Assembly: GCA_024349765.1 (NCBI GenBank)
Contig: AP026073.1
Location: forward strand, 7,564,001 to 7,628,000
Length of the DNA stretch: 64,000 bases
Source of the DNA: Streptomyces nigrescens
GTDB lineage: Bacteria > Actinomycetota > Actinomycetes > Streptomycetales > Streptomycetaceae
Direction of reading: 5' to 3'
Under the pieces are notes generated by a model, which was not told where the DNA came from, did not search any database, and saw only the letters and a list, made by a program, of their open reading frames with translations. This document shows positions 1 to 64,000 of the stretch, piece by piece. The translations under genes were made by a program, and so were the position numbers. How positions within the stretch are numbered: the stretch's first letter is position 1; the number at the start of each line of letters is the position of its first letter.

Positions 1-998
1 CCGGTGGTGACCGTGCCCGACAGGCCGAAGGGCGCACCGATCGCGATCGTAGCGTCGCCGACCTGCACGTTGGACGACTTGCCCAGCGGGAGCGGGTTGA
101 GGGTGGCGTCACCCGGGTTCTTCAGCTTGATCACGGCGACGTCGTAGCCCTGGGCGTGGCCGACGACCTCGGCGTCGTACTTCTTGCCGTTGGAGAACGT
201 CGCGGTGAGCTTGCCGCCGTCGGCCGCGCTGGCGACGACGTGGTTGTTGGTGAGGATGTGGCCCTGCTTGTCGTAGACGAAGCCGGTGCCGGTGCCGCCC
301 TCGCCGGTGGCGCCCTGCGCCTCGATCGTCACGACGCTCGGCAGCGCGCGCTGCGCTATCCCGGAGACGGAGGTGGGCTTGCGGTTCAGCGCGCCGGCGT
401 CACCGGGCGCCGAGACCGTCGTCGAGGCGGTGTCGTCCCGGCCCGCGGCCCAGTAGCCGATGCCGCCGCCGACTCCGCCGGCGACCAGCGCGGCCACCAG
501 GACGGCGGCGATCAGCCCGCCGGTGCGCCGCTTGGGAGCCGGGGTGCCGGCCCCCGCCCACGGGTCGCCGCCACCGCCGTACGGGGGCCCGCCCCAGCCG
601 CCGGCGGAGGAACCGTGGCCGGCCGCGGCGTACGGGGGGAGCTGCGCGGTGGGCTCACCACCCGGGTACCCGGAAGCGGTGGGCTCGCCACCCGGGTGCC
701 CGGAAGCAGTGGGCTCGCCACCCGGGTACCCAGAGGCAGTGGGCTCGCCGCCCGGGTATCCGGGCTGGTGCGACTGGGGTGACTGGTGGGGCGGCTGTGC
801 GGGCCCGGGGCCAGGGTCGCCCGCGGAGGCGACGGTCGGGGCGAAGTCCGGCGGCGGGGGTGCCGCGGGGGGAGTCGCGGGCGCGGGCGGGGCGTCGGGA
901 GCCTGGGCGCCGGAGGCGGACGCGGCAGCGCTGTCCGGCTGCGCCCCGGTCGGCGGCCTGGCCTCCGACGGGACGGCTCCCTCGTTCTCGGTGCTCAC
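1..998 (-). CDS. HtrA/DegP-like trypsin-type serine protease, C-terminus beyond window
   Basis: Membrane-anchored S1C serine protease expected to act outside the cell on misfolded proteins. Read from a GTG at 998 preceded by GGAGAG, it has a proline/glycine-rich cytoplasmic region (about residues 1-175), one membrane segment (GLIAAVLVAALVAGGVGGG) and the start of a trypsin fold. The catalytic His lies in LTNNHVV and the Asp in GYDVAVIKL; the reading frame is open to the window edge at AIGAPFGLSGTVTTG, so the catalytic Ser and any PDZ domain fall outside. The cytoplasmic tail contains four copies of a 10-residue repeat, YPGGEPTASG. The family assignment is firm; the substrate cannot be told from sequence. 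Confidence 0.9.
   Translation of the reverse strand, partial: MSTENEGAVPSEARPPTGAQPDSAAASASGAQAPDAPPAPATPPAAPPPPDFAPTVASAGDPGPGPAQPPHQSPQSHQPGYPGGEPTASGYPGGEPTASGHPGGEPTASGYPGGEPTAQLPPYAAAGHGSSAGGWGGPPYGGGGDPWAGAGTPAPKRRTGGLIAAVLVAALVAGGVGGGIGYWAAGRDDTASTTVSAPGDAGALNRKPTSVSGIAQRALPSVVTIEAQGATGEGGTGTGFVYDKQGHILTNNHVVASAADGGKLTATFSNGKKYDAEVVGHAQGYDVAVIKLKNPGDATLNPLPLGKSSNVQVGDATIAIGAPFGLSGTVTT
651..770. repeat. Four 30-bp tandem repeats inside the HtrA-like gene
   Basis: Four consecutive 30-bp units (651-680, 681-710, 711-740, 741-770) differ at a few positions and encode the decapeptide YPGGEPTASG on the minus strand. The unit length is a multiple of three, so copy-number change would keep the frame. 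Confidence 0.9.
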
Positions 999-1910
999 AG
1001 CTCTCTCCTCAGCTTCACGGCCTTACGGTCCCGCCCGGGCCGGCGGCCCGTACGGGGGTCTTGCGGTCCGGCCGGGCCTCACGGTCCGACCGGGTGGTGA
1101 CGACAGTGACACGGAGTGCGCCCCGAGGCGCCCGGAAGGGCGTCCCCGAGTACGTCTCCGAAGACGTCTCGGAGGATCTCTCCGCATACCTCTCGGAGGG
1201 CGTCCCCGTCGTCGCCGAAGTGCCTGGTGGAGCGGTAGACCCGATCGACCGGGGCTACCTCCGGTGGGCTCGGCTACCCACTTCGCGGCTCACCAGTACG
1301 CCCGGCGCGCCGTTCCATGTTCTTCCGTGCTCCTCCGTGTGCTTCCGTGCCCCGGTACTCCGGTCCTCCACTGCTCCAGTGCTCCGGCACTCCGGTACTC
1401 CGGTACTCCGGTACTCCGGTACCCCAGGATTCAGGATCCCGGCGGTCTCGGCGAGTCCCGCGCCGCCGGACCGGGCCGTCGGTCGGGGCCGCGCGGTGGA
1501 TCCGCGGGCCCTGGCCGGGCGGTACGGGCCAGGCGATACGGGCGAAGCTCCGTCCCAGCCTTTCCCACCGCGCGTCAGAGTGCCGTAAGCCGAGGCTGTG
1601 ACTGTGCTCTCATCCTTTATGCCGGACAAAACGGGCGCATCCGTTGTTCCGCACGTCGGGGTACGGCCGCCCCACGCGCCGGGGTCCACGGGCGGGGCCC
1701 ACACCGGGGCCACAGGCGGGCTCCACGGAGGGGTCCGCGACGGTACGCACGGCGTGGTCCTCGACGGCGCTCGCGGCGAGGACCACGGCGGAGCCGAAGC
1801 GCGGCCGGCCCCCTCGCTCCGGGGTACGCCCGGGATACGCCCCGGATACATCCGGGGTACAGCCGGGGTACGCCCGACCCACCGGCACCGGCGAGTGGCA
1901 CGATAACGCG
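999..1910. repeat. Gene-free 0.9-kb spacer with several short tandem repeats
   Basis: I find no convincing gene here: reading frames are open in several phases at once and none has a good ribosome binding site or a recognisable domain. The stretch holds tandem repeats instead: degenerate 15-bp units at about 1150-1215, 8-bp gtactccg-type units at about 1370-1427, and 12-17-bp units built on cggggtacgcc at about 1815-1885. It should also contain the promoters of the minus-strand protease and, near its right end, of the plus-strand phosphodiesterase. Confidence 0.6.
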
Positions 1911-2807
1911 GTGAGCTATGCACGCCCCGCCCAGGACCCCCATCCGGATCGTCCCGCCATGTCCGTAGTGGCCCATCGAGGCGCCTCGGAGGACGCCCCG
2001 GAGCACACCCTGGCCGCCTACCGCAAGGCGATCGAGGACGGGGCGGACGCCCTGGAGTGCGATGTCCGGCTGACCGCGGACGGCCATCTGGTCTGCGTGC
2101 ACGACCGGCGGGTGAACCGCACCTCCAACGGGCGCGGCGCGGTCTCCGCCCTCGAACTCGCCGATCTCGCCTCCCTCGACTTCGGCTCCTGGAAGGAGGA
2201 GGCGCTCGGCGGCGAGACGTTCGGGGCCGAGGCGCCGTACCGCCGGAGCGGGGTGTTCGGCGGCGAGGCGCCGGACCGGCAGAACGAGGATCCCGAGCGG
2301 ACGTCCGTACTGACGCTGGAGCGGCTGCTGGAGCTGGTCGCCGACGCGGACCGCCGGGTCGAGCTGGCCATCGAGACCAAACATCCGACGCGTTGGGCCG
2401 GACAGGTGGAGGAGCGGCTGGTCGAGCTGCTGGGCAGGTTCGGGTACACGAAACCGGCCATCAGCGCCGACCGGCCGTCTCCGGTCCGGGTGATGAGCTT
2501 CTCCGCCCGTTCGCTGCACCGCGTCCGGGCCGCGGCGCCCGCCATCCCCGTCGTCTACCTGATGCAATTCCTCACCCCCCGCTACCGCGACGGACGGCTG
2601 CCGGCGGGCGTGGGCATCGCGGGACCCGGCATCCGGATCCTCCGGGCACATCCCGAATACGTCGCCAAGGCACATCGGGCGGGCAATCAGGTGCATGTGT
2701 GGACGGTCAACGAGCCCGACGATGTCGTGCTGTGCCAGGAATTGGGAGTCGATGCGGTGATTACAAATCGCCCCAAGCAGGTACGAAGGCAACTCGGCCT
2801 TGGGTAA
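1911..2807 (+). CDS. Glycerophosphodiester phosphodiesterase
   Basis: Predicted to hydrolyse glycerophosphodiesters from phospholipid turnover to glycerol-3-phosphate and an alcohol. The TIM-barrel signature is intact: VVAHRGASEDAPEHTLAAY near the N-terminus, ALECDVRLTADGHLVCVHD for the metal-binding Glu/Asp and catalytic His, and a late VHVWTVNEPDD block. I chose the GTG at 1911 (298 residues); the ATG at 1959 immediately before SVVAHRGA is the alternative, and neither has a strong ribosome binding site. No signal peptide is visible, so it is probably cytoplasmic. It is single-gene, with nothing nearby to define its substrate. Confidence 0.9.
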   Translation: MSYARPAQDPHPDRPAMSVVAHRGASEDAPEHTLAAYRKAIEDGADALECDVRLTADGHLVCVHDRRVNRTSNGRGAVSALELADLASLDFGSWKEEALGGETFGAEAPYRRSGVFGGEAPDRQNEDPERTSVLTLERLLELVADADRRVELAIETKHPTRWAGQVEERLVELLGRFGYTKPAISADRPSPVRVMSFSARSLHRVRAAAPAIPVVYLMQFLTPRYRDGRLPAGVGIAGPGIRILRAHPEYVAKAHRAGNQVHVWTVNEPDDVVLCQELGVDAVITNRPKQVRRQLGLG

Positions 2808-2947
2808 AGCTCATCACAGGGTGTGCACCGGCGCATTCGACCGGTATCCGATGCCGGTTTGTGCGTCACCGCGTGCCGGGTGGCCGGTTTCCGGTCCAGT
2901 CCATTGGGGCATTCATCCCCTGGCGTGGGGCAAAGGAGGTCTCGGGG

Positions 2948-3568
2948 GTGGCGTTGGTGGTGGCACAAGAGGTGCCGACGTCGTCGATCATGGCCGTACC
3001 CCATGGTCCGGTGGGTGTGGGCATGGCCAGGCGACGCATGCGTGAAGAGCTGTTGGCAAGCGGGGTTCAGGACACGGTCGTCGATGACGCGGTCCTGGTC
3101 CTTTCGGAGTTGCTGAGCAATTCCTGTCGGCATGCCCGTCCGATCGACGAACCCGGCCCGACGGGCCCGATGGCGGCCCGGAACGGCTCGCGGGTGGGGG
3201 CCGCGGCGTCCGTGCGGGCGTCCTGGCAGATCGACGGGCAGGGCCGGTTGACCGTTGCGGTCACGGACGGCGGCGGGCCGACCCGTCCCCGCCCGGCCAC
3301 TCCCTCCATCACCGCGCACGGCGGCCGGGGACTGGCGATCATCCGCTCGCTCACCAAGGACTGGGGCGTACGCGACAGCACCCCGGGTGAGGTCACGGTC
3401 TGGGCCGTGCTCTCTCTTCAGGGCGCGTTCGCTACGCGCGTGGATCTGATGCCCGATCCGACGGCCGAGGCGATGACCGACCCGGTTGCCGGGCTCCCGT
3501 CCTCACTCGCGCCCACCGGCCGGCCGCTGAACCCGGCCGCCTTCCTGGACATCGAGGACTTGGCGTAG
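2948..3568 (+). CDS. RsbW-like ATP-binding protein (anti-sigma/HATPase family)
   Basis: Single-domain GHKL ATPase of the type that acts as a serine kinase on anti-sigma-factor antagonists or binds sigma factors in Streptomyces. It starts at a GTG seven bases after a strong AAAGGAGGT. The N-box reads ELLSNSCRHARP, followed by a VTDGGGPTRP G1-type motif and HGGRGLAIIRSLTKDWG as the G2 region. It is 206 residues with a C-terminal tail of about 50 residues beyond the ATPase fold. No sigma factor or antagonist gene is adjacent, so its partner cannot be assigned. The last codons and stop are part of a downstream tandem repeat. Confidence 0.85.
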   Translation: MALVVAQEVPTSSIMAVPHGPVGVGMARRRMREELLASGVQDTVVDDAVLVLSELLSNSCRHARPIDEPGPTGPMAARNGSRVGAAASVRASWQIDGQGRLTVAVTDGGGPTRPRPATPSITAHGGRGLAIIRSLTKDWGVRDSTPGEVTVWAVLSLQGAFATRVDLMPDPTAEAMTDPVAGLPSSLAPTGRPLNPAAFLDIEDLA

Positions 3569-3656
3569 GCGCACAGGACTTGGCGTAGGCCTGCAGGACT
3601 GGGCCCGGGCGCTGGACCTTGGCGTGGGCGCCGGGGACTTGGCGCAGGTGGCGTAA
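3555..3656 (+). repeat. 20-21-bp tandem repeats running from the end of the ATPase gene into the spacer
   Basis: Units beginning aggacttggcgtaggc occur at 3555-3574 (carrying the real TAG stop), 3575-3594 (near-identical) and, more diverged, at 3595-3615, 3616-3636 and 3637-3656. The array therefore starts in the coding sequence and repeats the stop codon downstream. Confidence 0.85.
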
Positions 3657-3670
3657 GACGCCGGGCCAGT

Positions 3671-3715
3671 CGGCTCGGACGGCTCGGTCGGCTCGGTCGG
3701 CTCGGTCGGCTCGAA
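3671..3715. repeat. Five 9-bp tandem repeats (cggctcggt)
   Basis: Five consecutive 9-bp units, the first ending gga and the last gaa. They lie in the 366-bp spacer between the RsbW-like ATPase and the DUF5926 gene, which otherwise holds only the decayed stop-codon repeats and the promoter region of the next gene. Confidence 0.9.
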
Positions 3716-3934
3716 CGGGCGGCACGACAGCGGGCAGCAACGAGGCAACCGGCCATCGGCCGTCGGTGCCGTCGCCGCTCCCCCTCGCCCCACCTGCCAT
3801 TGGCCACCGCCCACCGCCCACCGTCCGCGAAACACCCGCGACGGCCCCCCGCACGGTCAGGGCGGCCCGGTACGCGATCCTCTAGGCTCGCGCCGAAACG
3901 CGTACGCCCGGGATCGACCAGGAGAAGCCGTCGC

Positions 3935-4903
3935 ATGGCCAAGAAGCGCCGCCCCCAGCCCCAGTCCGCAGCACCGCAGATCAAGGACGGGGAGGTGCCG
4001 GTCGTCGGCGCTCGTGAGCCCTGCCCCTGTGGTTCCGGCCGCCGGTACAAGGCGTGTCACGGGCGGCGCGCGGCGCACGCCGTCACCGAATTGGTGCAGC
4101 GCCCCTTCGAGGGCCTGCCCGGCGAGTGCGACTGGGTGGCGCTGCGCGAGCTGGTGCCCGCCGCCACCGCCGAGTTGACGCTGAAGGGCGGGCTGCCCGA
4201 GGGCGTGCCCTCCGTGACGCTGGCGACGGTGCTGCCGATGGCCTGGCCCGCGCTGCGCCGCGACAACGGGGCGATCCTGCTCGGGCTGCAGAACGACACC
4301 GCCTCCGGTGACATCAGCCGCGACCTCGCGGACACCCTGCAGCGCGCACTGGCCGCGGAACCGGGCAGTCCGGTCGCCGCCGCGCGCCCCTCCGCCGAGG
4401 GTCCGCGACTGCAGGACCTGCTCGACCTGAACGCATCTTTTGAGCCGACCGTCCACACGGGCTTCGAGTTCTGGGTGGAGAACGCCGAGAACGCCACCGG
4501 TGAGGTCGCCGCCTCTCTGGAGCGGGCCAACGCGGCCGCCATCCCGACCGCCCGGATTCCCGGCCTGGAGGGCGCGTACTGGTGCGAGGCGCCCGAGAAG
4601 AACCACCTGCGCTGGGTCACCGCCCACCCCGAGGAGCAGCTGCTGGACGCGCTCGCCCGGCTGCACGCCGCGGGCGCGTCCTCGCTCGGCGAGGGCACCC
4701 GCCTGGTCGGTTCGTTCCGCGCCCACGGGCTGGTCGTACCGGTGTGGGACCTGCCCTCGGAGATGGGGGCGGACGAGGTGGCCAAGCCGGCCGCGGAGTT
4801 CGCCGAGCGGCTGGCCGAGGCGCTCGCCGCCAAGACCCCGCTGACCGCCGACGAGCGCCGGGCGCGCGGCGGCCTCACCAACCGTCAGATCACGCTGAGC
4901 TGA
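3935..4903 (+). CDS. DUF5926 family protein with SEC-C zinc motif
   Basis: 322-residue cytoplasmic protein conserved in actinobacteria, function unknown. A basic start (MAKKRRPQPQ) leads into a SEC-C-like zinc knuckle, PCPCGSGRRYKACHGRR at residues 29-45, the motif that in SecA binds zinc and SecB or ribosomes. The rest is a soluble alpha/beta region without a fold I recognise. The ATG at 3935 follows CCAGGAGAAG at good spacing. It stands alone between a repeat-filled spacer and a strong hairpin. The family name is from memory of Streptomyces annotation. Confidence 0.8.
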   Translation: MAKKRRPQPQSAAPQIKDGEVPVVGAREPCPCGSGRRYKACHGRRAAHAVTELVQRPFEGLPGECDWVALRELVPAATAELTLKGGLPEGVPSVTLATVLPMAWPALRRDNGAILLGLQNDTASGDISRDLADTLQRALAAEPGSPVAAARPSAEGPRLQDLLDLNASFEPTVHTGFEFWVENAENATGEVAASLERANAAAIPTARIPGLEGAYWCEAPEKNHLRWVTAHPEEQLLDALARLHAAGASSLGEGTRLVGSFRAHGLVVPVWDLPSEMGADEVAKPAAEFAERLAEALAAKTPLTADERRARGGLTNRQITLS

Positions 4904-5015
4904 CCGTCCCGGCGGCGATCATGCGCACCGTACGTCTCCGGGGACCCTGGCGTGACACCGGTCACAACTCCCCCTACCTGACGGTAAATGAGCGTCCGGA
5001 ATTCCACGATCGAAT

Positions 5016-5043
5016 TTGCTAACCGCCGATCTCTTGTTACGGT
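5016..5043 (+). promoter_or_regulatory. Promoter-like element upstream of a strong hairpin
   Basis: TTGCTA at 5016-5021 and TACGGT at 5038-5043 are separated by 16 bp, a plausible vegetative-type promoter on the plus strand. Transcription would begin about 5050, directly into the hairpin at 5051-5090, and there is no plus-strand gene downstream. Confidence 0.3.
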
Positions 5044-5050
5044 TCTAAAA

Positions 5051-5090
5051 GCCCGGTCGCTGGTGCATCCCCCGTCGCCAGCGACCGGGC
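5051..5090 (-). terminator. Perfect 13-bp hairpin between convergent genes
   Basis: GCCCGGTCGCTGG at 5051-5063 pairs perfectly with 5078-5090 around a 14-nt loop containing CCCCC. Read on the minus strand the stem is followed by TTTTAGAACC, so it can terminate the secreted-protein gene; it also lies downstream of the DUF5926 gene. Confidence 0.7.
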
Positions 5091-5158
5091 GCTTCCATGT
5101 CCGGAACCAGGCACTCCGATCGGCCGGACGATCAGCACCGGCGAGCACCCGCGAGCGA

Positions 5159-5944
5159 TCAGCCCGAGTCGCCGCCCGCCGCCGGGCCACCCGCCGCCGG
5201 GCTCCCGTCGTCCGCCGCCGAGTTGCTGCCGGAGCGCAGCAGCAGCCGCTCCCCCGCCGTGTCCGAGAACTCCGCGACCGCCGTGTACCCGGTGCGGCCC
5301 GCGCGTACGGTCCGGCCGGCCGGCGTCTCGCACACGCCCGGCACATCGGCCGCCGGTACCTCGCAGTTCACCTGGACGCTCCGGCCGTCCGGGCGCAGCA
5401 GGGTCAGTACGGCCCGCAGCGCGCCGCCGGTGACATTGCGGTAGTACGTCCGCGCCCAGGTCCGGCCGCTCTCGGTGAGCACACAGGTCTGCGCCTCGAT
5501 GCCCCGCCCGGAAGCGAGTTCGGGACCGCAGTGGATGATCCGGCCGGAGAGGAGCGGCAGCCCGAGGTCGTCCAGGGGGCCGTCGGGGGCCCCGGCCCGG
5601 AAACCGGCGGGCGACCGGGCGGGGCGGTGGGAGCGGGCGGCCGCGGCCACCTTGTCCGCGGCGGCGCCGATTTCCCGCATCGCGGCGCCCTTCTTCCCCG
5701 CCATCCAGATGCCGCTTTTCCCCGTCTTGGAGCCGCTTTCTCCCGCCATGTCCCGTCCGAGCAGGGGGCGATTTTCGGCCGTGCGCGTTCCTTGCCCGAG
5801 GCGGGCTCCGGCGGCCCGGCGGTGGGGGAGCAGTGGTTCGGCCGGGCCGGCCATCGCGGCCCCGAGCGGTACGGCGACGGCGAGCGCGGCCACACCGGCG
5901 AGCCCGGTCATGCGGAGTTTCTGCGCACGCTGCATGGGCCCCAC
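5159..5944 (-). CDS. Secreted hypothetical protein
   Basis: 261 residues with a Sec signal peptide: MQRAQKLRM, a hydrophobic run GLAGVAALAVAVPLGAAMA and a likely cut after AMA-GPA. The mature part is polar, with a conserved-looking centre containing two cysteine regions (CGPELASGRGIEAQTC and NCEVPAADVPGVCETPAG) that could form disulfides, and a Gly/Ala-rich end. I do not recognise a domain or function. The start may be the ATG at 5944 or the one three codons later at 5935. It is a single gene reading toward the 5051-5090 hairpin. Confidence 0.65.
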   Translation of the reverse strand: MGPMQRAQKLRMTGLAGVAALAVAVPLGAAMAGPAEPLLPHRRAAGARLGQGTRTAENRPLLGRDMAGESGSKTGKSGIWMAGKKGAAMREIGAAADKVAAAARSHRPARSPAGFRAGAPDGPLDDLGLPLLSGRIIHCGPELASGRGIEAQTCVLTESGRTWARTYYRNVTGGALRAVLTLLRPDGRSVQVNCEVPAADVPGVCETPAGRTVRAGRTGYTAVAEFSDTAGERLLLRSGSNSAADDGSPAAGGPAAGGDSG

Positions 5945-6062
5945 CTGCGATTGAGATGCCGTCGTCGACGCCGACGGCTTGACGGTGGGCCGAACCTATC
6001 GGCCGCGGGCGGTGCGTCCGGTCGCCCGGACACCCATTTCCCGTAGTGATCGGGGCTCGTCA

Positions 6063-6076
6063 CACCCGTACGGGTG
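6063..6076. promoter_or_regulatory. 14-bp perfect palindrome CACCCGTACGGGTG
   Basis: A fully symmetric 14-mer in the 173-bp spacer between the prim-pol-like gene (ending at 6118) and the start of the secreted-protein gene, about 120 bp upstream of the latter. It is flanked by CCGCGGGCGGT (6003-6013) and its inverted copy (6078-6088). It could be an operator or part of a terminator. Confidence 0.4.
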
Positions 6077-6117
6077 AACCGCCCGCGGTTCCTTCGCTGT
6101 CGCCCGCCCCGCGCCCG

Positions 6118-6828
6118 TCAGTAGGCGAGCCGGCTGCCGCCGTCCGGCGTGCTGGTGCTGGCCGTCACCAGGGCGTCGACGATGGTGGCCACCTTCGGCA
6201 GCCAGGGGGCGGCGGGGGTCGCTGCCGGCGGCCGCTCCCAGCGCACCCGGCCGGCGCCGATCTGGGACGGCGGGAGCACCACGTAGCCGCCCTCGCCGTG
6301 GAACCGCAGCGAGCTGGGCACCCAGTCCTGCGAGTGCAGCAGCTCCCCCAACTCCTCCAGTCCGTACGGCGATACGAGCAGGGACCAGCGGGTGGGCGTG
6401 GCGACCACGGGGCCGACGCGGACGCCGAAGTGGTCCAGGGCGGCCAGCGCGCGGGCACCGGCGACCGCCGGCAGGCTCACCGCGCAGGGTGCGCGGCCGC
6501 CGGTGGCCAGCACGATCGGGGCGGACGGGCGGTTGGTCCACCACCAGCGCACCATCCGGGCGTCGGTGGTCGCCGCGAGCAGGCCGGGGTCGAAGGGGTG
6601 TGCGCCGGGCACCACGCAGTCCGGATCGGGGCAGCTGCACCGGCGGGTGGGCCGCTCACCGAGGCCGAGCCGGGCGCCGGCGGGCTGCCGGCCGGCGGGG
6701 CCGAGCGCCACGCCGGGAAGTACGGGCCACTGCCACTCGGTGGCGCAGTGGAGCGCCGCACCGAGCAGCGCCGACCTCCCCGTGCGCCGGAACAGGATCT
6801 TGCGTCGCCTTCCGAGGATCTCGCGCAT
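6118..6828 (-). CDS. Prim-pol (bifunctional DNA primase/polymerase N-domain) protein, catalytic motif degenerate
   Basis: 236-residue protein resembling the N-terminal archaeo-eukaryotic primase-like domain of bifunctional DNA primase/polymerases. A Cys/His block, CSCPDPDCVVPGAHP (residues 64-78), is followed by WWWTNRPSAPIVLATGG and then CAVSLPAVAG. In active enzymes the last block normally carries the acidic metal-binding residues (as in DVLDVD), which are absent here, so I infer it is not a polymerase. I chose the ATG at 6828 because GGAAAGGA lies at proper spacing; an ATG 21 codons upstream is less supported. The family is recognised from Streptomyces annotation; the role is unknown. Confidence 0.7.
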   Translation of the reverse strand: MREILGRRRKILFRRTGRSALLGAALHCATEWQWPVLPGVALGPAGRQPAGARLGLGERPTRRCSCPDPDCVVPGAHPFDPGLLAATTDARMVRWWWTNRPSAPIVLATGGRAPCAVSLPAVAGARALAALDHFGVRVGPVVATPTRWSLLVSPYGLEELGELLHSQDWVPSSLRFHGEGGYVVLPPSQIGAGRVRWERPPAATPAAPWLPKVATIVDALVTASTSTPDGGSRLAY

Positions 6829-7346
6829 GAGCGCTCGTTCCTTTCCGTTAACGCCAAGGGCTTGCCGAGGGCTTCGTCCATCGCTCTTCATGGCACTTCA
6901 AGGCACTGCTTGCCCGGTCCGCGTGGTTTCGCACGGGCCGCTCGACGCCGTGGTGGCGCTCTTGCGGCCCGGTCATGCAGCCGGGGTCGATCGCGCGTCG
7001 ATCACGCCACGTGGATCTCTGGTCACCGCGTGTACAAGGCAGCGCATCACGTCGTACGCCGAGCGGGGAACGTGGCGAGGGGTGGCGCGCGCATGGCGCT
7101 TGCGCTTCCGGTGGTGCAGTCCCCGCCACTTGGAGGTGCGTGCGGTCGTCGCCGTATGAGACGCCGGTGCCCGCCGGAGAGTTCCCGGTGCGAGCCCAAC
7201 TGGCCCCGCACCTTTCCGATTACGTACCCGCCATGGTGGTGATGACGCGCTGTCGATCGGCGCCAGTCGACCTCAAATTGACGCTCGTGGGGCTTTTTTC
7301 AGGCCAATCTACAGACCTCACTGACACCACAAACCCCACCGGGACA

Positions 7347-7517
7347 ATGCTGGACATCCCCTCGCTGGTGCGTGTACATGTGGAGGCATTGATAGCGGAG
7401 CAGCATGACATGGGGGTTTGCGATGCTATTGAGGAAATTGCGCGCCCGAACGGATCGCACAACGTCACTCAACAAAAAGCCGCACTCCCTCACAATCAGC
7501 GGCCTGAACTGGAGTAA
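7347..7517 (+). CDS. Possible 56-residue small protein in AT-richer DNA
   Basis: The reading frame from the ATG at 7347 begins MLDIPSLVRVHVEALIAEQH and continues through VCDAIEEIARP to a TAA. The first 40 residues look like a regular amphipathic helix pair. The codons lack the strong third-position G/C bias of every neighbour (many A/T endings such as GTA, GCA, ATA, AAA), and the ribosome binding site is weak, so it may be foreign, regulatory or non-coding. The remaining 6829-7346 spacer shows no other gene; it should hold the divergent promoters of the prim-pol-like and phosphatase genes. I do not recognise the protein. Confidence 0.35.
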   Translation: MLDIPSLVRVHVEALIAEQHDMGVCDAIEEIARPNGSHNVTQQKAALPHNQRPELE

Positions 7518-7544
7518 TGCCTGGCGCGACGATAGCCGCCAGCC

Positions 7545-9152
7545 ATGACCGCCCCTCACGTACCGAAAGTGGCTGGAATCGAACCAGCTCTGCCCGCTCC
7601 CACGCACACTGTCGGCCCGCATGTGGCGAAGACGCCCGCGGACCCCGCCTCCGGCAGCCCCTCCGACCCCTCCGACGACGCGTCCGACCCCGCCACCGAC
7701 GGAGCCGGAACCGCCGCCCCCGACCCCCCGCCCGGCTCCGCCCCCACCACCCCCGACGTCTCCGCCCTCGACCAACTCGCCGCCGTCCAGGACCGGCTGG
7801 CCGGCTGGATCTCCGACCTCAGCACCCTGCACGACCTGACCGAACGGCTCGCCCGCACGCGGACGTTGGACGAGGCGCTGCACGAGCTGCTGCGCGCCGG
7901 CGCCTCGCTGGTCGGCGCCCGCCGCGGTCTGGTCGTCCTGGCGCCGGCCGACGGCCTCGGCCCGGAGACCACCGTGGGCCTCGGCCTCGGCCACGCCGAG
8001 ATCGGGCACATCGAGACCGTGCCGCGCCGCGCCCTGTCGTACGCGCGGATACTGGACGGCCTTCCGGAGCCGGGCGTCTCCGGCGCCGGCGACGACGTCC
8101 CCGAGGGCACGGTCGGGCCCGACGACCGCACGGAGATCAGCGAGCCCGACATCCCCGGGGAGAAGGACCTCGACCCCCGGCTGCGGGAGGTCGCCGCCCG
8201 CCTCGGGTACGCCGCCAGCTACGCCGTGCCGCTCACCGCCGATCCCGTCGGCCGGACCGGCGCCGCGGTCTGGCTCTACGACGAACCGGCCGCCCCCACC
8301 GAGCGCCAGCGCCACCTCGTCGGCCTCTACCGCACCCACGCCTCCGAGCACCTCGCCCGCCTCCTCGAACTGCACCGCAGCCGGCAGGCCGCCGCCACGC
8401 TCCGCGAGGAGCTGCTGCCGCACCGGCTGCCGCGCGTCCCGGGCGTCCGCCTCGCGGTGCGGCACGCCACCGGACCGCGCGGCGGCGGCGACTGGTACGA
8501 CGCGCTGCCGCTGCCGGACGGCGCGCTGGGCCTGGCGGTCGGCTCGGTGACCGGGTCCGGGCCGAGCGCGGTGGCCGCCATGGGACGGCTGCGGGCGTCG
8601 CTGCGCGCGTACGCGGTCATGGAGGGCGAGGACCCGGTCGCGGTCCTCTCCGACCTGGAGCTGCTGCTGCGGCTGACCGAGCCGGCGCGCAGCGCGACCG
8701 CGCTGTTCGCGTTCACCGAGCCGCCGCCGGGTGCCCCGGGCGGCCCGCCCGCGCCGCCGGTGCCGGGTGTGCTGCCGCGCAAGCTGGTGCTGGCCGGGGC
8801 CGGTCACTGCCCGCCGCTGATCCTCGGGGATCTGCGGACGGAGTTCGTGGAGACCACGCTGTCCGCGCCGCTGGGCATGCTGGCCTGCTGGGAAGCGCCG
8901 AGCGTGGAGATCGAACCGGCCGGCGGCGAGACCCTGCTGCTGTACAGCGACGGGCTGCTGCACCGCACCGGGGAGCCCATGGACCGCGCCTTCGCCCGGT
9001 TGCACACCGCCGCCGCGGGCGTCCCCCGGGCGATCCGCCATGATCCGGAAGCGGTGGCCGACCACGTCCTGCGCACGATGCTGCCGCGGGGGCTGGACGA
9101 CCCGTCGTCGGAGGAGGACGTGGTGCTGCTGGTGGCGTACTTCGAGGAGTAG
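7545..9152 (+). CDS. SpoIIE/PP2C-family serine phosphatase with GAF-like sensor domain
   Basis: 535-residue putative protein phosphatase of the type that dephosphorylates anti-sigma-factor antagonists. A disordered Pro/Ala-rich N-terminus (about 1-75) leads into a GAF-like sensor region (about 85-270) and a SpoIIE/PPM domain (about 285-535). Visible phosphatase blocks are GGGDWYDALPLPDG, LVLAGAGHCPPL and LLLYSDGLLHRTG. The block usually written GDVxGHG reads VGSVTGSG here, with Ser334 replacing a conserved metal-binding Asp, so activity may be altered. Two RsbW-like ATPase genes in the window could belong to the same type of partner switch, but neither is adjacent. Confidence 0.85.
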   Translation: MTAPHVPKVAGIEPALPAPTHTVGPHVAKTPADPASGSPSDPSDDASDPATDGAGTAAPDPPPGSAPTTPDVSALDQLAAVQDRLAGWISDLSTLHDLTERLARTRTLDEALHELLRAGASLVGARRGLVVLAPADGLGPETTVGLGLGHAEIGHIETVPRRALSYARILDGLPEPGVSGAGDDVPEGTVGPDDRTEISEPDIPGEKDLDPRLREVAARLGYAASYAVPLTADPVGRTGAAVWLYDEPAAPTERQRHLVGLYRTHASEHLARLLELHRSRQAAATLREELLPHRLPRVPGVRLAVRHATGPRGGGDWYDALPLPDGALGLAVGSVTGSGPSAVAAMGRLRASLRAYAVMEGEDPVAVLSDLELLLRLTEPARSATALFAFTEPPPGAPGGPPAPPVPGVLPRKLVLAGAGHCPPLILGDLRTEFVETTLSAPLGMLACWEAPSVEIEPAGGETLLLYSDGLLHRTGEPMDRAFARLHTAAAGVPRAIRHDPEAVADHVLRTMLPRGLDDPSSEEDVVLLVAYFEE

Positions 9153-9300
9153 CGCCCGCGATTGTGCAGGTCAGGCGGGTGAGCGGTCGTGCCCCGGAAG
9201 GGGGCGCGGCCGCTGCCCGACAGGTCACACCCGTTGCCCCCTGGACCGTCATCCGTCGGCACATACGATGGAATGCGGTTCACTCTTAAAAGGAGGCATT

Positions 9301-10758
9301 GTGACCGACGAGCTCACGCCGGAGACCCCGGACGAGGACGAGCAGCCGATCAAGCAGCGCAAGAACGGCCTTTACCCGGGCGTCTCGGACGAGCTCGCGG
9401 AGAACATGAAGAGCGGCTGGGCCGACACCGAGCTGCGCGACCTGCAGCCGATCGAGCAGGCCCCGAACGCCGCCCGCCGCCGCGCCGCGCTGTCCGCGCG
9501 CTTCCCCGGTGAGCGCCTGGTGATCCCGGCGGGCAACCTGAAGACCCGCTCCAACGACACCGAGTACTCCTTCCGCGCCTCGACCGAGTACGTCTACCTC
9601 ACCGGCGACCAGACCGACGACAGCGTGCTGGTCCTGGAGCCCACCAAGGACGGCCACGAGGCGACGCTCTACCGCCTGCCCCGTTCCGACCGCGAGAACG
9701 GCGAGTTCTGGCTCAACGGCATGGGCGAGCTGTGGGTGGGCCGCCGCCACAGCCTCACCGAGTCCGCCGCGCTGCTCGGCGTGGCCTGCAAGGACGTGCG
9801 GGAGCTGGCCGAGGCGCTCAAGGAGGCCACCGGCCCGGTCCGCGTCGTCCGCGGGCACGACGCCGGCATCGAGGCCGCGCTGGCCGACAAGGTCACCGCC
9901 GAGCGCGACGAGGAACTGCGGGTCCACCTCTCCGAGGCCCGGGTGGTCAAGGACGAGTTCGAGATCGGCCAGCTGCAGAAGGCCGTCGACTCCACCGTCC
10001 GCGGCTTCGAGGACGTCGTGAAGGTCCTGGACAAGGCCGAGGCGACGTCCGAGCGCTACATCGAAGGAACGTTCTTCCTGCGCGCCCGCGTCGAGGGCAA
10101 CGACGTCGGCTACGGCTCGATCTGCGCCGCGGGCCCGCACGCCACCACCCTGCACTGGGTCCGCAACGACGGCCCGGTCCGCTCCGGCGACCTGCTGCTG
10201 CTGGACGCCGGTGTGGAGACCGACACCCTCTACACCGCGGACGTCACCCGCACCCTGCCGATCAACGGCCGCTTCTCCGACCTCCAGCGCAAGATCTACG
10301 ACGCGGTCTTCGAGGCCCAGGAGGCGGGCATCGCGGCGGTCAAGCCGGGCGCCGCCTACCGCGACTTCCACGACGCGGCGCAGCGGGTGCTCGCCGAGAG
10401 GCTCGTCGAGTGGGGCCTGGTCGAGGGCCCGGTCGAGCGGGTGCTGGAGCTCGGCCTGCAGCGCCGCTGGACCCTGCACGGCACCGGCCACATGCTCGGC
10501 CTGGACGTCCACGACTGCGCCGCGGCGCGCACCGAGACGTACGTCAACGGGACGCTGGAGCCCGGCATGGTCCTCACCGTCGAGCCCGGTCTGTACTTCC
10601 AGTCGGACGACCTGACGGTCCCCGAGGAGTACCGCGGCATCGGCGTCCGCATCGAGGACGACATCCTCGTCACGGATGACGGCAACCGGAACCTCTCGGC
10701 CGCGCTGCCGCGCCGGTCCGACGAGGTCGAGGCCTGGATGGCCGGGCTGAAGAAGTAA
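9301..10758 (+). CDS. pepP: Xaa-Pro aminopeptidase (aminopeptidase P, M24B)
   Basis: Cytoplasmic metallopeptidase removing N-terminal residues ahead of proline. The 485-residue product has the creatinase-like N-domain (about 60-210) with ASTEYVYLTGD, and the pita-bread M24 domain with LLLLDAGVETDTLYTADVT supplying two metal-binding Asp residues, a GTGHMLGLDVHD block with the catalytic and metal His, and VLTVEPGLYF plus GVRIEDD supplying the two Glu ligands. All five ligands are present. The GTG start at 9301 follows a near-ideal AAAAGGAGG. A terminator-like hairpin follows at 10767. Confidence 0.95.
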   Translation: MTDELTPETPDEDEQPIKQRKNGLYPGVSDELAENMKSGWADTELRDLQPIEQAPNAARRRAALSARFPGERLVIPAGNLKTRSNDTEYSFRASTEYVYLTGDQTDDSVLVLEPTKDGHEATLYRLPRSDRENGEFWLNGMGELWVGRRHSLTESAALLGVACKDVRELAEALKEATGPVRVVRGHDAGIEAALADKVTAERDEELRVHLSEARVVKDEFEIGQLQKAVDSTVRGFEDVVKVLDKAEATSERYIEGTFFLRARVEGNDVGYGSICAAGPHATTLHWVRNDGPVRSGDLLLLDAGVETDTLYTADVTRTLPINGRFSDLQRKIYDAVFEAQEAGIAAVKPGAAYRDFHDAAQRVLAERLVEWGLVEGPVERVLELGLQRRWTLHGTGHMLGLDVHDCAAARTETYVNGTLEPGMVLTVEPGLYFQSDDLTVPEEYRGIGVRIEDDILVTDDGNRNLSAALPRRSDEVEAWMAGLKK

Positions 10759-10765
10759 CCCTGGT

Positions 10766-11419
10766 TCACGGGCCGGTGGCGTCGTCCGCCGGCCCGTGGC
10801 CTTCCCGCGGGTACGCGCCCGCCCGGGCCGCGGCCCACACGGCGGTGGCCGCGGATTCCGCCAGCGCCGCGTCGACCGGGCGGCGGGCGATCAGGATCCG
10901 GTAGTAGAAGGGCGCGCCGAGCGCCGACATCACCTGCTCGGGATCGGTTTCCGCGGGCAGTTCGCCGCGCGCGACGGCCCGCTCCACCATCTGGCCGGCC
11001 AGCGCCAGCCGTTCGCCGAAGAACGACCGCAGCACGGTGGCCACCTGCGGGTCGCGGGCCGCCGCGGACACCACCGCCTCGATGAGCCGCCGCATCCGCG
11101 GCTCGCCGTAGAACGCGGTTATCGAGCGGGCCAGCGCACGCAGGTCGCCGGGGAGCGTGCCGGTGTCCGGCAGCGGCACGTCGGCGCTCAGCTCGGTCAG
11201 CAGGTCGCAGACCAGGCCCTCGATGCTGCGCCAGCGCCGGTAGAGCGTCGCGACGTGGATGCCCGAGCGCTGGGAGACCTTCTCCATGGTGAGTCCGGCG
11301 AACCCGCCGGCGCCCAACTCCTCGAACACCGCGGCCAGTACGGCCTCGCGGGTGCGCGCCGTACGCCCGCCGGGTCGGGTCTCGCCCGGGGCGCCCTGGG
11401 GCTGGTGCGCTGTCGTCAC
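10766..11419 (-). CDS. TetR-family transcriptional regulator
   Basis: 217-residue repressor-type regulator. The helix-turn-helix is GFAGLTMEKVSQRSGIHVAT, followed by LYRRWRSIEGLVCDLL as the recognition and connecting helices; the C-terminal two-thirds is a TetR_C-type ligand domain. It converges on pepP with only 7 bp between stops. A 24-bp interrupted palindrome lies 52-75 bp upstream of its ATG and is the obvious candidate for autoregulation. No transporter or enzyme is divergent from it, so the regulon is unknown. Confidence 0.9.
   Translation of the reverse strand: MTTAHQPQGAPGETRPGGRTARTREAVLAAVFEELGAGGFAGLTMEKVSQRSGIHVATLYRRWRSIEGLVCDLLTELSADVPLPDTGTLPGDLRALARSITAFYGEPRMRRLIEAVVSAAARDPQVATVLRSFFGERLALAGQMVERAVARGELPAETDPEQVMSALGAPFYYRILIARRPVDAALAESAATAVWAAARAGAYPREGHGPADDATGP
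10767..10798 (+). terminator. Hairpin downstream of pepP, inside the end of the TetR gene
   Basis: CACGGGCCGG at 10767-10776 pairs perfectly with 10789-10798. The stem starts 9 bp after the pepP stop and coincides with the last codons of the convergent TetR gene, so one sequence serves as coding DNA on one strand and as a terminator on the other. Confidence 0.6.
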
Positions 11420-11470
11420 GCCGGCTCCGTATTGCAGTGCGGGATCACGCCAAGTATTGTCCGAGAAAGA

Positions 11471-11494
11471 CTAACGCGAGCTTCTTCGCGTTAG
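11471..11494. promoter_or_regulatory. Interrupted palindrome, probable TetR operator
   Basis: CTAACGCGA (11471-11479), six spacer bases, then TCGCGTTAG (11486-11494), perfect 9-bp arms. Placed upstream of the TetR gene start at 11419 and well clear of the end of the next minus-strand gene, it looks more like an operator than a terminator. Confidence 0.5.
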
Positions 11495-11678
11495 ATTTGG
11501 TGTGCGCCGGTCTCGCAGGGACAGGGGACGCCGCGGGGGAGGTCCTCCCACCGCGAGGCCGCGCCGCCATCCCTCCCGAGCAGGCACTTTCCGGCCAGCC
11601 CGCGGCCCCGCGAGGCAGCACCACACTTACACTCCGCGCCGCCGCGTCCGATGCCCGCGCACGTCCCCTGCCGACACC

Positions 11679-12167
11679 TCAGGACGCCATCGGCAGCGCC
11701 GCGCCCTCCCGCCACTTGAGGATCTTGTCGAAGCTGACCACCGCGCCCGGGCGGCCGGTGCGGTTGCGGTAGCGGACGTGGTCGGTGAGGGCCTCGATGA
11801 GAAAGAGCCCCCGGCCGTCCTCCGCGAACGCGGGGGCCTGGGCGGGGGCGGGGACGGGGGCCGGCAGAGGGCGGTCCGCGGGGCTATGGGGCGGGGCGGA
11901 GGGGGCGCCGCGGAAACCGGGGCCCGAGTCGGTGACTTCGATGCGGCAGGTGTCGCCGTCGATGAAGACCGTCACGCGGTAGTCCTCGGGGGCTCCGTCG
12001 CCGCCGTGCTCGACGGCGTTCGCACACGCCTCGGAGAGGGCGACCGACAGGTCGTAACAGATGTCCGGGTCGACGCCCGCCGTTTCCATCGTGCCCAGCA
12101 GCAGACGCCGGGCGAGCGGCACGCTCGCAGCCTCGCGCCGCAAATGGAGTGACCACCAGATGCTCAT
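11679..12167 (-). CDS. RsbW-like ATP-binding anti-sigma regulatory protein
   Basis: 162-residue GHKL ATPase related to anti-sigma kinases. Motifs: VALSEACANAVEHGG (N-box), IEVTDSGPGF (G1) and EDGRGLFLIEALTDHVRYRN (G2). A Pro/Ala-rich insert, PAPVPAPAQAPAF, separates G1 and G2 and lengthens the lid region compared with standard RsbW. I chose the ATG at 12167 because GGAGG and GGAG both precede it; an upstream ATG at 12197 is less likely. Unlike the ATPase at 2948 it ends soon after the fold. No adjacent sigma factor or antagonist. Confidence 0.85.
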   Translation of the reverse strand: MSIWWSLHLRREAASVPLARRLLLGTMETAGVDPDICYDLSVALSEACANAVEHGGDGAPEDYRVTVFIDGDTCRIEVTDSGPGFRGAPSAPPHSPADRPLPAPVPAPAQAPAFAEDGRGLFLIEALTDHVRYRNRTGRPGAVVSFDKILKWREGAALPMAS

Positions 12168-12414
12168 CGCTCCAGCCTCCTGGCCGCGGCTCGACATATC
12201 GATACGTATTGCCGTGCCCCAAGGTCCGTAAGCATGTCCGGGACGTGATACCGCTCATTCGGCGGATGCGAAGAGTGAGCGCATCGGTGTAGGCGCAGCG
12301 CCGCGCCCGCGCCTCCGCGCGCCCCGGCGGACGCCCTGGACGCCCCTGAGAGGCGCCCCTTCGGGCCGCCCTGCCGTAGGCCGCGGGCGGGGGCAGTGGG
12401 ATGATGGCGCGGCC

Positions 12415-13311
12415 ATGATTGCCCCGCCCGCCTCCCCAGCGCGCGCGGCCGCGGACCTGCGGCTGCTGAGGGCCGCGGTCTTCACCGCGGTCTGTGTCGC
12501 GCTGTCCGCGGCCGGGCACATGATCGCTTCCTGCGCCGCCGTTCCGCTGTGGACGCTGGGCGTCGCCGCCGCCGTGGTGTTCGCGGTCGCGGCGCCGCTG
12601 GCCGGCCGGGAGCGGACGCTGCCGGGCATCGCCGCGGGACTCGCGGTGGGCCAGCTGGCACTGCACTCGCTGTTCGTGTGGGGCCAGGTGTGCGGCCTGA
12701 CGACGGCCGAGCGGATGGCGCGGCAGCGGATGCCGATGGCCGGGACGGCGACCGGTTCCGGGGGATCCGGGCACGGCGCGCTGTCCGACGCGACGGCCGT
12801 GGACCTGGCCCGGCACCTGATGTGCGGGCTCGGCACGGGCCGGCTGGACGGTGCGCGGGCGCGGCGGCTCCTCGACGGGGGCGGCTACGACATGGCCTCC
12901 GCGGCCGGTCTGGGCGCACCCGGCGGACCCGGGACGGCCGGTGGCGCCGCTGCCGACCCGGCGATGACGCACGGTCTGCTGCCGTCGCTGCCCATGCTGC
13001 TGGGGCACCTGCTGGCCGCGCTCGCGGTCGGCTGGCTGCTGCGGCGGGGCGAGGCGGCCCTGTGGCGGCTGGTCCGGCTGTCGGCCCCGGCGGCGTACGA
13101 GCTGACCGTCCACGCCCTGCTCGGCGCGGTGCGCGGGGCACTCACGCTCGTCGGCGCCCTGCTCGCGGGCCTCGGCGCGGCGCACGAGGCACTGCTGCGC
13201 GCCCTCGTTTCGTACGGGGATGACAAACCCGGCCCGCAAGGTGCCGCGCTCGACCACAGTGTGATCCGGCGAGGGCCGCCTGTCGTGACCGCCCTGGCCC
13301 TCGCGGCCTGA
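12415..13311 (+). CDS. Hypothetical membrane protein preceding the copper genes
   Basis: 298 residues with about four to five predicted membrane segments (for example AAVFTAVCVALSAAGHMIA and LWTLGVAAAVVFAVAAPLAG, then GIAAGLAVGQLALHSLFVWG). Between segments lies a Met/His/Gly-rich loop (MARQRMPMAG ... GHGALSDATAVDLARHLMCG) that could bind copper. I do not recognise a named family. It is followed on the same strand by YcnI, 143 bp away, with an unusual pair of hairpins between them, so co-regulation with the copper operon is likely but not shown. Confidence 0.65.
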   Translation: MIAPPASPARAAADLRLLRAAVFTAVCVALSAAGHMIASCAAVPLWTLGVAAAVVFAVAAPLAGRERTLPGIAAGLAVGQLALHSLFVWGQVCGLTTAERMARQRMPMAGTATGSGGSGHGALSDATAVDLARHLMCGLGTGRLDGARARRLLDGGGYDMASAAGLGAPGGPGTAGGAAADPAMTHGLLPSLPMLLGHLLAALAVGWLLRRGEAALWRLVRLSAPAAYELTVHALLGAVRGALTLVGALLAGLGAAHEALLRALVSYGDDKPGPQGAALDHSVIRRGPPVVTALALAA

Positions 13312-13333
13312 CGTCACGCGACGCACGTTCCCA

Positions 13334-13367
13334 CATGGGAGTACCTCCCATGCCCTCAAGGCATGGG
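13334..13367 (+). promoter_or_regulatory. Overlapping, mutually exclusive hairpins upstream of the copper operon
   Basis: CATGGGAG (13334-13341) can pair with CTCCCATG (13345-13352), or the shared segment CCCATGCC (13347-13354) can pair with GGCATGGG (13360-13367). Both stems are perfect and cannot form together. They lie 88-121 nt upstream of the YcnI start and 23 nt after the previous stop. This could be a terminator for the upstream gene or an attenuator-like switch. Confidence 0.45.
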
Positions 13368-13454
13368 GGCGGGTACGGGCTCGCGCGGCGTCGCCGTGTG
13401 CGCGCCACCGATCACCGTCACCCGTATCTCTCTCCTTCCTGTGGAGTGCTTTCC

Positions 13455-14258
13455 ATGTCGAACGCGTCGACCATGCCCAGCGAGCCCACGATGTCCGGGA
13501 CTTCCGGGACTTCCGGGACTTCCAAGTCATCCGGAATTGCCGGATTCGTCAAGACCAGACTGCCCCTGGTGGGCGGAATCGCGGCCGGCAGTGTGCTGCT
13601 GCTCGCCGGGCCGGCCTTCGCGCACGTCAGCGTGCAGTCCGACGATGCCCCCAAGGGCGGCTTCGCCACGGTCAACTTCAAGGTCCCCAACGAGCAGGAC
13701 CACGCCTCCACGGTGAAGCTCGAGGTGACCCTGCCGACCGACCACCCGCTGGCGTCGGTCATGCCCCAGCCGGTGCCCGGCTGGAAGGTGTCGGTCACCA
13801 AGACCAAGCTCGCCAAGCCGATCGAGATGGAGGGCGAGAAGATCACCGAGGCGCCCTCGAAGATCACCTGGACCGCCGACGGCAAGGGCGTCGAGCCCGG
13901 CCAGTTCCAGCAGTTCCCGCTCTCCATCGGCCAGCTGCCCAAGGACGCCGACCAGCTCGTCTTCAAGGCCCTCCAGACGTACGACAACAAGCAGGTCGTG
14001 CGCTGGATCGAGCCGACGAAGGAGGGCGGCCCGGAGCCGGAGAACCCCGCGCCGGTGCTCAAGCTCACCGCCGCCGAGGACGACGCGCACGGCGCGGCCG
14101 CCGACGCCAAGAGCGAGGACAAGGCCGGGGACGTGAAGACCGCCGCGGCCGCCGACACCAGCGACAACACCGCCCGCCTCCTGGGCGCCGCGGGCATCGT
14201 CGTCGGCGTCATCGGCGTCGGCTTCGGCGTGTTCGCCGGCCGGCGGCGCAACGCCTGA
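13455..14258 (+). CDS. YcnI-family copper-binding membrane protein (DUF1775)
   Basis: 267-residue exported copper-binding protein. A Ser/Thr-rich start is followed by a signal peptide (LPLVGGIAAGSVLLLAGPAFA), giving a mature protein that begins HVSVQSDD; the N-terminal His of mature YcnI is the known copper-binding position. The DUF1775 beta-domain spans about 58-200, then an acidic linker and a C-terminal membrane helix (LLGAAGIVVGVIGVGFGVFAG) ending RRRNA, typical of anchored exported proteins. It is the first recognised copper gene in the run and is followed by Sco. Confidence 0.9.
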   Translation: MSNASTMPSEPTMSGTSGTSGTSKSSGIAGFVKTRLPLVGGIAAGSVLLLAGPAFAHVSVQSDDAPKGGFATVNFKVPNEQDHASTVKLEVTLPTDHPLASVMPQPVPGWKVSVTKTKLAKPIEMEGEKITEAPSKITWTADGKGVEPGQFQQFPLSIGQLPKDADQLVFKALQTYDNKQVVRWIEPTKEGGPEPENPAPVLKLTAAEDDAHGAAADAKSEDKAGDVKTAAAADTSDNTARLLGAAGIVVGVIGVGFGVFAGRRRNA

Positions 14259-14266
14259 TCGCCACC

Positions 14267-14303
14267 ACGGGCCGGGCGGCGCCCCACCGCGCCGCCGGCC
14301 CGT
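14267..14303 (+). terminator. GC-rich hairpin between YcnI and Sco genes
   Basis: ACGGGCCGGGCGGCG (14267-14281) pairs with CGCCGCCGGCCCGT (14290-14303) with one bulged base. No U-rich tail follows, so it may lower rather than stop transcription into the Sco gene. Confidence 0.5.
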
Positions 14304-14361
14304 CGCCCCGTTCCCCTGAGCGGGGCGCCGGACCACACCACACAAACGGGATACATCTGCA

Positions 14362-15024
14362 ATGCGTAGCGCAATGCGTAGAAGGGCCCTGCTCGCCTCC
14401 GCCGTCGCGGCCGTCACGGCATTCGGCCTGACCGCCTGCGACCAGGGAGGCGACGGCGACAAGCCGGTCGCCCAGGTTTCCGGGGGCACCGCCGCCAAGC
14501 CCATCGTCACGCTCGACAGCCCGATGGAGAAGCCGGACCTGGTCCTGACCGACTCCCAGGGCGCCAAGTACGACCTGCTGGAGAAGACCAAGGGCCACCC
14601 GACGCTGATCTACTTCGGCTACACCCACTGCCCGGACGTCTGCCCGCTGACCATGGCCAACATCGCGGTCGCGGTGAAGCAGCTGCCGAAGGCCGAGCAG
14701 AAGGACCTGCGGGTCGTCTTCGTCACCTCCGACCCGGAGCGCGACACCCCCGCCGCCCTCAAGAAGTGGCTCGGCGGCATCAACAAGGACTTCATCGGTC
14801 TGACGGGCCGCTTCGACACCATCCAGGCGGGCGCCCGCAGCGTCAACATCGGCATCGAGAAGCCGGTCAAGAAGAAGAACGGCGATGTGGTCTCCACCCA
14901 CGGCGCGCAGGTCCTGCTGAGCTCCCCCAAGGACGACAAGATCCACTGGCTGGGCATGCAGGAGGCGACCTCCGACAACTACACCACCGCACTTCCGAAG
15001 ATCATCAAGGGACAGAACCCGTGA
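14362..15024 (+). CDS. Sco/SenC-family copper chaperone lipoprotein
   Basis: 220-residue thioredoxin-fold lipoprotein that delivers copper to extracytoplasmic targets such as the CuA site of cytochrome oxidase. The lipobox is FGLTAC (Cys about 26). The copper motif is complete: THCPDVCPLTMANIA (CxxxC) plus the later His in VVSTHGAQVLL. Orthologues in S. lividans (Sco) pass copper on to oxidase and support morphogenesis. The start could be the ATG at 14362 or the one at 14374. Its stop overlaps the next start by four bases (GTGA), so the two chaperones are translationally coupled. Confidence 0.93.
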   Translation: MRSAMRRRALLASAVAAVTAFGLTACDQGGDGDKPVAQVSGGTAAKPIVTLDSPMEKPDLVLTDSQGAKYDLLEKTKGHPTLIYFGYTHCPDVCPLTMANIAVAVKQLPKAEQKDLRVVFVTSDPERDTPAALKKWLGGINKDFIGLTGRFDTIQAGARSVNIGIEKPVKKKNGDVVSTHGAQVLLSSPKDDKIHWLGMQEATSDNYTTALPKIIKGQNP

Positions 15025-15467
15025 ACCGCCGCACCACCCTCGCCGCCGCCCTCGCCCTCACCGCCGGTCTGGCCCTGAGCGCCTGCGACGACGGCAGCGC
15101 CCCCAAGCTGTCGGTCAGCGGCGCGTACCTGCCGCAGCCGGTCACCCAGGACATGGCCGGGGCGTTCTTCACCGTCAAGAACACCGGCGGCACCGCCGAC
15201 AAGCTCACCTCGGTCACCAGCAACTTCGCCAAGGACATCACCCTCCACAAGACGTCCGGCGGAAAGATGGAGCAGGTCGACTCGCTGCCGATCCCGGCGA
15301 ACGGCGAGCTGAAGCTCAGCCGCGGCGGCAACCACCTGATGTTCATGGGCCTCAAGTACAAGCCGACCAAGGGCGACGTGATCACCCTCCAGCTGCAGTT
15401 CGCCCATGCCGAGCCCGTCAGGGTGAGCGTCCCGGTCAAGGCCGTCAACTACCAGCCGAAGAAGTAA
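15021..15467 (+). CDS. PCuAC-family copper chaperone lipoprotein
   Basis: 148-residue extracellular Cu(I) chaperone. A short lipoprotein signal ends in LALSAC (Cys about 22), followed by the PCuA_C cupredoxin-like domain. The expected His/Met ligands are visible: DMAGAFFTVKN, KDITLHKTSGGKMEQVDSL and the GGNHLMFMGLK strand. The GTG start overlaps the Sco stop. In S. lividans the equivalent protein (ECuC) exchanges copper with Sco, which matches this coupling. From established family knowledge the pair hands copper to secreted enzymes and oxidase. Confidence 0.92.
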   Translation: MNRRTTLAAALALTAGLALSACDDGSAPKLSVSGAYLPQPVTQDMAGAFFTVKNTGGTADKLTSVTSNFAKDITLHKTSGGKMEQVDSLPIPANGELKLSRGGNHLMFMGLKYKPTKGDVITLQLQFAHAEPVRVSVPVKAVNYQPKK

Positions 15468-15525
15468 CGGGCGGCACGGTACGTCACGCAACCGCACTCA
15501 CACGGCAGTTGAGGGAGCGATCACT

Positions 15526-17709
15526 ATGGTCATCACCGGGCCACGGCGGCGGTCCGCCGTACTGCGGGTGCTGCTCGTCGCGGTGGCACTGGCCGGCGCG
15601 CTGCTGGGCGGCGCCGTCCCGGCGTCCGCGCACGCCGCGCTGACCGGCAGCACCCCCGCGCAGGGCTCGGTGGTGGACCAGGCGCCCGAGCAGGTCGCGC
15701 TCACCTTCTCCGAGGGCGTCGCGATGGGCGACGACTCCATCCGCGTCCTGAACCCGCAGGGCAAACGGGTGGACCGCGGCAAACTGCGCAACCTGTGCAG
15801 CGGCAGCACCGTCAAATACGGCACGGGGCTGCCGCCGGGCCTGGGCGACGGCACGTACACCGTCGCCTGGCAGGCGGTCTCCGCCGACAGCCACCCGGTC
15901 TCCGGCGCCTTCACCTTCTCGATCGGGGCGCCCTCGAAGACCACCGCGCCGGTGTCCCAGCAGGAGGCCGGCGGGGGCCTCGTGGGGGCGCTCTACGGCA
16001 TCGCCCGCGCGCTGGCGTACGCGGGCTTCGTCCTGCTGGCCGGCGGCGCCGCCTTCGTGGTGGCCTGCCGGCCGGCCGCCGCCCGGGTACGGTCCGTCCA
16101 GCGCCTGGTCGTCCAGGGATGGGCGGTACTGACCGGCACCACCGTGGCGATGCTGCTGCTGCGCACCCCGTACACCGGCTCCGGCGACCTCTCCGACGTC
16201 TTCGACCTCGGCGGCCTGCAGCAGGTACTGATCACCAAGCCGGGCGCGGCGCTGGTCTCCCGGCTGCTGCTGCTCGCCGCGGCGGCGCTGTTCGTGGCGG
16301 TGCTGTTCGGGGCGTACGCGCGGGCGCAGGAACCGCGGGAGCCGCGGGAGGGCCTGGAGACGGGTGCCGGGGCGGACGGCGGGGGCCACGAGGACCGGGC
16401 CGACGGGGACGGCACGGACGACGGGGACGACGCGGCCCGGACCGCCGAGGACGCGCCCGAGGACCCCGCCGAGCAGGCCCGGCGCCGCAAGGACCTGACG
16501 TTCGGGCTCGGCATCGGCGGGGTGATCGTCGCCGCCGGCCTCGCGACGACCTGGGCGATGGCCGAACACGCCTCGACCGGGCTGCAGCCCGCGATCGCGA
16601 TGCCGGTCGACGTCCTGCACCTGCTCGCCGTCGCCACCTGGCTCGGCGGGCTGGCGGCGCTGGTGGTGTCCCTGTACTGGGGGCCGCCGATCGAACGGAC
16701 CGCCGTCCGCCGCTTCTCCCGGATCGCGTTCGGCTCCGTCCTGGTGCTGGTCGCCACCGGCCTCTACCAGTCCTGGCGGCAGGTCGGCACCTGGACCGCG
16801 CTGACCGGCACCACCTACGGGCGGCTGCTGCTGCTCAAGGTGGGCCTGGTGGTGGTGCTCGTGGGCATCGCCTGGTTCTCGCGGCGCTGGACGGCGCGGC
16901 TGACGGAGGTACGGACGGCGGAACCGGAAGCGGCGGACGCGGCCCCGGAGGCCGAGGGGGCCGAGGAGGCCGCGGAGGCCGCGGAGGCCGACGAGCTCTT
17001 CGAGAAGGCCGTGACCGTGCCGGCGGCCGGCACGGCCGAAAAGACCGCCCAGAACGACGAGGAGCCGGCGGCGGCACGGGCGGCGGCGCCCGCGACGGAA
17101 CCACCGGCGGCGCCCGCGACGGAACCGGCCGACCCCGCCCGCGCCGCCCAACTCGCCCGTCAGCAGGCCGCGTTGCGCACCGCCCGCACCAAGCGGCTGC
17201 GCGACGCCGACCCCGAGCGGCGGGGGCTGCGCCGGTCCGTACTGGCCGAGGCGTCGGTCGCGGTACTCCTGCTGGTGGTGACGACGGTGCTGACCGCCAC
17301 CGAGCCGGCCCGTACCGAGGAGGCGGTCAAGGCCGTGTCGGGCGGTCAGTCGGCCGCGGCCAACCAGCCGCAGGTCCTCACCGTCCCGTTCGACACCGGC
17401 GGTCCGGGCGGCAAGGGCACCGCCCGCCTCGACCTCGACCCCGGCCGCAGCGGCAACGCCAACGACCTGCGGCTGCGGATCTCCGACCCGAAGGGCCGGG
17501 CCAAGGACGTCCCCGAGGTGAAGGTCGAGTTCACCCTCAAGGCCAAGAAGCTCGGGCCGCTGACGGTGGTGCCCCGGCACACCGGCAAGGGACACTGGCG
17601 CGCCAGCGGCGTCCTGCTGCCGGTCCCCGGACGGTGGCAGCTCTCGCTGCTCGTACGGACCTCCGACATCGACCAGGTGACCGAGTTCAGGAACGTGAAG
17701 ATCGGCTGA
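15526..17709 (+). CDS. Copper resistance protein: CopC domain fused to CopD membrane domain
   Basis: 727-residue membrane protein. A signal peptide ends at PASA, giving a mature N-terminus HAALTGSTPAQGSV with the CopC copper-ligand His first and a second His in VSADSHPVSGAFTF. CopC covers about 35-130; eight or so membrane segments of CopD follow (about 160-480, with WAMAEHASTGLQ and DVLHLLAVATWLGG). A long Glu/Ala-rich cytoplasmic insert (about 470-560) and a C-terminal extracytoplasmic beta-domain (about 615-727) complete it. Start at 15526 follows GAGGGAGC. Its stop overlaps the next ATG by one base. Role inferred: copper import or holding outside the membrane. Confidence 0.9.
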   Translation: MVITGPRRRSAVLRVLLVAVALAGALLGGAVPASAHAALTGSTPAQGSVVDQAPEQVALTFSEGVAMGDDSIRVLNPQGKRVDRGKLRNLCSGSTVKYGTGLPPGLGDGTYTVAWQAVSADSHPVSGAFTFSIGAPSKTTAPVSQQEAGGGLVGALYGIARALAYAGFVLLAGGAAFVVACRPAAARVRSVQRLVVQGWAVLTGTTVAMLLLRTPYTGSGDLSDVFDLGGLQQVLITKPGAALVSRLLLLAAAALFVAVLFGAYARAQEPREPREGLETGAGADGGGHEDRADGDGTDDGDDAARTAEDAPEDPAEQARRRKDLTFGLGIGGVIVAAGLATTWAMAEHASTGLQPAIAMPVDVLHLLAVATWLGGLAALVVSLYWGPPIERTAVRRFSRIAFGSVLVLVATGLYQSWRQVGTWTALTGTTYGRLLLLKVGLVVVLVGIAWFSRRWTARLTEVRTAEPEAADAAPEAEGAEEAAEAAEADELFEKAVTVPAAGTAEKTAQNDEEPAAARAAAPATEPPAAPATEPADPARAAQLARQQAALRTARTKRLRDADPERRGLRRSVLAEASVAVLLLVVTTVLTATEPARTEEAVKAVSGGQSAAANQPQVLTVPFDTGGPGGKGTARLDLDPGRSGNANDLRLRISDPKGRAKDVPEVKVEFTLKAKKLGPLTVVPRHTGKGHWRASGVLLPVPGRWQLSLLVRTSDIDQVTEFRNVKIG

Positions 17710-19028
17710 TGAGCAAGCGAACCGCGCAGGCCCCCGAACCCCAGGCCCCCGAACCGCAGGCCCCGGCGCCCGAGCCGGCCGGCCCGCGGACCGCCCTGAC
17801 GCTCTCCCGCCGCCGGCTGCTCGGCACCGTCGGCGCGGCGGGCGCCGCCGGGCTGGTCGTCGGCGGCGCCGGCGGTGCCCTGGGGACGGCCGCCGCCCAT
17901 GAGGAGGGGCCCGCCGCGGCCCTGAGCTCCCTCGGCTCGACCGAGGTGCCGTTCCGGGACGACCGGGCGAAGCAGCAGGCCGGGATCACCACCCCGCTGC
18001 AGGCCAGCGGGCACCTCGTCGCCTTCGACCTGGCCCCGGGCAGCGACCGCAAGGCCGCCGCCGCGCTGCTGCGCCGCTGGTCGCGGACGGCCGAGGAGCT
18101 GATGGCCGGGCGCACGCCGGACGCCGACACCGGCGTCGCGCTGGACGCCGGCCCGTCCTCGCTGACCGTCACCTTCGGCCTCGGCCACAGCTTCTTCGAC
18201 CGTACGGGCCTGACGAAGCACCGCCCCGTACAGCTCGATCCGCTGCCGGACTTCTCCGCCGACGCGCTGGACCCCGAGCGCAGCAACGGCGACCTGTGGA
18301 TCCAGATCGGCGCCGATGACGCGCTGGTCGCCTTCCACGCGCTGCGGGCGCTGCAGAAGGACGCGGCCGGCACCGCCCGGCTGCGCTGGCAGATGAACGG
18401 CTTCAACCGCACCCCGGGCGCCACCGCCCACCCGATGACCGCGCGCAACCTGATGGGCCAGGTCGACGGCACCAACAACCCCAAGCCGACCGACGCGGAC
18501 TTCGACCGGCGGATATTCGTCGGGCGGGACGCCGCGCAGGAGTGGATGCGCGGCGGCTCGTACGCCGTCGTCCGCCGGATCCGGATGCTGCTGGACGACT
18601 GGGAGAAGCGCTCCCGGCACGAGCAGGAGCGGGTCATCGGGCGCCGCAAGGACAGCGGGGCACCGCTGACCGGCGGTTCCGAGACCACGCCGATGAAGCT
18701 GGACGCCACCGGAGCGGACGGGCTGCCGGTCATCCCGGCCAACGCGCACGCCCGGGTCGCGGCGCCGGAGTCCAACCAGGGCGCGGCGATGCTGCGCCGC
18801 CCGTTCTCGTACCACGACGGTTTCCGGGACGACGGCGCGCCGGACGCCGGGCTGCTGTTCATCTGCTGGCAGGCCGACCCGCTGCGGGCCTTCACCCAGA
18901 TCCAGCGGAAGCTGGACCGCGGGGACGCGCTCTCGCCGTTCCTGCGGCACGAGGCGAGCGGCCTGTACGCGGTGCCGCCGGCCGCGGTGCCGGGCGGGTA
19001 CGTGGGGCAGCCGCTGCTGGAGGGCTAG
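17709..19028 (+). CDS. Tat-exported Dyp-type heme peroxidase (DtpA-like)
   Basis: 439-residue deferrochelatase/Dyp peroxidase. After a Pro/Ala-rich start comes a twin-arginine signal (SRRRLLGTVGAAGAAGLVVGG). The Dyp GxxDG motif is MGQVDGTNNPK at about residues 250-260 with the distal Asp, and the heme-ligating His is in NANAHARVAAPES... at about 347; the distal Arg is likely in QEWMRGGSYAVVRRIRM or nearby. In S. lividans DtpA works with the same copper chaperones to mature the copper-radical oxidase GlxA, needed for hyphal tip glycan and development. The ATG overlaps the CopC-CopD stop (TGATG). Confidence 0.93.
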   Translation: MSKRTAQAPEPQAPEPQAPAPEPAGPRTALTLSRRRLLGTVGAAGAAGLVVGGAGGALGTAAAHEEGPAAALSSLGSTEVPFRDDRAKQQAGITTPLQASGHLVAFDLAPGSDRKAAAALLRRWSRTAEELMAGRTPDADTGVALDAGPSSLTVTFGLGHSFFDRTGLTKHRPVQLDPLPDFSADALDPERSNGDLWIQIGADDALVAFHALRALQKDAAGTARLRWQMNGFNRTPGATAHPMTARNLMGQVDGTNNPKPTDADFDRRIFVGRDAAQEWMRGGSYAVVRRIRMLLDDWEKRSRHEQERVIGRRKDSGAPLTGGSETTPMKLDATGADGLPVIPANAHARVAAPESNQGAAMLRRPFSYHDGFRDDGAPDAGLLFICWQADPLRAFTQIQRKLDRGDALSPFLRHEASGLYAVPPAAVPGGYVGQPLLEG

Positions 19029-19060
19029 CGGGACCGCCCGGCGGAGGCCCGGTGCGCCGT

Positions 19061-19079
19061 CCGGCCTTCGGAAGGCCGG
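19061..19079 (+). terminator. Hairpin after the Dyp peroxidase gene
   Basis: CCGGCCTT, a CGG loop and AAGGCCGG form a perfect 8-bp stem 32 bp after the peroxidase stop, a fitting end for the copper operon before pheA. Confidence 0.65.
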
Positions 19080-19167
19080 TCCGGGGGCCGGGACGGCTCG
19101 GTATCGTGGCAGGACAGGGAGAAGATCGGCGGGGTGCTCCCGCAGTCACGCGAGGGAGTCCTCAAGG

Positions 19168-20094
19168 ATGTCGGCCAGCCGCTACACCTATCTCGGCCCC
19201 GCGGGCACGTTCACCGAGGCCGCGCTGCGCAGCCTGCCCGAGGCGGCGACGCGCGAGCTGGTGCCGATGGTGTCGGTGCCGGCCGCCCTGGACGCGGTGC
19301 GGGCGGGGGAGGCGGCGGCCGCCCTGGTGCCGATCGAGAACTCCGTCGAGGGCGGGGTGACCACGACCCTCGACGAACTGGCCTCCGGCGAGCCGCTGAT
19401 GATCTACCGCGAGGTGCTGCTGCCGATCGCCTTCGCGCTGCTGGTGCGGCCCGGTACGACGCTCGACGAGGTCAAGACGGTGACCGGGCACCCGGTCGCG
19501 CAGCCCCAGGTCCGCAAGTGGCTGGCGGCCCAACTCCCGGAGGCGGTCTGGGAGTCGGCGGCCTCGAACGCGGACGGTGCGCGGCTGGTGCAGGAGGGCC
19601 GCTACGACGGTGCGTTCGCCGGTGAGTTCGCGGCGGCGACGTACGGCCTGACGCCGCTGGTCACCGACATCCACGACGCGCAGAACGCGGCCACCCGCTT
19701 CGTGCTGGTGGGCCGCCCGGCCCGGCCGGCGGCGCCCACCGGCGCGGACAAGACGTCGGTGGTGCTGTGGCTGGCCGAGGACCACCCCGGTGCGCTGCTC
19801 GAACTGCTCCAGGAGTACGCGGTGCGCGGGGTCAGCATGATGCGCATCGAGTCCCGGCCGACCGGTGAGGGCATCGGGCGCTACTGCTTCTCGGTGGACT
19901 GCGAGGGGCACATCACCGACCGCCGGGTCAGCGAGGTCCTGATGGGCCTCAAGCGGGTCTGCCGCGAGGTGCGGTTCCTCGGTTCGTATCCGCGGGCGGA
20001 CGAGACGACGCCGAGCGTGCGGCGGCAGATGACCGACTCGGCGTTCACCGAGGCCTCGGACTGGCTCGCGCGCTGCCTGGACGGCCGGGGCTGA
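19168..20094 (+). CDS. pheA: Prephenate dehydratase
   Basis: 308-residue enzyme converting prephenate to phenylpyruvate in phenylalanine synthesis. The N-terminal PDT domain starts YTYLGPAGTFTEAAL, continues with PIENSVEGGVTTTLDEL and has the catalytic TRF triplet in NAATRFVLVG (about 170-180). The C-terminal ACT domain (about 195-280) carries ESRPTGEGIGRYCFSVD, the phenylalanine-binding feedback site. Length matches monofunctional bacterial enzymes. The ATG follows GGGAGTCC. It stands alone, followed by the DnaA-box spacer rather than by other aromatic genes. Confidence 0.95.
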   Translation: MSASRYTYLGPAGTFTEAALRSLPEAATRELVPMVSVPAALDAVRAGEAAAALVPIENSVEGGVTTTLDELASGEPLMIYREVLLPIAFALLVRPGTTLDEVKTVTGHPVAQPQVRKWLAAQLPEAVWESAASNADGARLVQEGRYDGAFAGEFAAATYGLTPLVTDIHDAQNAATRFVLVGRPARPAAPTGADKTSVVLWLAEDHPGALLELLQEYAVRGVSMMRIESRPTGEGIGRYCFSVDCEGHITDRRVSEVLMGLKRVCREVRFLGSYPRADETTPSVRRQMTDSAFTEASDWLARCLDGRG

Positions 20095-20710
20095 GCTCCC
20101 GACCTGCGGCTTTGAGCGCCTGTGGGTTGTCCACAAAGTTATCCACAGGCCCGGTTCTCGACCTGTGGGTAAGTCGACACGACAGTCGGACACAGTCGAC
20201 AAATCGCCCTACTGACCCCACATCCCTCCACAGCACCCCACCTCGGACCCCGTCAGCACAATTCCTTCGGTCCATCCTTTAGAGCGAGGCAATCCCACAC
20301 GAAAGAGTGCGTGAACGGGGTTTGGACAGAGAATCCATAGCCGAGCATTTCGGAAGCGGAATGATCGCCGCCGACTTCCACAGATTCCACGCACAGCCTG
20401 TGGATAAATATCCGGGAACCCCCTTCCCCTGTGGACAACCCCATCGCACGGGGGCCGCGAAGGCCGCCCCAACTCCCCGCTCCCGCCCAGTGGATCATCG
20501 ATCGCGGACGCCGCGAACACCCGCATACCGGATGACTCCACCGCCCTCCTCCAGAAGATCACGACAGCCGGGAAGGGGTGCGAATGGGTGGGAATTCCCC
20601 GGCGGATTTACCGCACCCCCGCCATGGAATAAACCTCTCAAACCGGACAAATTGCAATGGCGGGGAATATCGCGTCGAAGCGTGGGGCGCGGCCCCGGTA
20701 GCCTGGTGGT
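20095..20710. other. 616-bp AT-richer spacer with DnaA boxes, upstream of serS
   Basis: No gene is visible. The spacer is clearly less GC-rich than its surroundings. It holds four perfect DnaA boxes in two facing pairs, TTGTCCACA (20127-20135) and TTATCCACA (20139-20147) on the plus strand, and TTATCCACA (20399-20407) and TTGTCCACA (20430-20438) on the minus strand. Weaker matches are TTACCCACA (minus, 20164-20172) and CCCTCCACA (20224-20232). DnaA-box clusters outside oriC are known in S. coelicolor to titrate DnaA; whether this is the same locus I cannot tell. The serS promoter must lie toward the right end. Confidence 0.75.
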
Positions 20711-22021
20711 GTGATTGACCTTCGCCTGCTCCGTGAGGACCCCGACCGTGTGCGCGCGTCCCAGCGCGCCCGTGGAGAGGACGTCGAGCTCGTCGACGCG
20801 CTTCTCTCCGCCGACGAGCGGCGCAGGTCGTCCAGCGTCCGCTTCGACGAGCTGCGCGCCGAGCAGAAGACGCTCGGCAAGCTCATCCCCAAGGCCACCG
20901 GCGACGAGAAGGCCGCGCTGCTGAAGAAGGCCGGCGAGCTGTCCGCCGCCGTCAAGGCCGCCGACGCCGCGCAGGACGAGGCCAAGGACGAGACCCAGCA
21001 GCTGCTGCTCAAGCTCGGCAACCTCGTCCACCCCGACGTCCCCGTGGGCGGCGAGGAGGACTTCGCGGTCCTGGAGACGCACGGCACCATCCGCGACTTC
21101 GCCGCCGAGGGCTTCGAGCCCAAGGACCACCTGGAGATCGGCCAGGCGCTCGGCGCCATCGACGTGGAGCGCGCCGCCAAGGTCTCCGGCTCGCGCTTCT
21201 ACTACCTGACGGGCATCGGCGCGCTCCTGGAGCTCGCGCTGGTCAACGCCGCCATCGCGCAGGCCACCGAGGCCGGCTTCGTCCCGATGCTGACCCCGGC
21301 GCTGGTCCGCCCGCACGCCATGGAGGGCACCGGATTCCTCGGCCAGGCCGCCGAGAACGTCTACCACCTCGAAAAGGACGACTACTACCTCGTCGGCACC
21401 TCCGAGGTCCCGCTCGCCGCGTACCACATGGACGAGATCGTCGACGCCGGCCAGCTGCCGCTGCGCTACGCCGGCTTCTCCCCCTGCTTCCGCCGCGAGG
21501 CCGGCACGTACGGCAAGGACACCCGCGGCATCTTCCGGGTCCACCAGTTCGACAAGGTGGAGATGTTCTCCTACGTCGCGCCGGAGGACGCGCAGGCCGA
21601 GCACCAGCGCCTGCTGGAGTGGGAGAAGCAGTGGCTGAACAGCCTGGAGCTGCCGTTCCAGGTGATCGACGTCGCCACCGGTGACCTGGGCGCCTCGGCC
21701 TCCCGCAAGTTCGACTGCGAGGCGTGGATCCCGACCCAGGGCAAGTACCGCGAGCTGACCTCGGCCTCCAACTGCGACGAGTTCCAGGCCCGCCGGCTCT
21801 CCGTCCGCATGCGCGAGAACGCCGACGGCAAGCAGAAGGTCCGCCCGCTGGCCACGCTCAACGGCACGCTCTGCGCCGTCCCGCGCACCATCGTGGCGAT
21901 CTTCGAGAACCACCAGCAGGCGGACGGCTCGGTGCGCGTCCCCGAGGTGCTGCGCCCCTACCTGGGCGGCCGGACCGTGCTGGAGCCCGTCGCGGCGGGC
22001 CGGGAGTCCGGCGCCAAGTGA
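20711..22021 (+). CDS. serS: Seryl-tRNA synthetase
   Basis: 436-residue class II aminoacyl-tRNA synthetase. The N-terminal long-armed coiled coil (about 25-110, with [23 protein letters not shown]-like helices) reads tRNA-Ser, and the catalytic core has motif 2 ([20 protein letters not shown]) and motif 3 near the C-terminus ([19 protein letters not shown]). The start is the GTG at 20711 ([11 protein letters not shown]), matching the conserved start of the family. It is four-base overlapped (GTGA) with a HAD phosphatase gene, forming a two-gene operon. Essential gene by family knowledge. Confidence 0.97.
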
Positions 22022-22848
22022 GCGGATCAGCTCCGGCGGACGTCCCGCCGCTGCCGTACACGCTCATCGCGACCGACCTCGACGGGACGCTGCTGCGCCC
22101 GGACGAGACGGTCTCGGAGCGCACCCGCCAGGCGCTCGCCGCGGCCACCGCGGCGGGCGCGGCGCACATCGTCGTCACCGGCCGTGCCGTGCCCTGGACC
22201 CGGCACATCCTCGACGCCCTGGACTACCACGGGCTCGCGGTGTGCGGCCAGGGCGGGCAGGTCTACCACGCCGGTGAGCACCGGCTGCTGACCTCGGTGA
22301 CGCTCGACCGCCAGCTGGCCGGTCTCGCGCTGTCCAAGATCGAGGCCGAGGTCGGCCCGCTGTATCTGGCGGCGAGCCGGGACGGCCTGGAGGGCGAGGT
22401 GCTGGTCGGCCCCGGCTACCGCGTCCAGGACGGCCCGCTGCCGAACGTCATGATCGACGACCACGGCGCGCTGTGGGCGGCCCCGATCAACAAGGTCTAC
22501 CTCCAGCACCCGACGCTGGACGACGACGCGCTGGCGGCGGCCGCCCGCCAGGTCGCCGGTGACCTGGTCGGCATCATGGTGGCCGGCCCCGGCGTCGTCG
22601 AACTGCTGCCGCTGGGCCTGACCAAGGCCACCGGGCTGTCCCTGGCCGCCCGCCGCCTGGGCCGCACCGCCAAGGAGACGCTGGCGTTCGGCGACATGCC
22701 CAACGACATCCCGATGTTCGCCTGGGCCGCCCACGGCGTGGCCATGGCCAACGCCCATCCCGAACTGAAGGCGGTCGCCGACGAGGTGACCACCTCCTCC
22801 GAGGCCGACGGCATCGCGGTGGTTCTGGAGCGGCTGTACGGGGTGTGA
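22018..22848 (+). CDS. HAD-superfamily (Cof/IIB) phosphatase
   Basis: 276-residue sugar-phosphate-type phosphatase. Motif I is [11 protein letters not shown] (nucleophile first Asp), motif [12 protein letters not shown], motif III the Lys in GLTKATGL, and motif [18 protein letters not shown]; the C2B cap lies between. Its GTG start overlaps the serS stop by four bases. A second gene of the same family lies at 50287 with near-identical motif spacing, so they are paralogues. Substrate unknown; housekeeping of phosphorylated metabolites is the usual role. Downstream lie GC-rich tandem repeats. Confidence 0.9.
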
Positions 22849-23096
22849 GGGCGGGTGGCCAGGGGGGCGGTGGCCCGTGGGGCCGGGTGGCCAACGGCGT
22901 GGCAACGGCTCCGGCCGCCGGTGGCGGGCCCCAACCGCCGGTGGCGGGCGGTTCCGGCCGCCGGTGGCGGGCGGCTCCGGCCTTGGTTACGGAATACCGT
23001 CCCTGGCCCCGGCGTTGAGGGCCCCGAGGGGGCGCTCGCGTCCCCTACGGGATCTGTTCGCCTCACCCGTAGGGGTCCGGAAGGCCCCTTGAACCC
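22849..23096. repeat. Repeat-filled convergent spacer with CCCCTACGGG inverted pair
   Basis: About 16-17-bp gggtggcc-type repeats run from the HAD stop to 22910, and 20-26-bp ccgccggtggcgggcgg repeats from about 22916 to 22978. CCCCTACGGG (23042-23051) and CCCGTAGGGG (23066-23075) form a 10-bp stem with a 14-nt loop that may terminate both convergent genes. Confidence 0.7.
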
Positions 23097-23966
23097 CTAA
23101 CGCCCGCCCCCGCCGCCCTCTTCCCGCGCGTCGACTCCCGCTTCCTCCGCGGCGGATTGGTCGTCCCCCGCTTCCCGCGCGTCGGCTCCCGCCTCCTCCG
23201 CGGCGGGTTGCTCGTCCCTCGCTTCCCCTGCTTCTCCCGCGTCGCCTTCCTCGTCCCTCGCTTCCCCTGCTTCCCCCGCGTCGCCTTCCTCGTCCCCCGC
23301 CACCTCCGCCGCCGGTGTCAACGGCCACGCCGCGAAGCCCATGGTCAGGGCGATGGCGTGGCCGAAGTCGGTGAAGGTGGCGCCGGTCGTCAGAGGGATG
23401 GCGAAGAAGGCCAGTACGCCGACGAGATAGCCGTAGCGCCAGGGGGAGCGCAGGCGGTACGTCAGCACGCCGGCGGCGGCCGCCAGGCCGTACGAGACGC
23501 CGATGTCGACGACGTGCGTCATCGAGCGCGGCAGCTGGTGCCCCTCGATGGCCAGCAGGACGAGTTCCTGGCTGGCCAGGGTCGCGGCGACGTGCGCCCC
23601 GCCGACGATCAGCAGCCAGCGCCAACTGCCCGTCCAGCGCTCGACATTGGCGTGCACCAGCTCGAACATCACGACGTACAGCAGGAACGATCCGGGGTTC
23701 TCGATCCAGAATCCGCTGATCAGCAGCGAGGGCAGCGGATGCTCGTTGAGTTCGTGGATGTTGCTGCTGGTGCGGTGGATGAGGAACTGGCCCAGCCCCT
23801 CCGAGGCAGAGGCGATCACGAGGCTGGTGACACCGATGATCAGCAGCCAGATGTGGGTGCCGGGGGAGGACCGGACCCAGTTCTTCACCCAGATCACGGG
23901 GTTGCCCGCGGGCCGCGCCCAGGGGTCGCGCGGGGGCTCCATCACGATCCTCATCAGCGCCCTCAT
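23097..23966 (-). CDS. Rhomboid-like membrane protein with acidic repeat tail
   Basis: 289-residue membrane protein with about six helices resembling rhomboid proteases. The Ser/His dyad is plausible: VVDIGVSYGLAAAAG (GxS) and TDFGHAIALTMGF (His). The first conserved loop is NPVIWVKNWVRSSPGTHIWL. The C-terminus (about 225-289) is a cytoplasmic Glu/Ala/Gly-rich tail with internal repeats of DEEGDAGEAGEAR and AAEEAGADARE. The ATG at 23966 overlaps the Lrp stop (ATGA), so translation is coupled; ATGs at 23954 and 23942 are alternatives. Protease activity is inferred, substrate unknown. Confidence 0.7.
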   Translation of the reverse strand: MRALMRIVMEPPRDPWARPAGNPVIWVKNWVRSSPGTHIWLLIIGVTSLVIASASEGLGQFLIHRTSSNIHELNEHPLPSLLISGFWIENPGSFLLYVVMFELVHANVERWTGSWRWLLIVGGAHVAATLASQELVLLAIEGHQLPRSMTHVVDIGVSYGLAAAAGVLTYRLRSPWRYGYLVGVLAFFAIPLTTGATFTDFGHAIALTMGFAAWPLTPAAEVAGDEEGDAGEAGEARDEEGDAGEAGEARDEQPAAEEAGADAREAGDDQSAAEEAGVDAREEGGGGGR

Positions 23967-24994
23967 CGGCGGCGCCCCCGGACCGCGGGCGAGCCGGCGA
24001 CCAGCGGGCCCGGCCCCTTGATCTGCCGGATGCGGGGCGCGCTCTCCATCGTCCGTACGCCGGGCAGCGCCGCGACCCGGGTCGTCAGGTACGTGTAGAC
24101 CGCCCGGACGTCCCGGCAGAGCACCGACGCGAACAGATTGTTCGGGCCGGTGGTGGCACCGGCGAAGGCCACCTCCGGATGCTCCGCCAACGCCGCGCCG
24201 GCCGCGGCGAGTTCGGCGGGGGCGACGGACAGCCAGAGGGCGACCATCGCGCCGTACCCGAACTTCCGCAGGTCGTAATCGACGTCGTAATACAGCGCCC
24301 CGGTCGCCCGCAGTTCGGCGAGCCGGCGACGGACCGTGGTGGGTGACCAGCCGGTGACGGCGGCGAGTTCGGCCAGCGGCGCCCGGCCGTCCCGGGCCAG
24401 GGCGGCGAACAGCCGGCGGTCGGCGTCGTCGAGCACCACCGGATCGGCCGCCGGATCGACGTCCGGGGGCGGCGGGCCGAGCCGGGCGGCCTCCTCGTCC
24501 GTCAGCGCACCGGACTTGCTGATCAGGCCCTGTGGACCGCCGCAGAACTCGTGCAGCAGGCAGTGTGCGGTGACGCCGACCACGCTCGGGGTGCGCGGCA
24601 GCTTCTCCAGCAGCAGTGCGTCGCTGTGGTCGCTGCTCGCCGCCCGGCAGACCGCGGTGATCTCGGTGCCGCCGGACATCAGGCAGATCCACGAGGTGTC
24701 CGGACGGCGGGCCAGGGCCTCGGCGACGGTGACCGCGGCCTCCGGCGCGCACTGCACCCGGACCATCCATTCGACCTCGCCCAACGCCCGCGCGTCGGAC
24801 AGTCCCAGCACTCTGAGCGCACCGCTGCTGCGGTGTCGCCCGTAGCGGCGGGCGACGGTCTGGTCGGACACCCCGAGCACCTCCGCGATCCGGCTGAACG
24901 GCGCGCGGCCGTCGAGCTGCAGCGCATGGGCCAGCCGGCGGTCGAGGGCGTCGAAACCGCCACCACCCGCGCCGGGCTTCCCGTCGGTTTTCAC
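23963..24994 (-). CDS. Two-domain Lrp/AsnC-family regulator
   Basis: 343 residues, roughly twice the usual Lrp length, containing two tandem AsnC units. Helix-turn-helix 1 is RAPFSRIAEVLGVSDQTVAR (about 28-48) and helix-turn-helix 2 is APLAELAAVTGWSPTTVRR (about 205-223); each is followed by a RAM-type effector region. Such double Lrp proteins are common in Streptomyces. It is divergent from an MFS exporter gene (119 bp between starts) and coupled to the rhomboid-like gene, so control of the exporter is a fair guess. Confidence 0.88.
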   Translation of the reverse strand: MKTDGKPGAGGGGFDALDRRLAHALQLDGRAPFSRIAEVLGVSDQTVARRYGRHRSSGALRVLGLSDARALGEVEWMVRVQCAPEAAVTVAEALARRPDTSWICLMSGGTEITAVCRAASSDHSDALLLEKLPRTPSVVGVTAHCLLHEFCGGPQGLISKSGALTDEEAARLGPPPPDVDPAADPVVLDDADRRLFAALARDGRAPLAELAAVTGWSPTTVRRRLAELRATGALYYDVDYDLRKFGYGAMVALWLSVAPAELAAAGAALAEHPEVAFAGATTGPNNLFASVLCRDVRAVYTYLTTRVAALPGVRTMESAPRIRQIKGPGPLVAGSPAVRGRRR

Positions 24995-25113
24995 CGTCCG
25001 AGGCTAGCGCGTGTCGGATTGCGCCGCCGGGAGCGCGGTGGCTGGGAGACCGGCGGGTGCGGAACCGACCGTGGGGTCGCCATCGAAGCGACGGCGGAAA
25101 GAGGAAACCAGTC

Positions 25114-26742
25114 ATGCACGGCGCACCCCACAGACCCGGCAGCGGACAACCAGGCACGCCCGGCGCACCCCACGGGCCGGCCGGCGGCGCGGCACCGGAG
25201 GGCCCCGCGGGCGCCGGCCGGCGCGGCAAGTGGTGGCCCCTGACCGCCATCACCCTCGGCAACTTCCTGCTGCTGGTCGACGTGACGATCGTGAACACCG
25301 CGCTGCCCCGGATAGCCGACGGCCTGGGCGCCTCCTTCACCTCGCTCCAGTGGGTGCTGGACGTCTACGCGCTGGCGCTGGCCGCGCTGCTGATGGTCGC
25401 CGGCTCGGCGGCCGACCTCTTCGGGCGGCGCCGGCTGTACGTGGCGGGGCTGGCCCTGTTCGCGCTCGCCTCGCTGGCCTGCGGGCTGGCGCCGGGCCCG
25501 GGCGTGCTGATCGCGGCGCGTGCCGTGCAGGGCGTGGGCGCGGCGGCGATGTTCGCCACCAACACCCCGCTGCTGATGGCCTGTTACCGGGGCCGGGACC
25601 GCGGTGTGGCGTTCGGCGTCTGGGGCGGCACCAGCGGTGCCGCGGCCGCGATCGGTCCCGTCCTGGGCGGGCTGCTCACGGAGTACGCCGACTGGCGGGC
25701 GATCTTCCTGGTCAATCTGCCGCTGACCGCGGTCGCGGTGGTGATCACGCTGCGCCGGGTCCCCGAGTCCTACGGCGACCCCTCCCGGTCCCGTACGGAC
25801 GCGGCCGGAGGGTCCCCGGTCGCCCGGATCGACTGGCCGGGCGCGGCGTCCTTCACGGTGTGCGCGGGCGCGTTGACGTACGGGCTGATCCGCGGCGGGG
25901 AACGCGGCTGGTCGGAGGCCGGGACGCTGGGCTCGCTGGCGGTCGCGGCCCTGGCGCTGGTGGCGTTCCTCGTGATCGAACGGCGGGTGCGCCGGCCGCT
26001 GCTCGACCTGGGCCTGCTGCGCCGGCCGTCGTTCGCGACGCTGATGGCGGCGGCGCTCCTGCTGCAGGCGGCGGCGTTCCCGTACCTGACGTTCGTGGGG
26101 CTGTGGGTGCAGAACATCCTGGGGCTGAGCCCGGTGCGGGCGGGTCTCGCGGTGACGCCGATGGCGGTGATGTCGTTGCTGGTCGGCGCGCTGGGCGGCC
26201 GTCACCTGCAGCGGATGGCGCCCCAACTGCCGGTCGGGCTCGGCCTGTTGCTGACCGGCGCGGGTGCCCTGCTGCACCGGGTGCTGCTGGATGCCGGCGC
26301 CGGCTGGGCGACGCTGGTGCCCGGTCTCGCGGTGAGCGGGGTGGGCATCGGGATGGCGATGCCGGTGCTGGTGTCGGCGGCGCTCGGCGCGGCACCGCCC
26401 TGGCGCGCGGGCATGGCCAGCGGCGCGGTCAACACCTTCCGCCAGCTCGGCTACGCCCTGGGCATCGCGGTCCTCGGCACCGTTTTCGCCGACGCGCTGC
26501 ACGGCGTACGCGGGTCCGCCGCGCATCCGGCCGTCTCCCGTCAGGCCGTCAACGCCGCCTACCTGTCCGGGCTGAGGGACATCGTGGCGATCTCGGGGCT
26601 GGTGGCGGTGGCGGCCGGTGTGCTGGTGCTGGCGGTCGTACGGCGGCGCGCGGGTGACGGCGCGGACGGGAGCGGGCCCGGGGACAGGAGCGGCCGCGCT
26701 CGTGCGGCGGAGGCCGTCGGGCCCGCACCGGCGGATCGGTAG
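25114..26742 (+). CDS. MFS drug exporter, DHA2 (EmrB/QacA) type
   Basis: 542-residue proton-driven exporter with about 14 membrane segments. Motifs: LLLVDVTIVNTALPRIADGL in helix 1, GSAADLFGRRRLYVAGL (motif A) and GVWGGTSGAAAAIGPVLGGLL (motif C, antiporter signature). A Pro/Gly-rich cytoplasmic N-terminus of about 35 residues precedes helix 1. The ATG at 25114 follows GGAAAGAGGAAACC. Divergent from the Lrp regulator. Substrate not predictable from sequence. The stop lies in a weak 14-bp direct repeat (gcggatc). Confidence 0.92.
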   Translation: MHGAPHRPGSGQPGTPGAPHGPAGGAAPEGPAGAGRRGKWWPLTAITLGNFLLLVDVTIVNTALPRIADGLGASFTSLQWVLDVYALALAALLMVAGSAADLFGRRRLYVAGLALFALASLACGLAPGPGVLIAARAVQGVGAAAMFATNTPLLMACYRGRDRGVAFGVWGGTSGAAAAIGPVLGGLLTEYADWRAIFLVNLPLTAVAVVITLRRVPESYGDPSRSRTDAAGGSPVARIDWPGAASFTVCAGALTYGLIRGGERGWSEAGTLGSLAVAALALVAFLVIERRVRRPLLDLGLLRRPSFATLMAAALLLQAAAFPYLTFVGLWVQNILGLSPVRAGLAVTPMAVMSLLVGALGGRHLQRMAPQLPVGLGLLLTGAGALLHRVLLDAGAGWATLVPGLAVSGVGIGMAMPVLVSAALGAAPPWRAGMASGAVNTFRQLGYALGIAVLGTVFADALHGVRGSAAHPAVSRQAVNAAYLSGLRDIVAISGLVAVAAGVLVLAVVRRRAGDGADGSGPGDRSGRARAAEAVGPAPADR

Positions 26743-26911
26743 GGGCGGATCAGGGGAGATTTCCGGGTTCCCGGTGTCGGTCCACTACGGGGTGGCCCGG
26801 ACCGGACCCGGAGAGCGGCGGTGCCTCGTTTCGTCCACGCGGCCGAGGAATCGGCGGCGGACGGGCCGGATGCTGGAACCGGCCCGCCGACGGAACGAAA
26901 GGACGACGCCC

Positions 26912-27367
26912 ATGGCCGCCCGGCATTTACACCCCGAGACCTCCTCCCCCGCCACCCTGCCCTCCGTGAGCGGGCAACCGCGCGCCCTGGCGGCGCTCCG
27001 CCGGGCGACGTTGCTCGTCGGCGGCTATCTCGGCCTCAGCGTCCTCACCCTCGCGGCCGTCGTCGCCCTGCGCGATGACGCCGCGGTGGTGAACGACGCC
27101 GTCTGGGTGCGCACCGTCATCGTCGTCGCCAGTGCGGTGGTGATGTTCGTCTCCGCCCGCCGTGCGGCCCGGGGTTCCCGCCCGGCGTACCGCCGCGTGC
27201 GGATCCTCTCCGGCGTGATGCTGGTGGCCATCGCGGTGATCATCGCGATCCCCGGTTCCTTCCCGCTGTGGCTGAAGGTCGAGCAGGGGGTCTGCGGGAT
27301 CGCCCTGCTCGGCGTCGCACTGATCGTCAACGGCCGGCAGGTGCGGTCGTCGTTCGCCGCGACGTGA
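26912..27367 (+). CDS. Small integral membrane protein
   Basis: 151 residues with four predicted membrane helices: ATLLVGGYLGLSVLTLAAVV, WVRTVIVVASAVVMFVSA, VRILSGVMLVAIAVIIAIPG and a last one around QGVCGIALLGVALIVNG. Loops are short and basic on the inside (RRAARGSRPAYRRVR). ATG at 26912 preceded by GAAAGGACG. I do not recognise a characterised family. Its last codons and stop are the first unit of a 29-bp tandem array. Confidence 0.75.
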   Translation: MAARHLHPETSSPATLPSVSGQPRALAALRRATLLVGGYLGLSVLTLAAVVALRDDAAVVNDAVWVRTVIVVASAVVMFVSARRAARGSRPAYRRVRILSGVMLVAIAVIIAIPGSFPLWLKVEQGVCGIALLGVALIVNGRQVRSSFAAT

Positions 27368-27458
27368 TGCGCGAGGCGTCGTGCGCCGCCATGTGATGCG
27401 CCGGTGGTCGTGCGCCGCGCCGTGACGCGCCGGTCGTCGTGCGCCGCGGGATGAGGCG
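27348..27458 (+). repeat. 29-bp tandem repeats starting in the last codons of the membrane-protein gene
   Basis: Units at 27348-27376 (containing the real TGA), 27377-27405, 27406-27434 and a partial copy 27435-27458. Each has the core cgtcgtgcgccgc followed by gtgatgcgcc, so TGA is repeated downstream at the same place in units 2 and 3. Confidence 0.9.
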
Positions 27459-27549
27459 TTGCCGCGCCTCCAAGACGACTCTCTGACCTCCCCCCACATT
27501 CCTTAGCCCTGGCTGGGGTTGAGCATCTGGCGCGGCGTACCGTACCCGG

Positions 27550-28515
27550 GTGACTCTCGATGATCTGCGCGCCTTCGTGGCGGTCTGCGAGGCGGGCAAT
27601 CTCAGCGCCGTCGCCCGTGATCTGGGCTGCACCCAGTCGGCCGTCAGCCAGCGCATCAAGCGCCTGGAACGCGAGACGGGCATCAGGCTCCTGGAACGCC
27701 GGCCGCGCGGGGTCGCCCCCACCCAGGCCGGCCGGATCCTCCAGCGCGCCGCGGCGGACGGCCTGAGCGGGCTCGACCTGGCGCTACGGCAACTCCGCGA
27801 TCTACGGGCGGGCGACGGCGGCACCGTACGGGTCACCACCGGCGCGACGACCGTACGGCACTTCATGTCCGAGGCCGTGGTCGCCTTCCGCGGCCGCCAT
27901 CCGCACGTCAACCTGGAGTTCCGGACGGAGAGTTCGAGCCGCCGCTGCTTCGAGGCGGTGGTGGACGGCGACTCCGAACTGGCCTGGATCACGCTCGGTC
28001 CACCGGTGCGCGGCATCGAGCAGCATCCGGTGATCGGGCTGCCGTGGGTGCTCGCCGTACGCAGCGATGATCCGCTGGCCGCGCGGGAGCGGATCGAGCC
28101 GGAGGAACTGGCCGGCATCCGGCACATACGGCTGCCGGAGAACTCCACCTCCCGGATGCGGCTCGACGGGCACCTCAGCCATCGACTCGACGGGGACCTC
28201 GGCCATCGGGAGCCGCCGCACGGGGAAGGCTCCGGCGCCGTGCCGCCGCCGAGCACCACCAGCGTCGCCGACTGGGACACCGCCCTGCTGCTGGCCGAAC
28301 TCGGCGTCGGCCCCGCGGTCGTCCCCCGGCCCCCGGGCCTCGGGGCCACCGCCCACCCGTCCCTGCGGCTGGTCCCGATCCCCGCGCTGCCGCCGCTCGC
28401 CACCGGGTGGGCGGTGCGTCAGTGGGACGCCCTGAGCCCGGCGACGGTGGCGTTCGCGGAGACCGTCACGGCGTGTCTGGGGCGGCCCGCACCACCGGTT
28501 CCTGGATCTCCGTGA
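27550..28515 (+). CDS. LysR-family transcriptional regulator
   Basis: 321-residue LysR-type regulator. The winged helix is at the very N-terminus (TLDDLRAFVAVCEAGNLSAV then ARDLGCTQSAVSQRIKRLE), followed by the linker helix and a periplasmic-binding-like effector domain (about 90-315). GTG start at 27550. A Gly/His/Pro-rich insert (about 200-235, HLSHRLDGDLGHREPPHGEG) in the effector domain is unusual. Its 3' end overlaps that of the MerR gene by 50 bp in convergent orientation. No divergent target gene. Confidence 0.9.
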   Translation: MTLDDLRAFVAVCEAGNLSAVARDLGCTQSAVSQRIKRLERETGIRLLERRPRGVAPTQAGRILQRAAADGLSGLDLALRQLRDLRAGDGGTVRVTTGATTVRHFMSEAVVAFRGRHPHVNLEFRTESSSRRCFEAVVDGDSELAWITLGPPVRGIEQHPVIGLPWVLAVRSDDPLAARERIEPEELAGIRHIRLPENSTSRMRLDGHLSHRLDGDLGHREPPHGEGSGAVPPPSTTSVADWDTALLLAELGVGPAVVPRPPGLGATAHPSLRLVPIPALPPLATGWAVRQWDALSPATVAFAETVTACLGRPAPPVPGSP

Positions 28516-29386
28516 CCCACTTCTCCTGGTCCGGCGGGCACTCCAGATAGAGCTCGCGGGCGTACCCGGCGGAGCGGTAGCCGTTCGCGTCGATCCAGTG
28601 CGCCAGGTTCTGCGCGGTGGGCAGGATGCGGCTCATCGGCCCGCGGTGCACCACCGTGGCGGCGCACTCCAGCCCGGGCAGCGCGACCACGTCGAAGCCG
28701 AGGCCGGTCGCGGTGGGGGTGCCGGTGGCCGGGGCACCCGTCCCGCCGCACCGCGCCCCGGCCCTGGTCAGCGCCTCGGCGGTGACCGTCAGCCCGGCGT
28801 GCACGACGACGGCGCCGGGCCCCGGCTCGTCCCCCGCCGCGCTCCCCCGCACGTCCTCGTAGTACGCCAGGCCCGGGCCGGCCGGGGTGACGCCGGCCGC
28901 CTCCAGGTGCGCGCACAGCTCGGCGTAGAGCGGCTGGATCACCGGGCCGATGTCCTCGGGCCCGTAGCCGGCGGCGATCCCGCTCAGTTCCGCGAGCAGT
29001 ACCGTTCCGGTCGGTTTGACCACCACATCGTCGGCAGACATGTGTCCCTCACTCTCGATGGACCGGAGCCTCGCCTCGACCTGCGCCAGCCGTTCGCCGG
29101 CCGCCGCCAGCGTCGCCGCCAGCTCCGCCCGGCGCAGCCGCAGCATGCCGCGCAGTTCCGGCACGCTGACCTCCTCGGCCAGGATCGCGCCCACCTGCTG
29201 GAGGCTGAATCCGAGGTCCTTGAGCGCGATGATCCGGTTGAGCCGGGCGAGCTGGGCGGCTTCGTAGAAGCGGTAGCCGGTGACGGGGTCGGTACGCGCC
29301 GGGCACAGCAGCCCGATCGCGTCGTAGTGGCGCAGCATGCGCGCCGACACGCGGCCGTACTGGGCGAAATCTCCGATGCTGAACAT
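28466..29386 (-). CDS. MerR-family regulator with GyrI-like effector domain
   Basis: 306 residues. The MerR winged helix begins FSIGDFAQYGRVSARMLRHY, followed by a dimerising coiled coil (about 75-115) and a C-terminal GyrI/BmrR-like ligand domain (about 120-290), the architecture of multidrug-responsive activators. The start is the ATG at 29386; an upstream ATG (29443) would precede the MerR domain by 19 unrelated residues. Upstream on the minus strand, TTGACA (29421-29416) and the inverted repeat GTGGAAAGCACTCCAC suggest an autoregulated promoter. No neighbouring exporter identifies the ligand. Confidence 0.88.
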   Translation of the reverse strand: MFSIGDFAQYGRVSARMLRHYDAIGLLCPARTDPVTGYRFYEAAQLARLNRIIALKDLGFSLQQVGAILAEEVSVPELRGMLRLRRAELAATLAAAGERLAQVEARLRSIESEGHMSADDVVVKPTGTVLLAELSGIAAGYGPEDIGPVIQPLYAELCAHLEAAGVTPAGPGLAYYEDVRGSAAGDEPGPGAVVVHAGLTVTAEALTRAGARCGGTGAPATGTPTATGLGFDVVALPGLECAATVVHRGPMSRILPTAQNLAHWIDANGYRSAGYARELYLECPPDQEKWVTEIQEPVVRAAPDTP

Positions 29387-29397
29387 GACGCCTTCCA

Positions 29398-29421
29398 GTG
29401 GAGTGCTTTCCACAGTGTCAA
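29398..29421 (-). promoter_or_regulatory. Putative MerR promoter/operator
   Basis: On the minus strand TTGACA (29421-29416) is followed by an inverted repeat with arms GTGGA and TCCAC around AAGCAC (29413-29398), about 12 bp before the start codon. The rest of the 339-bp divergent spacer (29387-29725) holds only the short palindrome TGACGCGTCA (29601-29610). Confidence 0.35.
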
Positions 29422-29725
29422 GGTCAAGAGCCGTGGTCCACACGATGGGGGACGGTGGTGTTCCACCCTGCCGGGTGCGCGGAACGGGCCGGCGGCGGCC
29501 CGGACGAGCGGCGGTTCGCCCGGATCCACCGCGTCACTCCCGCCCCACAATCGGCCACCGGGCGGCAGCATCGCGTCAAGTAGGGTCCACAACTCGTCAA
29601 TGACGCGTCAGCGTCCGGCGGAGGGGCCCGTTCCCCGGGCATAGCGTCGGCAGAGCCGAGCCCCGGCATACGCATCGTCATCCACCGGTCCGGGGCCGCC
29701 GATGTCCTGTTCGAGGAGCAACGCC

Positions 29726-30121
29726 GTGTCCCACCATCTCTACGCGGAAGATCCCGAGCCCTCCGATCGCGTCCCGGCCGGGCCTCTGTTCGTCCCCGTC
29801 CGGTCGGGCCCCGCGGGCTGTACGGCCCGCCTGTTCCGCACCCCGCTCGGCGGGCGTACCGCCGTCGGCTTCACCTCGGCCCAACGCCTCGCCGCGGCCC
29901 TCGGCGGCGGCCAGCCGTGGGTCAGGCTCTCCGAGCCGGCCCTGCGGGCGCTGGCCGAGCCCGTCGGGGCGACGGCCCTGACCGTCGATCCCCGCCTCAC
30001 CCCGGAGGCCCCCCGCGCCACCCTGGCCCCGGGCGCACCACGCGTGCCCCAGGCGGCCCGGGCGGCGGGCGCCTCGCACCTGGCCCGGGCGTCCCGTACG
30101 CCGCACCTTCGGGCCGTCTGA
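29726..30121 (+). CDS. SAV_915 family protein
   Basis: 131-residue small protein of a Streptomyces-specific family with no known function. The core (about 5-95) includes AGPLFVPVRSGPAGCTARLF and GGRTAVGFTSAQRLAAALG, resembling an SseB-type fold; the last 35 residues are Ala/Pro/Arg-rich and low complexity. The GTG at 29726 follows GAGGAGC. It lies 14 bp ahead of the decarboxylase gene on the same strand, so the two form an operon. The family name is from memory of Streptomyces annotation. Confidence 0.7.
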   Translation: MSHHLYAEDPEPSDRVPAGPLFVPVRSGPAGCTARLFRTPLGGRTAVGFTSAQRLAAALGGGQPWVRLSEPALRALAEPVGATALTVDPRLTPEAPRATLAPGAPRVPQAARAAGASHLARASRTPHLRAV

Positions 30122-30135
30122 GAGGGGCGAACACC

Positions 30136-31596
30136 ATGAGCCACAGCACCCTGCCCCGCACCGCCCAGGAGCCCGGTGGACCGGCGCCGTCCGCGGCCGC
30201 CGATCCCCTCACCGCACCGGCCCCGACGCCGTCTCCCGCACCGGCCCCCGCCGCCCACCTGGGGGCCCCGCTGCCGGATCCGCTCCCCGCCGCGCCGCCC
30301 GACCCGCTCTCCGTCTGGCCCGCCTCCACGTTGCCGCACGGCCCCGGTGACCTCACCCTCGGCGGCGTCCCGCTGACCGAACTGGCCGACCGCTTCGGCA
30401 CCCCCGCCTACGTATTGGACGAGGACGAGGTGCGCCGGCGCTGCCGCGCCTACCTCCGGGCCTTCCCCGACGCCGACGTCTACTACGCGGCCAAGGCATT
30501 CCTGTGCCGCGCCATGATCCACTGGGTGCACGAAGAGGGCCTCGGCCTGGACGTCTGCTCCGCGGGCGAACTGGAACTCGCCGTCACCACCGGCTTTCCG
30601 CCCGGGCGGATGGTGCTGCACGGCAACGCCAAGAGCCCGGCGGACCTCCGGGCCGCGCTCCGGCTCGGCGTCGGGCGGATCGTCATCGACTCCACCTCCG
30701 AGATCGCCCGGCTGGCCGCCGCGGTCCCGGCCGGCACCCGCCAGAAGGTGCTGATCCGGGTCGTCCCGGGAATCGCCGCGGGCGGTCACGCCAAGGTCCG
30801 CACCGGGACCGACGACCAGAAGTTCGGACTGTCGATCGCGGACGGCTCCGCGCAGCACGCCGTCACCCGGGTCCTCGGCCAGCCGCGCCTCGAACTCACC
30901 GGTCTGCACTGCCACTTGGGCTCCCAGATCACCGCCGCCAAGCCGTATCTGTCGGCCGTACGGCGGCTGGTCGGCCTGCTGGCGCGGATCCGCGAGCAGC
31001 ACGGCATCACCCTGCCCGAGCTGGACCTCGGCGGCGGACACGGCGTGGCCTACCGGCCCGGCGAGCCCGCCCTCGACATCGCCGCGCTCGGCGCCCGGAT
31101 CCGCGCGGAGCTGGTGCGCGGCTGTGCGGCGGCCGGCCTGCCGGTGCCCCGGCTCGCCGTCGAACCGGGCCGCGCGATCATCGGCCCGTCCGGTGTCGTC
31201 CTCTACCGGGTGCTGTCCGTCAAGCGCACCGGGACGCACACCTTCGTGGCGGTGGACGGCGGGATGAGCGACAACCCGCGGCCCGCGCTGTACGGGGTGC
31301 GCTACGCGCCCCGGCTGGTCGGCCGGGCCTCGTCGGCCGCCCCGGAACGGGTCAGTGTCGTGGGCCGGCACTGCGAGGCCGGCGACATACTGGCCGCCGA
31401 CGCCCGGCTGCCCGGCGATCTCCGCCCCGGCGATCTGCTCGCCGTGCCCGTGGCCGGCGCGTACCACCTCTCCATGGCCTCCGGCTACAACCTCGTCGGC
31501 CGTCCCCCGGTCGTCGCGGTCACCTCGGGCACCGCCCGCCTCCTCGTCCGCCGCGAATCCCTGGCGGACATCCAGGAGCGCGACATCGGTCTGTGA
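30136..31596 (+). CDS. Diaminopimelate/ornithine-type PLP decarboxylase (LysA paralogue)
   Basis: 486-residue fold-III PLP decarboxylase. A Pro/Ala-rich extension (about 1-75) precedes the alanine-racemase-like barrel. The PLP lysine is in DADVYYAAKAFLCRAM, the barrel block is LTGLHCHLGSQITAAKPYL, a Gly-rich phosphate loop is LDLGGGHGVAYRPG, and the substrate-side Cys is in VVGRHCEAGDILA. This is the standard DAP decarboxylase pattern, but the operon context (SAV_915 protein, then GntR) is not lysine synthesis, so it may be a specialised decarboxylase. Its stop begins a 9-10-bp repeat array. Confidence 0.88.
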   Translation: MSHSTLPRTAQEPGGPAPSAAADPLTAPAPTPSPAPAPAAHLGAPLPDPLPAAPPDPLSVWPASTLPHGPGDLTLGGVPLTELADRFGTPAYVLDEDEVRRRCRAYLRAFPDADVYYAAKAFLCRAMIHWVHEEGLGLDVCSAGELELAVTTGFPPGRMVLHGNAKSPADLRAALRLGVGRIVIDSTSEIARLAAAVPAGTRQKVLIRVVPGIAAGGHAKVRTGTDDQKFGLSIADGSAQHAVTRVLGQPRLELTGLHCHLGSQITAAKPYLSAVRRLVGLLARIREQHGITLPELDLGGGHGVAYRPGEPALDIAALGARIRAELVRGCAAAGLPVPRLAVEPGRAIIGPSGVVLYRVLSVKRTGTHTFVAVDGGMSDNPRPALYGVRYAPRLVGRASSAAPERVSVVGRHCEAGDILAADARLPGDLRPGDLLAVPVAGAYHLSMASGYNLVGRPPVVAVTSGTARLLVRRESLADIQERDIGL

Positions 31597-31647
31597 GGTC
31601 TGTCAGGTCAGACAGGTCTGACAGGTCTGTGAGGCCGTGAGGTCTGG
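31588..31647 (+). repeat. 9-10-bp tandem repeats starting with the last codon and stop of the decarboxylase
   Basis: The gene ends GGT CTG TGA G, and this GGTCTGTGAG unit is repeated with variants (gtctgtcag, gtcagacag, gtctgacag, gtctgtgag, gccgtgag, gtctgg) for about 60 bp. Confidence 0.85.
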
Positions 31648-31678
31648 CCGACTGCCGCTCGCTCTCCGCACGCAACCG

Positions 31679-31716
31679 GGTCCGTGGGCTCCGGGATCTC
31701 CCCGGGCCCACGGACC
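31679..31716 (+). terminator. Long hairpin ending the decarboxylase operon
   Basis: GGTCCGTGGGC (31679-31689) and CCGGG (31691-31695) pair with CCCGG (31701-31705) and GCCCACGGACC (31706-31716); the only irregularity is a bulged T. A 16-bp stem with a 5-nt loop. Confidence 0.75.
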
Positions 31717-31856
31717 ACCCACTACCACTCCCACTTGCATGTACTATGAACCCATATTTGTAGGATGACTGGGCAACCGGGCCGACCGGACAACCGAGCA
31801 CGCCACTGAGCGGGCGGTCGCGGCCCGGCCGGGCAACGGGAAGGCACGGGCACGGC

Positions 31857-32588
31857 ATGGCACTGCAGGCGGCGGGACGGCGATCCCTCGTGGACACCGT
31901 GGTCGACGCGCTGCGGGCCCAGCTGACGGCCGGGGAGTGGCCGGTCGGCTCGCGGATCCCCACCGAGCACGCGCTCGCCGAGCAGTTGCAGGTGGGCCGC
32001 AACACCGTGCGCGAGGCCGTCCGGGTGCTCGCGCACGCCGGCATGCTGCGCTCGCGGCAGGGCGAGGGCACCTTCGTCGTCTCCACCGCGGACCCGGGCG
32101 ACATCCTGCGCGGGGTCCGGCGGGCCGGGATCCGCGACGTCCTGGAACTACGGATCGCCCTGGAGGCGGAGGCCGCCCGGCTGGCCGCGCTCCGCCATCG
32201 ACCGGACGACCTGGAGCGGATGCGCGCGGCCCTGGACGCCCAGGCCGAGCTGACGGACCCGTCCGGGCAGCCCGGCTCCGGCAGCCTGGAGCTCTACGCC
32301 GATCACGACATCGCCTTCCACCAGGCCGTCGTCGACGCCGCCCACAACACCGCGCTGACCGCGACCTACGGCTGGTTCAGCAGCTCCGTACGGGAGGCAC
32401 TGGTCAGCGCGCTGGACGACCAGGCGATGCCGAAGATCGTGCACGGCGACCACCGCGCCGTCCTGGACGCGATCGCCGCGGGCGACCCGGACGCCGCGGA
32501 GCGGGCCACCCGCGACCTGCTGGAGAAACCGAAACGGGCCGTGGAAGCCCTGCTCGGCGAGCCCCCCACAGCCACCCCGCCCCACTGA
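31857..32588 (+). CDS. GntR-family (FadR subfamily) regulator
   Basis: 243 residues. The GntR winged helix (about 10-75) reads LVDTVVDALRAQLTAGEWPV and RIPTEHALAEQLQVGRNTVREAVR, followed by the all-helical FCD domain (about 95-225) with its metal-site pattern DHDIAFHQAVVDAAHN and HGDHRAVLDAI. These bind small organic acids through a metal. It is followed 97 bp later by a CynX/NimT-type transporter, its likely target. The upstream spacer has a possible -10 (TAGGAT, 31762-31767) in unusually AT-rich sequence. Confidence 0.9.
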   Translation: MALQAAGRRSLVDTVVDALRAQLTAGEWPVGSRIPTEHALAEQLQVGRNTVREAVRVLAHAGMLRSRQGEGTFVVSTADPGDILRGVRRAGIRDVLELRIALEAEAARLAALRHRPDDLERMRAALDAQAELTDPSGQPGSGSLELYADHDIAFHQAVVDAAHNTALTATYGWFSSSVREALVSALDDQAMPKIVHGDHRAVLDAIAAGDPDAAERATRDLLEKPKRAVEALLGEPPTATPPH

Positions 32589-32685
32589 CCCCGGCTCCGG
32601 GCTCCCTCCCCTTCTCCCTTCTCTCCCTTCCGTCCCTGCTCTCTCTTCTCTCCGTCTTCCGTAACGCTTGGCGAGGTACGTACGC

Positions 32686-33999
32686 ATGTCAGGACCCCGA
32701 CCCGCTGCTCCGTTGAGCCCGGACGCCCGGCTGATCGACGCCGAGGAGGATCTCGTCGCGGCACCGGCGGTCGTCGCGGCGCGGCGCCGGCTGCGGACCG
32801 TTCACCCGGCGCTCGTGCTGGCCGGGATCGTGCTCGCCGCGCTCAACATGCGGGCGGCGCTCGCCGGGGTGTCACCGCTGCTCGGGGAGATCGGCAGGCA
32901 CTTCCATCTGCCCGCCACGGTCAGCAGCCTGGTCACCACCATCCCGCTGATCTTCATGGGGCTGGGCTCGGTCGTCGCCCCCGTACTGGCCCGGCGCTGG
33001 GGCACCGAGACCGTGCTCTGCGGGGCGCTGGTGACGCTGTGCGGCGGCATCGTGCTGCGGATCGCGCCGCCGGTGGTCGCGCTGTTCGCCGGCTGCGCGG
33101 TGGTCGGCGCGGCCATCGCCCTGCTGAACGTGCTGATGCCCGGCCTGATCAAGCGGGACTTCCCGGACCGCGCCGCCGGGATGACGGCGCTGTACTCGAC
33201 CGCGATGATCCTCGGCGCGACCGTCTCCGCCGCCACGGCCGTACCGCTGGAGAGCGCGCTCGGCGGCTGGCAGGGGTCGCTGGTCTCCTGGGCGCTGCTG
33301 GCCGCCGTCGCCGCGGTGGTCTGGGTTCCCCAGGCGGTGCTGGCGCGGCGCGGCACCCGGCACGGCACCGCCGCGGCCACGCCCGCGCACCAGGTCGAGC
33401 GCGGCCCGAGGCTCGCCCGCTCGCCGCTCGCCTGGCAGGTCACGCTGTTCATGGGCTCGCAGTCGCTGATCGCGTACGTGGTCATCGCCTGGATGCCGAC
33501 GATCTTCACCGACCACGGGATGGGCAAGGGCGAAGCGGGGCTGGTCTTCGCGTTCAGCACGCTGCTGCAGATGGCCGGTTCGTTCGTGGTGCCGATGCTG
33601 GCGGGGCGGATGCGGCGGCAGCGGCTGCTGGGAGTGGCGGTGTCCGCACTGATGGCCTGCGGCGTCGCCGGACTGCTCACGGCGCCGGTGGCGGGCGCCT
33701 GGCTGTGGGCGGCGCTGCTCGGCGTGGGGCAGGGCGGCGCACTGGGGCTGGCCCTGACGATGATGGTGCTGCGCTCCGGCGACGCCCATACGGCCGCCCG
33801 CCTCTCCGGCATGGCGCAGACCGGCGGCTACCTCCTCGCCGCCGCCGGTCCGCTCGCCCTCGGCGCCGTCCACCAGACGACCAACGGCTGGACCGTCCCC
33901 CTCCTCCTGCTGCTCACCGTCTGCGCAGCCCTGGCGCTCCTCGCCCTGGGCGCCGGCCGGGACCGCCGGATCGGGGACGCGGCGACGCACACGGCCTGA
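32686..33999 (+). CDS. MFS transporter, CynX/NimT family
   Basis: 437 residues, about 12 membrane segments. The first helix block, LAALNMRAALAGVSPLLGEI, and ALLNVLMPGLIKRDFPDRAAGMTALYS in the N-half are characteristic of CynX/NimT (cyanate or nitroimidazole) transporters. ATG at 32686 follows GCGAGGTACG. Directly downstream of the GntR regulator, as is common for this pair in Streptomyces. Substrate unknown. The 230-bp spacer after it carries three 18-22-bp repeats of a gcgtgcctggccgggg core (about 34030-34093). Confidence 0.9.
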   Translation: MSGPRPAAPLSPDARLIDAEEDLVAAPAVVAARRRLRTVHPALVLAGIVLAALNMRAALAGVSPLLGEIGRHFHLPATVSSLVTTIPLIFMGLGSVVAPVLARRWGTETVLCGALVTLCGGIVLRIAPPVVALFAGCAVVGAAIALLNVLMPGLIKRDFPDRAAGMTALYSTAMILGATVSAATAVPLESALGGWQGSLVSWALLAAVAAVVWVPQAVLARRGTRHGTAAATPAHQVERGPRLARSPLAWQVTLFMGSQSLIAYVVIAWMPTIFTDHGMGKGEAGLVFAFSTLLQMAGSFVVPMLAGRMRRQRLLGVAVSALMACGVAGLLTAPVAGAWLWAALLGVGQGGALGLALTMMVLRSGDAHTAARLSGMAQTGGYLLAAAGPLALGAVHQTTNGWTVPLLLLLTVCAALALLALGAGRDRRIGDAATHTA

Positions 34000-34029
34000 G
34001 GGCGGGCGCCGCGCAGGACCGGCGGGGGC

Positions 34030-34093
34030 CGCGTGCCTGGCCGGGGCCCGCGTACCTTGGCCGGGGCGCGCGTGCCTGGCCGGGGCCCCGGGG
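34030..34093. repeat. Three tandem repeats of a gcctggccggggc core
   Basis: Near-identical units ccgcgtgcctggccggggcc, cgcgtaccttggccggggc and gcgcgtgcctggccggggcc lie between the transporter and the MltG-like gene. Confidence 0.8.
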
Positions 34094-34229
34094 TGCGACG
34101 GCGGAACGGGCCGGTGGCGAGGCCCGTCGTGTGGGCGGGCGATGGCGGGACGGTGAACGATCTCCCTCGTTGGCAACGATCCGGGGGTGGCCGCCCGGGG
34201 GCTCGGGGGGTGTGGCTTACCGTGCCCCC

Positions 34230-35036
34230 ATGAGCGATGTTCAGCACACCGTTCGCCGGCCGGGCCCGCGGTTCTCCCGCACCGGCCGGCTCATCGTGGT
34301 GGCCGTGCTGGCCGTCCTGGTCGTCGTCGCCGTGGTCCTGGTGACCCGGCTGCTGCGCGAGCGGGCGAACGAGGAGACCTTGACCGTCCCCGAGGGACAG
34401 CGGGCCGCCCAGATCTACGCCACCGCCGACAAGGCCCTCCATCTGCCCAGCGGCTCGACCGCGAAGGCCGCCAAGAACGCGCACCTCCCGCTGCCGGCCG
34501 AGGCGAAGGGCAACCCCGAGGGCTACCTCTTCCCGGCGACGTATCCGATCCGCTCGGACACCACCCCGGCGTCGCTGCTCTCGTACATGGTCAAGACCGG
34601 AAACCAGCGGCTCGCCGAGGACCGCATCACCTCCTACCGGACGGTGGTGATCGCCAGCATCGTGCAGGCGGAGGCCGACCGGCCCGCCGACATGGGCAAG
34701 GTCGCCCGCGTGATCGACAACCGGCTGGCCCGGCACATGCCGCTGCAGATGGACTCGACGATCAATTACGCGCTGGGCCGCAGCACGCTCCACACCAGCC
34801 ACGCCGACACCCGCACCAAGAGCCCGTACAACACCTACCGCTACGAGGGTCTGCCGCCCACCCCGATCGACAACCCCGGGGCGGACGCGCTCAAGGCGGC
34901 CGGCGCGCCGCCCGCGGGCGACTGGCTGTACTTCGTCACCGTCAAACCGGGCGACACCCGCTTCACCGCCGACTATCAGGAGCACCTGAAGAACGTGCAG
35001 GAGTTCAACGACCGGCAGAAGAACGGCGGCGCCTAG
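34230..35036 (+). CDS. Short MltG/YceG-like endolytic transglycosylase
   Basis: 268 residues: a basic cytoplasmic start, one membrane helix (LIVVAVLAVLVVVAVVLV), then the YceG domain outside. Family blocks are visible: NPEGYLFPATYPI, VVIASIVQAEADRPADMGKV (with the catalytic-region Glu), VIDNRLARHMPLQMDSTINY and GLPPTPIDNPGADAL. It is much shorter than the usual Streptomyces MltG and lacks a LysM region and the genes normally beside mltG, so it is probably a paralogue that trims nascent peptidoglycan glycan strands. Confidence 0.85.
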   Translation: MSDVQHTVRRPGPRFSRTGRLIVVAVLAVLVVVAVVLVTRLLRERANEETLTVPEGQRAAQIYATADKALHLPSGSTAKAAKNAHLPLPAEAKGNPEGYLFPATYPIRSDTTPASLLSYMVKTGNQRLAEDRITSYRTVVIASIVQAEADRPADMGKVARVIDNRLARHMPLQMDSTINYALGRSTLHTSHADTRTKSPYNTYRYEGLPPTPIDNPGADALKAAGAPPAGDWLYFVTVKPGDTRFTADYQEHLKNVQEFNDRQKNGGA

Positions 35037-35072
35037 GAAGAAGCCCTGGGGCAGCCGGCGCGGCGCGGCGTC

Positions 35073-35855
35073 CTACTCCTCGCCCGCCAGAGTGAGGGCC
35101 TTCAGCCGGCGGCCGGCGTACCAGGTCGCGGCGACCGTGAGAGCCGTCAACAGGCCTATCGCCACGGGGAGTTGCACGTCCGAGGTGATCGCTCCCTCGG
35201 CGGCGACCTTCTGACCGATGGCGAGGGCCCACTGCTGGACGCTGAGGGTCCGCGCACCGGGCACGAGGGTGCCGACCAGCGCCTCCCAGACCAGGGCGTA
35301 GACCAGTCCGAAGACCACGGCGTGCCGGGTGATCGTGCCGAAGAGGAGGAAGAGCGCGCTGTAGGCGACCGCGGCGACGGCCGCGGACACCGCGTACCCG
35401 ACCGCTATCTGCTGGCTGTTGCCGTTCAGGAGGAAGCCGGCGAGCAGCACGGGGAGGGCGGAGAAGGCGACCGTGACGCCGATCGCGACCAGGAGTTTGG
35501 TGAAGATGATCGTCGACCGGGAGACCGGCTTGGACAGGAGATAGACCACCGATCCGTCGTCGATCTCCGGCCCGATCGCGCCCGTGCCGGCGATGACGCC
35601 GATCAACGGGACCATCGTGCCCAGGGCGAAACCGCCCAGGATCCCGCCGGCGGTGCTGTCATCGGCGCCGGTCAGGGCCCGGACGGCCACCGCGATGACG
35701 ATGAGCAGGGCGGGCAGCACGAAGAGGATCAGGGCCCGCCGCCGGCCGAGCAGGGCACGGTAGGTGAGCCGGGCGACGGTCGGGTGGAACAGCGAGGCCC
35801 GGGGCGCGGCGGCCGGCGCCGGCGGGGCGGGCGGGGTGGTCGTGCTCGTGGACAT
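35073..35855 (-). CDS. ABC-2 type transporter permease (distal gene of four)
   Basis: 260 residues with six predicted membrane segments after a Pro/Ala-rich cytoplasmic start. GSVVYLLSKPVSRSTIIFTK is the typical ABC-2 block between helices 2 and 3. It is the last gene of a four-gene minus-strand operon (ATPase, permease, ATPase, permease), 21 bp after the second ATPase gene, and should pair with it. Substrate not predictable. Confidence 0.87.
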   Translation of the reverse strand: MSTSTTTPPAPPAPAAAPRASLFHPTVARLTYRALLGRRRALILFVLPALLIVIAVAVRALTGADDSTAGGILGGFALGTMVPLIGVIAGTGAIGPEIDDGSVVYLLSKPVSRSTIIFTKLLVAIGVTVAFSALPVLLAGFLLNGNSQQIAVGYAVSAAVAAVAYSALFLLFGTITRHAVVFGLVYALVWEALVGTLVPGARTLSVQQWALAIGQKVAAEGAITSDVQLPVAIGLLTALTVAATWYAGRRLKALTLAGEE

Positions 35856-35876
35856 GCGTCAGGGCTCCTTTCAGCC

Positions 35877-36784
<908 letters not shown>

Positions 36785-36788
<4 letters not shown>

Positions 36789-37696
36789 AGACCGGCCTTC
36801 CGGTAGCGGCGCATCAGCAGGGCATAGCAGCCGGCGATGGCGATCAGGGTGACGAGGAGGTAGACGAACCCGGCGCCGGTCGACGGCGCGAGCCCGTTGG
36901 GGAAGGAGCTGCTCCCGCCGAGGAACGTGGACTGCACCCCGTCGATGAGCGTGATGGGCGAGAACAGTCCGAGCCAGCCGACGGCGGACTCGCTGCCCTG
37001 GACGAAGGCGATGCCCTGGACCGCGCTCACCGCGCCGTACGGGATGGTGAGGACGGCGATCACGCCGGCGACGCCGAAGCCGCGGCGCGGGGTGAGCGCG
37101 GAGACGACCAGCCCGATCCCGGCGAACAGCAGCGACAGCAGCACCACGGAGACGAGTCCTTGGGCGAAGCCCTTGGTCTGGTCGAGGAAGTCCATCTTCG
37201 CCAGCAGCGCGCCGATGTAGAGGACCAGCAGCGGGGCGGCGGTGAGGACGAACAGGGCGCTCGCCATCGCCGCGAACTTCGAGGCCACGTAGTCGCCGCG
37301 CTCGATGGGGCGGGAGAAATACAGCGGCACGGTCTTGAAGCGCAGGTCCCGGGAGACCGACTGCGGGGCCTGGGCGGCCAGATAGAGGCCGATGACGGCC
37401 TGGAGGTAGATGGCGTAGCGGGTGTAGCCGACCGGGAGGCTGCCGGCCTTGGTGAACACCGCGACCGCGACCATGATCGCGGCGGGCAGGCACATCACCG
37501 CGAAGAGCAGCATCGGCAGCACCTTGCTCTTGGCCGAGCGGCCGAGGCCGTAGGCGCCCCGCAGACTCTGCGAGAAGAGCGACCGGCGGGCATAGGCGCG
37601 GCCCAGCCGCGGGCCGTCGTAGTGGCGGTAGCCGATGTTGTGGATGGAGGCGCCGGGTGGGGAGGTGGCTGCCGGGGTCATGGGCTCAGGCGACAT
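36785..37696 (-). CDS. ABC-2 type transporter permease (first permease)
   Basis: 303 residues, six membrane segments. The central block QSVSRDLRFKTVPLYFSRPI and then RGDYVASKFAAM is the ABC-2 gate region. Start at 37696 lies 11 bp inside the preceding ATPase gene, with GGAGG placed in that gene's last codons. The C-terminus RRYRKAGL ends inside the next start codon. Confidence 0.9.
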
Positions 37697-38714
37697 CGTG
37701 GGCGCCTCCTTCCTGGGTGGCGTACGGGGCGCCGGGGGCGCCCGCGGGGGCGGGGGTGGCCTGGGCCCGGTCCGCGTCGCGGAACACCTCGGCGATCTGG
37801 TGGCGGCGCTGTTCCATCCGGATCAGGCCGAGCCCGAGTCCGGCGACGGTGTCCCGCACCAGGTCGTAGGTCTGCTCACCGGCCGCCTCGACGAACAGGA
37901 GGTGGCCGGACGAGGGGAGGCCGGCGACGCCCGGAGCGCCGGTCGTCACCGCGACGCCGGCGGCGGCCAGGGCCGCGCGCAGCGCCTCGGTGCCGTCCGG
38001 GTGGGCCTCGGTGTCCGTGACCTCCACCGCGAGGGAGGCCGTGACCTGCGTGAACTCATCGGTGGCGGAGGACCGCAGCAGCTTGCCGCCGTCGATGACG
38101 ACGACGTGGTCGCAGGTGCGCTCCAGTTCGCCGAGGAGGTGCGAGGTCACGAGGACGGAGATGCCGAAGTCGGTGTGGACCCGCCGGATCAGGCCGAGCA
38201 TCTCGTCCCGGCCTGCCGGGTCGAGGCCGTTGGTGGGCTCGTCGAGGAACACCAGCTGCGGGTCGTGGACCAGCGCCTGGGCCAGCTTCACCCGCTGCTT
38301 CATGCCCGTCGAATAGCCGCCGATGGGGCGGTAGCGCTCCTCGTAGAGACCGACGTGGCGCAGGGTGTCGGCGGTGCGCTCGCGGGCGGCGGTCGGCGGC
38401 AGCCCCGACATCCGGGCCATGTGCACGACGAACTCGGTGGCCGAGACGTCCGGCGGCAGGCAGTCGTGCTCGGGCATGTAGCCGACCCGCTCGCGGATGG
38501 CGTTGCCGTCCTTGGCCACGTCCAGGCCGAGGACGCGCGCCGATCCCTCGCTGGCCGGGGCCAGTCCCAGCAGGATCTTGATCAGGGTGGACTTTCCGGC
38601 GCCGTTGGCACCCACCAGGCCCGTCACGCCGGGGGCGATGTCAACGGAGAGCCGGTCCAAAGCGGTCACCCGCGGGAACCGCTTGCTCAGGCTTTCGGTC
38701 ACGATCACAGTCAC
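37686..38714 (-). CDS. ABC transporter ATP-binding protein (first ATPase)
   Basis: 342-residue ATPase leading the operon. Walker A GLVGANGAGKSTL, signature YSTGMKQRVKLAQAL, Walker B LVFLDEPTNGLDP, switch His in LVTSHLLGELERT; the last 110 residues form a C-terminal accessory domain ending in an Ala/Pro-rich tail. I chose the GTG at 38714 (TVIVTESLSKRF); an ATG 20 codons upstream is possible but lacks family similarity. Two different ATPase-permease pairs in one operon suggest a heteromeric exporter. Confidence 0.9.
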   Translation of the reverse strand: MTVIVTESLSKRFPRVTALDRLSVDIAPGVTGLVGANGAGKSTLIKILLGLAPASEGSARVLGLDVAKDGNAIRERVGYMPEHDCLPPDVSATEFVVHMARMSGLPPTAARERTADTLRHVGLYEERYRPIGGYSTGMKQRVKLAQALVHDPQLVFLDEPTNGLDPAGRDEMLGLIRRVHTDFGISVLVTSHLLGELERTCDHVVVIDGGKLLRSSATDEFTQVTASLAVEVTDTEAHPDGTEALRAALAAAGVAVTTGAPGVAGLPSSGHLLFVEAAGEQTYDLVRDTVAGLGLGLIRMEQRRHQIAEVFRDADRAQATPAPAGAPGAPYATQEGGAHDVA

Positions 38715-38793
38715 GTCTTCGACGGTAGTGGCGTCCGCCACACCGGTCGTCAACCCACAAGTCGGTATCGGCATCCCCCTGCGGTATTACGTG

Positions 38794-38864
38794 CCCGTAG
38801 GGGTTCTCCTGCTTTGAGGGGCCCTCGTCTCAGGGTCGGGCCCGTAGGGGCGGGCCCGTAGGGG
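38794..38864. repeat. Three CCCGTAGGGG copies, two in 14-bp tandem
   Basis: CCCGTAGGGG at 38794-38803, 38841-38850 and 38855-38864; the last two are part of two tandem GGGCCCGTAGGGGC units. The same decamer appears twice as an inverted pair at 23042-23075. Located in the divergent spacer between the ABC operon and the M24 gene. Confidence 0.8.
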
Positions 38865-38993
38865 CGGGCCGCCCGGCTTCCGGCCGCCGGGTGCGTCGGA
38901 CCCCTTGACGTCGCCGCCGGTCATTGTCACATTCATCAGTGTCAAGTTACGGGCGCGTACCGCGATGCACGGCTCACGGACGGACGGTTGGCG

Positions 38994-39860
38994 ATGGCCC
39001 CAGTCACCACAGCGACCTCAGCAGCAGCCGGAGAACTCACCGCAGAACTAAGGGGGTTCAGAGAGGTCCAGCGGCTCGCCTACGCCTGCGCGGAGGCCGT
39101 GGCCGCCCAGCTCAAGCCCGGGATCACCGAGCGCGCGGCGGCGCGGATGCAGCGCGAGTGGCTGCGCGAGCGCGGGGTGCGGGACTGGTTCCACCTGCCG
39201 TTCGCCTGGTTCGGCGACCGCACCGCGTTCGTCAACTTCCGGATACCGCTGCAGTTCTTCCCCACCAACCGCGAGCTGGAACCGGGGATGCCCTTCATCC
39301 TCGACATGGCCCCCGTCCACCAGGGCTACACCGCCGACATCGGCTACTCCGGCTGCCTCGGCCTCAACCCCGTGCACGACAAGCTGCTCGCCGACCTGGA
39401 GGCGCACCGCGCGCTCATCCTGCGCGAGGTCCGCGAACGCCGCCCGCTGCGGGAGATCTACCAGGACGTCGACCGGCTCATGGTGCGGCAGGGCTACGCC
39501 AACCGCCACCGCGCCTATCCCTTCGGCGTCATCGCGCACAAGATCGACCGGGTGAAGCAGCGCCGCTGGTCGCCCACCCTCTTCGGCTTCGGCGCCCAGT
39601 CCCTCAAGGGCCTCGCCTCCGACGCGCTGCACGGCCACCGGGACGGCTGGTCCCCACTGTGGAGCCCGTACACCTTCTCCGACCATCCGCCGCAGCCCGG
39701 GCTGTGGGCGGTCGAACCCCACCTCGGATTCCGGGGCACCGGCGCGAAGTTCGAGGAGATCCTGGTCGTGACGGACTCCAAGGACCCCCAGGAAAGCGCC
39801 TTTTGGCTGGACGACGATCTGCCGCACGTGCGGCGCTGGCAGGAGGAGAAGGCCGCGTGA
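38994..39860 (+). CDS. M24-family (aminopeptidase P-like) metallopeptidase
   Basis: 288 residues, a single pita-bread domain without the creatinase N-domain of pepP. All five metal ligands are present: Asp104 and Asp115 (FILDMAPVHQGYTADIGYSG), His182 (GVIAHKI), Glu241 (WAVEPHLGF) and Glu254/255 (KFEEILVVT). Its active-site surroundings differ from ordinary methionine or proline aminopeptidases, so the substrate may be unusual. ATG at 38994. Its stop overlaps the start of the fusion gene (GTGA); it leads a four-gene operon. Confidence 0.85.
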   Translation: MAPVTTATSAAAGELTAELRGFREVQRLAYACAEAVAAQLKPGITERAAARMQREWLRERGVRDWFHLPFAWFGDRTAFVNFRIPLQFFPTNRELEPGMPFILDMAPVHQGYTADIGYSGCLGLNPVHDKLLADLEAHRALILREVRERRPLREIYQDVDRLMVRQGYANRHRAYPFGVIAHKIDRVKQRRWSPTLFGFGAQSLKGLASDALHGHRDGWSPLWSPYTFSDHPPQPGLWAVEPHLGFRGTGAKFEEILVVTDSKDPQESAFWLDDDLPHVRRWQEEKAA

Positions 39861-41713
39861 AGACGGGACGTGGACGGGACGCGGCCGCGGGCCGCGGCAA
39901 GGAGCCGGGCCGCACGCAGGGCGGGGCGCAGGGCCGTGGATCGGGCCGCGGCCCGGGGCTCGAGGGGGCGACGGAGCGCTGGGTGCACACCGGCGGCGTG
40001 GAGCTGTGCGTCGCCGAGCTGGGTGACCCGGCACACCCCACGGTGGTGCTGATGCACGGCTATCCGGACAGCAAGGAGGTGTGGTCCGAGGTGGCCCGCG
40101 GGCTGGCCGACCGCTTCCATGTGGTGCTCTACGACGTCCGGGGCTGCGGCCGGTCCACCGCCCCGCGGCCGCTGCGCGGCGGCTTCACCCTGGAGAAGCT
40201 GACCGACGACTTCCTGGCCGTCGCCGACGCCGTCAGCCCCGACCGCCCGGTGCACGTCGTGGGCCACGACTGGGGCTCGGTACAGGCCTGGGAGTTCGCC
40301 ACCGTGCGCCGCACGGAGGGCCGGATCGCCTCCTTCACGTCCATGTCGGGCCCGTCACTGGACCACTTCGGCCACTGGATCAAGAAGCGGATGGTGCGGC
40401 CCACCCCGCGCCGCGCCGCCCAGCTCCTCAACCAGGGCGCCAAGTCCTGGTACGTCTACATGCTGCACACGCCCGTGCTGCCCGAACTGGCCTGGAAGGG
40501 CCCGCTCGGCAAGCGCTGGCCGGGCATCCTCCAGCGGGTGGAGAAGGTACCGGCCGGGGACTACCCGACCGCCTCGCTCCCCACCGACGCGGCCCACGGC
40601 GCCTGGCTCTACCGCGACAACGTCCTCGCCCGGCTCCGCCGCCCGCGCGCCGACGCCTACGCGCACTGCCCGGTCCAGCTGATCACCCCCACCGGCGACG
40701 CCTTCCTCTCCCAGCGGCTCTACGACGACCTGGAGCAGTGGGCACCGCAGCTCGTCCGCCGCACCCTCCCGGCCAAGCACTGGGTCCCCCGCACCCGCCC
40801 GGACCAACTGGTCTCCTGGATCACCGAGTTCGTCACCGCCAAGGAGGAGGGTGACCCGGCGAAGCAGATCGCGGCGCGCGGCCCGTACGCCGACCGGTTC
40901 GGCGGGCAACTGGTGCTGGTGACCGGCGCGGCCAGCGGCATCGGCCGGGCCACCGCGTTCGCCTTCGCGGAGGCCGGCGCCCGGGTCATCGCCGTCGACC
41001 GGGACGCGGACGGCGCGGCGCGGACCGCCGAGCTGGCCCGTCTGGTCGGCGCCCCGCAGGCCTGGCCCGAGGTCGTCGACGTCGCGGACGAGGCGGCCAT
41101 GGAGAAGCTCGCCGACAAGGTCGACGCCGAGTACGGCCCCGTGGACGTGCTGGTGAACAACGCCGGGATCGGCCTGTCCGGCTCCTTCCTCCAGACCACC
41201 ACCGACGACTGGAAGAAGGTGCTGGACGTCAACCTGTGGGGCGTCATCCACGGCTGCCGGATCTTCGGCAGGCGGATGGCCGACCGCGGTCAGGGCGGCC
41301 ACATCGTCAACACCGCTTCGGCGGCCGCCTTCCAGCCGTCGAAGATGCTGCCCGCCTACAGCACCTCCAAGGCCGCGGTCCTGATGCTCAGCGAGTGCCT
41401 GCGCGCCGAACTGGCCGGGCAGGGCATCGGCGTCTCGGCCATCTGCCCCGGGCTGGTCAACACCGCCATCACCGGCACCGCCCGCTTCGCCGGGGTCTCG
41501 GCCGAGGAGGAGAAACGCCGCCAGGCCAAGGCCGCGCGGATGTACGGGCTGCGCAACTACCCGCCGGAGAAGGTCGCCGACGCCATCCTGCGGGCGGTGG
41601 TCCGCAACCAGGCGGTGGTGCCCGTCACCCCCGAGGCCCGCGGCGCCCACCTCCTGTCGCGCTTCGCCCCGCGGGCCCTGCGCGCCCTCGCCCGCATCGA
41701 GCCGCGGCTGTAG
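39857..41713 (+). CDS. Epoxide hydrolase-like alpha/beta hydrolase fused to SDR oxidoreductase (EphD-like)
   Basis: 618-residue two-enzyme fusion. After a Gly/Arg-rich tail (1-40), the alpha/beta hydrolase half (about 42-335) has HGYPD as oxyanion loop, nucleophile Asp138 in VVGHDWGSVQ (Asp, not Ser, as in epoxide hydrolases) and a catalytic His in LPAKHWVPRTRP. The SDR half (about 345-618) has TGAASGIGRA, LVNNAGIGLSG, and YSTSK at about 501. M. tuberculosis EphD has the same layout and acts on epoxy lipids in related bacteria. Inferred here: epoxide opening followed by oxidation or reduction of the product. Confidence 0.9.
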   Translation: MKTGRGRDAAAGRGKEPGRTQGGAQGRGSGRGPGLEGATERWVHTGGVELCVAELGDPAHPTVVLMHGYPDSKEVWSEVARGLADRFHVVLYDVRGCGRSTAPRPLRGGFTLEKLTDDFLAVADAVSPDRPVHVVGHDWGSVQAWEFATVRRTEGRIASFTSMSGPSLDHFGHWIKKRMVRPTPRRAAQLLNQGAKSWYVYMLHTPVLPELAWKGPLGKRWPGILQRVEKVPAGDYPTASLPTDAAHGAWLYRDNVLARLRRPRADAYAHCPVQLITPTGDAFLSQRLYDDLEQWAPQLVRRTLPAKHWVPRTRPDQLVSWITEFVTAKEEGDPAKQIAARGPYADRFGGQLVLVTGAASGIGRATAFAFAEAGARVIAVDRDADGAARTAELARLVGAPQAWPEVVDVADEAAMEKLADKVDAEYGPVDVLVNNAGIGLSGSFLQTTTDDWKKVLDVNLWGVIHGCRIFGRRMADRGQGGHIVNTASAAAFQPSKMLPAYSTSKAAVLMLSECLRAELAGQGIGVSAICPGLVNTAITGTARFAGVSAEEEKRRQAKAARMYGLRNYPPEKVADAILRAVVRNQAVVPVTPEARGAHLLSRFAPRALRALARIEPRL

Positions 41714-41795
41714 GCAAGCCCCCGGCCCGCCAGGAGGAGCCCCAGCGACCGGAGATTCCCGAGAGCCGGACCACCGCGCATGTCAGGAGCCGCGC

Positions 41796-42713
41796 ATGAG
41801 TACCTCCCCCCTCCAGGAGCACCACCCGATCACCCCGCGCCGGGTCTCGTTCGACTGGCGTGCGACACCGCTGCTGTGGATCCCCGACGAGCCCACCGCC
41901 ACCCACGTCATCAACGTGCTGCACCTGCTGCTGCCGGCCGGGGAGCGGTGGTTCGTCAAGGTCTTCAAGGAGGCCCTGCCGCTGGTCCGGGACGAGCAGC
42001 TCCTCAGGGACGTCAAGGGCTTCATGGGCCAGGAGGCCACCCACAGCGTCCAGCACTCCTACGTCCTCGACCATCTGGCCCACCAGGGCCTGGACACCGG
42101 CCCCTACACCCGGCACATCGACTTCCTCTTCGAGCGTCTGCTCGGCGACCGGCCGCCGTTCGGCGTCCCCGTCCCGGAACGGGAGTGGCTGCGCTTCCGG
42201 CTCTCCCTGATCGCCGCCATCGAGCAGTTCACCGCGGTGCTCGGGGACTGGGTGCTGGCCGCCGACGGCCTCGACCGGGCCGGGCCCGACCCGGTCATGC
42301 TCGACCTGCTGCGCTGGCACGGTGCGGAGGATGTCGAGCACCGGGCGGTCGCCTTCGACATGTACCAGCACACCGGCGGCGAGGACCCGGGCCGGTACGC
42401 CCGCCGGGTGCTGGGCATGGCCGTCACCGCCCCCGTGCTGCTCCATCTCTGGGCCTGGGGCGCGGCCTATCTCCTCCGGCACGACCCGCAGCTCGCCGCC
42501 CGCTCCCGCTACGCGCTGCGGGAGCACAACCGGGCCGTCCGCAAGGGACTGCTCCCCACCTGGCGTGAGCTGGGAGCGGCGATACCGCGCTATCTGCGGC
42601 GGTCGTACCATCCCTCGCAGGAAGGGTCGCTGCGCACGGCCGTCGCCTACCTGGCGTCCTCGCCGGCCGCCCGGGCCGCGGCGGGCGCGGTGGGCCGCGC
42701 GGCCGTCTCGTAA
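41796..42713 (+). CDS. Metal-dependent hydrolase family protein (ferritin-like, PF10118 type)
   Basis: 305 residues, predicted four-helix bundle with Glu/His metal ligands: GQEATHSVQHSY, SLIAAIEQFTAVLGD and RWHGAEDVEHRAVAFD. The pattern (E..H..H in one helix, E in the next, E..EH in the last) is that of a dinuclear metal site. The family is annotated as predicted metal-dependent hydrolase; an oxygenase is equally possible from such a site. It begins 82 bp after the EphD-like fusion, which suggests work on the same lipid-like substrate. Confidence 0.82.
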   Translation: MSTSPLQEHHPITPRRVSFDWRATPLLWIPDEPTATHVINVLHLLLPAGERWFVKVFKEALPLVRDEQLLRDVKGFMGQEATHSVQHSYVLDHLAHQGLDTGPYTRHIDFLFERLLGDRPPFGVPVPEREWLRFRLSLIAAIEQFTAVLGDWVLAADGLDRAGPDPVMLDLLRWHGAEDVEHRAVAFDMYQHTGGEDPGRYARRVLGMAVTAPVLLHLWAWGAAYLLRHDPQLAARSRYALREHNRAVRKGLLPTWRELGAAIPRYLRRSYHPSQEGSLRTAVAYLASSPAARAAAGAVGRAAVS

Positions 42714-42742
42714 CGCGCGGCCGACGGAGGAGGAGCACCGCA

Positions 42743-43882
42743 GTGACCCAGCAGCAGCCGGCGGCCGCACCCCGCCCGGCCGAGTACCGCATCGACGACC
42801 TGGCTCACCTCAGCGGTGCCACGGTCCGGACGATCCGCGCCTACCAGGACCGCGGGCTGCTCCCCCGCCCGGAACGCCGCGGCCGGGCCAACGTCTACGG
42901 CGCTGCCCATCTGGCCCGGCTGCGCCAGATCGCCGATCTGCTGGACCGCGGCTACACCCTCGCCAGCATCAAGGAGCTCCTCCAGGCCTGGGACGCCGGC
43001 CTCGACCTCGGCGGGGTGCTGGGCCTGGTCGCCGAGATCGACGGACCGTGGACCGACGAGGAGGCGTCCCGGATCAGCCGCGCAGACCTGGACGCGGCCT
43101 TCGGGGGCGCCTCCGACGAGGCGGCGGTCGCCGAGGCCGTCGAGTTGGGCGTCCTGGAACGGCTCCCCGGCCAGGACGACGAGTTCCTCGTGCCCAGCCC
43201 GCAGGAGCTCGCCGTCGCCGCCGAGCTGCACTCCGCGGGCGTCCCGCTGCTGGCGATCTCCGCCCATCTCCGGGAGCTGCGCGGCCAGGTGGAACACATC
43301 GCCTCGCGCTTCCTGGACTTCACCACCGAGCACGTCTTCCAGCAGTTCCTGGACCATCCGCCCACCGACGCCGAGGCGGCCGAGGCCGCCGCCCTCGTCC
43401 GCCGGCTGCGGCCGCTGGCCCAGCAGACCGTCGACGCCGAACTCGCCCGCGCCATGCGGACCCTGGCCACCCGCTACCTCCGCCGGCACCTCAGCGAGGC
43501 GCTTCCCGCGGAGAGCCACGGGCCGAGGGGCAGCGCCCCCTCGGCACCGGCAGGCTCCGGGCCGGTCCCGGACCCCCGTACCGCGACCGGCCCGCACCCT
43601 GCTCCCGGCCCCGCCCCCGAGACGGCGCCGGGCCCCGCGCGAAAGCCCGCCGCGGCGGCTGGCGCCGGTGCCGACGCCGAGGCGGTGGCGCTGCCCGCCG
43701 ACGCCGTGGCGGCCGTACGGGACCTGGTGGGCCCCGCACACACCGCGGCGTTCATCGCGGCCGCCGCCCGGCGCGAGGTGCAGGCCCGCACCATGGACGC
43801 CTTGGTCCCGGGCGGCCCCCATGCCCCGTCCGAGGGCCCCACGGACACCGCCCCGGACGCCGGGCCCCCGCCCGGCACCTGA
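42743..43882 (+). CDS. MerR-family regulator, long C-terminal tail
   Basis: 379 residues. The MerR helix-turn-helix (about 15-80) is YRIDDLAHLSGATVRTIRAY then RGLLPRPERRGRANVYGAAH. A helical sensor region follows to about 250, with a Pro/Ala-rich linker (about 255-310) and a final helical segment. GTG start with a strong GGAGGAGGAG. Last gene of the M24/EphD/hydrolase operon and its most likely regulator. No cysteine cluster for metal sensing is visible, so an organic ligand is more likely. Confidence 0.87.
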   Translation: MTQQQPAAAPRPAEYRIDDLAHLSGATVRTIRAYQDRGLLPRPERRGRANVYGAAHLARLRQIADLLDRGYTLASIKELLQAWDAGLDLGGVLGLVAEIDGPWTDEEASRISRADLDAAFGGASDEAAVAEAVELGVLERLPGQDDEFLVPSPQELAVAAELHSAGVPLLAISAHLRELRGQVEHIASRFLDFTTEHVFQQFLDHPPTDAEAAEAAALVRRLRPLAQQTVDAELARAMRTLATRYLRRHLSEALPAESHGPRGSAPSAPAGSGPVPDPRTATGPHPAPGPAPETAPGPARKPAAAAGAGADAEAVALPADAVAAVRDLVGPAHTAAFIAAAARREVQARTMDALVPGGPHAPSEGPTDTAPDAGPPPGT

Positions 43883-43999
43883 GCCGGCACCCCCAATGGG
43901 CGTGCCACTTCGCGCTTTTCAGGTCTCAAGAAGCATGCGGTCGCGGTTATTCCGCCCCGGAGGGACAAACCTGTCGGGACATCGCAACGACTCGTCGGC

Positions 44000-45352
44000 T
44001 CAACGTGCCGGGTCCGGCAGCCAGTTGCCGTGGAAGCCGTACGGCACCCGCTGCGGCAGATGGACCGTGGCCACCGGGTCGGCGGATATGTCCTCGGCGT
44101 CGAGGACGACCAGGTCGCTGGTGTCGGTGGTCGCGTCGTAGACGTAGGTCAGCAGCCAGCCCGGTCCGCCCGGACGGTCGTCCGCCGGGGCGAAGGCCGC
44201 CTCGCCCGGGGTACGGCCCGGACCGAAGTCATGGCGGACGACCGCGCCGGTCTCCAGGTCGTAGCGGAGCAGAGCACCGGGTATGTGGCCCGTCCCCGGG
44301 GCCTCGGCGACGGTGGCGTGGCCGAAGCGGGCCCGCTGCCCCACGAGGCGGTCGTCCACCCTCGGGAACTCGCAGTACTGGTCGTCCAGCTGCTCCTCGG
44401 CGACCGTGCCGGAAGCCAGGTCGATCGTCCAGCGCCACAGGCAGGACGGCTGCCTGCCGGTGAAGTCGGGATAGCGGGAGACATGGAGGACGATCCGCTG
44501 GTCGCCGTCGTCATGGGCGTTCAGCGCGTGGAAGACGTAGCAGGGGTCGATGGGCAGCCAGCGGGCCTCGCCGTGCGGGTCGTCCCGGCGCAGCACGCCC
44601 AGCCGGGCGCCGTACTCCGGGTCCCAGCGGTAGGGCATTCCGGGGCGGCGGTGGGCGTCGAAGACCATCGGGAGGTCCATGAAGATGACATGGCGCTCGG
44701 TGAGATGGAAGTCGTGCATCATCGTGTGCGCCGTGACGTCGATGGGGCGGCTGATCACCAACTCCCCGTCCGCATCGGCCCGGTGGTAGGTCAGATAGGG
44801 CGGCTTGGACCCGCCGTATCCGAAGAAGTGCAGCTCGCCGGTGGTCGGGCAGGTCTTGGGGTGCGCGGTCATGGCGGTGGTGAGCCGTCCGCCGAAGTCG
44901 TGGACGCCCAGGGTCTCCAGCTCATGGCCGGGGCGGCAGTCGATTTCGTACGGGAACGACGACTCGACGAGCGCGAGGGTGCGGCCGGCGTGCCGGACGA
45001 CGTGGGTGTTGGCCACGCCGGCCGACAGATTGCGGCGGCCCTGTGCATCGCGGGGCGGCACTCCGTCGGTGAAGGTCGAGGTGCGGACCCAGCGGTTGCG
45101 GTAGGAGACCGCCCGGCCGCCCTCGAGGCGGAGCCCGTGGACCATGCCGTCACCGAAGAACCAGTGCGGTGTGACGGCGTCCCGCGGGTTGGGGCCGTTG
45201 CGCAGGAACCAGCCGCTGAGCTCGGGCGGCACGGTGCCGGTGACCGGGAGGTCGTAGGCGGTCAGCTCCTCGGCGACCGGGGCGAAGTTGCCGGCCAGGT
45301 GCGGAGCGGGGGCATCGGAGGCGGACGGGGTGGTCGGGGAGGTGGTGGTCAT
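44000..45352 (-). CDS. Carotenoid oxygenase (RPE65/CCD family)
   Basis: 450-residue non-heme iron dioxygenase that cleaves carotenoid or stilbene-type double bonds. The seven-bladed propeller's four His ligands are visible: TAHPK (His164), MMHDFH (His213), VFHALNAH (His275) and YGFHGNWL near the C-terminus. Glu second-sphere residues are present around these. Start ATG at 45352 overlaps the stop of the membrane protein (ATGA). The pair is divergent from a PadR regulator across a double palindrome. No carotenoid synthesis genes are in the window. Confidence 0.92.
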   Translation of the reverse strand: MTTTSPTTPSASDAPAPHLAGNFAPVAEELTAYDLPVTGTVPPELSGWFLRNGPNPRDAVTPHWFFGDGMVHGLRLEGGRAVSYRNRWVRTSTFTDGVPPRDAQGRRNLSAGVANTHVVRHAGRTLALVESSFPYEIDCRPGHELETLGVHDFGGRLTTAMTAHPKTCPTTGELHFFGYGGSKPPYLTYHRADADGELVISRPIDVTAHTMMHDFHLTERHVIFMDLPMVFDAHRRPGMPYRWDPEYGARLGVLRRDDPHGEARWLPIDPCYVFHALNAHDDGDQRIVLHVSRYPDFTGRQPSCLWRWTIDLASGTVAEEQLDDQYCEFPRVDDRLVGQRARFGHATVAEAPGTGHIPGALLRYDLETGAVVRHDFGPGRTPGEAAFAPADDRPGGPGWLLTYVYDATTDTSDLVVLDAEDISADPVATVHLPQRVPYGFHGNWLPDPAR

Positions 45353-45939
45353 GACGCCAGGCCTTCCTGGACGCCGCCCTGCGCGGCGGCCTGCTGCTCG
45401 AAGCGGGCCCGGGCCCGGTCGGGGTAGCTGGAGGTGAAGCGGACGGGGAGGACGAAGCCGGCGACCTGGATGAGGACCGAGTAGACCGTGTCCAGCTCGT
45501 AGGCGGAGACGAGGGCCTGGGCGGTCGCGGTGAGGGTGAAGGAGAGCGCCCACGCGGCGGTGAGCACGACGTTGATGCGGCGGAACAGCGGGGTGTGCCA
45601 GACCTCGGGCGGCGCCATCCGGCGCGCGATGCCCAGCGTGAAGGGCCGCCGGACCGCTATGGACACCCAGGCGATGAGCGCCAGCCAGCCCATCGAGAGC
45701 GCGCTGCCGTACAGCCGCAGGCCACTGTCGGGGCGGGCGAAGGCCAGCGCGGACAGGGCCGCGAAGAAGACGATCGTGCCGTATTCCAGCACGCGGTAGT
45801 CGAGCGAAAGGCCCGCCGCCCGGTCGGCGATGAGCAGCGCGACAGCCGTCAGCACACCGGCGAGAGCGCCCCACTGCCAGCCGATCGTGGAAACCCCCGC
45901 GAAGACCAGCCACGGCACGAAGCCCCGCAGATAGTTCAT
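45349..45939 (-). CDS. Integral membrane protein coupled to the carotenoid oxygenase
   Basis: 196 residues with about five to six membrane segments (LRGFVPWLVFAGVSTIGW, GALAGVLTAVALLIADRAAG, YGTIVFFAALSALAFA and others). Charged loops are small; RRPFTLGIARRMAPPEVW follows helix 4. I do not recognise a characterised family. Four-base overlap with the oxygenase gene indicates coupled expression; it could hold the oxygenase at the membrane, where its lipophilic substrate would be, but that is inference. Confidence 0.75.
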   Translation of the reverse strand: MNYLRGFVPWLVFAGVSTIGWQWGALAGVLTAVALLIADRAAGLSLDYRVLEYGTIVFFAALSALAFARPDSGLRLYGSALSMGWLALIAWVSIAVRRPFTLGIARRMAPPEVWHTPLFRRINVVLTAAWALSFTLTATAQALVSAYELDTVYSVLIQVAGFVLPVRFTSSYPDRARARFEQQAAAQGGVQEGLAS

Positions 45940-46001
45940 GACTCCCCCTCTTCGTCCGCGGCCGCACGACCGGCGCTCTTCGCCGTCCGCATCTCCACCG
46001 C

Positions 46002-46064
46002 ACCTTCCAACTTCGACATGTCGAATCTAGAAGGTCCTCCTTTGACATGTCAACAGTGGAAGGT
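46002..46064. promoter_or_regulatory. Double palindromic operator between the PadR and carotenoid oxygenase operons
   Basis: Two palindromes share the core GACATGTC: TTCGACATGTCGAA (46012-46025) and TTGACATGTCAA (46042-46053), 29 bp centre to centre. They are flanked by ACCTTCCA (46002-46009) and its inverted copy TGGAAGGT (46057-46064), so the whole region is symmetric. This fits two PadR dimers acting on divergent promoters. Confidence 0.75.
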
Positions 46065-46076
46065 AATGTGCCGGTC

Positions 46077-46709
46077 ATGAGCCTGAGACATGCCGTGCTG
46101 GGTCTGCTGTCCGAAGCCCCCGCGAGCGGCTACGACCTGATGAAGCTGTTCAACGCCACGCTCTCGATGGTCTGGCCCGCCACGCAGAGCCAGGTGTACG
46201 GCGAGCTCGGCAAGCTCACCACCGCCGGCATGGTCGAGGTCACCGCCCACGGCCCCCGCGGCCGCAAGGAATACGCGATCACCGACGAGGGCCTGACGGA
46301 GCTGCGCCACTGGCTCACCAAGGTCGAGCCGAGCGGCCCGCAGCGCGATGACGGCCTGCTGCGCGTCTTCTTCCTCGGCATCGTCACGCCGCTCGAAGCC
46401 CAGACCTTCCTCCTCCATCAGGCCGAGCTCGCCGCGCGCACCCGCGCCATGTGCGAGCAGGTCGACGAGAACGCCCAGTGGGACGACGAGATGATTTCGG
46501 TCTACGGACGGATCGCCCTGGAGTACGGCCTGCGGATGTCGGCGGCCCAGGAGGAGTGGGCCCGCTGGGCGGCCGAGCAGGTGACCACCGCCAAGGCGCG
46601 ACGGGCCAGCGAGCTCGCGCACGCCCAGCACGAAGGACCCGGACAAGGCCACGAAACGCAGGGAAAGGACGCCGAGGGCCCGCAGGGGGACGAGACCGGC
46701 GGGACGTGA
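46077..46709 (+). CDS. PadR-family transcriptional regulator
   Basis: 210 residues. PadR winged helix (about 1-80): LRHAVLGLLSEAPASGYDLM, then SQVYGELGKLTTAGMVEVTA and GRKEYAITDEGLTELRHWL; the C-terminal part (Vir_act_alpha_C type) is helical with a Gln/Glu-rich tail. I chose the ATG at 46077, because the ATG at 46047 lies inside the second palindrome. Divergent from the carotenoid-oxygenase pair and almost certainly its repressor. Confidence 0.9.
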   Translation: MSLRHAVLGLLSEAPASGYDLMKLFNATLSMVWPATQSQVYGELGKLTTAGMVEVTAHGPRGRKEYAITDEGLTELRHWLTKVEPSGPQRDDGLLRVFFLGIVTPLEAQTFLLHQAELAARTRAMCEQVDENAQWDDEMISVYGRIALEYGLRMSAAQEEWARWAAEQVTTAKARRASELAHAQHEGPGQGHETQGKDAEGPQGDETGGT

Positions 46710-46751
46710 ATGCGGATGCCTCCGGGGCGCTCGGCGCTGCACCCTGGAGGC

Positions 46752-47294
46752 ATGAACACCCAGCGCTCCGTGCGCCTCTCGAAGTACCTGTCGAAGCATT
46801 TGCGCCATAAACCGGAGCGGATCGGCCTCACTCTCGACGCCCAGGGCTGGGTGCCCGTCGACGCCCTGATGGCGGCGGCCGCGACCCATGGATTCCCGTT
46901 CTCGCGGGACGAGTTGGCGGCCGTGGTGGCCGGCAACGACAAACAGCGCTTCACCATCGAGGACGGCCGGATACGCGCCAACCAGGGCCACTCCGTACGG
47001 GTGGACCTCGGACTGCCGCCGGCCGAACCTCCCGCGTACCTCTTCCACGGCACGGTGGCGCGCAATGTGGCCGCCATCCAGGAAGAGGGACTCCTGCCGA
47101 TGGGCCGGCACGCGGTCCACCTCTCACCGGACCGGGACACCGCGACCCGGGTGGGCGCCCGGCGCGGCAAACCGGTGGTCCTGGCCGTGGACGCGGCGGC
47201 GATGCACCGGGCCGGACATGTCTTCCACGTCAGCGCGAACGGCGTCTGGCTCACCGACCGGGTGCCCGCCCGCTTCCTCCGCTTCCCCGGGTGA
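46752..47294 (+). CDS. kptA: RNA 2'-phosphotransferase (KptA/Tpt1 family)
   Basis: 180 residues. Transfers a 2'-phosphate from RNA to NAD+; in eukaryotes it completes tRNA splicing, while bacterial roles are unsettled. Family residues are visible: LSKYLSKHLRHKPE (first Arg/His), NQGHSVRVDLGL, FHGTVARNVAAIQEEGLLPMGRHAVHLS and the late HVFHVSANGVWLT. ATG at 46752 follows TGGAGG. Single gene convergent with pspAB. Confidence 0.93.
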   Translation: MNTQRSVRLSKYLSKHLRHKPERIGLTLDAQGWVPVDALMAAAATHGFPFSRDELAAVVAGNDKQRFTIEDGRIRANQGHSVRVDLGLPPAEPPAYLFHGTVARNVAAIQEEGLLPMGRHAVHLSPDRDTATRVGARRGKPVVLAVDAAAMHRAGHVFHVSANGVWLTDRVPARFLRFPG

Positions 47295-47325
47295 GCCGAT
47301 CCGTCCACCGACCCGTCCCACGGGT

Positions 47326-47385
47326 TCACCACCCCACCCGAGGGATCACCACCCCGCCCGAGGGATCACAACCCCGGTGCGCCCC
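47326..47385 (-). repeat. 20-bp repeats across the stop codon of pspAB
   Basis: Units tcaccaccccacccgaggga (47326-47345) and tcaccaccccgcccgaggga (47346-47365) precede a decayed third unit (47366-47385) that holds the last codons and stop of the minus-strand gene. On the coding strand the array starts at GGTTGTGA and repeats GGTGGTGA. Confidence 0.8.
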
Positions 47386-47929
47386 ATACGGGGAACCACC
47401 GCGCCAGGTCCTTCTCGATCGTCAGATCGTCCCCGAGCATCGCCCTGACCTGGAGTTCGAGCGGATTCTCGCGCTTCTCCCCACCGCCCGGCTTCGGTGC
47501 GAAGGGATAGAACGTGCCCCTCTTGTAGAGGTAGACCAGCGCCAGCGACCGCTGCCGGTCGTCACGGAAGCCGACCAGAGAGCACAGTAGTTGCGGGCCG
47601 AAACCCGCCTCCTCCAGGGACGTGTTGACCGCGTGCAGGTCGTTGACCAGGCCCGCCACGTCCTCCGGCGGATGCCGTACGAGCAGCCAGGTGTAGCCGT
47701 ACGCGTCCTGGGTGAACTCCACCGGCCCGTCCAGCAGGGACCGGGCCTCCTCCTGGATGCGGGCGAACGCGCCGCCCTCCACACTGGCGAAGCACACCGA
47801 GCCGAGGCCGGTGGGCGTGAATCCGGCCGCGGCCTGCAGGGTGATCGCGGCGGACGGCAGCGCGAAGAGCTGGTCCAGATCGGGGCGTACCGGCTTGCTG
47901 CGGCCGAGGAGGGCGTCCAGAAATCCCAT
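47366..47929 (-). CDS. pspAB: PspA-associated protein PspAB
   Basis: 187 residues, starting MGFLDALLGRSKPVRPDLDQ as in the family, with GYTWLLVRHPPEDVAGLVND in the middle and RWFPVWGAPGL at the end. PspAB belongs to the actinobacterial phage-shock (envelope stress) set; its biochemical role is not known. ATG at 47929 preceded by AGGAGTA. It lies just downstream of htpX on the same strand, with a strong hairpin between, matching the conserved htpX-pspAB pairing in Streptomyces. Confidence 0.88.
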   Translation of the reverse strand: MGFLDALLGRSKPVRPDLDQLFALPSAAITLQAAAGFTPTGLGSVCFASVEGGAFARIQEEARSLLDGPVEFTQDAYGYTWLLVRHPPEDVAGLVNDLHAVNTSLEEAGFGPQLLCSLVGFRDDRQRSLALVYLYKRGTFYPFAPKPGGGEKRENPLELQVRAMLGDDLTIEKDLARWFPVWGAPGL

Positions 47930-47957
47930 GCGCGGGGTACTCCTTGCTCCTGGAGGG

Positions 47958-47985
47958 GCCGGCCCGCACCGTCAGGCGGGCCGGC
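47958..47985 (-). terminator. Hairpin between htpX and pspAB
   Basis: GCCGGCCCGC (47958-47967) pairs perfectly with 47976-47985 around an 8-nt loop. In the 72-bp gap between co-directional genes it could end htpX transcripts or make pspAB expression partly independent. Confidence 0.6.
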
Positions 47986-48001
47986 GATCGTCACGGACGC
48001 C

Positions 48002-48898
48002 TCACGTCCCGAGCTGCGCCGCGATCCGGCCCAGCTGGTCCAGGCGCTGTTCCAGCGTCGGGTGCGAGGACAGCAGCCGGTGGAAGCTCTCCTTGTTGAA
48101 CGCCGGGGCGAAGAAGAAGGCGTTGTACGGCTGGGCCTTGCGCAGGTCTTCGGTCGGGATCCGGGCGATCTGCCCGGTGACCTTGGTCAGCGCGGCGGCC
48201 AGCGCCGAGGGGCGGCCGGTCAGCAGCGCGGCCGCGCGGTCGGCGGCCAGTTCGCGGTAACGGGACAGCAGCCGGGTCAGCAGGAAGCTGATCGCGTAGA
48301 CGACCGCGCTGACGGCGGTGACGATCAGCACGGCGATGGCCGCGTTCTGGTCCCGGTTGTTGCGCCCGACGCCGCTCCACAGGGCGGCGCGGGTGATGAT
48401 CCCCGCCAGTACGCCGAGGAACGACGCGATGGTCATCACCGCGACATCGCGGTGCGCGACGTGCGAGAGCTCGTGGGCCAGCACGCCCTCCAGCTCCTCC
48501 GGCTCCAGCCGCCGGAGCAGGCCCGTGGTGGCGCACACCATCGAGTTCTTCCGGTTGCGGCCGGTGGCGAAGGCGTTCGGCACGTCCGACTCCGCGATCG
48601 CGACCCGCGGCTTGGGCATGTCGGCCAGGGCGCACAGCCGGTCCACCGCGCCGTGCAGCACGGGCGCCTGCTCGGGCGTGACCTCGTGTGCCCCCATGCT
48701 GAAGGCCGCGATCCGGTCGCTGAACCAGAACTGCGCGACGAACAGGGCTCCTGCGATCAGCAGCACCACCACCCAGGCGCCCTTGAGCAGGACCACCAGC
48801 ACGCCGACGACCACGACGTACAGCAGCCCGATGAAGAACATCGTCGTGATCATCCGCGAGGTCAACCCGCGGTCCGGGGCGAATCGGGTCTGTGCCAT
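48002..48898 (-). CDS. htpX: Zinc metalloprotease HtpX
   Basis: 298-residue membrane M48 protease for damaged membrane proteins. Two N-terminal helices (MITTMFFIGLLYVVVVGVLV, VVLLIAGALFVAQFW), then the zinc motif HELSH in GVLAHELSHVAHRDV, a second helical pair, and the third zinc ligand Glu in SRYRELAADRAAALLTG. Length and layout are standard. The ATG at 48898 follows GGAGGAGCC. Partner of pspAB in envelope stress. Confidence 0.95.
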   Translation of the reverse strand: MAQTRFAPDRGLTSRMITTMFFIGLLYVVVVGVLVVLLKGAWVVVLLIAGALFVAQFWFSDRIAAFSMGAHEVTPEQAPVLHGAVDRLCALADMPKPRVAIAESDVPNAFATGRNRKNSMVCATTGLLRRLEPEELEGVLAHELSHVAHRDVAVMTIASFLGVLAGIITRAALWSGVGRNNRDQNAAIAVLIVTAVSAVVYAISFLLTRLLSRYRELAADRAAALLTGRPSALAAALTKVTGQIARIPTEDLRKAQPYNAFFFAPAFNKESFHRLLSSHPTLEQRLDQLGRIAAQLGT

Positions 48899-49078
48899 GG
48901 CTCCTCCACGAACACCGCACTTCGCGCAGTGCGCCGACCCGCTCGCGCACCGGTCTCCGGCGCGCCGCGTCCGCCACACTGCGCCGCTGTCCCGATTCTC
49001 CCTCTTCCGGGCTATATACGAGGTAAAGCGGAGGTGTGCGAATGACCGGGCGCGTCGGTCGGGCCGAGCGGCGGGTTG

Positions 49079-49139
49079 CACGTGAGAGCCGGGCGGCGTG
49101 CTTCACGTGACAGCCAGGCGGCGTGTTTCACGTGAAACC
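49079..49139. other. parS site as the last unit of a 25-bp tandem array
   Basis: GTTTCACGTGAAAC (49125-49138) is a perfect match to the Streptomyces parS core bound by ParB. It is the third of three units 25 bp apart: CACGTGA occurs at 49079, 49104 and 49129, and the first two units (49079-49103 and 49104-49128) are identical at 22 of 25 positions. Only the third has the full palindrome. It lies in the spacer between htpX and the F420-type oxidoreductase. Confidence 0.88.
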
Positions 49140-49193
49140 AGCCGCAGCCCCGCCCCACCCTCCTCGGCCCCACCCCTCCCCGGTGCCGAGCTG

Positions 49194-50093
49194 CTACGCG
49201 TCGCCGAGCTGCGCCAGCCCCTCCGTAGCGATCCGCTCGAAGACGTCGAGGTCCGCCGCGAAGAGCGAATCGGCGATCGGCCAGTGGAGGACCAGCTCGT
49301 CGAAGCCCAGCGCGGCGTGGTTCCCGGCGAAGTCCACGAACGCGTCGACGGAGTCCAGCGGCCGGTCCGGGGTGAAGCCGGAGAGCATGATCTTCTCCAG
49401 ATCGCCGGCATCGCGGCCGATTTCGGCACAGGCCTTGCCGAGCCGTTCGCACTGCCCGCGGACCGCCTCCAGGGAGTCGGCCGAGCTGCCGCCGCCGTTG
49501 GAGACCTTGGGGTCACCGGTCGTCACCCACGCCTGGCCGTACTTGGCCGCGAGCTTCAGGCCGCGCGGCCCGGTGGCGGCCACCGCGAACGGCAGCCGCG
49601 GCCGCTGCACACAGCCGGGGATGTTGCGGACCTCGTCCGCGGAGTAGTGCTCGCCCTCGTACGAGACCACGTCCTCGGTCAGCAGCCGGTCGAGCAGCGG
49701 CACGAACTCGCCGAAGCGGTCCGCCCGCTCCCGCGGCGACCAGGCCTCCTGGCCGAGCGCGGTGGCGTCGAAGCCGTTGCCGCCGGCGCCGATGCCCAGG
49801 GTGATCCGGCCGCCGCTGATGTCGTCGAGGGAGATCAGTTCCTTGGCGAGGGTGACCGGATGCCGGAAGTTCGGTGAGGTGACGAGGGTGCCCAGGCGCA
49901 GCCGGGAGGTCGCGGCCGCGGCGGCGGTCAGGGTGGGCAGGGCGCCGAACCAGGTCTGGTCACGGAAGCTCCGCCAGGACAGGTGGTCGTAGGTGTAGGC
50001 GGCGTGGAAGCCCAGCTCCTCGGCGCGCTGCCACACCTCCCGTCCACCTTCGGACCAGCGGCGGACGGGAAGTATCACGGTGCTCAGTCGCAT
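49194..50093 (-). CDS. LLM-class (F420-dependent) oxidoreductase
   Basis: 299-residue luciferase-like TIM-barrel enzyme. Blocks: FHAAYTYDHLSWRSF, RLRLGTLVTSPNFRHPVTLA, GRITLGIGAGGNGFDATALG and PRLPFAVAATGPRGLKLAAKYG. This pattern fits the F420-dependent subgroup of actinobacteria, although FMN use is not excluded. ATG at 50093. It is a single gene, divergent from a HAD phosphatase across 193 bp. Substrate unknown. Confidence 0.88.
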   Translation of the reverse strand: MRLSTVILPVRRWSEGGREVWQRAEELGFHAAYTYDHLSWRSFRDQTWFGALPTLTAAAAATSRLRLGTLVTSPNFRHPVTLAKELISLDDISGGRITLGIGAGGNGFDATALGQEAWSPRERADRFGEFVPLLDRLLTEDVVSYEGEHYSADEVRNIPGCVQRPRLPFAVAATGPRGLKLAAKYGQAWVTTGDPKVSNGGGSSADSLEAVRGQCERLGKACAEIGRDAGDLEKIMLSGFTPDRPLDSVDAFVDFAGNHAALGFDELVLHWPIADSLFAADLDVFERIATEGLAQLGDA

Positions 50094-50286
50094 GCCCTCG
50101 AGCGTACGGCCGTCCGGGTGTTCCTCACGATCGCCGCCGGCCACCGCACGCCTCCCGCCACCCTGAACCGGCACACCGCCCTGGCCCGCGAGCGGCCGCC
50201 CACCCCGTCCTCCGTCCGGCTCCCGCTCCGGCTCATCCGCGCGACCCACCGCACGCCTGTGCGCACCGGTGCGGGAAGATGGGCCC

Positions 50287-51261
50287 GTGACTGATGCCTC
50301 CGCCACGCCACCCCGGGCGGCCGAACCGGCCGTTGCCCCCGGACCGGCCGTTCCGCCCGAACCGGCCGTCGTGCCCCGGCTGATCGCCACCGACCTCGAC
50401 GGCACCCTGCTGCACGACGACAAGACGGTGTCCGAGCGGACCATCGCCGCGCTCGCCGCCGCCGAGCGGGCCGGCATCGAGGTGTTCTTCGTCACCGGAC
50501 GCCCGGCCCGCTGGATGGACGTGGTCAGCGACCATGTGCACGGCCACGGCCTGGCGATCTGCGCGAACGGTGCGGCCGTCGTCGATCTGCACCGCGGCGG
50601 CCGGATCGTCGAGGTCAGCCCGCTGGACCAGGCGCTCGCGAGGGAGGTCGTGGACGCGCTGCGCAGCGCCGCGCCCGGTACCTCGTTCGCCGTCGAGCGC
50701 ACCAGCGGCATCCATTACGAACCGCAGTACCCGCCGCTCCTGCTCGACCCGGCCGCGGTCGTGGCACCGGTCGAGAAGCTGCTGGCCGACGACTTCGTGG
50801 CGCCGCTGGGGCCCGACGGGGCGGGCTCCGCAGCCGATGCGGAGCCGCCCGCCTTCCCCGACCAGCCGGTGATCAAGCTGCTCGCGCACCACCCGGACCT
50901 CGAACCGGACGCGTTCCTCACGCTGGCCCGGTCGGCCGCGGGCGATCTCGCATCGTTCACCCGCTCCAGCCCCACCGCCCTCCTGGAGATCAGCGGCCCG
51001 GGCGTCAGCAAGGCCGGCACCCTGGCCCACTGCTGTGCCGAACGCGGCATCTCCCGGGAGGAGGTCGTCGCCTTCGGGGACATGCCGAACGACATAGAGA
51101 TGCTGAGCTGGGCCGGCACCTCGTACGCCATGGCCAACGCCCACCCGGAGGTGCTGGCCGCCACTACGGGCCGTACCGCGTCCAACAACGAGGACGGCGT
51201 CGCCCTGGTCATCGAGCGGATTCTGCAGCGGTGCGCCGAGCGGGGTGCCGCGCGCCCCTGA
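50287..51261 (+). CDS. HAD-superfamily (Cof/IIB) phosphatase, second copy
   Basis: 324 residues. Motif [15 protein letters not shown], motif II FFVTGRPARWM, Lys motif GVSKAGTLAHC, motif [19 protein letters not shown]. Paralogous to the serS-linked gene at 22018, with an extra Pro/Ala-rich N-terminus (about 30 residues) and an insert in the cap containing GAGSAADAEPPAF. I chose the GTG at 50287; an upstream GTG at 50269 is possible. Convergent with the sensor kinase gene. Confidence 0.88.
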   Translation: MTDASATPPRAAEPAVAPGPAVPPEPAVVPRLIATDLDGTLLHDDKTVSERTIAALAAAERAGIEVFFVTGRPARWMDVVSDHVHGHGLAICANGAAVVDLHRGGRIVEVSPLDQALAREVVDALRSAAPGTSFAVERTSGIHYEPQYPPLLLDPAAVVAPVEKLLADDFVAPLGPDGAGSAADAEPPAFPDQPVIKLLAHHPDLEPDAFLTLARSAAGDLASFTRSSPTALLEISGPGVSKAGTLAHCCAERGISREEVVAFGDMPNDIEMLSWAGTSYAMANAHPEVLAATTGRTASNNEDGVALVIERILQRCAERGAARP

Positions 51262-51286
51262 GCGGCACCGGGCCGGCGCGACGGCA

Positions 51287-51340
51287 CACAGCGGCACCTC
51301 CCAGGTCGCGGCTCACAGCGGCGCCTCCCAGGTCACCGTC
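51287..51340 (-). repeat. 27-bp duplication across the stop codon of the sensor kinase gene
   Basis: 51287-51313 and 51314-51340 are tandem copies (cacagcggcgcctcccaggtc core). On the coding strand the gene ends VTWEAPL-stop and the next 27 bases would read ATWEVPL in the same frame. Confidence 0.85.
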
Positions 51341-53034
51341 GTGCCCGCGCCGTCCTCGCCCACCCCGGGCCCGTACGTGCTGGCGCCGCCCAGCGATTCC
51401 GCGCGCTTGGCGAGGTTCTGCAGACCGCTGCGGCGGCCGCCGGACGGTATGCCGATGCCGTCGTCGGCGACGGTCAACCGGACCCCGTCGGTGCCGTCCG
51501 GCAGCCGGATCGTCGCGTCCACGACGACCTCGATCCGGGAGGCGTGGGCGTGCCGGAAGGCGTTGGACAGCGCCTCGCGCAGCGCGGCGATCAGGTTCTT
51601 GCCGGTCAGCTCGCCGACCCGGGAGTCGACCGGGCCGACGAAGTGGGCCGACGGCTGGAAGCCGAGCGGTACGGCGGCGGTGCCGATCTCGCGCAGCACC
51701 CGGGTCCGCAGGCCCGACGGCGCCTCCACCGGGCTCTGCTGGAGGGCGAAGATCGCGGTCCGGATCTCCTGGATGGTGACGTCCAGTTCGTCGACGGCCT
51801 TGCCGATGCCCGCCGCCACCTCCGGAACGACGGACCTGCGCTGCGCGCCCTCCAGCATCATGCCGGTCGCGAAGAGCCGCTGGATGACGAGGTCGTGCAG
51901 GTCACGGGCGATCCGGTCGCGGTCCTCGTAGACCGCCAGCCGCTCCCGGTCGCGCTGGGCGTCGGCCAGCACCAGCGCCAGCGCGGCCTGCGCGGCGAAC
52001 TGGGTGGCCAGCGTCCGCTCGGCGGCGGAGAACGGCCGGGCGCCCCGGGTCCGCGGGGTGGCGAGGGTGCCCAGGACCCGGCCGCCACTCTTGAGCGGCA
52101 GCAGCATGCTGGGGCCGAAACGGGCCGCGATGTCGGTGACCATCCGGGGGTCGCTGGCCGAGTCGTCGACGAACACCGGCTCACCGTCCAGGAGTTGACG
52201 GGCCACCGGGCTGTCCGGCGGGATGTGGGTCCCCAGGATGCCGGTGGGGTCGTCGGCCGATACGGCGACGATCTCCAGCCCGCCCTCGTCGTCGGGCAGC
52301 AGCACGATGCCCGCCGCCGAATCCGCCAGCTTCCTGGCCTGCTCGGCAACCACGGCGAGCGCGTCGTCGACGTCGCTGCCCGCGAGGAGTTCGGTCGTGA
52401 CCGCCACCGAACCGTCGATCCACCGTTCCCGCTGGCGGGTCGCCGCGTACATCCGGGCGTTGCCGATCGCGATGCCCGCCTCCGTGGCGAGCACCCGGAC
52501 CATGTGCAGGTCCTCCTCGCTGAACTCCCCGCCGCCGCGCTTCTCGGTCAGGTAGAGGTTGCCGAAGATCTCGCCCTGGACGCGGATCGGCACCCCCAGG
52601 AAGGTGCGCATCGGCGGGTGCTCCGGGGGGAAGCCGGCCGAGCGCGGGTCCTGGGTGAGGTCGGCGAGGCGCAGCGGTTTGGGGTCGTGGATGAGCGCGC
52701 CGAGCAGCCCCTTGTGGCCGTCCGGCAGCGCACCGATCCGCTGGTGCTCCCGCGCGCCGACGCCGTACGTCACGAAGTCCGACAGCCCCTCGCGGGCGTC
52801 GTCGATGATCCCGATGGCGGCGTAGCGCGCGTCGGCGAGTTCGGCCGCGGTCTGCACGATGCGGTCGAGGGTGATGTGCAGATCGAGCCCCGCGCCGACC
52901 GTGCGCATCGCCTCCAGGAGCTGCGGTACCCGGGCGGTCAGCTCGGCGGACAGGCCCTGCAGGCTGCGGGTGGCCTCGGTTGCCTCGTGCATGGGGTCGG
53001 GGGCGGGCGGGTCCGTGCGGGCGGCGCGATCCAT
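51313..53034 (-). CDS. GAF-domain sensor histidine kinase (DevS/NarL-partner type)
   Basis: 573-residue cytoplasmic kinase. Two GAF domains (about 55-205 and 220-360) are followed by HisKA_3 with the phospho-His in DRIARDLHDLVIQRLFATGM, and a HATPase with NAFRHAHAS and VADDGIGIPSGGRRSGLQNL. Architecture matches DevS/DosS-type redox and gas sensors; I cannot see which ligand the GAF domains bind. No response regulator is adjacent. It lies 52 bp downstream of cydCD on the same strand, so it may be co-transcribed with the cytochrome bd genes. Start ATG at 53034 chosen over one at 53061 because GAGGGC precedes it. Confidence 0.9.
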   Translation of the reverse strand: MDRAARTDPPAPDPMHEATEATRSLQGLSAELTARVPQLLEAMRTVGAGLDLHITLDRIVQTAAELADARYAAIGIIDDAREGLSDFVTYGVGAREHQRIGALPDGHKGLLGALIHDPKPLRLADLTQDPRSAGFPPEHPPMRTFLGVPIRVQGEIFGNLYLTEKRGGGEFSEEDLHMVRVLATEAGIAIGNARMYAATRQRERWIDGSVAVTTELLAGSDVDDALAVVAEQARKLADSAAGIVLLPDDEGGLEIVAVSADDPTGILGTHIPPDSPVARQLLDGEPVFVDDSASDPRMVTDIAARFGPSMLLPLKSGGRVLGTLATPRTRGARPFSAAERTLATQFAAQAALALVLADAQRDRERLAVYEDRDRIARDLHDLVIQRLFATGMMLEGAQRRSVVPEVAAGIGKAVDELDVTIQEIRTAIFALQQSPVEAPSGLRTRVLREIGTAAVPLGFQPSAHFVGPVDSRVGELTGKNLIAALREALSNAFRHAHASRIEVVVDATIRLPDGTDGVRLTVADDGIGIPSGGRRSGLQNLAKRAESLGGASTYGPGVGEDGAGTTVTWEAPL

Positions 53035-53086
53035 GCCCTCGAGCCTAATGAGACCCCCCATAAGAGGCCATTTACCTGCAAAAGCG

Positions 53087-56641
<3,555 letters not shown>

Positions 56642-56680
56642 TCCATCCTGCCGGGGCCGCCCCGAGGGGCGGCATATCGG

Positions 56681-57682
<1,002 letters not shown>

Positions 57683-57691
57683 GGTCGCCTC

Positions 57692-59200
57692 CTAGTACGA
57701 GAAGGCCATCGGCCGGTCGGCGTCGGCGCTGTCCCCGCCGATCTTGGTGGGCGGGTTGAGGTCGTCGTCGGTGAGCTCCGGAGGCCCGGCCTTGACGTAC
57801 TTCACCAGCAGCTTGACCTCGACCACGGCGAGGATCGCGTAGAGCGTGGTGAAGACGATCATCGAGGTGAGCACCTCGCCCTGCGAGACGCCGGGGGAGA
57901 CCGCGTCCGAGGTGCGCAGCACGCCGTAGACGACCCAGGGCTGCCGGCCCGTCTCGGTGAAGATCCAGCCCCACGAGTTGGCGATCAGCGGGAAGCCGAG
58001 GGTGACGAAGGCGAGCGACCAGTACCACTTGCTGAGGCGGGCACCGAGCACCTTGTTCTTGGTGAGCGCGAGCTTCGGTGGTTCCTCGTCGCCGGTGCGC
58101 AGTCCGGGCGACAGCCAGAACTTCTTGCGGGTGAGCCAGAGCCCGGCGAGCCCGATGGCGAACGACGACATGCCGAAGCCGATCATCCAGCGGAAGCCCC
58201 AGTAGGCGACGGGGATGTTGGGCCGGTAGTCGCCGGGGCCGAACTTCTGCTGCTCGGACCTGTTGACGTCGTTGATGCCGGGGACCGGCGAGGAGAAGTC
58301 GTCGTGGGCCAGGAACGAGAGCAGGCCGGGTATCTCGATGGCCACCTCGTTGTGGCCCTTCTCCACGTCTCCGTAGGCGAAGACCGAGAACGGCGCCGGC
58401 GCCTCCTTGTCCCAGAGCGCCTCGGCGGCGGCCATCTTCATCGGCTGCTGCTTGAACATGACCTTGCCGAGCGTGTCACCGCTGACCGCGGTGAGGATGC
58501 CGGCGATGACGAGGGTGATCAGCCCGAGCCGCAGCGAGGTCCGCATGACCTTGATGTGCTTCTTGCGCATCAGGTGGAAGGCGGAGATGCCGACCATGAA
58601 CGCGGCGCCCGTGAGGAAGGCCGCGGTCAGCGTGTGGAAGACGACGACCAGGGTGGTGTCCTGGGTCAGCACCTTCCAGAAGTCGGTGAGCTCGGCGCGT
58701 CCGGTGGTGGCGTTGTACTTGTAGCCCACCGGGTGCTGCATCCAGGAGTTCGCCGCCAGGATGAAGTACGCCGACAGGATCGTGCCTATGGAGACCATCC
58801 ACATGCAGAAGCAGTGGATCTTCTTGGGCAGCTTGTCCCAGCCGAAGATCCACAGGCCGATGAAGGTCGACTCGAAGAAGAACGCGATGAGCGCCTCGAA
58901 GGCCAGCGGGGCGCCGAAGACGTCACCGACGAACCGCGAGTAGTCGGACCAGTTCATGCCGAACTGGAACTCTTGCACGATGCCGGTGACGACACCCATC
59001 GCGATGTTGATCAGGAACAGCTTGCCCCAGAACTTGGTGGCCTTGAGGTACTGCTGCTTGCCCGTGCGCACCCATGCGGTCTCGAGTCCGGCCACCAGAG
59101 CGGCGAGCGAGATCGTCAGGGGGACGAAAAGGAAGTGGTAGACGGTGGTGATGCCGAATTGCCATCGCGCCAGAGTCTCCGGCGCCAAGGCCAGTTCCAT
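57692..59200 (-). CDS. cydA: Cytochrome bd oxidase subunit I
   Basis: 502 residues. WQFGITTVYHFLFVPLTISL carries the heme b595 His, FHTLTAAFLTGAAF the heme b558 His region, and GWIFTETGRQPWVVYGVLRT is the conserved quinol-side block. Catalyses quinol oxidation and oxygen reduction without proton pumping, used under low oxygen. ATG at 59200 preceded by AAGGAGC. First gene of cydA-cydB-cydCD, with a perfect Rex operator 80-95 bp upstream. Confidence 0.97.
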   Translation of the reverse strand: MELALAPETLARWQFGITTVYHFLFVPLTISLAALVAGLETAWVRTGKQQYLKATKFWGKLFLINIAMGVVTGIVQEFQFGMNWSDYSRFVGDVFGAPLAFEALIAFFFESTFIGLWIFGWDKLPKKIHCFCMWMVSIGTILSAYFILAANSWMQHPVGYKYNATTGRAELTDFWKVLTQDTTLVVVFHTLTAAFLTGAAFMVGISAFHLMRKKHIKVMRTSLRLGLITLVIAGILTAVSGDTLGKVMFKQQPMKMAAAEALWDKEAPAPFSVFAYGDVEKGHNEVAIEIPGLLSFLAHDDFSSPVPGINDVNRSEQQKFGPGDYRPNIPVAYWGFRWMIGFGMSSFAIGLAGLWLTRKKFWLSPGLRTGDEEPPKLALTKNKVLGARLSKWYWSLAFVTLGFPLIANSWGWIFTETGRQPWVVYGVLRTSDAVSPGVSQGEVLTSMIVFTTLYAILAVVEVKLLVKYVKAGPPELTDDDLNPPTKIGGDSADADRPMAFSY

Positions 59201-59279
59201 GCCGTGCTCCTTACCTCGCCGTTTGCCAACGGCAATGTCCCTTTTGCGTCACACAAAGCGGTAAATACCGGGACGGGCT

Positions 59280-59295
59280 TGTGAACGCGTTCACA
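59280..59295. promoter_or_regulatory. Rex operator (ROP) upstream of cydA
   Basis: TGTGAACGCGTTCACA is a perfect 16-bp match to the Rex consensus TGTGAACNNNTTCACA. Rex is the NADH/NAD+-sensing repressor known to control cydABCD in S. coelicolor. A second half-like site, TGTGAACGTTTCCGCC, begins at 59378. Confidence 0.93.
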
Positions 59296-59468
59296 TTCAC
59301 AAGCAATTATCTCCCATGCCCCCTCGCCCTTGGGTAAGGGGGGTACGTGACTGCGGTCACGCTCGAATCCATGGCGTGTGAACGTTTCCGCCGAGGTTGC
59401 GGGTGCCCTTTCTCCGAGTGTGGACGCCCTCTTCCGCAAGCCTTCAACACATTGTTGAATTCATCGCC

Positions 59469-59837
59469 ATGAAGATCCGCATCACCTGGCCCGCCGGGCA
59501 CTTGACCGCGACCCTCGACGACACCCCGACCGCGGCGGCGCTCATGGCCGCCCTCCCGGTCGACGCCACCGCCCACACCTGGGGCGAGGAGGTCTACTTC
59601 GACACCGGGCTCTCGCCCGCGCTGGAACCCGACGCCCGCCAGGTCGTCGAGGCCGGCACCGTCGCTTTCTGGCCACCCGGCAACGCCCTCGCGCTCCCCT
59701 ACGGCCCCACGCCGATCTCCGAGGGCGACGAGCCCCGGCTGGCCTCCCCCTGCAACGTGCTGGGCCGCATCGACGGCGATCCGCGGGCGCTGGCCACCGT
59801 CCGCAGCGGCGACCCCATCCACGTACAGAAGGCGTGA
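59469..59837 (+). CDS. Cyclophilin-like fold protein (PF04126/DUF3830-like)
   Basis: 122-residue small beta-barrel protein. It starts MKIRITWPAGHLTATLDDTP and contains ALMAALPVDATAHTWGEEVY, TVAFWPPGNALALPYGPTPI and ASPCNVLGRIDGDP, the pattern of the TM1367-like family, which has a cyclophilin fold without proven isomerase activity. ATG at 59469. Single gene, divergent from cydA across the Rex-operator spacer and followed by a strong terminator. Confidence 0.8.
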   Translation: MKIRITWPAGHLTATLDDTPTAAALMAALPVDATAHTWGEEVYFDTGLSPALEPDARQVVEAGTVAFWPPGNALALPYGPTPISEGDEPRLASPCNVLGRIDGDPRALATVRSGDPIHVQKA

Positions 59838-59858
59838 GCGGCCCCGCCCACCACGCCG

Positions 59859-59888
59859 GAGGCCGCGGGTCGACGGACCCGCGGCCTC
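59859..59888. terminator. 13-bp perfect hairpin between convergent genes
   Basis: GAGGCCGCGGGTC (59859-59871), loop GACG, GACCCGCGGCCTC (59876-59888). A second perfect stem, CTCTGCAA / TTGCAGAG around CGCC, follows at 59901-59920. Together they can stop both the cyclophilin-like gene and hisC. Confidence 0.85.
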
Positions 59889-59954
59889 GATGTGCCACTC
59901 CTCTGCAACGCCTTGCAGAGCCTTCCGGTGCGCCAGCCGGCGCCTTTCAGCCGC

Positions 59955-61034
59955 TTACAGCGCCTTGCGGAAATCCTCCGCCGCCTGCAGGAACAGATCC
60001 ATCGCCGCGGTCTCCCCGATCGTGACCCGGACGCCCTCGCCGGCGAACGGCCGCACCACCACGCCGGCCCGCTCACAGGCCGCCGCGAAGTCGGTCGTAC
60101 GGTCCCCCAGCCGCAGCCAGACGAAGTTGGCCTGGGTCTCGGGCACCGTCCAGCCCTGCCCGAGCAGCCCGTCGACCACCCGCGCCCGCTCGGCCACCAG
60201 CGCGTCCACCCGCTCCAGCAGGGCCTGCTCGCTGCGCAGCGACGCCACCGCCGCGTCCTGCGCGAGCTGGCTCACCCCGAACGGCACCGCCGTCTTGCGC
60301 AGCGCGGCGGCCACCGGCTCGTGCGCCACCGCGAACCCCACCCGCAGCCCCGCCAGGCCGTACGCCTTGGAGAAGGTCCGCAGCACGCAGACGTTGGGAC
60401 GGTCGCGGTAGATCTCGATCCCGTCCGGCACCTCGGGGTCGCGGATGAACTCTCGGTACGCCTCGTCCAGCACCACCAGGACGTCCCCCGGCACCCGGTC
60501 CAGGAACGCCTCCAGCTCCGCACGGCGGACGACCGTGCCGGTGGGGTTGTTGGGGTTGCAGACGAAGATCAGCCGGGTCCGGTCGGTGATCGCGGCGAGC
60601 ATCGCGTCCAGGTCGTGCACCTCACCGGAGGTCAGCGGCACCTGCACGGAGGTGGCCCCGGACACCTGGGTGATGATCGGGTACGCCTCGAACGAGCGCC
60701 AGGCGTAGATCACTTCGTCGCCCGGCCCGGCCGTCGACTGGATCAGCTGCTGGGCCACGCCCACCGACCCGGTGCCGGTCGCCAGATGCTCCACCGGCAC
60801 CGAGAACCGGTCGGCCAGCTCCGTCATCAGGCCCGTGCAGGCCATGTCCGGGTAACGGTTGAAGGCCCCCGCGGCGGTCACCGCGCTCTCCAGGACACCC
60901 GGCAGCGGCGGATAGGGGTTCTCGTTGGAGGACAGCTTGTAGGTGACGGGACCGTCGGCCGGCGCCGGCCGCCCCGGCTTGTAGGTGGGGATGCCGTCCA
61001 GCGCCGCACGCAGCTTCGGGGTCTTCTCGCTCAC
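59955..61034 (-). CDS. hisC: Histidinol-phosphate/aromatic aminotransferase
   Basis: 359-residue fold-I PLP aminotransferase. Blocks: [69 protein letters not shown] and the PLP Lys in [20 protein letters not shown]; the substrate-binding Arg is in [17 protein letters not shown]. Start is the GTG at 61034 after GAGGAGGACC. It is away from the his operon, so it is probably the second hisC-type enzyme, acting in histidine or phenylalanine/tyrosine synthesis. Confidence 0.92.
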
Positions 61035-61452
61035 CGCAGGTCCTCCTCGACCGTCCCGTCCATCTCCAATACTGCACACCTTAAGAGGATTGACCCGTTC
61101 GGCGGCAGCCCCGGCCGGAACCCGGTCGCCCGGCACGTCCCTGCGCACCCGTGCATCAAGATCACTCGGAAGGGGCCAGCGCGAGACCTTCGGGGCGCGC
61201 CCCACTCGCAGCCGCGCGCCGGTGGCCTACGCCGTGGCGCGCATCCCTCGTCAAGGTGACTTGAGACCTCTTCGAGACCTGAACCGATCGACAGGCCGAG
61301 CCAGTAAATCTCCCCTCAAATAGCCTGCGTAACCCACAACTTCCTTCGTTTTCACGGTAGTTGACGACGGATCACCTTGCAGAAACGTGCCTTTCCATCA
61401 CCCCGGTCAACGCCCCGCGAATGGCCCTATCGAGCCCTACTATCGGCTCGCC
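61035..61452. other. 418-bp divergent spacer between hisC and the LacI regulator
   Basis: No gene, clear palindrome or hairpin is visible. It contains a direct repeat of gagacctcttc/gagacctga near 61264-61282 and should hold both divergent promoters. Confidence 0.5.
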
Positions 61453-62553
61453 ATGACAGCAGCAGGGAAGCACCAGGTGAGCCGGGCGACCGGTCGCCGG
61501 CTGGGGCGGGCGGGCATCCGCGACGTTGCCGCCGCAGCCGGTGTGTCGATCACGACCGTCTCCGACGCGCTCAACGGCAAGGGCCGGCTTCCGGATGCCA
61601 CCCGTAGCCATGTCCGCGAGGTGGCCGACCGGCTGGGCTACCGCCCGTCCGCAGCCGCCCGCACCCTCCGTACCGGTAAGTCGGGGCTCCTCGGCCTGAC
61701 CGTGACCACCTACGGGGATGAACCTTTCACCTTCACCGAGTTCGCGTACTTCGCTGAGATGGCCAGAGCGGCCACCTCCGCGGCCCTGGCCCGCGGCTAC
61801 GCGCTGGTCATCCTCCCCGCGACCTCCCGCCACGACGTGTGGTCCAACGTCGCCCTGGACGGCACGGTCGTCATCGACCCCGCCGACGGCGACCCGGTCG
61901 TGACCGAACTCGTCCGGCACGGCATCCCGGTGGTCTCCGACGGCCGCCCCGGCGGCGCCCTGCCGGTCACCGGCTGGGTCGACAACGACCACGAGGCCGC
62001 CGTCCTCGGCCTGCTCGACCACCTCGCCGACGCCGGCGCCCGCCGCATCGGCCTGCTCACCGGCACCACCACCGACACCTACACCCGCCTCTCGACCACG
62101 GCGTACCTGCGCTGGTGCGAGCGGGTCGGGCAGGATCCGGTCTACGAGTCATACCCGGCCCACGACCCGTGCGCGGGCGCGGTGGCCGCCGACCGGCTGC
62201 TGGCCCGCCCGGACCGGCCGGACGCCGTCTACGGCCTCTTCGACCCCAACGGCACCGATCTGCTCGCCGCCGCCCGGCGCTACGGCCTGCGCGTCCCGGA
62301 GGACCTGCTGCTGGTCTGCTGCAGCGAGTCCACCGTCTACGCCACGACCGAACCGCCGATCACCACGCTCTCCCTCAAGCCGCGCCGGATCGGCACCGCC
62401 GTCGTGCAGATCCTCATCGACGCCATCGAGGGGCTCGACACCGGACGCCCGATCGAGCAGGTGATACCGACCGATCTGATCGTGCGCACTTCCTCCCAGC
62501 GACGGTCCCCGCGCACGACCATCAGCCCACCACGAGGACCCGCCGGCGACTGA
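61453..62553 (+). CDS. LacI-family transcriptional regulator
   Basis: 366 residues. The helix-turn-helix and hinge are IRDVAAAAGVSITTVSDALN then RSHVREVADRLGYRPSAAARTL; the periplasmic-binding-like sensor domain runs about 75-340, followed by a basic tail. ATG at 61453, chosen because the LacI domain begins soon after; the ribosome binding site is poor. No sugar transporter or enzyme is adjacent, so the effector is unknown. Confidence 0.9.
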   Translation: MTAAGKHQVSRATGRRLGRAGIRDVAAAAGVSITTVSDALNGKGRLPDATRSHVREVADRLGYRPSAAARTLRTGKSGLLGLTVTTYGDEPFTFTEFAYFAEMARAATSAALARGYALVILPATSRHDVWSNVALDGTVVIDPADGDPVVTELVRHGIPVVSDGRPGGALPVTGWVDNDHEAAVLGLLDHLADAGARRIGLLTGTTTDTYTRLSTTAYLRWCERVGQDPVYESYPAHDPCAGAVAADRLLARPDRPDAVYGLFDPNGTDLLAAARRYGLRVPEDLLLVCCSESTVYATTEPPITTLSLKPRRIGTAVVQILIDAIEGLDTGRPIEQVIPTDLIVRTSSQRRSPRTTISPPRGPAGD

Positions 62554-62795
62554 CGTGCCGCCGAACACGAACGAGCGGGCGTGCCGGACGACGCCGGGGC
62601 GCCCGCGTTGACGCAGAAAAAACTGGGCGATCCCGGGAGAAATCAGCCGCGATTGCCAGGCTCCAGCGGATTGACCACCCCCGGGTGCGTCACAACCCGC
62701 GACCGGCATTCCTATGATGGGCGCACGACACCGCGGACCGCCGTCGACCAGGCAAGGTCCGAGAGGTGCACGGCGGCGCAACGGTGGAGGGGTCG

Positions 62796-63938
62796 ATGAC
62801 TCAGGGGGCCAGTGAGGGACCCATGGTGTGGACCATGGGTGGACAAGCTCCGGCGTCCGTTCAACCGCCCGGAATGTCCGCAGGATCCCCCGTGCCGCCG
62901 GCCGGTCCGCCGCTCCATCTGCCCGCCGGTCCCCCGGTCGCGCCGCCCGCCGCGCCCCCCTCGGTGCCGCCGGCCGCGCCGCCGGTCGAGCTGCCCGAGG
63001 ACTACACCCCGACCGCCCGCGACCTTCCGGTCGTCACCCCGGGCCGTACCGACACGCTCATCGACCGGCCGTCCGTCGCGCCGGTCCCCGAGCCGGCCAA
63101 CGGATCCGACGCGCCCGAGGGCATGGGCCCCCTGTACGTCGTCGGCGATGTGCACGGCTACTACGACGAGCTGCGCGAGGCGCTGGCCGCCGAGGGCCTG
63201 ATCGACGCCGACGGCAGCTGGGCGGCCGGCAACGCCCGCCTGTGGTTCCTCGGTGACTTCACCGACCGCGGCCCGGACGGCATCGGCGTGATCGACCTGG
63301 TCATGCAGCTGTCCGCGGAGGCCGCGGCGGCCGGTGGCTACTGCAAGGCCCTGATGGGCAATCACGAGCTGCTGCTGCTGGGCGCCAAGCGGTTCGGCGA
63401 CACCCCCGTGCAGTCCGGTGCCGGCACCGCCTCGTTCCAGGCCGCCTGGCTCCTCAACGGCGGCCAGAAGACCGACATGGACCGCCTGGAGGACCACCAC
63501 CTGCAGTGGATGGCCCGACTGGACGCCGTGATGGAGGAGGACGGGCATCTGCTCGTGCACTCCGACACCACCGCCTACCTCGAATACGGCGACTCCATCG
63601 AGGCCGTCAACGACACCGTCCACGACGTCCTCACCCGCAGCGACGCCGACGAAGTCTGGGACCTCTTCCGGAAGTTCACCAAGCGCTTCGCCTTCCGCGA
63701 CGAGTCCGGCTCGCAGGCCGTGCGCGAACTCCTCGACGCCTACGGCGGCGACCGCGTCGTGCACGGCCACAGCCCGATCCCGTACCTCCTGGGCGAGGTC
63801 GGCACGGAGGACGGCGAGGGCGACGGCATCGCCGTCGACGGTCCGCACGTCTACGCCGACGGTCTGGCCATCGCCATGGACGGCGGCATCACGATGGCCG
63901 GAAAGCTGCTGGTCGTCCAACTCCCCCTGACTGGCTGA
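62796..63938 (+). CDS. Calcineurin-like metallophosphatase
   Basis: 380 residues. A Pro/Ala/Val-rich disordered N-terminus (about 1-110) precedes a metallophosphoesterase domain with GDVHGYYDEL, GDFTDRGPDG, LMGNHELLLLGA and VVHGHSPIPYLL, the four standard metal motifs for a dinuclear site. ATG at 62796 follows GTGGAGGGG. Probably a protein or nucleotide phosphatase; substrate unknown. Single gene, followed by a small hairpin. Confidence 0.9.
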   Translation: MTQGASEGPMVWTMGGQAPASVQPPGMSAGSPVPPAGPPLHLPAGPPVAPPAAPPSVPPAAPPVELPEDYTPTARDLPVVTPGRTDTLIDRPSVAPVPEPANGSDAPEGMGPLYVVGDVHGYYDELREALAAEGLIDADGSWAAGNARLWFLGDFTDRGPDGIGVIDLVMQLSAEAAAAGGYCKALMGNHELLLLGAKRFGDTPVQSGAGTASFQAAWLLNGGQKTDMDRLEDHHLQWMARLDAVMEEDGHLLVHSDTTAYLEYGDSIEAVNDTVHDVLTRSDADEVWDLFRKFTKRFAFRDESGSQAVRELLDAYGGDRVVHGHSPIPYLLGEVGTEDGEGDGIAVDGPHVYADGLAIAMDGGITMAGKLLVVQLPLTG

Positions 63939-63964
63939 GCGTTCCCGGGGCAGGTATCCCCCCG

Positions 63965-63982
63965 ACCGGCGGGACGGCCGGT
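63965..63982 (+). terminator. Small hairpin after the metallophosphatase
   Basis: ACCGGC (63965-63970), six-base loop, GCCGGT (63977-63982), starting 27 bp after the stop. Confidence 0.4.
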
Positions 63983-64000
63983 AGGGGGCGGGAACGAGGG

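What the first reader, a model, noticed from the sequence alone, without database searches (positions are those of the whole stretch)
20127..20438. DnaA-box cluster with facing pairs between pheA and serS
Four perfect 9-mers (TTGTCCACA, TTATCCACA) occur as two tightly spaced pairs that face each other across about 250 bp of AT-richer DNA, plus two near matches. Random occurrence of four such 9-mers in 600 bp of Streptomyces DNA is very unlikely. A DnaA-titrating cluster outside oriC has been described in S. coelicolor (I recall the name D78); this may be its equivalent. The spacing (4-bp gap in the left pair, 22-bp gap in the right pair) could allow looping, and the serS promoter lies beside it, so DnaA could also act on serS.
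Basis: partly seen in the sequence, partly recalled or inferred. Interest (0 to 1): 0.72.

Follow-up and report, generated by a model that had tools for sequence, protein, structure and literature searches.

The report
Phased DnaA-box cluster near Streptomyces origin
Between two housekeeping genes lies a conserved set of docking sites for DnaA, the protein that starts chromosome copying; it looks like a known Streptomyces brake on replication, and its two halves stay on the same face of the DNA helix across species, which suggests that it folds into a loop rather than only soaking up DnaA.

Summary
In detail: four perfect DnaA boxes (TTGTCCACA/TTATCCACA) lie at 20127-20438 between pheA and serS, two forward and two reverse, 251 bp apart. 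No other place listed for this genome has four within 400 bp; about 2e-7 would be expected. It lies 111 kb from oriC. Boxes with this layout fill the pheA-serS spacer of 80 of 80 named relatives; a facing pair 249-279 bp apart occurs in 345 of 392 Streptomyces genomes. Among fetched stretches it is present in 15 of 17 family genera and in none of 19 outside the family.

Possibly new: the distance between the arms changes in helical steps (about 260, 270, 280, 290 bp; p about 1.5e-5 on a tree); a search for 262-267 bp hit 2 of 384 genomes, one of them elsewhere. A moderately conserved non-coding block sits between. This fits a looped DnaA complex better than passive titration. It is most probably the orthologue of S. 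coelicolor D78, reported to restrain initiation; I could not read that paper, and its location is recalled. Control of serS is not supported. DnaA binding is not shown here.

The parts
20127..20135 (+). box A, TTGTCCACA, 12 bp before B; the least conserved of the strong boxes
   Evidence: within one mismatch at 12-13 bp before B in 46 of 81
20139..20147 (+). box B, TTATCCACA, anchor of the left arm
   Evidence: TTATCCACA in 79 of 81; 1.98 bits per column
20164..20172 (-). weak box C, TTACCCACA, faces B at 25 bp
   Evidence: 25 bp from B in 71 of 81, 23-26 bp in all 81 (up to two mismatches)
20173..20200 (.). two GTCGAC repeats (20173 and 20195); the second is part of a weak box-like TTGTCGAC on the - strand
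   Evidence: conserved in the alignment
20252..20309 (.). moderately conserved central non-coding block (GTCAGCACAATTCC ... CCTTTAGAGCGAGGCAATCCC ... GAAAGAGTG)
   Evidence: 146-148 bp from its start to D in 57 of 81
20374..20382 (+). weak half-box X with TCCACA core, faces D at 25 bp
   Evidence: TCCACA at that distance in 80 of 81
20399..20407 (-). box D, TTATCCACA, anchor of the right arm
   Evidence: TTATCCACA in 62 and TTGTCCACA in 9 of 81
20430..20438 (-). box E, TTGTCCACA, 31 bp beyond D
   Evidence: within one mismatch 30-32 bp beyond D in 73 of 81
19168..20094 (+). pheA, prephenate dehydratase (flank)
   Evidence: PF00800, E 4.9e-46
20711..22021 (+). serS, seryl-tRNA synthetase (flank)
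   Evidence: PF00587 and PF02403

Best explanation
This is the orthologue, in this Streptomyces, of an origin-proximal DnaA-binding locus (very probably S. coelicolor D78) that restrains initiation at oriC. DnaA would bind the strong boxes A/B on the left and D/E on the right, fill the weak facing partners C and X, and join the two arms through its domain I dimer and long domain II, bending the roughly 250 bp between them into a loop; the arms therefore have to lie on the same face of the helix. The locus would be copied soon after oriC, so that its dose doubles early and less DnaA is left for oriC. Shown here: boxes, conservation, spacing, phasing, place. Inferred: DnaA occupancy, the loop, the effect on initiation.
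For: Four perfect boxes, unique in the genome as listed; 111 kb from oriC, where only one perfect box lies among ten; layout in 80 of 80 named relatives and a facing pair in 345 of 392 genomes; arm distance in steps of about 10.3 bp, p about 1.5e-5 on a tree against 0.62 and 0.32 for the flanking intervals, p below 1e-5 to 1.4e-4 with the flank changes as null; half-turn distances 262-267 in 2 of 384 genomes, one of them at another place. Passages of PMC5448010: DnaA complexes on both sides of the spacer of S. coelicolor oriC join in a hairpin, domain I dimerises, domain II is very long. Passages of PMC13270200: domain I dimer in actinomycetes, S. lividans included. Passages of PMC4585315, PMC5742627, PMC10950094: S. 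coelicolor clusters near oriC repress untimely initiation.
Against: No binding, footprint or mutant data here. Some distances are off phase (255, 276-278, 284). By sister pairs against a flat null the D-serS interval also shows weak periodicity (p 0.04 to 0.008). Box A is missing in 35 of 81. Two family genera lack the cluster after pheA. In genera g83, g91 and g94 the right arm is built differently and the distance is 201-254 bp. Identity with D78 is from memory.
Confidence: 0.7

Rival explanations
1. Passive titration: the boxes only soak up DnaA; number and affinity matter, geometry does not.
For: Recalled description of D78 as a high-affinity cluster whose copy number matters; four perfect boxes here.
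Against: Order, orientation, 25-bp and 30-32-bp spacings and helical phase are kept across the genus, which a sponge does not need; a non-box block is conserved as well.
Confidence: 0.2
2. The cluster is an operator by which DnaA controls serS (or the end of pheA transcription).
For: It lies between the two genes in all 80 named relatives. The left pair sits in an inverted repeat that folds better than most shuffles (z -2.67, 4 of 200 as good), so it may help end pheA transcripts.
Against: Distance to serS 109-422 bp, unphased on the tree; the conserved promoter-like TAGCCT is next to the serS start; no sigma-70-like promoter in the spacer; no terminator-like site on the + strand.
Confidence: 0.06
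3. The conservation reflects a small gene or an RNA, and the boxes are incidental.
For: A 135-codon frame (20307-20714) is open in the window and in parts of the nearest relatives.
Against: Outside the nearest relatives the frame carries stops and shifts; no Pfam match; no Rfam match near a gathering score.
Confidence: 0.03

Closest known systems
S. coelicolor D78 DnaA-box cluster (Smulczyk-Krawczyszyn et al. 2006, J Bacteriol 188:6184-6194; paper not held, content recalled)
   Same: DnaA-box cluster outside but near oriC in Streptomyces; three reviews read in passages cite that paper for clusters that repress untimely initiation; by recall the name comes from cosmid SCD78, which holds serS and pheA
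   Different: Species; the phasing, the central block and the genus-wide layout are described here and I do not know whether that paper had them
E. coli datA
   Same: Box cluster near oriC that lowers initiation (passages of PMC5742627); by recall a site for another protein (IHF) lies between its boxes
   Different: No IHF-dependent DnaA-ATP hydrolysis shown here; other box layout; no homologous sequence looked for
Bacillus subtilis DnaA-box clusters (Okumura et al. 2012, cited in PMC4585315 and PMC5742627; paper not seen)
   Same: Clusters outside oriC that repress untimely initiation (passages)
   Different: Other genes and phylum; their spacing was not examined here
Streptomyces oriC
   Same: Box groups that DnaA joins across a spacer (passage of PMC5448010)
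   Different: The cluster is 111 kb from dnaA-oriC and has few, strong boxes; oriC here has one perfect and nine one-mismatch boxes

Membership tests
D78-type cluster | several strong DnaA boxes together outside oriC | tested here: met
   four perfect boxes in 312 bp, 111 kb from oriC
D78-type cluster | same chromosomal place as S. coelicolor D78 | tested here: inconclusive
   the pheA-serS place is conserved in 80 of 80 named relatives, S. coelicolor not among them; its place for D78 is recalled; searches found no text; another conserved box pair lies about 9 kb away in some species
D78-type cluster | high-affinity DnaA binding and more initiation when deleted | not testable with these tools
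   needs protein and mutants
datA | site for a second protein between the boxes | tested here: inconclusive
   a moderately conserved block lies between the arms; its binder is unknown
datA | promotes DnaA-ATP hydrolysis | not testable with these tools
   biochemical
Replication origin (oriC) | beside dnaA, many boxes | tested here: not met
   the only dnaA match and a ten-box array are 111 kb away
DnaA-controlled promoter (serS) | boxes at a set distance from the promoter | tested here: not met
   D to serS 109-422 bp, unphased on the tree; weak periodicity by sister pairs only

The most novel reading that the evidence does not exclude
The locus is an architecturally fixed, helically phased DnaA loop that also needs a second, unidentified protein on its central block: an active switch on DnaA peculiar to Streptomycetaceae, not a sponge, built from a repeated unit of two facing boxes 25 bp apart (B/C and X/D) that also occurs near a kptA-like gene in other Streptomyces.
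Probability: 0.35. Interest if true: 0.75.

Novelty: new member of a known kind. Interest (0 to 1): 0.52.

Why it matters
Whether DnaA-box clusters outside oriC act by titration or as structured complexes is a standing question. Here evolution has run the spacing experiment: insertions of about 10, 20 and 30 bp are kept, while half-turn ones are nearly absent. That makes the question directly testable with 5-bp against 10-bp insertions in a laboratory Streptomyces, and the central block points to a possible partner protein in a genus for which a 2017 review (PMC5448010, passages) knew no DnaA-interacting protein.

Tried and rejected
Small gene 20307-20714: frame not kept outside close relatives, no Pfam match. 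RNA element: three Rfam hits far below gathering scores. Promoters: no sigma-70-like site in 20090-20720; one terminator-like site on the - strand, 0.5 expected. serS control: see rivals.

Depth outside the family: one search found a PheA match in 144 of 148 genomes of the class; I fetched 20 stretches, 19 of them outside the family, and none of the 19 has a perfect box. By my N-terminal motif search serS lies in the same stretch in 9 of the 19 (L094-L096, L099, L101-L104, L107); for the other ten the neighbourhood itself may differ. Inside the family: of the 101 genomes I fetched 40 stretches, 35 of them from the 16 other genera. Fourteen of those 16 genera have at least two perfect boxes; g82 and g85 (three stretches each) have none, but serS was not recognised within 1.5 kb there, so the cluster may sit elsewhere. 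g90 (one stretch) has four perfect boxes in another layout. Of the 47 of 392 genomes without the exact pair I looked at 4 (G056, G223, G328, G345): all four have boxes in the spacer, two at a distance of 280 bp and two with an altered D.

D78: paper searches gave no open text with its place. One search matched 'data' as a common word and was useless. (passages of PMC3411110, PMC13121528, PMC4285127) do not mention it.

Limits of the phase test: one FastTree tree of pheA+serS, midpoint root, branch support not examined, unordered parsimony; the B and D boxes of each sequence were chosen by script; three periods; a scan over 8-14 bp gives a corrected p of 1.5e-4; the D-serS interval is weakly periodic by sister pairs against a flat null but not on the tree.

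Full report
WHAT IS THERE. The window is G000:C1:7564001-7628000 of a 9.33-Mb genome in two contigs. Between pheA (19168-20094) and serS (20711-22021), both confirmed by Pfam, lie four perfect DnaA boxes and one with a single mismatch. The genome holds 74 perfect TTRTCCACA sites; no other place in the list has four within 400 bp. With that density about 2e-7 clusters of four in 312 bp are expected. The single dnaA match is at C1:7695282-7695482, followed by one perfect and nine one-mismatch boxes at 7695852-7696304, which I take as oriC by place; the cluster is 111 kb away.

CONSERVATION. One scan of named genomes with PheA gave 80 loci, the best 80 of 457. All 80 have a serS start 455-946 bp after pheA, and with the window all 81 spacers hold two to five perfect boxes (23 with two, 36 with three, 21 with four, 1 with five; mononucleotide shuffles 0.004 per spacer). 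Box B is TTATCCACA in 79 of 81 and box D in 62 of 81; C faces B at 25 bp in 71 of 81; a TCCACA core faces D at 25 bp in 80 of 81; E lies 30-32 bp beyond D in 73 of 81; A lies 12-13 bp before B in only 46 of 81. Information per column is 0.78 (A), 1.98 (B), 1.57 (C), 1.87 (D), 1.48 (E) and 0.83 for the rest of 20127-20438. A wider scan found a facing pair 249-279 bp apart in 345 of 392 Streptomyces genomes; the reversed control pattern had no match in the rows shown. I did not check that each of the 345 lies beside pheA.

DEPTH. Of the 17 family genera (Streptomyces and 14 of 16 others) have at least two perfect boxes after pheA in the fetched stretches; g82 and g85 have none. Nineteen stretches outside the family have no perfect box. 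The element looks like an invention within the family. In g83, g91 and g94 the right arm is built differently and the distance to the first reverse box is 201-254 bp.

HELICAL PHASE. The B-D distance in the 81 sequences is 250 (1), 255 (2), 258-261 (37), 268-271 (29), 276-278 (3), 280-282 (4), 284 (1), 290 (3), 301 (1). In 59 genomes read from the part of the list shown it is 257-261 (50), 267-268 (2), 270 (5), 278-279 (2). A direct search for 262-267 bp, perfect boxes only, hit 2 of 384 genomes: G119 at 267, and G088 about 1 Mb away from its pheA. On the pheA+serS tree 38 changes of the distance are counted, 19 of them over 4 bp: 9, 9, 10, 10, 10, 11 (five times), 17, 18, 19, 20, 21, 24, 30, 30, 42; mean cosine 0.68 at 10.3 bp, p about 1.5e-5. 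The flanking intervals, with 34 (pheA-B) and 32 (D-serS) changes of 5-45 bp, give p 0.62 and 0.32. Drawing from the flank changes as a null gave no draw of 100,000 as good at 10.0 or 10.3 bp and p 1.4e-4 at 10.5. By sister pairs the interval gives p 2e-4 to 4e-4 (10 pairs), pheA-B 0.09 to 0.21 and D-serS 0.008 to 0.04, the last an unwelcome hint of periodicity outside the arms. The insertions lie at different points: in the left arm, between it and the central block, and inside the block. The start of the block lies 146-148 bp from D in 57 of 81 (in 20 it was not recognised, in 4 elsewhere), and in those 57 it lies 111-114 (27), 122-124 (25), 134 (2) or 143 (3) bp from B.

WHAT IT IS NOT. No kept open frame, no RNA family, no serS operator at a set distance.

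HOW IT MOST LIKELY WORKS. DnaA binds the strong boxes of both arms, weak facing partners fill in, and the arms join. PMC5448010 (passages) says that DnaA complexes on the two box groups of S. coelicolor oriC join in a hairpin-like structure, that domain I dimerises and that domain II is unusually long; PMC13270200 (passages) shows the domain I dimer in actinomycetes, S. lividans included, and repeats the idea of linking distant box clusters. Helical phasing is what a loop over 250 bp should demand. PMC4585315, PMC5742627 and PMC10950094 (passages) say that DnaA-box clusters of S. coelicolor repress untimely initiation, citing the 2006 paper. The step from loop to repression is inferred, and the central block suggests, but does not show, a second protein.

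RELATION TO D78. From memory: the 2006 paper named clusters H69, H24 and D78, D78 with the highest affinity; the names look like cosmids; S. coelicolor serS and pheA are SCO3961 and SCO3962 on SCD78. In this genome the other small clusters near oriC lie between a rhomboid gene and crgA (three perfect boxes, 7715187-7715375) and between dnaB and a MatE gene (two, 7658917-7659005), in an order that fits those names. No text at hand could check this, and a further conserved pair about 9 kb from the pheA-serS cluster in some species could also lie on such a cosmid.

VERDICT. The genus-wide phasing and the central block may be new; in the held library no paper turned up that describes them, which is weak evidence because the key paper is not held.

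Noticed in passing
L148 10484-10517 (G013:C1:4415483-4415516); also L149, L150, L151, L153, and L152 reversed: A conserved pair TTGTCCACA-N16-TGTGGATAA, boxes 25 bp apart in 6 of 6 fetched loci, with a third box TGATCCACA or TGGTCCACA 20 bp on. In L148 it lies about 9 kb from the pheA-serS cluster, before a gene that looks like kptA (by recall, no family search). This window has only a single TGGTCCACA at 29434-29442 at a like distance.
   Followed up: partly
G000:C1:7715187-7715375 (L002 3188-3376), between a rhomboid gene and crgA: Three perfect boxes about 20 kb from oriC; the facing pair TTATCCACAGATCTTC...TGTGGATAA recurs in many of the listed Streptomyces (101 of 101 genomes have some facing pair with a gap of 15-40 bp, the kptA-side pair included).
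   Followed up: partly
G000:C1:7658917-7659005 (L003 3918-4006), between dnaB and a MatE transporter gene: Two perfect and two one-mismatch boxes in front of dnaB, about 37 kb from oriC.
   Followed up: no
window 20113-20149: The left box pair sits in an inverted repeat GCCTGTGG...CCACAGGC just after the pheA stop; the RNA of 20100-20172 folds better than most shuffles (z -2.67). It may also help end pheA transcripts.
   Followed up: partly
window 20699-20711: A strongly conserved TAGCCT six bases before the serS GTG suggests a leaderless serS transcript.
   Followed up: no
L134-L138 (g94), L111-L114 (g83), L129-L130 (g91): In these genera the right arm differs: after the first reverse box come forward boxes (TTATCCACA or near) and a forward TTATCCCCA 21 bp on.
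   Followed up: no
G597, G599, G607 (genus g87): The usual PheA match is split in two pieces (G597) or only a distant paralogue is found (G599, G607).
   Followed up: no
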